Below, one piece after another: positions 1-35,391 of a stretch of 35,391 bases of DNA. The notes beneath the pieces were generated by a model. It saw only the letters and a program-made list of their open reading frames with translations, had not been told where the DNA came from and ran no database searches. The stretch spans positions 1 through 35,391 of the forward strand of contig JAPLNJ010001213.1 in NCBI GenBank assembly GCA_026692885.1, written 5' to 3'. The DNA is from Planctomycetota bacterium (GTDB lineage: Bacteria > Planctomycetota > Planctomycetia > Pirellulales > Pirellulaceae). The translations under genes and the position numbers were made by a program. Within the stretch, counting starts at the first letter, position 1. Every line of letters begins with the position of its first letter.

Positions 1-84
1 TCAGCGGCCGGTATCCGGCCTTGCGCATCGCCGCCGTCTTGGCTACGTTTACCCACCGGCCTGAACCGAGCAAACCCAGAGACC

Positions 85-97
85 GGCCGCAACGGCC
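85..97 (-). terminator. Candidate hairpin downstream of the TIR-STAND gene
   Basis: A perfect 5-bp GC stem (GGCCG / CGGCC, 3-nt loop) lies about 40 bases past the stop codon of the minus-strand TIR-STAND gene. A second perfect hairpin (GGCCGG-TAT-CCGGCC) is at 6-20. Neither has a good T-run on the minus strand, so intrinsic termination is only a guess. Nothing coding is seen in 1-136. Confidence 0.2.
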
Positions 98-136
98 GTT
101 CTGAGACCCCTCCCAACACCTGGGGAAAATAGACAG

Positions 137-3100
137 CTACGTCGCGTTGTAAAGCTGCTCGCCGTCGCGCGGCTCCAACTTGCTCAAGTGCTCCGCGGCC
201 TGCACCACGGCCGCCCGATCCTTCTTCCGCGCCAGTTCCGTGATGCGGAGTGCGAGCAACTTGGGCTGCGCTTCGCGGGGAAGCTTCAGGACGTCGTCCC
301 ACGGTTTCGTGGCCAGCTCGGCCAGTTCCGTAAGCGCGACCTCACGCTTGAGAATCGCGAGTTCCTTTTCCGCCTGCTCGCGCAGCCGGTTCTCGGCAAT
401 TAACTTCTCCAATACACCGATCGCCGCGGCAAACCGCTCTTTCGCGGCGTCATAGCGAAAACGTGTTCGTTCGAGACGGCCTAACTTGTAAAGACTGACC
501 GACACATCCCGTTGCGATTGGGCGTTGCCGGGGTCCGCCGCGGCCAGCGTGCGGCTGATCTTGAGAGCCTCCTCGTACAGCGGTTGGGCGGCCTCGACGT
601 TCCCCCGCTTGACCTGCAGATCCGCCAGCTTGTTCAGGCTGACCGACACGTCCCGTTGCGATTTGGCGTTGCCGGGATCCCACGTGGCCAGCGTGCGGCT
701 GATCTTGAGAGCCTCCTCGCACAGCGGTTGGGCGGCCTCGACGTTCCCCTGGCGGACCTGCAGGTCCGCCAGATTGTCCAGGCTGACCGACACTTCCCGT
801 TGCGACTGGGCGTTGCCGGGGTCCGCCGCGGCCAGCGTGCGGCGGATCTTGAGAGCCTCCTTGTACAGCGGTTGGGCGGCCTCAATGTTCCCCCGCAGGA
901 CCTGCAGGTCCGCCAGCTTTCCCAGGCTGACCGACACGTCCCGTTGCGATTGGGCGTTGCCGGGGTCCGCCGCGGCCAGCGTGCGGCTGATCTTGAGATC
1001 CTCCTCGTACAGCGGTTGGGCGGCCTCGACGTTCCCCCGCAGGACCTGCAGGTCCGCCAGCTTGTTCAAGCAGACGCCGACATTGCTTTTATGACGCCAA
1101 TTGCCGGGATCCAGCACCACCAGACGCTTCGCGAGGTCCAGTCCCCGCCGGAATGCCTGCTCGGCTTGATCCAGCTTGCCGTGCGTCAACGCCTGTTCGC
1201 CATCGCGGCCGAAACGGATCATTTCGAGGTGCAGCGTGGCAATGTCGTCGACGCCTTCCTCCTTGAGCGTGGCCACCAGTTTCGACACCGATTCGACCAA
1301 TCGTTTGCGAACGGGTTGCGAGCCCGCCAGCTTCGTCAACTCCGTGTCCAGTTCGAAAAGGACGGCGTGCGCCAGTTCTTGCGCCTGCTTGAGACGATGG
1401 TTGGAAAGTTCGAGGTTCTTTTCCGCGTTGTGCGAGTTTTGCTTGGCGATCGTTGCGTTCCGTTCTGCCGTAATCGCGTTCTCGTTGGCGCGATTGGTTT
1501 CGGCTTGCGCCAGGAGTCGTTGGTTGTTCGCCCAGTACCCGAGAGCGGCGAAGACGACGGCGACGGCGATCAGGACCGCCACCCCGGCCCAGCGTGCGAC
1601 GCGCCGCTTGCGGTCGCGCCGGCAGCCTACGGCGAGGAAGTCGGTGGCGGTCGCCGAAACGTGCGGCGGTGGGGGCGTTTGCCAGTGCTGATACCACGCC
1701 AGCAAGGCGCCGGCGGGCAGGAATTCTCGGTCGCGGTGGTTGGTGTCCCAGGCGTGAGCGGCCGATTCCAGATCGTCGCGACGCTCCAAATCGCGGCGGT
1801 GAGCTTGGAGGAACGATTTTAGCCGGGGCCAGTCGGAAATCAGCACGTCGTGGATCACGTCGACCTGGTCCTGCTCGTCCACCGTGAGCAGGCGAAGCGG
1901 GGCGCGCGTGCCGTCCTGGCCCGACAGCCTCAGCAAGCTGGGCTCCGCGTGGGGGCCACCCACGGACAACAGCACGGACTTGGGCCGCGCGCGGCGGCGG
2001 TCGGCGGTGCCACGGCCGAGTTCCACCAGTTCCAGGAACATCCGCAAGGCGGCCGTCTGGTCCGCCTCGTTTTCCAAGGAGTCGAGCAGTCGATCCGCCG
2101 ACTGATTCACGGCCCCCGCCACGCCGCCGAGCGTTTGGTAGTCGTCAAACGTCAGGGTCGGTTGGTCGCGATTGACTTCGCGCGCCTTTTGCCACAGTTC
2201 GGCCAAGGTGTGGCTGAGCAGCGGCAAGCGGCCGGGACCGGCCAGCGTATCGTCGAGCAGTTGCTGGAGCAGCGCGGGAGAGGCAAGCCGCCCGCCGGCC
2301 AGTCGTAGCGGTTGCTCGATGGCCGCCGCGAGGCCCGCCTGCGCCATGGCGGGGACCGTGTAACGCTCGGCCGAGTTCAGCCGGTGCGACAGATCGGGAT
2401 GCCCGGCCACGTGGTGCTGGCAATCGCTGCGAATCGTCGAGACCAGCCGAAACGGGCCATCCCGGTCGTCGAGCGCGGCCAGCACCAGGCGAATGAATTG
2501 GGCGGGGGACGACGCGGCGTCGTGCTGGGCCGAGGCGAACAGCTCCTCGAACTGGTCGACGACCAGCAGTACCGAGCGCGGCGGCGTGAACTGGTGGTCC
2601 TTGTTCCACTGCCGCAGTTCGTTGGTCAGGGCCTGCGGGTTTTGGGACAGGCGGTTCTCGATGTCGGTCAAGGTCCCCTTGGGATTTTGGCCCGCGTCCA
2701 GTTCCAGCAGGGCGTCGGCGAGCGCTTTTATGGGATTCGTGCCGGGACGCATGACGAGCGTCAACCAATCGGGCTGACCGGGCCGGCTCGGGCGCCGCGC
2801 CATGGCCGGCAGCAGCCCCGCCTTCACCAACGACGACTTCCCCGTGCCGCTGGCCCCGTCGACCTGCAGCCAACGACAACCGGGCTGCTCCAGCTTGTCC
2901 ACGAGGGCCGCGGTTTCGTCCTGACGGCCGAAGAACAGGTGACTGTGCCGCTCGTCGAACGAGGCCAGACCGAGGAACGGCTCGGTAACCAGCGGCTGCG
3001 CGGGGGCCGCCTTGGGCGTGGTCTCGGGCTCGCCGAGCAGACGCCGCACGGACGCTCCCAATTCACTCAGGCCGTCGGCGGTGGACTGCCCGGCGGGGGC

Positions 3101-3478
3101 CGACAGCTGCGCGGCCTGGAAGACGCTCAAGAAACCGCTCAAGGCGTTCGGCACGCCGTGCAGCGGCTGATCGCCAATCAACACCGGCAGGATGTGCCGC
3201 GGGCCGGGGAGTTCGCTGAAATAGCAATGCAGCGCCCGACTGACTTCCGCTTCCACCCACCGCCGCGGGGCCCGATCGCTGAGCAGCACGACGAACACAC
3301 GGGCGCGCGAAAAACCGTCGTCGATGGCCCGGACCCAGAGTTCGCCGGGCGGGATCGACTTGGCATCCCACCACACGCGCAGGGCCTGACCGTCCGTGAG
3401 TGACGCGTAGACCTGCTGCGCCAGGGCCCGGTCCTCGGAGTGGTAGCTGAGAAAGACATCGAAGGCCTGCGTGGACAT
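137..3478 (-). CDS. TIR - STAND NTPase - transmembrane - TPR protein
   Basis: 1113 aa, likely a signalling or immune receptor. Residues 5-110 are a TIR domain: FDVFLSYHSED start, WWD strand, and W74-V-E-A-E78, where E78 sits at the position of the NAD-hydrolysing glutamate of TIR enzymes. Residues 167-560 are a STAND-type P-loop NTPase with Walker A at 208-215 (GASGTGKS) and Walker B at 303-311 (VLLVVDQFE). This matches the nSTAND1 class that often precedes WD40 repeats; here the C-terminus carries TPR-like repeats instead. A basic stretch (about 619-629) precedes one membrane helix (630-648), then a coiled coil rich in A/E/N/Q (650-705). Residues about 760-1010 hold TPR-like units with a strict 48-residue period. 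TIR-STAND proteins are known from bacterial defence and cell-death systems; the role here is inferred. No partner gene is adjacent. The start is preceded by a weak GGGGA. ORF intact, stop TAG. Confidence 0.85.
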   Translation of the reverse strand: MSTQAFDVFLSYHSEDRALAQQVYASLTDGQALRVWWDAKSIPPGELWVRAIDDGFSRARVFVVLLSDRAPRRWVEAEVSRALHCYFSELPGPRHILPVLIGDQPLHGVPNALSGFLSVFQAAQLSAPAGQSTADGLSELGASVRRLLGEPETTPKAAPAQPLVTEPFLGLASFDERHSHLFFGRQDETAALVDKLEQPGCRWLQVDGASGTGKSSLVKAGLLPAMARRPSRPGQPDWLTLVMRPGTNPIKALADALLELDAGQNPKGTLTDIENRLSQNPQALTNELRQWNKDHQFTPPRSVLLVVDQFEELFASAQHDAASSPAQFIRLVLAALDDRDGPFRLVSTIRSDCQHHVAGHPDLSHRLNSAERYTVPAMAQAGLAAAIEQPLRLAGGRLASPALLQQLLDDTLAGPGRLPLLSHTLAELWQKAREVNRDQPTLTFDDYQTLGGVAGAVNQSADRLLDSLENEADQTAALRMFLELVELGRGTADRRRARPKSVLLSVGGPHAEPSLLRLSGQDGTRAPLRLLTVDEQDQVDVIHDVLISDWPRLKSFLQAHRRDLERRDDLESAAHAWDTNHRDREFLPAGALLAWYQHWQTPPPPHVSATATDFLAVGCRRDRKRRVARWAGVAVLIAVAVVFAALGYWANNQRLLAQAETNRANENAITAERNATIAKQNSHNAEKNLELSNHRLKQAQELAHAVLFELDTELTKLAGSQPVRKRLVESVSKLVATLKEEGVDDIATLHLEMIRFGRDGEQALTHGKLDQAEQAFRRGLDLAKRLVVLDPGNWRHKSNVGVCLNKLADLQVLRGNVEAAQPLYEEDLKISRTLAAADPGNAQSQRDVSVSLGKLADLQVLRGNIEAAQPLYKEALKIRRTLAAADPGNAQSQREVSVSLDNLADLQVRQGNVEAAQPLCEEALKISRTLATWDPGNAKSQRDVSVSLNKLADLQVKRGNVEAAQPLYEEALKISRTLAAADPGNAQSQRDVSVSLYKLGRLERTRFRYDAAKERFAAAIGVLEKLIAENRLREQAEKELAILKREVALTELAELATKPWDDVLKLPREAQPKLLALRITELARKKDRAAVVQAAEHLSKLEPRDGEQLYNAT
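501..1076 (-). repeat. Four tandem 144-bp units coding TPR-like repeats
   Basis: Units begin near 501, 645, 789 and 933, exactly 144 bp (48 codons) apart, and differ from one another by only a few bases. The first and last units show roughly seven to nine substitutions over 144 bp, a count made by eye. Each unit encodes a helix pair of the form KLADLQV-RGNVEAAQPLYEE-LKISRTLA-DPGNAQSQRDVSVSL. Such DNA-level identity implies recent duplication or gene conversion. Confidence 0.9.
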
Positions 3479-3714
3479 CAGGATTCCCCAGAATAAAGTC
3501 GGCAGATGGCCGCACTCCAGCTATCGGAAATTGGTTTCCGCCGACAGGGCTGATTCTATCGGGAGAAGCTGGTGAAGCAAGGATGATCGGGAATCTCACT
3601 GTCACCAGCCTTTGGTTCAGGGGCTGGATCGGCTCTCCTTTCCTTCACGCGGTCTCGGTCTGGCCCGCCACGACGATCACCGGAGCAGGGTGGCGAGGGT
3701 GTAGCATTGCCGGG

Positions 3715-3821
3715 TCATTTCGATTTCTCGTTTTTCAGCAGGTCCACCATGGCCCAGCCCAGTGCGGTGCCGACTTCCATGTAGGTTTCGGCATTGCGGT
3801 TGTAGGGTTGCTGACTCTCGA
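3715..3821 (-). pseudogene. 3' fragment, possibly a sialate O-acetylesterase-like gene
   Basis: Directly after the stop codon of the next minus-strand ORF, a different frame reads ESQQPYNRNAETYMEVG followed by TALGWAMVDLLKNEKSK and a TGA at 3715-3717. The text looks like genuine protein. It resembles the C-terminal YNxNAExYxxxGxAxGxAMVxLL ending of secreted SASA/sialate O-acetylesterase-type esterases, which is a recollection and not a search. There is no start codon of its own. The alternative is a frameshifted C-terminus of the upstream ORF, joined near 3822. Confidence 0.4.
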
Positions 3822-4427
3822 CTATTCTTTCGCCGCCTGCCGCGTGACGATGGGTACATACCCCGCCTCCAAGCCCGGCGGCGGAGTGACGACGAGCGCA
3901 GGGTCGATTTCCGCCAGCTTGCCGACCGTGGGTGGCGGCAGGTAATCGCGGTCTAGCTTCCAACTCCGGTGAATCTTCTCCACGCGCACCTGCAGCGCCT
4001 TGCGCTCTTCCGCCGTCAGGTCGGCGTTGAGCAAAGCCGGCTGGTCGGCGAAGCGATACCAGGTGAACTTCGGCGTTTCGGTCGCGAACCGCGTGTCCCG
4101 CCACCAGCCCAGGCCGCCCTCGATATCGGAATACAGGTTGTCGGGAGCACGGCCTTCATGCTGGGCGAACATCCAGGTTCCGAACAGACCGGATTGAAAG
4201 CGATCGCCCGGATAGGCCTTCAGCAGCGGCCAGGCGGCGACATACATCGAGAACCCAGCGTTGAAGGTCTCGGGAACTTTGTCATTCGGCACGATCAGAT
4301 ACCCGGCCATCTCGGCTTGCCGAATCCGTTCACCAGCTTGCGCCGGCAGAACGCTCCCCGGCCCGGCGAGCGCCGTGGTCAGCGATAGAAGCAGCAGGGC
4401 GGTGAGGAGGATGTGTCGCGTTCTCAT
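3822..4427 (-). CDS. Secreted protein of unknown function, probably internally deleted
   Basis: About 201 aa from ATG 4427, which overlaps the stop of the upstream ORF as ATGA, so translation is probably coupled. A signal peptide is clear (MRTRHILLTALLLLSLTTALA, cleavage near AGPGS). The start at 4427 is preferred to the longer in-frame start at 4493, which would lack a signal peptide at its N-terminus. The body includes GERIRQAEMAGYLIVPN, an FNAGFSMYVAAWPLL helix and GGLGWWRDTRF, then FTWYRFADQPALLNADLT and a basic C-terminal part ending VTRQAAKE. The text changes character abruptly between TETPKF and TWYRFAD. From memory, related planctomycete proteins are much longer and carry a large middle segment here, so an in-frame internal deletion is suspected. 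No function is assigned. Confidence 0.5.
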   Translation of the reverse strand: MRTRHILLTALLLLSLTTALAGPGSVLPAQAGERIRQAEMAGYLIVPNDKVPETFNAGFSMYVAAWPLLKAYPGDRFQSGLFGTWMFAQHEGRAPDNLYSDIEGGLGWWRDTRFATETPKFTWYRFADQPALLNADLTAEERKALQVRVEKIHRSWKLDRDYLPPPTVGKLAEIDPALVVTPPPGLEAGYVPIVTRQAAKE

Positions 4428-4918
4428 TTCGCTTTCGCTCCCATGTGGATGAATTCGTCGCGGTTGAGGAAACCGTCTTGGTCGGTGTCCCATTTGTCGA
4501 AACGCGTTTGCGCGGCCTCCGGGTCGGTCTGGTTGGCAAGAAACTCCTCGCGGCTGAGTTGGCCGTCGTGGTTCTTGTCTTTCAGCGCGAACAGGGCGGC
4601 GCGATCTGGGGCTGGTTTCGCGCCGACCGTGGCGGGCTTGCTGGCGACGGGGTTAGCGCGAGGCGGCAGCGTCGCGCTCCAGTCGAGCCACGCCTTGTGG
4701 AGCCGCGCGACCAATTCCGGCTTGTCGCTGGCCAAGTCGCGTTTCTCACCGATGTCGTCGGCGAGATTGAATAGTTGTAGCTTCGGCTGCCACGGGCTGA
4801 GGAGCAGTTTCCAGTCGCCCTCGCGGACGGCGCCGGCCTCACCGTTCTTCCAGAACAGGCTGTCGTGTGGCGCACCGTTTCTTTCGCCAGTCAGGAATCG
4901 CAACGGGTTACAATCCTC
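4424..4918 (-). pseudogene. Beheaded sulfatase: C-terminal domain plus two EF-hands
   Basis: The open frame gives only the end of an arylsulfatase: PLRFLTGERNGAPHD, then a GDWKLLLSPWQPKLQLFNLADD strand pair and IGEKRDLASDKPELVARLHKAW, typical of the small C-terminal sulfatase domain. Two canonical EF-hand loops follow, DKNHDGQLSREEF and DTDQDGFLNRDEF, with Asp/Asn at calcium-ligand positions and Glu at position 12. The formylglycine site and whole catalytic domain are missing. Reading back from the TTG at 4903 the frame closes at a TGA (4919-4921), and a divergent plus-strand gene starts 40 bp further on. This is a 5'-truncated gene, and its product would be inert as an enzyme. Sulfatase-EF-hand fusions are common in planctomycetes. 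The stop overlaps the next start (ATGA). Confidence 0.75.
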
Positions 4919-4961
4919 TCAGCCTCGACGTGCATTCCTTCGGTAGACATGGAGAGCGAAC

Positions 4962-6011
4962 ATGTATTTGCCCGCTTGCCCGGTCCTTTCCGCATGTGCT
5001 CGGCACGCTTCGTGGCGGGCCGTGATGATGTCGCTGGCGGTTGCAATGCCGTGCTATTCCGCCCAAGAGAATCGCGCTACAGCAACGAAGACGCGGCCCT
5101 CGGCATCCGTATCGGCGATGCGGGATGATATTTCCAAGCGGTTGCTTGCGGAGTTCCGGCAATCCTACGCCGTGCCTGATGGCAAAGTCATCAAGCGCGT
5201 GGCGCCGCCTTTCTCGCCGGGACGATTGGAGTTCTATCGCGTGCATGACGCGCGTCAAGCCAAGCTCATTCCCGAAGGCCCGGAATACTACTTGTTCAAA
5301 TGGGACAAGCCAAAGCCCACCGATGCCAATCACACCGGCTGGTGGAGTGAAGGCAGGCTGACCCCGGCAGGCATGGGGTGGGTTGGCGGCAAGGGCGTCG
5401 AACTCTCGACACTCATTGACTATTTTACCGGCATTCATCGCTTTGAAACTCTGGGCGACCGTTTGCTCATCGACGCGAAGGTCTCCGGCGATTGGGTAAC
5501 CCGTTACGGCGCATCACCCGAAAAACTGCTGCCAGAATTGGAAGCCATCTTACGAAGCGAGTGCAAATTGCCCGTCCGCTTGCGGCTCGTCCAGGAGGAC
5601 CGCAAGGTCATCGTCGTGGAGGGGATGTACGTGTACCGCCCCGTGCCGGGACGAAGCGCCGTAAGCATCAAGGAGGGGTGCGAAGAAAACAACTGGCTTG
5701 AGGGGGACTACGATGTCTTGGAGGTCTTCACCCGCGATCGCAAAGACTGTTGGGATGCGTCGAGCTACGATTTTGAATCACTGCTGAATCGCCTCAGCCG
5801 TTCCATCGACCGCCCCGTGCTGAACGAGGTCGCTCGTCCGCCGAAAAACAAGTTGATTGTCGAAGACAACCTCAACCCGATCTCAGGGCGTCCCAAGCGG
5901 ACGGAGTGGGACGAGGCGGCGCTGCTGACACACCTCGGCAAACAGACCGGCTTGACATTTACCGAGAAGACTCGCCGCGTGCGAGTTCTTCACGTCGAAC
6001 GGGCCGAGTAA
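4962..6011 (+). CDS. Secreted protein of unknown function
   Basis: 349 aa. ATG 4962 has GGAGAG five bases upstream. The N-terminus (about 1-34) is a plausible signal peptide with a hydrophobic stretch VMMSLAVAMPCYSA. The mature part has no recognised catalytic motif. It includes YYLFKWDKPKPTD, a GWWSEGRLTPAGMGWVGG turn-rich segment and LSTLIDYFTGIHRFETLGDRLLIDAKVSGDW. The C-terminal about 30 residues (ALLTHLGKQTGLTFTEKTR...VLHVERAE) resemble the short alpha/beta modules on planctomycete M56 sensors and DUF3738/TIGR03435-type proteins, but this is a weak visual likeness. It is divergent to the sulfatase remnant, and no operon partner is close. Frame and composition look normal, so it is probably functional. 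Confidence 0.7.
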   Translation: MYLPACPVLSACARHASWRAVMMSLAVAMPCYSAQENRATATKTRPSASVSAMRDDISKRLLAEFRQSYAVPDGKVIKRVAPPFSPGRLEFYRVHDARQAKLIPEGPEYYLFKWDKPKPTDANHTGWWSEGRLTPAGMGWVGGKGVELSTLIDYFTGIHRFETLGDRLLIDAKVSGDWVTRYGASPEKLLPELEAILRSECKLPVRLRLVQEDRKVIVVEGMYVYRPVPGRSAVSIKEGCEENNWLEGDYDVLEVFTRDRKDCWDASSYDFESLLNRLSRSIDRPVLNEVARPPKNKLIVEDNLNPISGRPKRTEWDEAALLTHLGKQTGLTFTEKTRRVRVLHVERAE

Positions 6012-6241
6012 GAATCTCTGAGGAATGATCGTTCGCTACGGCGCAACTGCCGTACGGCGAGCGGTCCGCCATCGCAGCCGCCGCGTCTGGGCCTCGCGTG
6101 ATTCTCCTTCTCGCTGATCGAACCGATGCTCAGGGCGGGCAGCCAGCCAGCGGATCCGGCAAGAGGGCTTCCAGGGCAGCCGTACAGCTTGGGGCGCTGG
6201 GCTCAAATCGGTTCCTACGCCACAAGGTCGGCATTTTGCTT

Positions 6242-6691
6242 ATGATGACGATGATGACCGACAGCAGATCGCCCTTGACGCCAGAGTTTCACCAGCGAGC
6301 AACGTTTCACACGACGCGTTGGTCGGTGGTGCTCTCGGCGCAGGGGAAGTCGTCGGGGGATGCCGTTCAGTCGCTGGAGGCGCTCTGTAGGCAGTATTGG
6401 CCGCCGCTGTACGCCTATGTGCGGCACCGTGGCCATGCGGTGCATGACGCGCAAGACCTGACGCAGGCCTTCTTTGCTCGGTTGTTGGAGAAGGACTGGC
6501 TGGCGGCGGCAGACCGCGAGCGCGGGCGGTTTCGTGCCTTTCTGCTCATGGCCCTCAAGCGATTCCTCGCCAACGAATGGGATCGCTCGCAGACGCAGAA
6601 ACGTGGCGGTGGGGTTATGCCCACGAGCACGGCATCGTGCATCGCGACATCAAGCCGGAGAATCTGCTGCTCGACAAAGAAGGCCGGGTGA
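6242..6691 (+). pseudogene. ECF-type sigma factor, truncated after region 2
   Basis: The start is probably one of the ATGs at 6242-6254; the longer in-frame start at 6098 adds low-complexity text. The protein begins FHTTRWSVVLSAQG, typical of planctomycete/verrucomicrobial ECF sigma factors, then YVRHRGHAVHDAQDLTQAFFARLLE (region 2, with the DAxDLxQ core) and FRAFLLMALKRFLANEWDR, ending at QTQKRGGG around 6612. Region 4, the -35-binding half, is absent. From here the DNA becomes the catalytic loop of a protein kinase in another frame, and the sigma frame runs about 26 nonsense codons to a TGA at 6689-6691. In these bacteria such a sigma gene often lies directly upstream of a Ser/Thr kinase gene, so a deletion that removed the end of one and the start of the other explains the joint. 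Confidence 0.75.
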
Positions 6692-9438
6692 AGATCGCGG
6701 ACTTCGGCATCGCGAAGATGCTCGGCACCGACGCCGACACTGCGGTGCGCGACGAAGGGCAGCAGGCCGGCACGCTCGCTTCTGCTGCGGGCACGCCGCA
6801 ATACATGGCGCCGGAGCAGAAGGCCCATCGCATCACGGATCATCGCGCCGACATCTACTCGCTGGGCGTGGTGCTCTACGAACTGCTCACCGGCGAACTT
6901 CCCGCCGACAAACTCCAGCCGCCGTCGCGCAAAGTGCAGATCGACGTGCGCCTCGACGAGATCGTCCTGCGCGCGCTGGAGGCGCAGCCGGAGTTGCGCT
7001 ACCAGACGGCCAGGGAGTTTCGCACGCAGTTGGAGACGGCGGTTTCAACTCACGCCGGCAGCCAGTCATCGCGCCTGTTCAAGACCGGCCAGGGCTTCCT
7101 CTTTCCGCCGGATCAATTCACCACTGCCAGCGGCCAGTTCTTTGCCTGCCGCACGCGCGGGCAACTCATCCTCGACGACCGTCAACTCACCCACTCGCGT
7201 GCCGGTGTGAACACCATCATCCCGCTCGCCGCCATCCGCGATGTGAGTCTCGGCCAGTATCCGCGCACGCTACAACCATCGGGAGTGGATCTCCTCAGCG
7301 TGACCTACGAGGAGGGCGGCCAGCGCAGGCAAATCCTGCTCTCGCCGATGGAGGGATGGTTCGGTTTTCCGTCCGACCGGAACGCGTTGACCGCGGAGTG
7401 GTTTGCCGCCCTTCGCGACGCGGTCACGTCCGCCACAGGCCATGAGCCTGCATCGACACCGAGGGAGCAACTTGGAATACCGCGCGGCTCGCATCTCACG
7501 CTGGCGCTGATGTTGTCGGGGCCGCTGTTCGCGCTCGCGGTCCTGGCGGGTTGCTTGATTTATCTCGCGATCATGCGCCAGACGCCCGGCACTCCCACGA
7601 CATTCCCGTTCAACATCAACCCGCTCGGGGTCATATTTGCGCTGTTTTTTCTTTTCGGTTTGATCGCCTTCGGCCTTCCGTGGCTGGTGCAGCGGCGGAC
7701 AAGGAATGCCAGCTCGTCCGCAGCATCGCTGAATGCACCAGGTGCAGCATCGGCCCGCAGGAAGCAAATCGTGTTCGCGTGCGTGGCGGTCCTATTCATT
7801 ATCCTCTCGCTGCTGGGCGAGAGGTATTTCAACTGGCGGTGGGAAAAAACGCATTGGCACACCCTCCGCATGGCGTGGAGCGACCGCACCAACGACGTCG
7901 CCGGTGCGCTGCGCATCGCCGAGGTGACGCGCGAGGGACGCATCGTCATCTTCCGTATTGCGTGCGAGTCGGGCCCGATGCCGGTGGATTTTCAGGTCAG
8001 CTACAGCGGACAGGAACTTGATTCGCTGCCGTCAGCGGACACCGTTCCCAGCGTCACGGCACTCTATGCGCCGCTTCCTCCGCAGATCGCGTCCGTCGGC
8101 ATCCCGGTCCGTTCAGGCATGACGCTGCTCGGCACCCGCTGGGTGCGACGCATGGAAAAGATCACGCGGCAAAAGCCCGGCGAGGTGACGCTCGGTTTCG
8201 TGCTGCCCGACGAAGCGCGGGCCGAGAGGGCCATGCAGGAGGCGCGGAGAATCTATCTGCCCGAGCGACCCTGCCATCTCCAAAATTCCGATGTGCTGAT
8301 GCTGTTCACCGAATTTCGCAATGTCGGTGAAAATAACTGGGAGCAGTCGCAGGCGATGCTGAATGTGGATTTCGCCGCCGCCCCTTCGCAACCTGCGCCA
8401 GCCACGAGCAGCATACTCGCGCCCACCTTCGGCCCGGTGAAGGCACCCTCGCAAGGCCCGTCGTTACCGACTCCGTCGACGTACGAACCGCCGCACGAAA
8501 CAGCACGCACCTCCCAACCACCGGCTTGGAAGGAGGAGGACATCGTCGTCGAACTTTATTTCGGAGCGGAGGCGCAGCCGAAGGCTCCGAAGCACCCCAA
8601 ATACACCAAGCTGGTTCAAGCACTGAATTCCCTGAAAGGCGTCGTGACGAACTTTCCCAACGCAGGAGCGGACGACGGCGGCATCATCACCTCGGCCATC
8701 ATCCGCGACTTGTCTCAACGCTGTCTTCGAGAAACCCAAAGGACTCAAAAGGAATCCGAACTGCGAGTCGCCATCGACTCGGCCCTGAAGGACGCCGACA
8801 TTGAAACGGTTCTCTGGCACGAAGATCCTGAAGAAACCGAAACGCCGAAGACGCAAGACTCAGAATCGCTACCAGCTGACAATGGCATAACGGCGATTAG
8901 CTGGAGTGGCCCCCAGGGCACGGTGCTTTCGATGGCGGGTATGGAACTTGATATTGACTCGAAGGCAGCGTGCTTCGGCGTCGTCCGTTATCCCGACGAA
9001 ATCCGCCGCATCGGCCTGTTCGTGGAATATGCTCCGCTGCTTCAAGGCGCCGCTCTCGCCGGGCGGCTGGATGTTTATCCGCGCGACTCGAACACCGCCA
9101 GGTTTCTGCAAGCCAACGCCGTTCCGCTTACGATCACGAAGGAAGATCTTCGCGCGGCCTGGGATGACGATCTCGTCAAAGTGTTTTATTTGCCGCATCC
9201 CACGGCTGGGAGAAAGTCTCCTTCGCCGGTTGAGGTTGTGGATTCGACACACCGCGATCCCGAGGGCGACAAACACGCGATCGAACAAGCCCGTCAATCA
9301 GGCGCGATACTCGCGGTGCTACGGCTCGGGAAGGATTTCAAGACGCTCGGCATTCCGGCTCCGGATGCCAGTCCTGTGATCGTCCCACGGCCTTCGTCAT
9401 CGTCACCGCCGCCAACAGACGTCGAAAGTGAACTGTAG
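6577..9438 (+). pseudogene. Ser/Thr protein kinase lacking its N-lobe, with three TM helices
   Basis: A 953-codon open frame whose homology starts at WGYAHEHGIVHRDIKPEN. Catalytic-loop HRD (residues 22-24), K26, N29, DFG (42-44) and MAPEQ are present. The glycine loop, VAIK lysine and helix-C glutamate are missing, so it cannot be an active kinase. After the C-lobe (to about 150) comes a beta-rich PH-like segment (about 165-290), then three hydrophobic helices (about 306-332, 346-371, 394-416), and a long extracytoplasmic region with a Pro/Ser/Thr-rich linker (about 600-650). The first codons (MGSLADAETWR) overlap sigma-factor sequence in another frame and are not natural. Everything after the joint is intact, so decay is recent or the joint is an assembly artefact. 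The native gene was probably a membrane Hanks-type kinase paired with the sigma factor. Confidence 0.75.
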
Positions 9439-9535
9439 CGGCAGGTTTCCCATGGGGCATGACTACTTCGACAAAGCAACGTTCCAACGGGACAAGTTCA
9501 GGGCCGCGATCGAGGCCAGGAAGGAGTAGAAGAAA

Positions 9536-9925
9536 ATGCAGAATCCGTATGAATCGCCCCAATCGCCAGCGGAACGAGACGCTTGTCTCCCTGGTGGTCC
9601 GGCTAGCGGTGCGGGTTCCGGGTTGCCCGTTCGTCCCTACGGGCGGCTGCGGCTGTGGATGCAGCCGTATGGGCTTCTGCTGCTCGGTGTCGGGGTTTGG
9701 GGTTTCGCATTGCTGTCCAAGATACCACAGGTACATCCCGCATTCGGCGGGCCCGATCCCGGGTGGGTGCTGATGGCCCTGGGCGTTTATCTGCTGGGAA
9801 TGGCCGGCTTGGGCCTTCCCTTCGTGTGGTTCTGTTGGCGCCGGCGCTTCCATGCCGAGCTGCTTTACGTCCTTCCGCCGCTCACGCTCGTCGCGTACGT
9901 CGCTTGGCGGCTTCTTCCTCGATGA
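9536..9925 (+). CDS. Small three-helix membrane protein, NPYxSP type
   Basis: 129 aa, starting MQNPYESPQSP. The N-terminal NPYxSP tag is frequent on small planctomycete membrane proteins of unknown function. An AGGAAGGAG-like ribosome site lies about 8-12 bases before the ATG. Three hydrophobic segments are visible (about 40-60, 78-100, 108-126), with a charged WRRRF loop before the last. No enzymatic motif is seen. It lies about 100 bp after the kinase frame on the same strand, possibly in the same transcript, and 220 bp before blaI. The function is unknown. Confidence 0.7.
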   Translation: MQNPYESPQSPAERDACLPGGPASGAGSGLPVRPYGRLRLWMQPYGLLLLGVGVWGFALLSKIPQVHPAFGGPDPGWVLMALGVYLLGMAGLGLPFVWFCWRRRFHAELLYVLPPLTLVAYVAWRLLPR

Positions 9926-10037
9926 CCGGCCGTCGCCGCGAGCGTTGCCACGGTGAGCGCCAACACGCTGGCCGGCGGCGGCTGGTGCTTTGCGCTATTT
10001 TATTAACGCATCCCCTTTGTCTGCCCGTGTCGTATCC

Positions 10038-10051
10038 GCTAATATCTTAGC
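10038..10051. promoter_or_regulatory. Dyad GCTAATATCTTAGC upstream of blaI, possible operator
   Basis: A perfect 5-bp inverted repeat (GCTAA / TTAGC, 4-bp spacer) sits about 100 bp before the blaI start in an AT-richer patch. BlaI-family repressors bind short dyads at their own promoter, so this is a reasonable operator candidate. It does not match the classical TACA-N-TGTA box. Confidence 0.3.
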
Positions 10052-10147
10052 GCAATTGGCAAGGACGAGCTTGGCTCGTGCAGACAACCTTCGTGAAACG
10101 CGTCACCAGAAGTGGCCAGCGGCATGAATCCATGCAGGAGACCGGGG

Positions 10148-10531
10148 ATGCCTGAGCCGTCGGAACTGAGTCGTCGCGAGCGGCAGATCATGGATGTCGT
10201 GTTCGCGCTGGGAGCAGCCACCGTGAATCAAGTCGTGGAGGCCATTCCGGATGCTCCGACCCCCATGGCGATACGCCGCCTGATGCATATCCTCGAAGCA
10301 AAAATGCACCTGCGGCGAAAGATGCAGGGACGCGAGGTCGTGTACCTGCCGCGGGAAGCCAAAGCCAAGGCCGGGCGCAGTGCCTTCCAACGCGTGCTGG
10401 AGACGTTTTTTGATGGCTCGCTGGAAGAAGCCTTGGCGGCTCATCTGCATGCGCGCAAAGACGGCATGAGTGATGACGAACGTGAGCGTTTGATTCAGTT
10501 GATTGAACAGGCCAAGCAGGAGGGACGTTGA
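10148..10531 (+). CDS. blaI: BlaI/MecI-family winged-helix repressor
   Basis: 127 aa from ATG 10148 (MPEPSELSRRERQIMDV), with GGAGAC upstream; an in-frame ATG at 10112 would add 12 unlikely residues. The sequence follows the BlaI pattern: LSRRERQIMDVVFALGAATV, a helix-turn-helix (VNQVVEAI...TPMAIRRLMHILEAK), a wing with REVVYLP, and a C-terminal dimerisation helix. Known family members repress their own operon until a membrane M56 protease (BlaR1) signals cleavage. The stop TGA is followed one base later by the ATG of the M56 gene, the standard blaI-blaR1 operon arrangement. In planctomycetes this pair is not tied to beta-lactam resistance, and the signal is unknown. Confidence 0.9.
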   Translation: MPEPSELSRRERQIMDVVFALGAATVNQVVEAIPDAPTPMAIRRLMHILEAKMHLRRKMQGREVVYLPREAKAKAGRSAFQRVLETFFDGSLEEALAAHLHARKDGMSDDERERLIQLIEQAKQEGR

Positions 10532-10532
10532 C

Positions 10533-13500
10533 ATGAGCCGCCCACACTTCCTAATCGTTTCGGCCAGCCCGTTGTTCCTCCCGATGCTCGATGCGACGCT
10601 CAAGGGGACCGGCGTGCTGTTGCTGGCCTGTGCCGTCTGCCTGGTGCTGCGGCGAGATTCGGCGGCGACCAGGCACCTGGTCTGGGCGACGGCCATCTTG
10701 CTCGTGCTGGCGATGCCGCTGTTGTGCCTGTTGCTCCCCCAATGGCGCGTGCTGCCGCCCTGGCCGCCGGCGAGTTTGGGCGTAGCCTCCTCGAGCCGTT
10801 CGAGTCCGGAGTTGGTCGCGTCGGCTCAATACGCCACTGAGTTGCCGCATGCGTCGCACTTCCGAGAGCACGACGCCGACCGTCCGAGCCAGATTGTCCA
10901 GCCGCGGATTACAGCGCCTCCCCAGGTCGGGACACGGCCGACATTGCCTCATGAAACGGATTTCCATGCAACGTCAGGGCGACTTGCGACCATTGCCGAG
11001 CAGCCTACTGCGCTGCTGACCGCGGGCTGGCTGGTCGGGTGTGCATTGCTCCTGCTGCGACTCCTTGTCGCTGTCCGGCTGCTCCGCAAGTCCGCACGCC
11101 GCTGCCGCGTCGTAGCTCCACTCCGCCTGGGCAATGTTTCTCCGTCGAATGACCGTTGCGGAGGGGAGCGTGCGCTGCGTGCCGCGATGGACGCAGCGGC
11201 CGGCCGACTGGGAATCAATCGCTCCGTGCAACTTCTGTTGGATTCCCAGCCATCGATGCCGGTCGTTTGGGGATTACTGCGGCCGCGGCTGCGACTGCCC
11301 ACCGAGGCCGTTGACTGGAGTATGGAACAGCAACAGTCGGTGCTCCTGCATGAGTTGGCCCACATTCGCCGCGGTGACTTGGTGATTCTCGTGTTGACTC
11401 AATTTACGTGTGCCCTGAACTGGTTCAATCCCCTGGTCTGGTTCGCCGCCTGGCGCTTGCATGTCGAGCGCGAACGAGCTTGCGATGACCTGGTGCTCCG
11501 CGCAGGAGTTCGCCCATCCACCTACGCCGGACACTTGGTCGAAGTCGTGAGTCGCCTGCGGCCCGCCGCGTGGACGACTTCCTGCGGGCTCGCCATGGCT
11601 CGCAAGTCCTCGCTCGAAAGCCGCTTACTCGCCGTGCTCAGCGCAAGGCTCAATCGCCGCGGCGTCAGTCGCGTCTTGACCGCTGCAGCGATCATCCTCG
11701 GCGCCGCGGTCGCCATCCCGGTCGCCATGTTGCGTGCGGCGGACGCCCAACCAAAGCACGAGTACGCCCAGTCGCTCTTCCGCAAGTGGCAGGCCAGCGC
11801 CCGCACCGACGGCAAGATTCCCGGCGCGCTCATCGGGCATGTCGCGCGGGAGGTGGACAGCTTCCTCAAGCAATATCCCGCCGATAAGAAGTCCCCCCAG
11901 CTCGCGGCGCTGCGTCCGCGGCTCGGTTCGTCGCACGACTGGACGCAGGCGGAAGTCGTCGCGCTGCTCGACGACATCACGGACATCTCGACCGCGCCGG
12001 TGAGCTGGGCCGGGACGCCGCAGGAGTTCCAGGAAATGCGGATGCTCCGTCCCGGCGCGCCGCTGCCTGCCGAATTGACGAACGCTGCGTGGGGCAAACC
12101 TCTGGCGAATGGCCTGCGTGCGGCGTGGCTGTTGGAGCCTCGCGCGGAGCAGTATGCGTTCGGCTCCGTGCTGAAGACGCGCGTGCTGTTCCACAACTCG
12201 GGCCAAGCTCCGGTCGTCTTCATGACCGAGACGTGGCATCAGGAAGACAAGCACTCGGCGCGCACGGCGGATGGCAAGGAAATCCCCGTGAATGCCACCT
12301 GGTACTCGGGCATCACGCCGCTGGCGACCTATCGCTTGGCACCCGGCGAGTACTGCGAAGTACCCGGGCACGGGCTGGCCATCGGTGCCGGCGAATACGT
12401 TGAGGAACACAGCACCGGCGCGGTCGGCGCCATCATCGAGGCGAAGGTAGGCGACGACGTCCTCCTCTCGCACAGCGTGGACGTAGCCCAGGGCGGCTGG
12501 ACCAGGCCCGGTGATCCGCAGGAACCGGCGGAACTATGGAAACGCGTCGTGGCTGAGCGCGTCGCCAACGAAGGGCCGCTGCCGTCAGCCGTCGCTGACC
12601 GCGAGCAGCTCATTCGCCGTGTCACGTTCGACCTGTTCGGCGAACCTGCGACCGCGGAGGAAGTGGCGGCGTTCACCGCCGACCACGCGCCCGACGCACT
12701 CGCGAACCTCGCCGCACGACTGCAAGCAAAGCCGCGCATTCAGCCGTGGGCCGGTAAGCTGCCGACGGGCGAGAAGAAATTCCGTGTCATCGCCGCAGAT
12801 CCCAACGCGGCGAAAGCGCCCCGCACTGCGAATTCGCCCGGCCAATATGTCCTCGGCGAGCACGTGCATCTGCTCGTCAGCCAAACCACCACCGATTCTC
12901 AGCGAACGAACAAAGCTGTCATCGCCTTCCTTTCGCCAGACCCGAAAGTCGCGTCGCCGCACCCGCCGTATGAAATTGGCTTGCCCGACGGCATCGCCAC
13001 CTATGGCATCGTGTGGGAGCGCGGCGCGGGCGTCTTGTGGATTCTGCAAAAAGACCTCGTGCGGAAATACGACTTCACGAGTCCCGCACAGGTCAAAGAA
13101 GTGCGCATCGAGCCGGGCAGCATCCTCAACGTGCCGGAGCACCTGCGCGATGCGATGCGGAAGGCGTTCCACATGCCCGGCGCGCCGGCGCAGCAGCAGA
13201 AATCGCAGCCACCCCAAGGCGGCGCGAAGCTCGAACCCGCAAGGGAGGAGAAACTGCAGTGGGGCCAGCCGGTGAACGGGCTGCGGGCAGCGATCGCCAT
13301 CCGCTCCGCTCCTGGCGAAGCGAAGGCCAGCCTGCGACCGGACCTCTACGTGGTGGTACAAAACGTCTCCGAGGCTCCGATCCGGCTGAACGACACCCTC
13401 GCGGAACAGCAGCCCCGGATGCTGTATATCAAAATCGATGGCAAAATCCAGGCGGGGATCGGAGCCAAGGATCCCAGGCTGGGCGACGTCCTGCTCCAGC

Positions 13501-14603
13501 CTCGGGAAGTCGCCTTCGCACCCATGTACTCTCTGGAACCGTTGGCGGATGGACATTCCACGGGGGCAATCATCGCGGAGGGCGCGCTCCGGGATGGGCA
13601 TCATACACTCGTCGCGGAGGTGCTGATTGAGAGGGCGCCCGCAAAGGCGTGGGCGGGCAAGCTCGTCACCGGTGAGACCAGCGGGGCGGTGGCGGCGGGC
13701 CAACCGCAGCCGCAGGGCAAAGATGCGCAAGCGCTGTTTAGAGTCTGGCAGGCCGGCGCGCGCACGAATGGAAGAATCCCGGGCGGGACGCTGGGTAGAT
13801 TGGCACGAGTCGCAGCGAACTTCATCAAGTTGAATCCGACGGACGAGCGCGCGCCCAAACTCGCGGAACTGTTCAAGCGGATCGATACCGCGCACGACTG
13901 GACACCGGCGGAGGCCGTCGCGTTACTCGACGAGGTGACGGGGATTTACGCCTCGTTGCCGAGTTGGGTCAAAGACGAGAAGCGGTTCACCCTGGGGGGC
14001 GCCGTCGAGACCGGGCAGCGGCTGCCGGCGGAACTGGAGCACGCGCCGTGGGGCCGGACGGCGCCGAATGGGCTGGAAATGGCGTGGCTGTTAGACCCAC
14101 GTGCGGAGCAGTACCGGCTCGGCACGCCGCTGAAGTCCCGCATCCTGTTCCACAACGCGGGAACTGGAACCGTGGTGTTCCGCGCGCTGACATGGAATCA
14201 GCCCGGCCCCCTCCAGGCGCGCGATGCGCAGGGCACGGAAATCAGCATTGCCTCGGTTGAATGGACCACGATCGGGCGCGTCGTCGCTTGCCGGCTCGCG
14301 CCCGGCGAATTCGTGGAAATGACCGGTGCTGGCATCGGCATCGGTGCGGAGAAGGACGAGGAGGATTGGCGCGGGACGCGCGTCGGCGATTGGATCGAAG
14401 CGAAAGCGGCAAGGGCGATTGAGGAAATGGGGACGGTGGGCAACGTCAGGTTCGAGCCTGTGTCTGGCGGCATGATTCGGACCGCAGTGGTTTGGATTGG
14501 AGAGTTGTTGGGCGAGGACTTGTCTGGAGACACTACTGGGGTCCATCATGGGGCTCTCCAATGCGACGCGGATTTGTTCTCATTCATCACCGCCGCCAGA
14601 TAA
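10533..14603 (+). CDS. M56-family (BlaR1-like) metalloprotease sensor with long duplicated tail
   Basis: 1356 aa from ATG 10533, one base after the blaI stop. N-terminal membrane helices (about 12-32, 45-70) are followed by a cytoplasmic/membrane M56 domain with zinc motif H273-E-L-A-H277 and downstream ERERACDD. A further helix (about 385-405) leads to the exported tail. The tail holds two copies of one module, starting about residues 412 and 1065, each reading LFRxWQAxARTxGxIPG ... HDWTxAExVALLDxxT ... AWGxxxxNGLxxAWLLxPRAEQY ... LAPGE. Between them lie a DUF1549-like stretch (DREQLIRRVTFDLFGEPATAEE) and sandwich-like segments. The second module breaks off near IEAKAARAIEE. The last about 25 codons (from about 14530) are antisense to the convergent propeller-like gene and are not native. 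So the 3' end is truncated or fused, but the sensor part is complete. Confidence 0.8.
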   Translation: MSRPHFLIVSASPLFLPMLDATLKGTGVLLLACAVCLVLRRDSAATRHLVWATAILLVLAMPLLCLLLPQWRVLPPWPPASLGVASSSRSSPELVASAQYATELPHASHFREHDADRPSQIVQPRITAPPQVGTRPTLPHETDFHATSGRLATIAEQPTALLTAGWLVGCALLLLRLLVAVRLLRKSARRCRVVAPLRLGNVSPSNDRCGGERALRAAMDAAAGRLGINRSVQLLLDSQPSMPVVWGLLRPRLRLPTEAVDWSMEQQQSVLLHELAHIRRGDLVILVLTQFTCALNWFNPLVWFAAWRLHVERERACDDLVLRAGVRPSTYAGHLVEVVSRLRPAAWTTSCGLAMARKSSLESRLLAVLSARLNRRGVSRVLTAAAIILGAAVAIPVAMLRAADAQPKHEYAQSLFRKWQASARTDGKIPGALIGHVAREVDSFLKQYPADKKSPQLAALRPRLGSSHDWTQAEVVALLDDITDISTAPVSWAGTPQEFQEMRMLRPGAPLPAELTNAAWGKPLANGLRAAWLLEPRAEQYAFGSVLKTRVLFHNSGQAPVVFMTETWHQEDKHSARTADGKEIPVNATWYSGITPLATYRLAPGEYCEVPGHGLAIGAGEYVEEHSTGAVGAIIEAKVGDDVLLSHSVDVAQGGWTRPGDPQEPAELWKRVVAERVANEGPLPSAVADREQLIRRVTFDLFGEPATAEEVAAFTADHAPDALANLAARLQAKPRIQPWAGKLPTGEKKFRVIAADPNAAKAPRTANSPGQYVLGEHVHLLVSQTTTDSQRTNKAVIAFLSPDPKVASPHPPYEIGLPDGIATYGIVWERGAGVLWILQKDLVRKYDFTSPAQVKEVRIEPGSILNVPEHLRDAMRKAFHMPGAPAQQQKSQPPQGGAKLEPAREEKLQWGQPVNGLRAAIAIRSAPGEAKASLRPDLYVVVQNVSEAPIRLNDTLAEQQPRMLYIKIDGKIQAGIGAKDPRLGDVLLQPREVAFAPMYSLEPLADGHSTGAIIAEGALRDGHHTLVAEVLIERAPAKAWAGKLVTGETSGAVAAGQPQPQGKDAQALFRVWQAGARTNGRIPGGTLGRLARVAANFIKLNPTDERAPKLAELFKRIDTAHDWTPAEAVALLDEVTGIYASLPSWVKDEKRFTLGGAVETGQRLPAELEHAPWGRTAPNGLEMAWLLDPRAEQYRLGTPLKSRILFHNAGTGTVVFRALTWNQPGPLQARDAQGTEISIASVEWTTIGRVVACRLAPGEFVEMTGAGIGIGAEKDEEDWRGTRVGDWIEAKAARAIEEMGTVGNVRFEPVSGGMIRTAVVWIGELLGEDLSGDTTGVHHGALQCDADLFSFITAAR

Positions 14604-15097
14604 GTTCCTTGAGCAGTCTTGCGAACCTGGCGGAAAGTGTGATGCATGTCGCGGGTGGAATCACCGACCCGGACCCGTTTCTGTTCCTTGCCGTCCTTGT
14701 CGATTTCGACCATCCACATGCCGTTCGGGGCGGTTTCACCGGCCAGGAACCCGCCGCCGGGCAGCGGCTGGCAGGAATGGTTGTCGTGGTTGTCTGAGGC
14801 GATGTACTTCCAAAGTTGATGCTTGTCGGGAGCGAGTCGGATGATGCCCGCCTCCTTGCTGCGGATGGAATAACTGAACACCACGCCTTGGTCTGGCAAG
14901 ACCCAGCCATCGGTCAATTCGGCCCCGTTCTCGAGCGTCCATTCCGGTTTGAACTCCGCGTCGTAGATGGCCGGTCCGCCACTGGCCCAGCCAGCCTTGA
15001 AGAAGCGATGCTTCACTTGATCCGCAGCGGGACTTTTCGCGCAGGTCAGCAGGAGCAGGGCGGCAAAAGTGAAGGACGTGAATTTGTGATGGTTCAT
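14546..15097 (-). pseudogene. Secreted propeller-like protein, 3'-truncated
   Basis: 183 aa with a signal peptide (MNHHKFTSFTFAALLLLTCAKSPAA). The mature part reads as beta-propeller blades: FFKAGWASGGPAIYDAEFKPEW, WVLPDQGVVFSYSI, PDKHQLWKYIASDNHDNHSCQPLPGG, GMWMVEIDKDGKEQKRVRVG, and HHTFRQVRKTAQGTYLAAVMNENK. This is close in style to PQQ-like/arylsulfotransferase-like propellers, but such a fold needs more blades than the four or so here. Homology-like text stops at NENKS (about 14567), followed by SHWRAP and a stop inside the 3' end of the convergent M56 gene. Both genes therefore end at the same joint. Native function unknown. Confidence 0.6.
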
Positions 15098-15112
15098 CGT
15101 GTTGCTTTCGGT

Positions 15113-15337
15113 TTACTCGTTGATGGTGACGTGGTCGCTGTCGGTGATGTCAAACCGCTTCGTGCCGGGCCGGCACGGCGGGTAGGCGGTCGTGGATTCG
15201 ACACGGTCATGGCAGATGGTCAGGTCGTCCACGGAGTTCATCTGCAGCAGCTTGCCAAGAACACTCGTTCGCGTTTCATCGGTTGACCCTTTGTCGGATT
15301 GCAGGTGGCCAGGACTCGCCGATATTCTATACGACAC
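15113..15337 (-). pseudogene. Unidentified 3' gene fragment
   Basis: The last about 45 codons (VDDLTICHDRVESTTAYPPCRP... to DITDSDHVTINE, stop TAA at 15113-15115) look like real protein sequence, and end 16 bp before the start of the propeller-like gene on the same strand. The N-terminal 30 codons look like non-coding text. No family recognised. It is probably the surviving end of the upstream gene in the same former operon. Confidence 0.3.
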
Positions 15338-15426
15338 GCCGCCGAGCGTAATTCCTCTGGACTTGACCGCCCGCCGATCGGCAGTCAGGCCGGCTGTTGC
15401 ACATCCTCGTTTTAAGGACCGCGACC

Positions 15427-18400
15427 GTGCTTCCGTTTTGGCGATTGCTCGCTGCCCTCCGGTTTTGCCGTCTCTCCCTGTGTCTGGCGTTACGCAGCAC
15501 GGTGTGGTTCGTCGTGGTGTCGGTGTTGGTCCTCGGCGAGGGCTTTTTGGAGTTCAGGAAGGATGCCTTGCGCGCGGCGTGGGCGGCTGATCGTGCCCAG
15601 CAAGTGACAACGCCCAATTTGCTACGCAATGGGTCGTTTGAGGGCGGATTGCTGTACTGGCATGGCGTCGAGCCCGACAAGCAGAAGCTGGTTCGGGGCG
15701 GCGCGGCAGTTGGGGAATATGCGCTGCGGATCGAAAAGGGCTTTGTCATGAGCGCACCATTTGTGGCCCAGCGCGGGGAACCGGTGACGGTCAGCTTCTT
15801 CGTCAAGGGGGACCAGCCGGGCGTGGTGGATGTGAGCCTGCCGCCTAGCGCTCGCGAGGTCGGCCAGAAGGCTGGCCGCCTCTGGACGCGCGGGGCCGGG
15901 CAGACGGCCAAATTCGGCACGGAATGGCAGCGGGTGTCATTCACTTGGAACGCCGACGTTCCGGCGGACGGGTTCTGGCCGCAGCCGCACTACATGGTCC
16001 AGCTGGGCGGCGGAGCATCTACGCCCTTTCTGGTCGACGGCATCACCGTGACGCTCGGCAAGCAGGGCACGCCGACTTACTTGCCGCGGCGCGAGGTGGA
16101 GGTCGTGGCAGACTGCTGCGATCTGCCCGGCTACGAGGGCGCCCAGGCTAATCTGTTCGAACGCGGTGCCACACCGCGTGTCACCGCCCACGCCTCAAAT
16201 CCCGGCCCGCAGCCCCGCGCGGTGATGCTGCGCTGGCAACTCTTCGACTACGAAGGCGAGCGGGCCATCGGTGAAGCGATGGAGAAGCAGGTCGTCATCC
16301 CGGCTGGCAAGACGGTCTCCGAATCCGTGCCGCTAAAGCTGGCGGCTACGGGCCTCGTGCTGGCTAGGGTCAGTGTGCGCGACGGAACGACCGAAATCGA
16401 CCAGTCCAACCTGCCGCTGGCCTCGCTGCCGTATCCGAAATCGGCCAGCAAGCCCGATTGGCGCGAGCGCTTCGGCGGTTCGTTTGCCGGGGGTCTCGGC
16501 TGCGTGCAGAAATTCCAGGGTCTGGGCTTTGGCTGGATTCGCTGGCGGCCGCACATGAACGGCGAAGACCATCTGCCCAAGGAACCCAGACCCGCTGAGG
16601 CGTGGGCGTGGCGCTGGTTCGACCAGGAACTCGACGAGCAGGAAGCCCACGGCTGTTCGGCGCACTGTGTGCTCTATCCGCCGCCGAAGTGGATCATGGC
16701 ACAGGGCCACCCGCTTCCCAAAGACATGCGCTGGGCGGCCGACGATCCGCGCTGGGACGACCTGCGTGTCGAGACCGTTTGGGATAAGTTCGTCCAAGAC
16801 GCCGTGACACACTACCGGGGCCGTTCGCTGGTCTACGAAATCGAGAACGAGCCGGAATTCGACCACTGGGACGACTTTCAGGAGCAATACGCGAAGTTCA
16901 CCATCCGCACCGCGCGGCAGATCAAGCGGACGGACCCCAAGGCGCGGGTGATGGTGGATAACGTGTATGGCATCCCCAGCGGCCTGAACCGAGTCTTCTT
17001 CCGAGCGGGCGGGCTGAAGTACATCGATGTCATGTCTTGGCATGACTATCACGAAGGCTGGCTCGCCGACGCCGCGGCCATTAAGCGGATGCGACAGAAC
17101 CTGGACGAAGCCGATGGCCAACACGTGGAAATCTGGTTCAACGAAGGCTGGGCATTTACGAACACAGCTGTGGACGAGCCCCTCGCATGCACCCACCTGA
17201 CCAGTGCCCAAAGCACCAACGCCATCGTCGACAGCGTGGCCGAACTGACTGTCAATGGGCAGGACAAAACGATTCTCTTCCACACCGCCTCCGAGAACCA
17301 CGGCATGAGCTTCTGGGATTACAGCGGGCCGGGCACGATGCTGTGGGACTGGTATAGCTACCCCTTGCCATTGGCTCCAGCCTGGAACGTCCTGGCCCAT
17401 CACATTGGCATCAGCGAGCGGATCGCGTTTGTGCGTCCGCCGGGCGCGAACTTCTGCATCTTCCAAGATCAGCGAAACGGCCGCGGTGTGATCATCGCCT
17501 ATGCCGACCGCGAGTCGAAAAGCGACGCGACGGTCGAACTGCCCGACCTGGGCACGCCCCTGGTCGCCGAAGACATCATGGGCAACGCTGCTGCGGCGGC
17601 GAACCCGCTGACGCTGTCGACGACAGGCCGGCCGGTTATTCTGTACGCGGCGGATGGCAAGGTTTCCGGTCAGCAGTTTGCTGATCAGCTGTCTCCGCTC
17701 GATCGCAAGCACGTCGGCTTCGTAAGCGGCAGCAGCGGCGCGCCTGCCTGGAGCTTGCCGCCAGCGTGGGAAGGCGCCGGGAAGGGCCAGTCCGAAGGCA
17801 GCGTGGCGCTGGCCGATGGAAAACCCATCTGGAAGCTCGAACAAGTCTGGCCGCCGGACTGGAAGCAACGTGCCAATTTCCGGCCGATGGTCTGGACCGG
17901 CACCGATTGGAACGTGAAGGAGGGCGGCTTCGGCGGCCAGCCGGGCGCGTCGCTCAACGGCCGCGTACTGAACTTCGGCACCCGCGCGCCGCACGGCACT
18001 CCGCCGCAACGGCGCGTCGCCGGTTTGACGTTTGTCGCTCCGCAGTCGGGAACTTATCGCCTCCGCGGCACGGCCGAATGCCGCATCTGGGACGGTACCA
18101 ACAAGACGACCCTGCGGCTGTTGCTCAAGTCGCCGTCCGGCGTCAAGGAAGTCGGCCAGGTAGTCATCCCGCACGGGGAAAGCACATCGCTGGAGACGCT
18201 GCACGCGACGCTGGCGGCTGGCGAAGAGCTCATGCTGCTACCGGAGATCGAGGGCATGTTCTCCGGCGGCGACTGCAAGCTGCGTGATCTGCGCGTGACG
18301 CTCGGCGAAGCCCCAGCGACCGCCGCAGTTGGCGGGCCGATCTATCGCTTGCCGGCCTCCTGGGAAGGTGTCAAGAAAGGCAGCACCGACGGCAACCCAA

Positions 18401-18909
18401 TCGCCGCTGATGGTAAGCCGATCTGGCGGATCGACCGCGTCTATCCCGACCAGTACATCCTGGCCGAGAACTACTCGTCAGCCCCGTGGGACGGCACATC
18501 CTGGCACCCGACCGACCATGAACAAGGCGGTCAGCCGAGCGTGCGTGTCGAGAACGGCACCGCGAAGATCAGCGTCGGCGGCCCGTGGCAGAACAACGAA
18601 TTCCAGAAGATCGCAGGTTTGGTTTTCGTCACGCCACAGGACGGAATCTATCGGGTCCGCGCCACGGCCAACAGCAAGCCGTGGACGGGCGGGGCCAAGT
18701 CCTTCCGGCTGGCGGTGCTCAAGAAGGACACCCAACGCGCTGCCGAAGTCAAACGTTTCGACTTGCCGCGCGACGGCCAGTCTGTGAAGATCGACTTCCA
18801 AGTCGAACTCACCGCCGGCCACGAGCTGGTCTTCCTGCCGCTCATGCCCGACTGGAACAACGCCACGACCACGACCATCGAGAATTTGACAGTTACCGCA
18901 GGACAGTGA
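15427..18909 (+). CDS. Clan GH-A glycoside hydrolase with carbohydrate-binding modules
   Basis: 1160 aa from GTG 15427, which has AAGGA eight bases upstream; ATG 15397 is in frame but lacks a ribosome site. A signal/membrane segment (about residues 26-40) is followed by a CBM4/9-like jelly roll (NLLRNGSFEGGLLYWHG, about 70-230), an Ig-like region, and a TIM barrel (about 330-700). Barrel signatures are YEIENEPEF with acid/base Glu about 475, and EIWFNEGW with nucleophile Glu about 573, the clan GH-A arrangement as in GH39/GH5-like enzymes. Two related C-terminal modules follow (about 770-975 and 980-1158), each with LPxxWEGxxKGxxxG and GGQPSxxxxG, probably carbohydrate-binding. It is exported or surface-attached and acts on a polysaccharide; the substrate cannot be told. 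The frame is intact. It is the only complete enzyme in the 14.5-22.1 kb catabolic stretch. Confidence 0.8.
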   Translation: MLPFWRLLAALRFCRLSLCLALRSTVWFVVVSVLVLGEGFLEFRKDALRAAWAADRAQQVTTPNLLRNGSFEGGLLYWHGVEPDKQKLVRGGAAVGEYALRIEKGFVMSAPFVAQRGEPVTVSFFVKGDQPGVVDVSLPPSAREVGQKAGRLWTRGAGQTAKFGTEWQRVSFTWNADVPADGFWPQPHYMVQLGGGASTPFLVDGITVTLGKQGTPTYLPRREVEVVADCCDLPGYEGAQANLFERGATPRVTAHASNPGPQPRAVMLRWQLFDYEGERAIGEAMEKQVVIPAGKTVSESVPLKLAATGLVLARVSVRDGTTEIDQSNLPLASLPYPKSASKPDWRERFGGSFAGGLGCVQKFQGLGFGWIRWRPHMNGEDHLPKEPRPAEAWAWRWFDQELDEQEAHGCSAHCVLYPPPKWIMAQGHPLPKDMRWAADDPRWDDLRVETVWDKFVQDAVTHYRGRSLVYEIENEPEFDHWDDFQEQYAKFTIRTARQIKRTDPKARVMVDNVYGIPSGLNRVFFRAGGLKYIDVMSWHDYHEGWLADAAAIKRMRQNLDEADGQHVEIWFNEGWAFTNTAVDEPLACTHLTSAQSTNAIVDSVAELTVNGQDKTILFHTASENHGMSFWDYSGPGTMLWDWYSYPLPLAPAWNVLAHHIGISERIAFVRPPGANFCIFQDQRNGRGVIIAYADRESKSDATVELPDLGTPLVAEDIMGNAAAAANPLTLSTTGRPVILYAADGKVSGQQFADQLSPLDRKHVGFVSGSSGAPAWSLPPAWEGAGKGQSEGSVALADGKPIWKLEQVWPPDWKQRANFRPMVWTGTDWNVKEGGFGGQPGASLNGRVLNFGTRAPHGTPPQRRVAGLTFVAPQSGTYRLRGTAECRIWDGTNKTTLRLLLKSPSGVKEVGQVVIPHGESTSLETLHATLAAGEELMLLPEIEGMFSGGDCKLRDLRVTLGEAPATAAVGGPIYRLPASWEGVKKGSTDGNPIAADGKPIWRIDRVYPDQYILAENYSSAPWDGTSWHPTDHEQGGQPSVRVENGTAKISVGGPWQNNEFQKIAGLVFVTPQDGIYRVRATANSKPWTGGAKSFRLAVLKKDTQRAAEVKRFDLPRDGQSVKIDFQVELTAGHELVFLPLMPDWNNATTTTIENLTVTAGQ

Positions 18910-19194
18910 TGTCCGACGAAGGAGCCGCGGTACGTCTGCCAGGAGGGCGGCTACCAGGGCGGCGGCTTCCTGGCGGTGATGGATGCCGACTTCAAGATGC
19001 TCCAGTGCGGGTACTTCCCAGCTTCCGGGATGACCTGTGTCAGCGTCCGCGGAGGACACGTGGTGAATGCCGGCCACGTGAAGCAATACGAGGATGAGGC
19101 GACGCAGGTCGAAGCCCGCGCTTTTCAGCCGCTGCAGAAGCGATTCGGCGGCGGCCAGGACGGGTACTTCGCGGTCTTGCGGACCGGCGAGTAG
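18910..19194 (+). pseudogene. 3' fragment of a propeller-like protein
   Basis: Immediately after the GH-A stop, and in the same frame, about 93 codons read as genuine protein: EPRYVCQEGGYQGGGFLAVMD, ADFKMLQCGYFPASGMTCVSV, RGGHVVNAGHVKQYE, ending at RTGE and TAG. The GGGFLAVMDxDFKMLQCG pattern looks like one or two blades of a secreted propeller. The only ATG (18976) is internal, and no ribosome site is seen. It is the tail of a gene whose 5' part was replaced by the glycosidase. Read-through of one TGA (18907-18909) would fuse the two. Confidence 0.55.
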
Positions 19195-19343
19195 GCCGCG
19201 AGCGCATGCGGTCTCAAGCCGCGCGGAACCGAGACCACTATTCCTGCGTGACGCATATTGGGAATTTCGCCGGACGCTGCCCGTTCGGCTTTCAACGGTT
19301 GGCCGAGCTCGAATGTCATAAGTTGTGACTGGCCATCTTGCCA

Positions 19344-19593
19344 CTAGCACCAAACGGTTTTCGGGGTTGTCGGTGTCAAGAATGGGGTTTTGCGGTTTCG
19401 CATAGACGGACCGCCAGCTGGGGTCAGACGTACAGATTTCAGTTTTCGCGGTCGTGTGCTCAAGCCCATAAGAAGCCTTCTGCCCGCGAAAACTGAAATC
19501 TGTACGTCTGACCCCTCGTCTCGCGCCCTGTCCCTGCTGAACCGCTAAATCTCATTCTTTACGCGCAAGGGCCAAAGTAGCGTTTGGTGCTAG
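19344..19593. repeat. 13-bp inverted repeat bracketing a REP palindrome
   Basis: CTAGCACCAAACG at 19344-19356 is perfectly inverted at 19581-19593. The right arm lies in the last codons of the GH2 pseudogene. The long REP-type palindrome (19420-19515) lies between the arms. The layout resembles a small non-autonomous element, but target duplications are not evident. Otherwise 19195-19558 holds no gene. Confidence 0.5.
19420..19515. repeat. Perfect 32-bp inverted repeat (REP-like palindrome)
   Basis: The arm at 19420-19451 (GGGGTCAGACGTACAG then ATTTCAGTTTTCGCGG) is matched base for base by its reverse complement at 19484-19515, with a 32-bp spacer. GGGGTCAG...CTGACCCC palindromes are typical of REP elements mobilised by Y1 (RAYT) transposases; a Y1 gene lies at 33118 but its own hairpins differ. 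Confidence 0.9.
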
Positions 19594-21073
19594 ATGCAGG
19601 GCCGCGATGGATCAGGTACTTGCTTAAGGACACCGCCACCGGGTCAGCGTTGATGGCGCGAACCGTGAGTTGCCGGCCGCCGGAGGCGTTGAGGACGGAG
19701 ATCGCACGTGTCTGGCCGGGGGAGAGGTCGAAGAAGTTATCCTCGAACACAGCCCCGCAGACCGTGGGGAACTCCAGCGTGACCTGCCGGGCGAAGGCGT
19801 CGGTGGCGATCTCGATTCCGCCGCGGGATGGTTTCATCGTCAATTTTGCCTTGGGCAGGTGCAGGTAGCGTTCGGAGGTCAGGAGCAGCGTGGATTCCCG
19901 GCCGCCATGAGTCGCACGGAGGAATTCCGATCGCAGGGAGATCTCGCCGAAGGCCGTGAGGTCGAGGCAGCGCTTCGACTCTGCCGGCGGAAGGGAGACC
20001 TGGACCTCCAGTTAATCGTGGTATAGTCGTGCCAATCGCCTTCCAACGGCCAGTTGCCTGTGGGCGAGCCGCCGTAGGGGGAACTGATGTGGAAGATGCG
20101 CGTGGGATCGAGGCGTTGACACGCCTCGGGGAGCAGTTCCTCAAAGATGGCCCGCTTGGCATCGGAGACGCTGCCCGTGGGAGTCCACAGGTATTGCTCG
20201 TTGCCGCCGACCCCGAGCAGCAGGCAGGGGTGGTTACGCAGCCGGCGGATCAGCTGTTCGACCTCAGCGCGGCAGTTGTCGAGAAAGGCCGTGTCGCCCC
20301 GACGATGGTCATACCAGCCGAACATGAAGTCCTGCCAGACGAGGATCCCCCGACGATCGCACTCTTCGTAAAACGAATCAACGGGAAGCACACCTTCACC
20401 CCAGACGCGAATCACGTTCATGTTGCCGTGCTCGGCCAGATCGAGCAGTTGCTTGGCGCGATCCGGCTGCCAGACATTGGTCAGGCCTTCGAGCGGCGCC
20501 CAGTCGCCGCCGCGCAGGAAGATGGGTCGGCCGTTGATGTCGAAGCGGAAACGCTTCTCGCCCGTGGCAGGATCCAGCAGGACGGGCTTGATTTCACGGA
20601 GGCCGAAAGGGATGTGGCGGTGGTCGAGGATGTGCTCGCCGGAGCCCACGGCGATGTCCAGGCCATAGAGATTGGCCTCGCCATGCATTCGCGGCCACCA
20701 GAATTTCGCATCCTGAAGAGGAATCGCGATGTCGGCACCGGTGGACGGGACGTCGGTTGTGCCCTTGGCGATCTCCCGGCCGGTAGGATCAGTCAAGGTC
20801 CATTGCGCTGTGGATCTGCCGCCAGCGGCGGCAATGTGAACGCGGACGGTGGCCGAGCGATAGTCGGGGGCGAGATCGGTGCGGATGCAGACATCATCGA
20901 TCCAGCTTGGGCCGGGTGAATCCAGGAGGACGTCGCGATACACGCCCGCCTTCATGAAATTGGGCTTCCGACGCGGCCGCAAACGAGATCGGGGAAAGCA
21001 GAAGCATCCAGGTGATGATAGATCTCATAGCCACGAGAAGGGTGAAAAGAGACAACGGAAATCGTCGTAGCAT
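19559..21073 (-). pseudogene. GH2 beta-mannosidase-type enzyme with two large internal deletions
   Basis: Three pieces on one strand. A signal peptide (MRSIITWMLLLSPISFAAAS, ATG 21028; alternative start 21073) runs out of frame into the middle of a GH2 enzyme at about 20970. There KPNFMKAGVYRDVLLDSPGPSWIDDV, an Ig-like domain, the entry to the barrel (FDINGRPIFLRGGDWAPLEG), NVIRVWGEGV and GVGGNEQYLW (acid/base Glu) follow in one frame to HDYTTINW at about 20030. The frame then changes to LEVQVSLPPAESKRCLDL and a C-terminal Ig-like domain ending at 19559. Missing are the N-terminal sugar-binding domain and the second half of the barrel with the nucleophile. The intact enzyme would have been a secreted exo-acting mannosidase-like hydrolase of the neighbouring catabolic cluster. 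Confidence 0.75.
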
Positions 21074-21131
21074 GCTGGTCTTCCGGAAACACAACGAGGC
21101 GCAACGCGCGCCGGATGTCCATGCCGCAAGG

Positions 21132-21842
21132 TCAACGCTGCGCTGAGCCGACATGCAGCACGACGGGCGAAGCGCCCCAGTCCGCGGGCGGCGTCAGTTC
21201 CGCGCTGCCGGCAGGAAGCGCGCCCGCGTCCTGGCGTTTGCCCGTGAACGGGTGATACCACTGGGCCTTCAACGATCCGGCCAGTCCCTCCAGCTTCAGC
21301 GAAAACGGCCGGGCCTTGTTCAGAAAGACCACGTACTCCCTGCCCGGCTCGGCCAGGCAGTAGCCGTCGCTGACGACGCCATCGACAGGGTCCAATCGCC
21401 AGTAGGCTGTGGTCTCAAAGAAATCGCGCAAGTGCTTGAAGTAGGCGTAGCCGGGAGGGTTATCCTGCGGGCGCAGCACATCCCAGGCCGTGTAGGTGTA
21501 GTAATAGCACCCGTACCCGCCCGCCATGCAGACCTCCCAGCCGCGGCGGCAGACTTCCTCGGGCGACTGCACGACGTTGTAGGTCTTGTCGGCCAGGCCC
21601 TGGGGGCCATGTTCATAGCCCAGCAGGTAAAATCGCGTGCCATCCTCGTAGACAAAGTGCCGGGGATACTGGGGATCGACGATCAGAAAACATGGCCGGC
21701 CGCTCTCGCGCGAGTTGACGTAGTGGTTCGGATTCGGCACTCGGCGGTACGTGGTCTGAAAGCCCCGTTGACCTTTCTCGTCGGTCAAGGCCAAGCCGTA
21801 AGAATCGCCCTCGACCAGCATGCCGTGGATCACGGCCCAAAC
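21132..21842 (-). pseudogene. DUF4038/DUF5060-type glycosidase, truncated and internally deleted
   Basis: Protein-like text begins about VWAVIHGMLVEGDSYGLALTD (21842). It contains the end of a DUF5060-like N-domain, then YEDGTRFYLLGYE, the usual entrance of a DUF4038 barrel. It jumps directly to EHGPQGLADKTYNVVQSPEEVCRRGWEVCMAGGYGCYYYTYTAWDV, a late barrel segment, and closes with a C-terminal beta domain (GYCLAEPGREYVVFLN, KAQWYHPFTGKR, SPVVLHVGSAQR). The central barrel is absent although the frame stays open. The 160 codons upstream of 21842 are antisense noise: the opposite strand carries another gene fragment there. The native enzyme was likely a secreted plant-polysaccharide glycosidase. 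Confidence 0.6.
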
Positions 21843-21845
21843 GCC

Positions 21846-22121
21846 TCGGCGCTGAACGCGGACCTGTTGTTCTATGCAGCCGAGATTCGGCGAATGGTCG
21901 CTCCCGCCTTCAAGATGACGCCGGCAGAGTTGGATGAGTTGGCGAACCTGTTTCCCGTGATCGACATGGGACTGCGCGTGCATCGGCTGAGCGAGAGGTT
22001 CTCTGTATTCATCGAACGGCTCAAGCGTCGGCAGGAGGCGACCGACAGGGCGGCGGACAAGATGACAGCGGTCGAGGTCGGAGAGGGAACGGCAGCGACA
22101 CAGTCGGCCGGCGAGGTGTAG
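21846..22121 (+). pseudogene. Unidentified 3' gene fragment, helical
   Basis: On the plus strand about 90 codons read as real helical protein: ALNADLLFYAAEIRRMVAPAF, KMTPAELDELANLFPVIDMGL, RVHRLSERFSVFIERLKRRQE, ending EVGEGTAATQSAGEV at 22121. The same frame upstream is only the antisense of the DUF4038 remnant, so the 5' part is gone. Family not recognised. It and the minus-strand DUF4038 remnant meet head to head at about 21842-21846, another breakpoint. Confidence 0.45.
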
Positions 22122-22835
22122 CGGCACCCGGCGGGAGGCAGTCGAATAGGTCGATGCGAAGAAACTACGTTTTGATACCCAACACGAACGGGGGGAATGC
22201 CTAGCTCCGAGGGCGCGGTCGGGGCAGCTACTTCGAGCGGCCACAACGGTGGCGCCCGTCGGGCCCAGGCGGAGGTCCACCGCCAACCCGCGGGCGATTC
22301 TTCGCCCCGTTGACAAACGGAGTGTCGCGACCCGTTCCATTGACAGCGGTTACCGTCTTGACCTTGACAGCCTTATCGTCGAGAATCGACGTAAGTCCTT
22401 ATGCGTCGGTCTGTTTCTTGACAGCGTCAGTGTCCGCCACCAGTGCTGGTGTCAGACACTAACCTTGTCAATTCAGACAATAAGGCTGTCAAGGTTTCGA
22501 CAATAACGTTGTCAACCATCCATACAAGTCGGGGGGAATTACGTGGCGCACACTTTGGCTATTTGATGCGGAAGTGCCCCCACCTCTCTGCGACGCACGG
22601 CACCGGCGCGAAAACCTGCCGGATCAGAGCCGCAGATAGATAAACAAAAGAGCGAGCTGGGACGCCCCAACGGCTCAGACGTGGCCGCGACGCTCCTCGA
22701 CGACAGTATTCCGGCCATGACAGTAGGTCACGCGAGTATCGGTTGGAGCAGGTGATCAGGTCTTCGTCGCCGGTCACCGTACGAAGTCAGGCCGCGTCGG
22801 AGATTCCCTCGAAAGGCTGATCAGGAGCGTAATGC
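22122..22835. other. Gene-free 714-bp stretch
   Basis: No convincing coding frame on either strand. It contains the 17-bp motif array (22310-22515). The decamer CGGGGGGAAT also occurs on both sides of the array, near 22190 and near 22530, a possible direct repeat. The ribosome site AGGAG of the following sensor kinase (GTG 22836) lies at 22823-22827. Confidence 0.6.
22310..22515. repeat. Array of seven 17-bp motifs, four forward then three inverted
   Basis: The unit is TTGACA-N7-8-GTC. Forward copies: 22310-22326, 22340-22357 (18 bp), 22364-22380 (TTGACAGCCTTATCGTC) and 22418-22434. Inverted copies: 22455-22471, 22476-22492 (GACAATAAGGCTGTCAA) and 22499-22515. A central palindrome CACCAG-TG-CTGGTG lies between the fourth forward and first inverted copy. 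CCTTGACAGCCTTAT pairs perfectly with ATAAGGCTGTCAAGG over 15 bp. The whole can fold into one large branched hairpin. Function unknown; see findings. Confidence 0.8.
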
Positions 22836-24380
22836 GTGTTACGTGCGTCGGTCCTAATCGCAGGCGGGCTGATCGGGCTTTTCACGCCGGCGGCAATCGC
22901 CAGCGGCGGTGAAGCGTCGAAGCCCAAAGAAATCCTGCTTCTCTATAGCTATCGCCACTTGATGCCCATCAACTTCGAGTGGGATCGCGGAATTCGCGAG
23001 TCGCTGGAGTCGGACCTGGGAGAACCGGTCACGATCGATATTGAGTATCTCGACTTCCTGCGGCTGAACAACCGCGATTACCGAGAGAAGTGGTTGGATC
23101 TATTGCGTCTGAAATACGGCGAATTGAAGCCGGACGTGGTGATTTCAGTGCATGACCCAACTGCGGAGTTCCTGATCGAGAACCACCGTAGCCTGTTTCC
23201 GGATGCAGCGGTCGTCTTCTGCTCAATCAGTGAGAGGATGCGAGACCGCCTGCCTTTGGCGCCCCAAATGACGGGGGTCCTGTATCGCCTCGATTTCAGG
23301 AAAACGTTGGAATGCGCTCGGCGTCTGCGGCCGACAACTCAGAAGGTGATTGTGGTGAGCGGGTCGGGGGAGATCGGCTTGGCGCTGGTGGCCGGAGCAA
23401 AAGCCGCATTCGCCAATGAAAGTCAGATCGACTTCGCCTACTGGACGGGCACCCCCATCGAGGAATTATGTACCCAGGCTTCGCGATTGCCCTCGGATAA
23501 TGTGATCCTATTCCTCGCCCACGACGTCGACCAGGAGGGCAGATTCTCCACGTCTTCTTCCGATGTGCTGGGCAGCATCTCTTCCGTCGCGAGCGTCCCG
23601 ATCTTTGGACTCTATGACACGTTGCTGGGGCAAGGAATTGTTGGCGGCTGCTTGGCACCGGTGGAGGCACAGGGAAGGCGCGCCGGTGAGGTCGCGATTC
23701 GGATCTTGCGGGGCGAGAGTCCCGGTGACATCCCTTTCACGGGAATCGAGATGAATCGCTACGCTTTCGATTGGAGGCAGCTCCGACGTTGGGGGATCCG
23801 CGAACAGAATCTGCCGGAGGGGTCGCGAGTCGCATTTCGGGAGCCGTCGCTGTGGGAGGAATACTGGGGCTACATCACTACCGGGGCGGCGGCGGTCTTG
23901 CTGCAAGCACTACTGATCGCGGCGTTACTTGTGAATCGGAGAAAGCGATTGCGTGCCGAACACTCGCTGGCGGATCGGCTGCAATTTGAGACCTCGCTTT
24001 CCGGCTTGTCGGCACGCTTTGTCGATGTTGTGCCGCAAACCGTGGACCGTGAAATTGAGTGTGCGCTCGAAAAAGTCACCAACCTCCTGGCCTTGGACCG
24101 CGGGACGGTTTTCGAGGTCTCCAGCGACGGGTTACAGTTGCGAGCGACGCTGTCCTGGGTGCGCGCCGGTCAGTCGCCGGCGGTGCCTTGGCGGCCGTGG
24201 TGTTCAAGGCCGTTCACCCCGACGACAAGTAAGTCCACTGGACATCAGCCACCCTTTTTTGGATCCCAGTCCACACTAACCAATGGAGAAGCACGTCATG
24301 GTTCGCAGTCCATTTCGCCACTTGGTCGCCGCGGCGACTACGCTCGCCTGCGTCGGCTGCTTGGTCGGCGCCGCCACTAG
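22836..24380 (+). pseudogene. Sensor kinase with ABC-substrate-binding sensor domain, lacking its kinase
   Basis: Start GTG 22836, AGGAG at 22823-22827. A signal peptide (MLRASVLIAGGLIGLFTPAAIAS) and a periplasmic ABC_sub_bind-like sensor (about 30-340: KEILLLYSYRHLMPINFEWD, KPDVVISVHDPTAEFL, LFPDAAVVFCSIS) are followed by one membrane helix (about 348-368), a coiled linker and the start of a GAF domain (RDLALEKVTNLL-type helix, DRGTVFEVS) that breaks at about 24180. HisKA and HATPase domains are missing. In another frame the next bases read GALAAVVFKAVHPDDK and TAA (about 24187-24231), the tail of some other gene. The nominal ORF continues as noise into the next sulfatase. The native protein would be a (hybrid) histidine kinase sensing a small periplasmic ligand. 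Confidence 0.7.
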
Positions 24381-25917
24381 GGCGGAAGCCCAACAGAAGA
24401 GGCCGAACATTGTCATCATTTGGGGTGACGATGTCGGACAATCGAACATCAGTGCCTACACCCAAGGAATGATGGGCTACCGGACGCCGAACATCGATCG
24501 GATTGCCCGAGACGGATTGCTGTTCACCGACTATTACGCTGAGCAAAGTTGCACGGCGGGCCGGGCATCGTTCATCACGGGTCAACACGGCATGCGGACG
24601 GGACTCACCAAGGTCGGCCTGCCGGGAGCCAAGCTCGGACTACGGAAGGAGGACCCCACCATCGCCGGGTTGCTGAAGGCCCAGGGGTACACCACCGGTC
24701 AGTTCGGCAAGAACCACCTCGGCGACCGCAACGAGTTCCTGCCGACCGTCCATGGGTTCGACGAATTCTACGGCAATTTGTACCACCTCAACGCGGAAGA
24801 GGAACCGGAGTTGCGGGACTACCCCAAGGACCCCGCGTTCCGCAAGAAGTATGGTCCGCGCGGCGTGCTCGATTGCCGGGCCACGGACACCGACGATCCA
24901 ACCGAGGATCCGCAGTTCGGCAAAGTTGGCAAACAGTCGATCAAGGACACCGGCCCGCTCACCCGGAAGCGGATGGAAACGATCGACGACGACGTGGCCC
25001 AGCGGGCCGCGGAATTCATTCAGCGACAATCCAAGGCCGGGGAGCCGTTCTTCGTGTGGGTGAACTTCACACACATGCACTTCCGCACGCACGTCAAACC
25101 GGAGAGTCTGGGCCAGTCGGGGCGTTGGATGGGCGAGTATGCGGACGCGATGATCGACCACGACAAGAACGTCGGAGCCGTGCTGCAGGCCCTGGACGAC
25201 GCGGCGATTGCGGACAACACGTTCGTCATGTACAGCACCGACAACGGTCCGCACATGAACAGCTGGCCGGATGCCGCCATGACCCCGTTTCGCAATGAGA
25301 AGAACTCGAATTGGGAAGGGGCCTACCGCGTGCCGTGCATGGTTCGCTGGCCAGGCAAGATCAAACCGGCGACCGTCTCCAACGAGATCGTCTCCCACCT
25401 CGACTGGCTGCCGACCTTGCTGGCGATGGCGGGTGACCCCAACGTGACGGACAAGCTGCTCAAGGGTTATCGCGCGGGCGACATGACCTACAAGGTACAT
25501 CTCGACGGTTATAACTTGGTGCCCTATCTGACCGGTCAAACCGACAAGTGCCCGCGGGAGTCGTTCCTCTACTGCAACGACGACCAACAGCTGACCGGCC
25601 TGCGGTACGACAACTGGAAACTCGTGTTCCTGGAACAGCGAGTCCGGGGCACCCTGCAAATCTGGGCGGAACCCTTCGTTTCACTGCGTGTGCCGAAGAT
25701 CTTCAATCTCCGACTTGATCCCTACGAGCGAGCCGACGTGACCTCGAACACCTACTACGACTGGCTGCTGGATCATGCGTTCCTGCTGGTGCCCGCTCAG
25801 GACTATGTCGGCCAGTTCCTGATGTCCTTCAAGGATTATCCGCCGCGCCAGAAGGCGGCCAGTTTCAACTTGGACGAAGTAATGCAGAAGATCCAGGAGA
25901 GTGGTGGCTCGAAGTGA
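24298..25917 (+). CDS. Secreted sulfatase, formylglycine type
   Basis: 539 aa from ATG 24298, with GGAG nine bases upstream; the ORF also opens at an ATG at 24283 but that start lacks a ribosome site. Signal peptide: HLVAAATTLACVGCLVGAATRAEA. Metal-site strand PNIVIIWGDDVG; formylglycine motif C85-T-A-G-R (the CxAxR form), followed by SFITGQ; GQFGKNHLGD; FFVWVNFTHMHFRTH; and a second metal motif STDNGPH. This is the arylsulfatase A-like alkaline-phosphatase fold, hydrolysing sulfate esters in the periplasm after Cys oxidation by formylglycine-generating enzyme, whose gene is not in the window. Length is normal and the frame intact. It heads a run of three sulfatase genes on the plus strand. 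Substrate unknown. Confidence 0.9.
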   Translation: MVRSPFRHLVAAATTLACVGCLVGAATRAEAQQKRPNIVIIWGDDVGQSNISAYTQGMMGYRTPNIDRIARDGLLFTDYYAEQSCTAGRASFITGQHGMRTGLTKVGLPGAKLGLRKEDPTIAGLLKAQGYTTGQFGKNHLGDRNEFLPTVHGFDEFYGNLYHLNAEEEPELRDYPKDPAFRKKYGPRGVLDCRATDTDDPTEDPQFGKVGKQSIKDTGPLTRKRMETIDDDVAQRAAEFIQRQSKAGEPFFVWVNFTHMHFRTHVKPESLGQSGRWMGEYADAMIDHDKNVGAVLQALDDAAIADNTFVMYSTDNGPHMNSWPDAAMTPFRNEKNSNWEGAYRVPCMVRWPGKIKPATVSNEIVSHLDWLPTLLAMAGDPNVTDKLLKGYRAGDMTYKVHLDGYNLVPYLTGQTDKCPRESFLYCNDDQQLTGLRYDNWKLVFLEQRVRGTLQIWAEPFVSLRVPKIFNLRLDPYERADVTSNTYYDWLLDHAFLLVPAQDYVGQFLMSFKDYPPRQKAASFNLDEVMQKIQESGGSK

Positions 25918-26079
25918 GCGTTGAAATGTGCAGCGGCAGGCCGAAACTGAGGTCTCTGCCACCCGTTGAGCAGCAAACCAACAAAGGGAACGGAGAAGAA
26001 CAAGGAAATGCCGTTCCAACTCCGCTTCCCCAAGCCTGTTGTTTGACCACGACATACGGCTCCACGAGGACAACTAACC

Positions 26080-28437
26080 ATGAAAAACGAACTCGTCTTC
26101 GCTGCCGCCTTGTGTGGCCTACTCGCGCCGCTCGTGCAGGCAGCTTCGCCCGACGACGGTCGTGTGCTGCCGTTCCCGCCGACGCCCTCGGCCAGCGTCG
26201 CCGGCCCGACGATCCAGGAGTCCACGATGAAGTGGCGGGTCGCACCCGAACGCCTGAAACCGGGCGCCCCGAACGTGCTGATCGTCCTGATCGACGACGT
26301 CGGCTTCGGTTTGCCCGACACTTTCGGCGGCGAGGTCCACGCCCCCGCGCTGACGCAACTGGCGCAGATTGGCCTCTCGTACAACGCATTTCACACGACC
26401 TCGATTTGCTCGCCGACCCGCGCGGCACTACTGACCGGACGCAACCATCACCGGGTCGGCAACGGGACCATCGCCGAGCGGGCCTCCGATTTCGATGGCT
26501 ACACCGGCATCATTCCCAAGACTTCCGCCACACTGCCCGAGGTGTTGCAGCATTACGGATACAAGTCGGCGGCATTCGGTAAGTGGCACAACACACCGGC
26601 GAACCAGACCACCGCTATGGGGCCGTTCGACCGCTGGCCCACCGGACATGGGTTCGACTATTTCTACGGCTTTCTGGCCGGCGAAACGTCGCAGTGGGAA
26701 CCCAGGCTGTACGAGAATCTGAACGCGGTCGAGCCGCCGCACGATGAGAAGTATCACCTGACCGAGGATATGGTCGAAAAGGGTCTGGCCTGGGTGAAGC
26801 GGCACCAAGCCTTTTCCCCCGACAAGCCGTTCCTGATGTATTGGGCACCGGGTGCCGCCCACGGCCCGCACCACATCTTCCCAGAGTGGGCCGACAAATA
26901 CGCAGGAAAGTTCGACGACGGCTGGGACAAGTACCGCGACCGCGTCTTCGCCCGGCAGAAGCAACTTGGTTGGATTCCAGCCGACACGGAACTGACACCG
27001 CGGGATGAGACCATGGCGTCGTGGGACAGCATTCCCGAAGCGGAGCGGCCGTTCCAGCGCCGGCTGATGGAGGTGTTTGCCGGATTTGTCGAGCACACCG
27101 ACGCGCAGGTCGGCAAGCTGCTCGCGGGGCTGGAGCAACTCGGCGTCCGCGACAACACGATCGTGCTCTACATCTGGGGTGACAACGGTTCCAGCGCCGA
27201 AGGCCAGAAGGGGAGTGTTAGCGAACTGCTCGCCCAGAACAACATCCCAAACACCATTGAACAGCAGTTGGCGGCGCTCGAGCAGGTCGGGGGGCTGGCG
27301 GCCCTTGGCTCGTCCAAGGTGGATAACATGTATCACGCCGGCTGGGCGTGGGCGGGGAGCACCCCGTTCCGGTCCACCAAGCTGGTCGCGGCCCACCTCG
27401 GTGGCACCCGCAATCCGCTGGTCATTTCGTGGCCGAAGGGGATCAGGCCTGACAAGACGCCACGTTCTCAGTTTCACCACGTCAACGACATCGTGCCGAC
27501 GCTCTACGAAGTGATCGGCATCCGGCATCCCGAGGAAGTGAACGGCTTCAAACAAGACCCGCTGGACGGCGTCAGCATGGCCTACACCTTCGTCGATGCG
27601 CAGGCCGCAGGCCGGAAGAAGATGCAGTACTTCGAGAACAACGCCAGCCGAGGCATCTACGACGACGGCTGGTTCGCCTGCACCTTCGGCCCGTTCGTCC
27701 CGTGGGATACGCCGAGCACGGCCGCGAGACTGAAGGGTTGGGATGCCAACAAGGACGTGTGGGAACTATACGACCTGACGAAGGATTTCTCACAGGCCGT
27801 GAATCTCGCCGACCAGGAACCGGAGCGTCTCACGAAAATGAAGGAACGCTTCATGGTCGAGGCGAAAGCGAACAAGGCACTGCCCATTGGCGGCGGGCTG
27901 TGGACGCGGTTCCACCCTGAAGATACCATCGGCAGCCCGTACAAGTCGTGGCGGTTTGACGCGACCACCACCCGCATGCCCGAGTTCGCCGCTCCGGGCC
28001 TTGGCAAACGCAGCAATCACGTCGCCATTGATGTCGAGGTCGGCAGGGAGGCGTCCGGGGTGCTGTACGCCCTGGGCGGCGCGAGTGGCGGACTCAGCGT
28101 CTACCTGGACAAGGGGCAACTCGTCTATGAGTACAACATGCTCATCCTGGAGCGGACTACCGCCAAGAGCGAGGGACAGCTTGCTCCCGGAAAGCACAGG
28201 ATCGAGGTCAGCGAGACGATCGCCAAGCCCGGTGCTCCGGCGGATGTGGTGCTGCAGGTGGACGGGAAGGAAGTGGCCCGCGCGCATGTCAAGCGTACGG
28301 TGCCGGGGGCCTTCACCGCGAGCGAGACGCTCGATGTGGGCGTCGATCTCGGCTCGCCCGTGTCGCTCGACTATTTCGACCGCGCACCGTTCAAGTTCGA
28401 TGGCAAGATCGAAAAGGTCACAGTCGAGTTGAAGTAG
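26080..28437 (+). CDS. Large secreted arylsulfatase (PFPPTPS type)
   Basis: 785 aa with signal peptide MKNELVFAAALCGLLAPLVQA; AGGA lies about ten bases before the ATG. After VLPFPPTPSAS come PNVLIVLIDDVGFG, formylglycine motif C110-S-P-T-R with AALLTGRNHHRVG, FGKWHNTP, MYWAPGAAHGPHH, and YIWGDNGSSAEG. The C-terminal about 200 residues form a beta-rich extension (SNHVAIDVEVGREASGVLYALGG...) as in long Pseudomonas/planctomycete arylsulfatases of this group. All metal and catalytic motifs are present. It follows the previous sulfatase by 162 bp and precedes a truncated paralogue with the same PFPPTPS leader and the same Cys110 spacing, indicating tandem duplication. Probably acts on sulfated polysaccharide or aryl sulfates outside the cytoplasm. 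Confidence 0.9.
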   Translation: MKNELVFAAALCGLLAPLVQAASPDDGRVLPFPPTPSASVAGPTIQESTMKWRVAPERLKPGAPNVLIVLIDDVGFGLPDTFGGEVHAPALTQLAQIGLSYNAFHTTSICSPTRAALLTGRNHHRVGNGTIAERASDFDGYTGIIPKTSATLPEVLQHYGYKSAAFGKWHNTPANQTTAMGPFDRWPTGHGFDYFYGFLAGETSQWEPRLYENLNAVEPPHDEKYHLTEDMVEKGLAWVKRHQAFSPDKPFLMYWAPGAAHGPHHIFPEWADKYAGKFDDGWDKYRDRVFARQKQLGWIPADTELTPRDETMASWDSIPEAERPFQRRLMEVFAGFVEHTDAQVGKLLAGLEQLGVRDNTIVLYIWGDNGSSAEGQKGSVSELLAQNNIPNTIEQQLAALEQVGGLAALGSSKVDNMYHAGWAWAGSTPFRSTKLVAAHLGGTRNPLVISWPKGIRPDKTPRSQFHHVNDIVPTLYEVIGIRHPEEVNGFKQDPLDGVSMAYTFVDAQAAGRKKMQYFENNASRGIYDDGWFACTFGPFVPWDTPSTAARLKGWDANKDVWELYDLTKDFSQAVNLADQEPERLTKMKERFMVEAKANKALPIGGGLWTRFHPEDTIGSPYKSWRFDATTTRMPEFAAPGLGKRSNHVAIDVEVGREASGVLYALGGASGGLSVYLDKGQLVYEYNMLILERTTAKSEGQLAPGKHRIEVSETIAKPGAPADVVLQVDGKEVARAHVKRTVPGAFTASETLDVGVDLGSPVSLDYFDRAPFKFDGKIEKVTVELK

Positions 28438-28501
28438 AGATCTGATTTTGGAGGGGGATTATCGAGAAGGATTCACAAGAAAGCTTCCAGGGAAACCAGA
28501 T

Positions 28502-29509
28502 ATGAAAATGAAACCGATCACACTCCTGTCCGTCCTCAGCCTCGCGATGGGAACATTGCCTGCGCCGACCGCCAGGGCGCAGGAGATCCTACCCTTCCCA
28601 CCCACACCATCCGCCTCCACCGCGGGGCTGTGGATGCAGGACTCAATCTACAAGAAGCGCGTCGAGCCGAAGCGTCTGGACAAGGACGCGCCGAACATCC
28701 TGATCATCCTGATGGATGACGTTGGGCCGGGCACGCCCTCAACCTACGGTGGCGAGATCAACACGCCGACGCTCGATCGCGTGTCGAAGGCGGGCATCTC
28801 CTACAATCGTTTCCACTCCACCGCCATGTGCTCGCCCACCCGCGCCGCGCTGCTCACCGGGCGGAATTATACGCGCGTCTGCAATGGCCAAATTTCGGCG
28901 ATTGCCAACGACTTCGATGGATTCAGCGGTACCATTCCGAAGTCCTCAGCGACCGTTGCGGAAGTGCTGAAAGACTACGGCTACAACACCGGGGCCTGGG
29001 GCAAGTGGCACAACACGCCCGAAGAGCAGCTCACGTCCAAGGGGCCGTTCGACTATTGGCCGACCGGTTATGGCTTCGAGTACTTCTATGGCTTCCTCGC
29101 CGGCGAGGCCTCGCAGTATGAACCGACCCTGGTGCGCAACACCACCTACGTCACCGAAGAAAAGCCCAAGGGCTACCACCTCACCGAAGATATCGCCACG
29201 GATGCGATCAAGTGGCTCCGGGAACAGAAGGCTTACGCACCGGACAAGCCGTTCTTCATGTATTGGGCGCCGGGCGCAGCGCATGGACCGCACCAGATTT
29301 TCAAGGAGTGGGCCGACAAGTATCAGGGCAAGTTCGACGACGGCTGGGACAAGTACCGCGAGCGCACCTTCGCACGCGCCAAAGCCAAAGCTTGGATTCC
29401 GCAGGACGCCCAACTGACGCCGCGCCCAGCTTCCATGGCTTCCTGGGACTCCATCGAATCGGGCGGCGCCGGAAAGTCAGCCAGTTTGGCCGCATCCGGG
29501 TGTGTGTAG
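28502..29509 (+). pseudogene. Third sulfatase, truncated after residue 318
   Basis: Start ATG 28502 with AGGG upstream; signal peptide MKMKPITLLSVLSLAMGTLPAPTARA. It closely parallels the preceding gene: ILPFPPTPSAS, PNILIILMDDVGPG, formylglycine motif C110-S-P-T-R, WGKWHNTP, MYWAPGAAHGPHQ, FDDGWDKYRERTFARAK. The match stops exactly after SMASWDSI (29455). The remaining 17 codons (ESGGAGKSASLAASGCV) are antisense to a minus-strand gene fragment. The second half, with the DNG metal ligand and C-terminal domain, is missing, so the protein cannot be active. Confidence 0.85.
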
Positions 29510-29862
29510 CGCATCACCACTGGAACGCTGGCATCGTGCCAAGTGGCGATCAGATCGCCATCCGCTTGCCGTTCGATGGAGACGACTTGATCCGAGCGGC
29601 CTTGTAGGGTGGGCCAGAGCGGACTCTTTCCGACCGACCCAAGACCGTCACTCGACTCAGCCCTTGTCGGAGCACCTGACCTGCCAAGAACCGAGCGCCG
29701 GCCCACCAGGATCCGCTTCCCATCCGATCAGACCGCGTATCGCCGTCTCGGCCGGATACTCTACCGGCACGGCACGTTCGATGGCCGCCATGCCATTCTT
29801 TGAGCGGATGGTCAGGCCGCGTTGATCGGCCCGGAGCGACACCGCGGGAAAGGGTCCGCGCG
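29456..29862 (-). pseudogene. DNA sliding-clamp-like fragment interrupted by a short repeat
   Basis: Two minus-strand pieces in different frames read as one protein split by the element at 29604-29717. The upstream piece (about 29862-29718) reads GPFPAVSLRADQRGLTIRSK and NGMAAIERAVPVEYPAETAI. The downstream piece (about 29602-29460) reads VVSIERQADGDLIATWHDAS, VPVVMRYTHPDAAKLADFPAPP. From memory this order and style match planctomycete proteins related to DNA polymerase III beta (sliding clamp), but that is not verified. The 3' end is cut where the sulfatase half begins, and the 5' end is not found. Non-functional. Confidence 0.35.
29604..29717. repeat. Interspersed GTAGGGTGGGCC...GGCCCACC element, copy A
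   Basis: 114 bp, starting GTAGGGTGGGCCAGAGCGG and ending CGCCGGCCCACCAGGATC then CGCT. The ends contain GGTGGGCC / GGCCCACC in inverted orientation. Copy B at 32461-32573 shares both ends but has an unrelated middle. Short GTAGGGTGGGCC palindromes are common in planctomycete genomes. Here it interrupts a coding fragment. Confidence 0.75.
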
Positions 29863-29978
29863 GCGACGTTCCGAGCGCATGACGAAAGACAGCGCTCGGC
29901 GCGGGTCTCAGACCCCGGCGGAACTGTCGACCGCCAGGTCTGCCGCGATTCCAAGAGATCTTCGGTCGACAGGACCGG

Positions 29979-30275
29979 TCATTCGCCGAGTCGGTACTTC
30001 CAGTAATCCGGGTGGCGGCTGTGATGCTTGACCACCAGAATCCGCAGGCAGTCTTCTTCGTGCCGGTAGTAGATGGCGTACGGGAACCGCCGCATCAGGT
30101 AACGGCGGACGTCCTCCTCGACCACCGCCCACCGAATAGGCGCGGCCTGGATTTTGGAAATCGCCGCGTCAAACTGGCGCAAGAAGCGTTCACCCAGACC
30201 CGGAACGCGTTGTTGGTAGAATCGCACCGCGTCCAGGAGTTCCTCTTCGGCGTCGGGGTGATAGACGATCTTCAT
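29979..30275 (-). CDS. parE: ParE/RelE-family toxin
   Basis: 98 aa, MKIVYHPDAEEELLDAVRFYQ, a GLGERFLRQFDAAISKIQ helix, and the C-terminal strands RRYLMRRFPYAIYYRHEEDCLRILVVKHHSRHPDYW, the usual ParE/RelE fold of about 95-100 residues. Family members poison gyrase (ParE) or cut mRNA on ribosomes (RelE); which applies is not clear, though the R-x-FPYxIYY pattern is nearer ParE. The start overlaps the antitoxin stop by four bases (ATGA), so the two are translationally coupled. Frame intact. Confidence 0.85.
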   Translation of the reverse strand: MKIVYHPDAEEELLDAVRFYQQRVPGLGERFLRQFDAAISKIQAAPIRWAVVEEDVRRYLMRRFPYAIYYRHEEDCLRILVVKHHSRHPDYWKYRLGE

Positions 30276-30502
30276 CCCAGAACTCGCCGTGCTGCGTCCA
30301 TCACCTGTTCGTGGGAACGGCCGATTGCTTGGCCGGAAGTGAGTTCTGCGTCGCGACGCATCGCCTGCTGGATGGCATCTTGATCTTCACTGTCCGAACT
30401 CGGCAGGCCCTCGTCAATGCTGGCCCACAGCGCCTGCGCCAGTGTCACACGGTCGACCAGTGGCATCGTCATCGCCGCCTGCAGCACTTCATCGTTCGAC
30501 AT
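30272..30502 (-). CDS. Addiction-module antitoxin (PF09720-type)
   Basis: 76 aa from ATG 30502, chosen because AGGAGGG stands eight bases upstream; a longer ORF from 30565 has no such site. Sequence MSNDEVLQAAMTMPLVDRVTLAQALWASID, then an acidic stretch and QDAIQQAMRRDAELTSG, with a C-terminal helix SHEQVMDAARRVLG. This matches the short putative addiction-module component (TIGR02574) that neutralises a ParE-like toxin encoded just downstream, as here. It is an intact, probably stabilising, element inside a decayed accessory region. Confidence 0.85.
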   Translation of the reverse strand: MSNDEVLQAAMTMPLVDRVTLAQALWASIDEGLPSSDSEDQDAIQQAMRRDAELTSGQAIGRSHEQVMDAARRVLG

Positions 30503-30573
30503 GTTCAACGCCCTCCTGCCGCATTCTACCGTCTGACCAGCGGTTCCGCCAACCGTCATTCGCACGCCGTCCC

Positions 30574-30621
30574 GTCACCCTGTCACCCCCTCACCTTGTC
30601 ACCCCCTCACCTTGTCACCCC
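30574..30621. repeat. Three tandem 16-bp units
   Basis: CTCACCTTGTCACCCC occurs twice exactly (30590-30605, 30606-30621), preceded by a variant GTCACCCTGTCACCCC (30574-30589). It lies just upstream of the antitoxin start, at the 3' end of the fragment at 30615, and supplies that fragment's stop codon. Confidence 0.85.
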
Positions 30622-30785
30622 GTCATCCTCCCGGCCTCGGCCAGTTCGCTGGCCACGGTCTGCCGCAGCACTTGGTTGTTGCGCAGCGACTGCGGCTCGA
30701 CACCTTGGACGATCTGCTCGGCTTGGGACACCAATTCGTCCAGATCTTGGTTGGAACGGACATTGAGCTGGCGGAAGCGGCGGAA
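30615..30785 (-). pseudogene. Unidentified 3' fragment (SNQDLDELVSQAEQIVQG)
   Basis: The minus strand reads FRQLNVRSNQDLDELVSQAE, QIVQGVEPQSLRNNQVLRQT, VASELAEAGRMTG and then TGA, convincing helical protein without a start. The 5' side is cut by the REP palindrome at 30791-30843, and the stop is provided by the 16-bp repeats. Family not identified; perhaps a structural or coiled-coil protein. Confidence 0.45.
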
Positions 30786-30790
30786 GAACC

Positions 30791-30843
30791 GCAAAACGGG
30801 GACTGGCTCCGATCAGGACGATCGGTGCCTGTCCCCGTTTTGC
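30791..30843. repeat. REP-type palindrome GCAAAACGGGGAC...GTCCCCGTTTTGC
   Basis: Perfect 13-bp outer stem (30791-30803 / 30831-30843) and a perfect inner stem CCGATC / GATCGG (30809-30814 / 30820-30825). This is the classic form of REP elements spread by RAYT-type Y1 transposases. It sits between two gene fragments. Confidence 0.85.
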
Positions 30844-30849
30844 AACGGG

Positions 30850-31568
30850 AAGAGGTTCTCGATCGTGGAGTCGCGGAATACCTTGGGCTTGTTGTCGCTC
30901 TGGCCCGTGAACGGGTGGATCGCCGGGCTACGGTGTTGAACATCCTGAGGACGGGCGGCGCGCTGGACCACTTCAGCCAGCTTCAGGGGGAACTCACGCG
31001 TCTGCGGACCGAAACCGAATCGCTACGCCAGCGTCTGCGAACGGCGGAGTCGCTGGAAGCCGGACAGACGGAGCTGAAGATTGAACGCGCACAATTGCTC
31101 ACTCGTCTCCGCCAGGACCACCACGAACAAGGCGAGCTCTACAAAGCCGCGATTCTCACGTTCGAAGAGCTGTCCAGCAACCTGTACGAAAAACCGGGCA
31201 GCCTGACGATCAGCCAGGAGGAAAGCGGTCCGAGATTTGAAGTGCGGATCCACGGCGAGAAGAGCAAGGGCATCAACAACATGCAGATCTTCTGCTTTGA
31301 CTGGATGCTCGCTCAGATGTGCGCCGCCCGGAAGGTTGGCCCTGGGTTCCTCGTCCACGACAGCCACCTGTTCGACGGTTCCGATGAACGTCAGGTGGCC
31401 AAAGCTCTGGAACTAGGCGAAAAGACGGCGAAGAAGATCGGCTGGCAATACATCGTTACGATGAACACGGACGTTCTGCCGGCCAGTTTTGCAAACCATG
31501 AGTCGATCGTCGAGCCCCGCCTGTTGGATTCAGACGACGGGGGACTTTTCGGCGTTCGGTTTGGTTGA
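30850..31568 (+). pseudogene. 3' part of a DUF2326 (ABC-three-component system) gene
   Basis: The frame is open from 30612 but protein-like text begins about 30900: RATVLNILRTGGALDHFSQL, a coiled coil (QGELTRLRTETESLRQRLRTAE ... LLTRLRQDHHEQ), then EKPGSLTISQEESGPRFEV, GINNMQIFCFDWMLAQMCA, GPGFLVHDSHLFDGSDERQV, IGWQYIVTMNTD, ending DDGGLFGVRFG. This is the C-terminal DUF2326 domain of Rad50-like ATPases found in ABC-three-component (ABC-3C) defence-associated systems. The head ATPase half and partner genes are absent, replaced upstream by the REP element and another fragment. No start or ribosome site. A remnant of a lost defence-type operon. Confidence 0.75.
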
Positions 31569-31617
31569 CCGAATCATCTGTCGCTGCGACACAAGGTCGC
31601 ACGGTTCTAGCGAACAG

Positions 31618-31726
31618 ATTACTGATCGCTGCGCAAAGAATGTTACACTCGAACGGACTCGAAGACTTCAACCTTCGTGTTTCTTGCTGCGAGGAGGCTA
31701 ACCTCCTTTGCGCAACGGTCAGTAAT
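31618..31726. repeat. 21-bp imperfect inverted repeat
   Basis: ATTACTGATCGCTGCGCAAAG (31618-31638) pairs with its inverse at 31706-31726 with two mismatches (67-bp loop, which itself contains GGAGG-N-CCTCC at about 31691-31706). It lies in the gene-free space between the DUF2326 fragment and TniB. Could be a tiny mobile element or a transcript hairpin. Confidence 0.7.
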
Positions 31727-31806
31727 ACACTCACTGCAGGCAGGTTACCGCGATGAGCACCCGCCCGGACATGCTCGAAGGTCCAGGACGCGGTAGGGCG
31801 TATCCT

Positions 31807-31828
31807 GCACGGCTCTGGAGAGCCATGC
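31807..31828. terminator. GCACGGCTCT-GG-AGAGCCATGC palindrome after tniB
   Basis: A 10-bp stem with one mismatch and a 2-nt loop, 7 bp past the tniB stop on the minus strand. It may act as a terminator, but the form (GCACGGCTCTGGAGAGCC) is also a recurrent planctomycete short palindrome. Confidence 0.4.
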
Positions 31829-31834
31829 TACGTG

Positions 31835-32460
31835 TTAGTCTGTCGCCTTGGCGGGCCGGCGTTTAGCGCCGCTGGCGCGAGGCGAAAGGCCGACACCGGC
31901 CGCCCGGGTTTGGTCGGCGGCTTGCACGCGGTCCAGCGCCGCTTTGTCCAGGTCGCCGATGAAGGGGTTCGATTGCTCGGCCAGCACACGCTGTTGCGCG
32001 AGACAACGCTCAAAGATTCGCGCCAGGTCGTCCATCTCGATTTGTTCGTTGCCACGCTGTAATGCTTCGGCCGCAGCGCCGCGCACCAGCGTCATCAAGT
32101 AGTCCGGCACGCCGCGGCTGGCCAGATAGAACCGGCCAGCCAAGTCGGCGTTCGCCAGGCTGGATGTCTCTGCCAGCGGCAAGCTCTCATCCAGCTTCTT
32201 GAGCATGCCGCAGAACTCGCGCTGGCCTTGTGGCGTGCGTCAGGTGAAACAGCGGAGGGTCAGCCGTTGCTTGAACCGGCGTTCGGTGTGCTCGGCGCTG
32301 AGCACGTACTCGGCCTCCGGCATGCCGCACACGACCACCGGGAGGCCCGTGTTGACGATCAGCACCTTGAGCCACTGCGAAGCCTTGGTCATGACCTTGG
32401 CCCGGTCCACGTCGAACAGGTGGTGAAATTCGTCGAGCACGATCAGTTCGACGCCGCAGT
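31835..32460 (-). pseudogene. tniB: TniB-type transposition ATPase, 5'-truncated with nonsense codon
   Basis: Reading from 32460: CGVELIVLDEFHHLFDVDRA (Walker B and following), VMTKASQWLKVLIVNTGLPV, VVCGMPEAEYVL...RRFKQRLTLRCFT, a TGA at 32240-32242, then in the same frame RTPQGQREFCGMLKKLDESLP, ADLAGRFYLASRGVPDYLMTL and the C-terminal tail to 31835. This is the AAA+ helper of Tn5053/Tn7-like elements (TniB/TnsC type). The N-terminus with Walker A is missing, cut exactly where repeat copy B begins. The TGA replaces what is probably a Trp or Arg codon. Non-functional. Confidence 0.8.
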
Positions 32461-32573
32461 GTAGGGTGGGCCAGAGCGGGTCAGGCGAGAACGCTCTCCA
32501 AATGGTAAGAACGGAGATTTGCCGTGGAACCGTCCCAGGCCAAGAAACCGAACGCCGGCCCACCGGGATCCGC
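32461..32573. repeat. Interspersed GTAGGGTGGGCC element, copy B
   Basis: 113 bp with the same start (GTAGGGTGGGCCAGAGCGG) and end (CGCCGGCCCACC-GGATCCGCT) as copy A at 29604. The middle differs. A further half copy in inverted orientation is at about 32613-32636 (ATCCTGGTGGGCCGGCGC). It truncates tniB precisely at base 32460/32461. Confidence 0.75.
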
Positions 32574-32759
32574 TGAGCATTACGAACGAATCGCATCGCA
32601 CGAGATGGCGAGTCTATCCTGGTGGGCCGGCGCTGGTCCGCACCCGATTTCCGGCTCGCCGACTTGGTCGCGCTGTTGGTTGGGACTGTTGGTTGCCGCT
32701 GGTCCGCTCGCTCGCGGATCGCCCGTTTCAACACCCGCCACTGATACTCGGTCATGGGA

Positions 32760-33038
32760 TCGCAGAATGGCGTGTCGTAGGGTTTTCATGAGCACGGCAT
32801 ACGAGGGCGGCTCGAAGCCCAGACAGAAGCCGACGACCATGCGGCTGTAGTAGTCGATGAGCAGCGAGAGCCAAGGCTGGCCGATGGGGCCGGCCTCCGT
32901 GCCGACAACGACCTTCAACGGGCTGTGGTCGATCTCGACCCGTTGCAAAACGCGCGTGGACAATTGCTGCGGTGACGTGGGGGCGTGGCGGCGGTCGGTC
33001 TTCGGGCCACGGCGGGGCTTGTCCCCGTCGAGCCATGT
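32760..33038 (-). pseudogene. tniA: TniA-type DDE transposase fragment
   Basis: The minus frame reads GDKPRRGPKTDRRHAPTSPQ, then LQRVEIDHSPLKVVVGTEAGP (first catalytic Asp), PWLSLLIDYYSRMVVGFCLG, FEPPSYAVLMKTLRHAIL, characteristic of the rve/Mu-type integrase core of TniA/TnsB. It is closed upstream by a stop at 33039-33041 and loses similarity after about 32760, before the final Glu. Between it and repeat copy B (32574-32759) only a short helical scrap (MTEYQWRVLKRAIRERADQR, another frame) looks protein-like. With tniB it marks a decayed Tn5053/Tn7-like transposon. Confidence 0.7.
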
Positions 33039-33087
33039 TCAAAACCAGATCAGTTCCCTTGAATCGCCGCTTCTTTCTTCATCACTG

Positions 33088-34019
33088 CCCGGCTTGCCCG
33101 GGTAGGATGATGTTCCCATGCTATACGGCATGCCTTCCCTGACGCCCATTTACACGCGCGAGAACTGCCGGTTCTCTTGCCCGCTGCAGTGGGGCTTGAC
33201 CGTCTTCTGGCGGAAGCCAGAACTGGATGACGGCTGATACCAAGACTTGGCCACAGCAACCGAACCCGATGGTATTCGCCTTCTGTCACATCGCTTCTCG
33301 GAACCTGAAACCAGCCAATTCGCGATCAGTACCCAGCCCCAGGTGTCACCGCTGCTGGTCGTTCAACGTGTGAAAGGTCGACTGCAGCATTTGATGCGAC
33401 AGCGTGTGCCCAAGGCATTCCAGGGCAACTATGCGATCCGTAGCGTCGGAACCGTCACACGGGAAACGGTTGAGGCGTACGCAGCCGATCAACTGGGTCA
33501 CCATCGCATGGCAGACCCAGGTGTCCAGACGCGATTCGCAAAGTATCAAATCGAACGCCCGGAGGTTGATTTGTCGCAGCCGCAACGGACTTCCCACGGG
33601 ATGTACTGGTACAACCTTCACGTCGTTCTGGTTCATCGCGAACGCTGGACGGAGGTTCGGGATGATGTGCTGCAGCGAGTCCACGACATGATCATCAAAT
33701 CAGCGGATGCGAAAGGATATCGACTCTCCCGTGCGGGTATTCTGGCGGATCACGTGCATCTCTTGCTGGGTTGCCCCATCGAGGCAGCGCCCGAGGAAGT
33801 CGCCTTGGGATTTCTGAACAATCTGGCCTATGCGCATGAGATGAAGCCAATCTACCAATACGGCGGTTTCGTGGGCACGGTTGGTGAGTACACGACGAAA
33901 GCCATGGGATCGGGAACACCGCTCCACGCAGACAAGCTGCGAGGTGGCGAGGAGAACGGATGAGGGGAGCCGTTTCTGGTTGTGAACGCCGTTCCATGCA
34001 GGCAAGCTGCATGGTGACG
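33088..34019 (+). mobile_element. Y1-transposase element with subterminal hairpins
   Basis: The transposase gene (33118-33963) is preceded by a CCCGG-cttgc-CCGGG hairpin (33088-33102) and followed by two similar hairpins within a 31-bp direct repeat, one copy at 33919-33949 (CGCAG-acaag-CTGCG) and one at 33989-34019 (CATGCAG-gcaag-CTGCATG). Loops cttgc/acaag/gcaag are alike. IS200/IS605-like and REP systems are recognised by such subterminal hairpins. The right side ends within about 5 bp of where the TnsA-like sequence breaks, suggesting insertion there. Exact ends are not fixed. Confidence 0.55.
33118..33963 (+). pseudogene. Tandem-domain Y1 (HUH) transposase with TGA at codon 40
   Basis: ATG 33118 (MLYGMPSLTPIYTRENCRFS; AGGA upstream) opens 281 codons broken by one TGA at 33235-33237, in LDDG*YQDLA, where Trp would fit. 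A TTG at 33247 allows the rest to be read. Two Y1-like halves are visible. Half one: LQWGLTVFW ... FAISTQPQVSPLLVVQRVKGRL ... YAIRSVGTVTRETVEAYAADQLG, with Tyr121 in a YxxxQ helix typical of the Y1 nucleophile but no HUH. Half two: YWYNLHVVLVHRERW ... ILADHVHLLLG (H212-V-H214, the HUH motif) ... LLNNLAYAHEM ... FVGTVGEYTTKAM, without YxxxQ. Y1 transposases act as dimers on single-stranded DNA hairpins; here both halves are in one chain. Confidence 0.75.
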
Positions 34020-34794
34020 TGCCCTCGGTGGCGGCGTATTGCCGGGCCACCGAGAGCTTGCGTTGAGCGAGAGGTTTTGCCAACCGATCGGAAGGCTTGA
34101 CCTCGACGAGCCGCTTTTGGCCGCGGGTCATCTCCACCAGGAAATCGGGCACGATGTAGCTGCAACCCGCGTTGGCTTCCTTGCGGGGCCGCACGTCCGG
34201 CGCGGCTTTGAGCAACTCGATGTGCAAGGTATTGCCCTGCTCGCGCCACTGGTACCAGATGGTCAGCGGTTGCTCCTGGATGTCGATCAGCAGTTGACGC
34301 TTGCTGGAGAAGACGGTCCGGCCGAGGGCCCATTTGTCCGCGCGCAGCAGGGCTTGGCGGATTACGACGAAGGGCTTCATTGCCGCCGGGTGGGCCGGCG
34401 CGAGGTACAGGCTCCGACCGGCCAGCAGCGTCAGGTCGACTTCGGTCGGTGAGAGGAAGTGTTCCAGGTGGATGGTCTTGTCGTCCGTCGGTTCCAGCGT
34501 GGCGAGGTCTTCTTCGTTCAGTGCGACGCACTGCTCGGCGCTGTAGGGATAGCCCTTGGCGATCTGGTCGGCCGGTACGCGGCCGTGTTTGGGGCAGCAC
34601 TTGTGATACTCGATGTGTTCCCCGCAGCCGGCGTGGAGTTGGCGCAGGGAGACGGCGGCGGTGGAACTGATCGTGGGATAAGCCTTGACGGGGACACAGC
34701 AGGAGCCGAGCCGGAGTTGGCCGGACCAACTGGCGCGGCTGGCCGGTGGCGCGGTGGCCACCGGCGATGGATCAACGAGCAGAGTTGTGGACAT
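33700..34794 (-). CDS. Chimeric ORF: Ku N-terminal half joined to TnsA-like nuclease
   Basis: ATG 34794 with GGAGGAG six bases upstream. Residues 18-168 are bacterial Ku: ASWSGQLRLGSCCVPVKAY, VSLRQLHAGCGEHIEYHKCCPKHG, GYPYSAEQCVALNEEDLATL, SLYLAPAHPAAMKPFVVIRQALL, VFSSKRQLL. Ku binds DNA ends in NHEJ with LigD; its last about 100 residues are missing. From IDIQEQPLTIWYQWREQG (170) it becomes a TnsA-like restriction-fold endonuclease: CSYIVPDFLVEM (D217), KRLVEVKPSDRL (E231, K233), RKLSVARQYAATEG to 257. The first TnsA catalytic Glu would fall at the joint and is replaced (SKRQLL). Residues 258-364 are antisense of the Y1 element, not native. TnsA belongs with the TniA/TniB remnants on the same strand. 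A deletion fusion is likelier than a natural one. Confidence 0.7.
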   Translation of the reverse strand: MSTTLLVDPSPVATAPPASRASWSGQLRLGSCCVPVKAYPTISSTAAVSLRQLHAGCGEHIEYHKCCPKHGRVPADQIAKGYPYSAEQCVALNEEDLATLEPTDDKTIHLEHFLSPTEVDLTLLAGRSLYLAPAHPAAMKPFVVIRQALLRADKWALGRTVFSSKRQLLIDIQEQPLTIWYQWREQGNTLHIELLKAAPDVRPRKEANAGCSYIVPDFLVEMTRGQKRLVEVKPSDRLAKPLAQRKLSVARQYAATEGTSPCSLPAWNGVHNQKRLPSSVLLATSQLVCVERCSRSHGFRRVLTNRAHETAVLVDWLHLMRIGQIVQKSQGDFLGRCLDGATQQEMHVIRQNTRTGESISFRIR

Positions 34795-34814
34795 GGGGTC
34801 TCCTCCAAAAGGTA

Positions 34815-35316
34815 ACAGCTAAGCAGGGGCACCGAATGCGCAAGAAAAAGGCCGCCCGACAGGCGTAAGCCCATCGCGCGGCCAGGAGCTGCAGCACAGG
34901 ACCGTCGCGAGACGGTCTCCCGCGTACGGGCCGGTCGCAGACCGAGCCAGGAAACTGCGTGGTGGGAAGACTCGCGCGGAGCGAATCGGCCCACCGTCGC
35001 CCTCTCACCCCTCGCACCTTGCGGCGTGAGGGGTGAGAGGGCACCGGTGAAAGCTATGCTGCAGCACCTACATAGTATGCCTCACAAGAGGGGTTTATTT
35101 AGCGCCCAGGATGGTCCGCAGCTTCCCCTCGGCTAGACTTGAGCTCGTTGGCGAACGGCAGATTCCCTGTTAGTCTGCACTCGCCCAACGACAAACGGCG
35201 TCAGTCACGCGCGGGTCACCTGGAGATTGGCCGCGTTGCCTGCCGATGGCCAGCTCGTGGAGGAAGCCGTCGTCGTATTATACCGCCTTTTGCTGAAGGA
35301 CGAAGGAGATAGCCGC
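34815..35316. other. Intergenic region between Ku/TnsA ORF and the edge gene
   Basis: About 500 bp without a convincing gene on either strand. It should contain divergent promoters for the Ku ORF (minus) and the gene at 35317 (plus), but no clear -35/-10 pair is recognised. One strong hairpin (35000-35041) is present. Confidence 0.5.
35000..35041. repeat. Perfect 14-bp palindrome CCCTCTCACCCCTC
   Basis: CCCTCTCACCCCTC (35000-35013) is perfectly inverted as GAGGGGTGAGAGGG (35028-35041), with a 14-nt loop. It lies in the gap between the divergent genes, so it is more likely a REP-type palindrome than a terminator. Confidence 0.8.
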
Positions 35317-35391
35317 ATGCGGAGAATGGTCATCGTCACGGTTGCAGTGCTTTCCGGCGTGGCCGGATTGGATCTTGCGGGCGAGTTCGGC
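35317..35391 (+). CDS. Start of a secreted protein, cut by the window edge
   Basis: ATG 35317 with AAGGAGA about eight bases upstream, a strong ribosome site. The 25 visible codons (MRRMVIVTVAVLSGVAGLDLAGEFG) look like a signal peptide. The product cannot be identified from this. Confidence 0.6.
   Translation, partial: MRRMVIVTVAVLSGVAGLDLAGEFG

Follow-up and report, generated by a model that had tools for sequence, protein, structure and literature searches.

The window, a stretch of 35,391 nt from a Planctomycetota bacterium of the Pirellulaceae (contig JAPLNJ010001213.1), carries a reading frame for a protein with two Y1-like halves, here called the double-Y1 protein, together with several REP-like elements (Table 1). 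The frame comprises 281 codons ahead of its final stop, and the coordinates and motif residues (Y121 and H212-V-H214) assigned to it in a sequence-only reading are correct on direct checking of the sequence. It is interrupted at codon 40, and the longest listed intact ORF runs from a TTG at 33247 to the TGA at 33961–33963 (238 aa). Two stretches of this ORF match Pfam Y1_Tnp (4.3e-13), and NCBIfam places it among the IS200/IS605 transposases (NF033573, 58.4 bits, cut-off 55). The same model reaches at least 55 bits in four of eight relatives and 51.5 bits, below the cut-off, in P0001, the best homologue listed, which is 91% identical to the window protein and lacks the stop at codon 40. Decoding of TGA as Trp in the window copy is disfavoured, since the same frame terminates in TGA and its own stop would vanish; the internal TGA is better taken as the mark of a broken copy or as a sequence error, and the window gene is probably a broken copy of the double-Y1 family.

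Table 1. Features of the double-Y1 locus, with positions counted from the first letter of the window
Feature	Position	Strand	Remarks
REP-like element, distal upstream copy, inverted	33005..33040	-	loop 33018-33022; family pattern match
REP-like hairpin, proximal upstream copy, inverted	33085..33105	-	loop 33093-33097
Double-Y1 protein frame	33118..33963	+	internal stop at codon 40; intact ORF 33247-33963
N-half Y1 fold, residues 18-128, HUH lost	33169..33501	+	models of relatives, fold match, hhalign register
In-frame TGA, codon 40, of the window copy	33235..33237	+	
Y121-x3-Q125, N-half helix aD	33478..33492	+	Y121 = 33478-33480, Q125 = 33490-33492
C-half Y1 fold, residues 154-263, stops before the Tyr helix	33577..33906	+	models of relatives
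H212-V-H214, sole HUH	33751..33759	+	H212 = 33751-33753, H214 = 33757-33759
Y258, conserved in clade I only	33889..33891	+	
REP-like element within the last codons of the gene	33914..33949	+	loop 33932-33936; family pattern match
REP-like element 3' of the stop	33984..34019	+	loop 34002-34006; family pattern match

The four REP-like elements of the window are two inverted copies upstream and two direct copies downstream of the gene; three of them match the family REP pattern, which matches nothing else in the 35 kb (0.00 expected), the pattern having been written from copies already read, the window's included. On the minus strand, an ORF at 33700–34794, the 3' part of which shares DNA with the double-Y1 gene and the REP elements, shows an unusual pairing of a Ku70/Ku80 domain (1.3e-27) with a TnsA-like endonuclease N-terminus (8.4e-9). 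An ORF at 32240–32755 (-) has a TniB-like match (3.3e-6), and the one lying between these two, at 32752–33042 (-), has no Pfam match. The TniB-like and TnsA-like ORFs suggest a decayed Tn7/Tn5053-like operon as the possible setting of the double-Y1 gene and its REPs. Elsewhere in the window, a protein encoded at 137–3478 (-) with TIR, nSTAND1, and TPR matches has a domain composition like that of some NTPases of defence or signalling.

The window protein has 786 homologues at E ≤ 1e-3, 120 of them listed, and is therefore not a chance reading. The 40 related genome loci, found chiefly on metagenome-assembled contigs, include 24 of planctomycete type, 11 from other PVC groups, and five others or unassigned. 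A distant second clade (clade II; 468 homologues, 120 of them listed) occurs in genomes that also carry clade I (L056, L060) and shows 17–24% identity to P0001 in an aligned sample. Proteins of both clades are already present in databases under generic names. Each genome contains one to four gene matches, fragments included. One of these matches, L059 (genome G011), covers profile positions 3–143 only and shares 90.7% identity with L047 across 495 bp; its L047-like part runs on into REP-like repeats, and it may be what remains after a deletion, with the junction at a REP.

Many genes of the family lie between palindromes that share a five-base RCRAG loop and, in most cases, face opposite ways upstream and downstream of the gene. 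Under a strict rule (loop RCRAG and a perfect stem of at least 7), applied to 37 of 41 sequences (40 loci and the window, leaving out the fragments L030, L036, L038, and L040), 64 hairpins are found in 30.1 kb of flanks and one within the genes (26.4 kb), with none in 123.9 kb further from the genes and none in shuffles. At least one strict hairpin is present at 23 of the 37 loci, and several of the 14 loci with no strict RCRAG hairpin have hairpins with other loops. Upstream, 19 strict hairpins have minus and 7 plus orientation, and downstream 27 have plus and 11 minus orientation; both clade II loci examined are likewise flanked by hairpins. Compensatory changes occur in the stems (C-G 17 and G-C 11; G-C 14 and C-G 13; A-T 12, T-A 12, and G-C 4) among 31 distinct sequences picked solely by the 5' box CTGGTnnTGAAC, a set that includes L089, apparently a chance box match. 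Moreover, one REP type reaches 79, 23, 11, and 3 copies in four of 11 genomes, with 0 copies in the other seven and 0 for the reversed pattern, the pattern for this type also having been written from copies already read, the window's included. A second type gives three hits and is not multi-copy. GTAG, recalling the REP tag, precedes the loop by 27–29 nt in 31 of 112 rows, and GT[AG]G is not found directly 5' of the hairpin foot in the 112, which include several rows per locus and are not independent. The dispersed REP copies and the flanking hairpins form a REPtron-like layout.

The two Y1-like halves proposed for the protein are seen in structure models, made for close relatives of the window protein rather than for a mended window protein, which show the Y1 fold of IS200/IS605 TnpA in each half; the whole-chain model of a relative has a pTM of 0.91. 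The pLDDT of helix aD is about 94–97 in the whole chain versus 59–67 in the lone N-half, the latter modelled from a shallower alignment (26 rows against 60), and this gap may be taken as a lesser hint that the helix docks on the C-half. When canonical TnpA (2ec2) is compared with the family profile, its residues 3–81 correspond to the C-half and residues 93–136 to the N-half. Of the four cross comparisons between N- and C-half profiles, three give weak matches (E 0.023, 0.13, and 0.14), and only that of the clade I N-half with the clade II C-half is better (E 1.1e-4).

The sequence-only reading had described a first half with a Tyr in YxxxQ and a lost HUH and a second half with H212-V-H214 and no YxxxQ helix, and had called for a family search for the same split; both descriptions hold in the homologues. 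When 270 sequences are aligned jointly (240 listed proteins, that is, 120 of the 786 of clade I and 120 of the 468 of clade II, 29 of the 40 loci, and the window), Y121 and Q125 are kept in all 120 listed proteins of each clade and at 29/29 loci. H212 is retained in 119/120 listed clade I proteins, at 29/29 loci, and in 120/120 listed clade II proteins, and H214 in the same numbers, its clade I exception being a gap. Among 60 aligned sequences with identities as low as 27%, twelve columns are invariant, and Y121, Q125, H212, H214, and Y258 belong to them. None of the 270 sequences has an HxH at the homologous N-half site; four contain one within the scanned residues 55–79, always upstream, and relatives have I/V-S-Q at 65–67 in place of the HUH (register from hhalign). 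YxxxQ is absent beyond residue 258 from the 150 rows of clade I, the loci, and the window. In clade II, the C-half retains the helix, with its Tyr in 116 of 118 rows, and its Gln position is occupied by W (103) or F (12) and never by Q in 117 non-gap rows. Y258 is present at 29/29 loci and, with gaps excluded, in 117/118 clade I rows, and clade II has L, M, S, or A at this position. Judging from these alignments, the split of HUH and Tyr between the halves, common to clade I, the loci, and clade II, is a family trait.

In IS608 TnpA, the active site is composed of His64 and His66 from one chain and Tyr127 and Gln131 on helix aD from the other (PMC5934647). Since those sites are built in trans, the two losses in the double-Y1 protein fall on the same site, which is left with neither component, and the other site stays whole; this supports the proposal of a fused dimer keeping one composite site. 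A composite site is favoured because cis halves with the same losses would have both sites ruined and four residues needlessly kept. Residue conservation thus suggests trans sharing of the active site between the halves, and we consider it rather probable that the family represents fused IS200-like TnpA pairs with one site, formed by the N-half Tyr and the C-half HUH, which process and spread REP elements. For its mode of action, we infer trans docking, one-site chemistry, REP elements as substrate, and mobilisation. The fusion of two IS200-like TnpA units would have given a single-chain pseudo-dimer, that is, a natural heterodimer, in which the N-half helix aD (Tyr121 and Gln125) could dock on the C-half and complete a metal/tyrosine site with H212 and H214, as the helix of one subunit completes the site of the other in the IS608 dimer. 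The other site would be missing its N-half HUH and, on the C-half side, either the Tyr helix itself (in clade I) or the Gln of that helix (in clade II). The chain would bind its cognate REP-type hairpin within single-stranded DNA and cleave beside it through a Y121 phosphotyrosine, the metal being held by H212, H214, and Q125. Rejoining would use this one site again, for a second attack, the ends being handled one at a time, and REP elements would spread in this way, whereas a reciprocal two-site exchange in the style of IS608 would require two chains.

The working unit might instead be a dimer of chains with one composite site each, the two sites acting together as in IS608, given that related TnpA operates as dimers (PMC6006769). 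However, E. coli TnpAREP, seen apparently as a monomer, still cleaves and rejoins single-stranded REPs (PMC6006769, PMC8266576), thus two sites are not required for REP processing, and the two halves are already a confident unit in one chain; this arrangement is conceivable but seems unlikely. That the gene is a whole-element insertion sequence moving between its inverted repeats, and not a stationary REP processor, appears doubtful. Copies in the same genome (L047, L053, and L059) are indeed homologous from ~105 bp before the gene to the repeats, but in other cases the repeats are far from genes, genome G002 has 79 repeats versus three gene matches, and gene copies per genome are few.

A C-half acting alone in cis, with Y258 serving in clade I and the Tyr of the C-half helix in clade II, and with a structural N-half, would agree with the strong conservation of these tyrosines within their clades. 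Nevertheless, Y258 is replaced in clade II, the Tyr helix of clade II is absent from clade I, and only Y121 and Q125 are common to both, so that this reading is very improbable. We give equally little credence to a catalytically dead DNA-binding family: the window copy is interrupted and stops are flagged inside two of the 40 locus matches (L003, L012), but Tyr, Gln, and both His persist almost without exception in sequences with as little as 27% identity and in the ~20%-identical clade.

The double-Y1 one-site protein, of which the sequence-only reading knew no description, was not found in the accessible text of the open-access literature searched either. A survey of TnpA proteins recognized three classes and twelve subclasses, retained 722 of 924 sequences having a complete core with both motifs, and set unusually long proteins aside as fusions or annotation errors (PMC6006769); with such a complete-core filter, the double-Y1 form would tend to drop out, and the available portion of that source makes no mention of a one-site fused form. 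HUH and Tyr are described as conserved in aligned RAYTs and TIRYTs (PMC3733652). In symmetric dimers, any mutation strikes both sites, which makes it difficult to ask whether Y1 strand exchange depends on two reciprocal sites; in a one-site version within one chain, seemingly made by evolution, each catalytic residue could be altered alone. If the reading is true, Y1 strand exchange can proceed without two reciprocal sites. Furthermore, the findings extend REP-type repeats, paired with a candidate enzyme of their own, beyond the proteobacteria, where REP systems are best studied.

The double-Y1 protein resembles the IS200/IS605 TnpA (IS608, ISDra2) in the Y1 fold of each half, the YxxxQ and HUH motifs, and NF033573 as the best family model. 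Unlike them, it packs two units into a single chain of about 240–290 aa, with its one HUH in one half and its one YxxxQ in the other, and its gene is flanked by inverted REP-like hairpins; the IS200/IS605 order, with HUH before Tyr in one core of ~113 aa and a protein of ~150 aa, is not followed, as Y121 precedes H212. The TnpAREP/RAYT of E. coli and Pseudomonas are similar in having a gene among REP hairpins, dispersed copies, and one complete site per chain, and the RAYT feature of flanking hairpins with multiple genomic copies is seen as flanking at 23/37 loci and as multi-copy repeats in 4/11 genomes. However, E. coli TnpAREP is a single-domain protein with HUH and Tyr within one unit, none of eight relatives passes the TnpAREP/RAYT model NF047646 (best 25.7 bits, cut-off 80), and the GTAG of double-Y1 hairpins, where present, lies away from the hairpin foot. 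TnpAY1 class 3 (Quentin et al. 2018, PMC6006769) shares Planctomycetes among its main phyla, a Tyr/Gln motif, and multi-copy atypical hairpins, but its proteins are of about 178 aa with Y-x4-Q, in contrast to two folds with Y-x3-Q before the HUH. The chances seem evenly balanced that the double-Y1 family is a separate class of REP transposases, mainly of planctomycetes and related phyla, in which a fused IS200-like dimer minus one shared site would have reached one-site REP processing by a structural route unlike that of E. coli TnpAREP.
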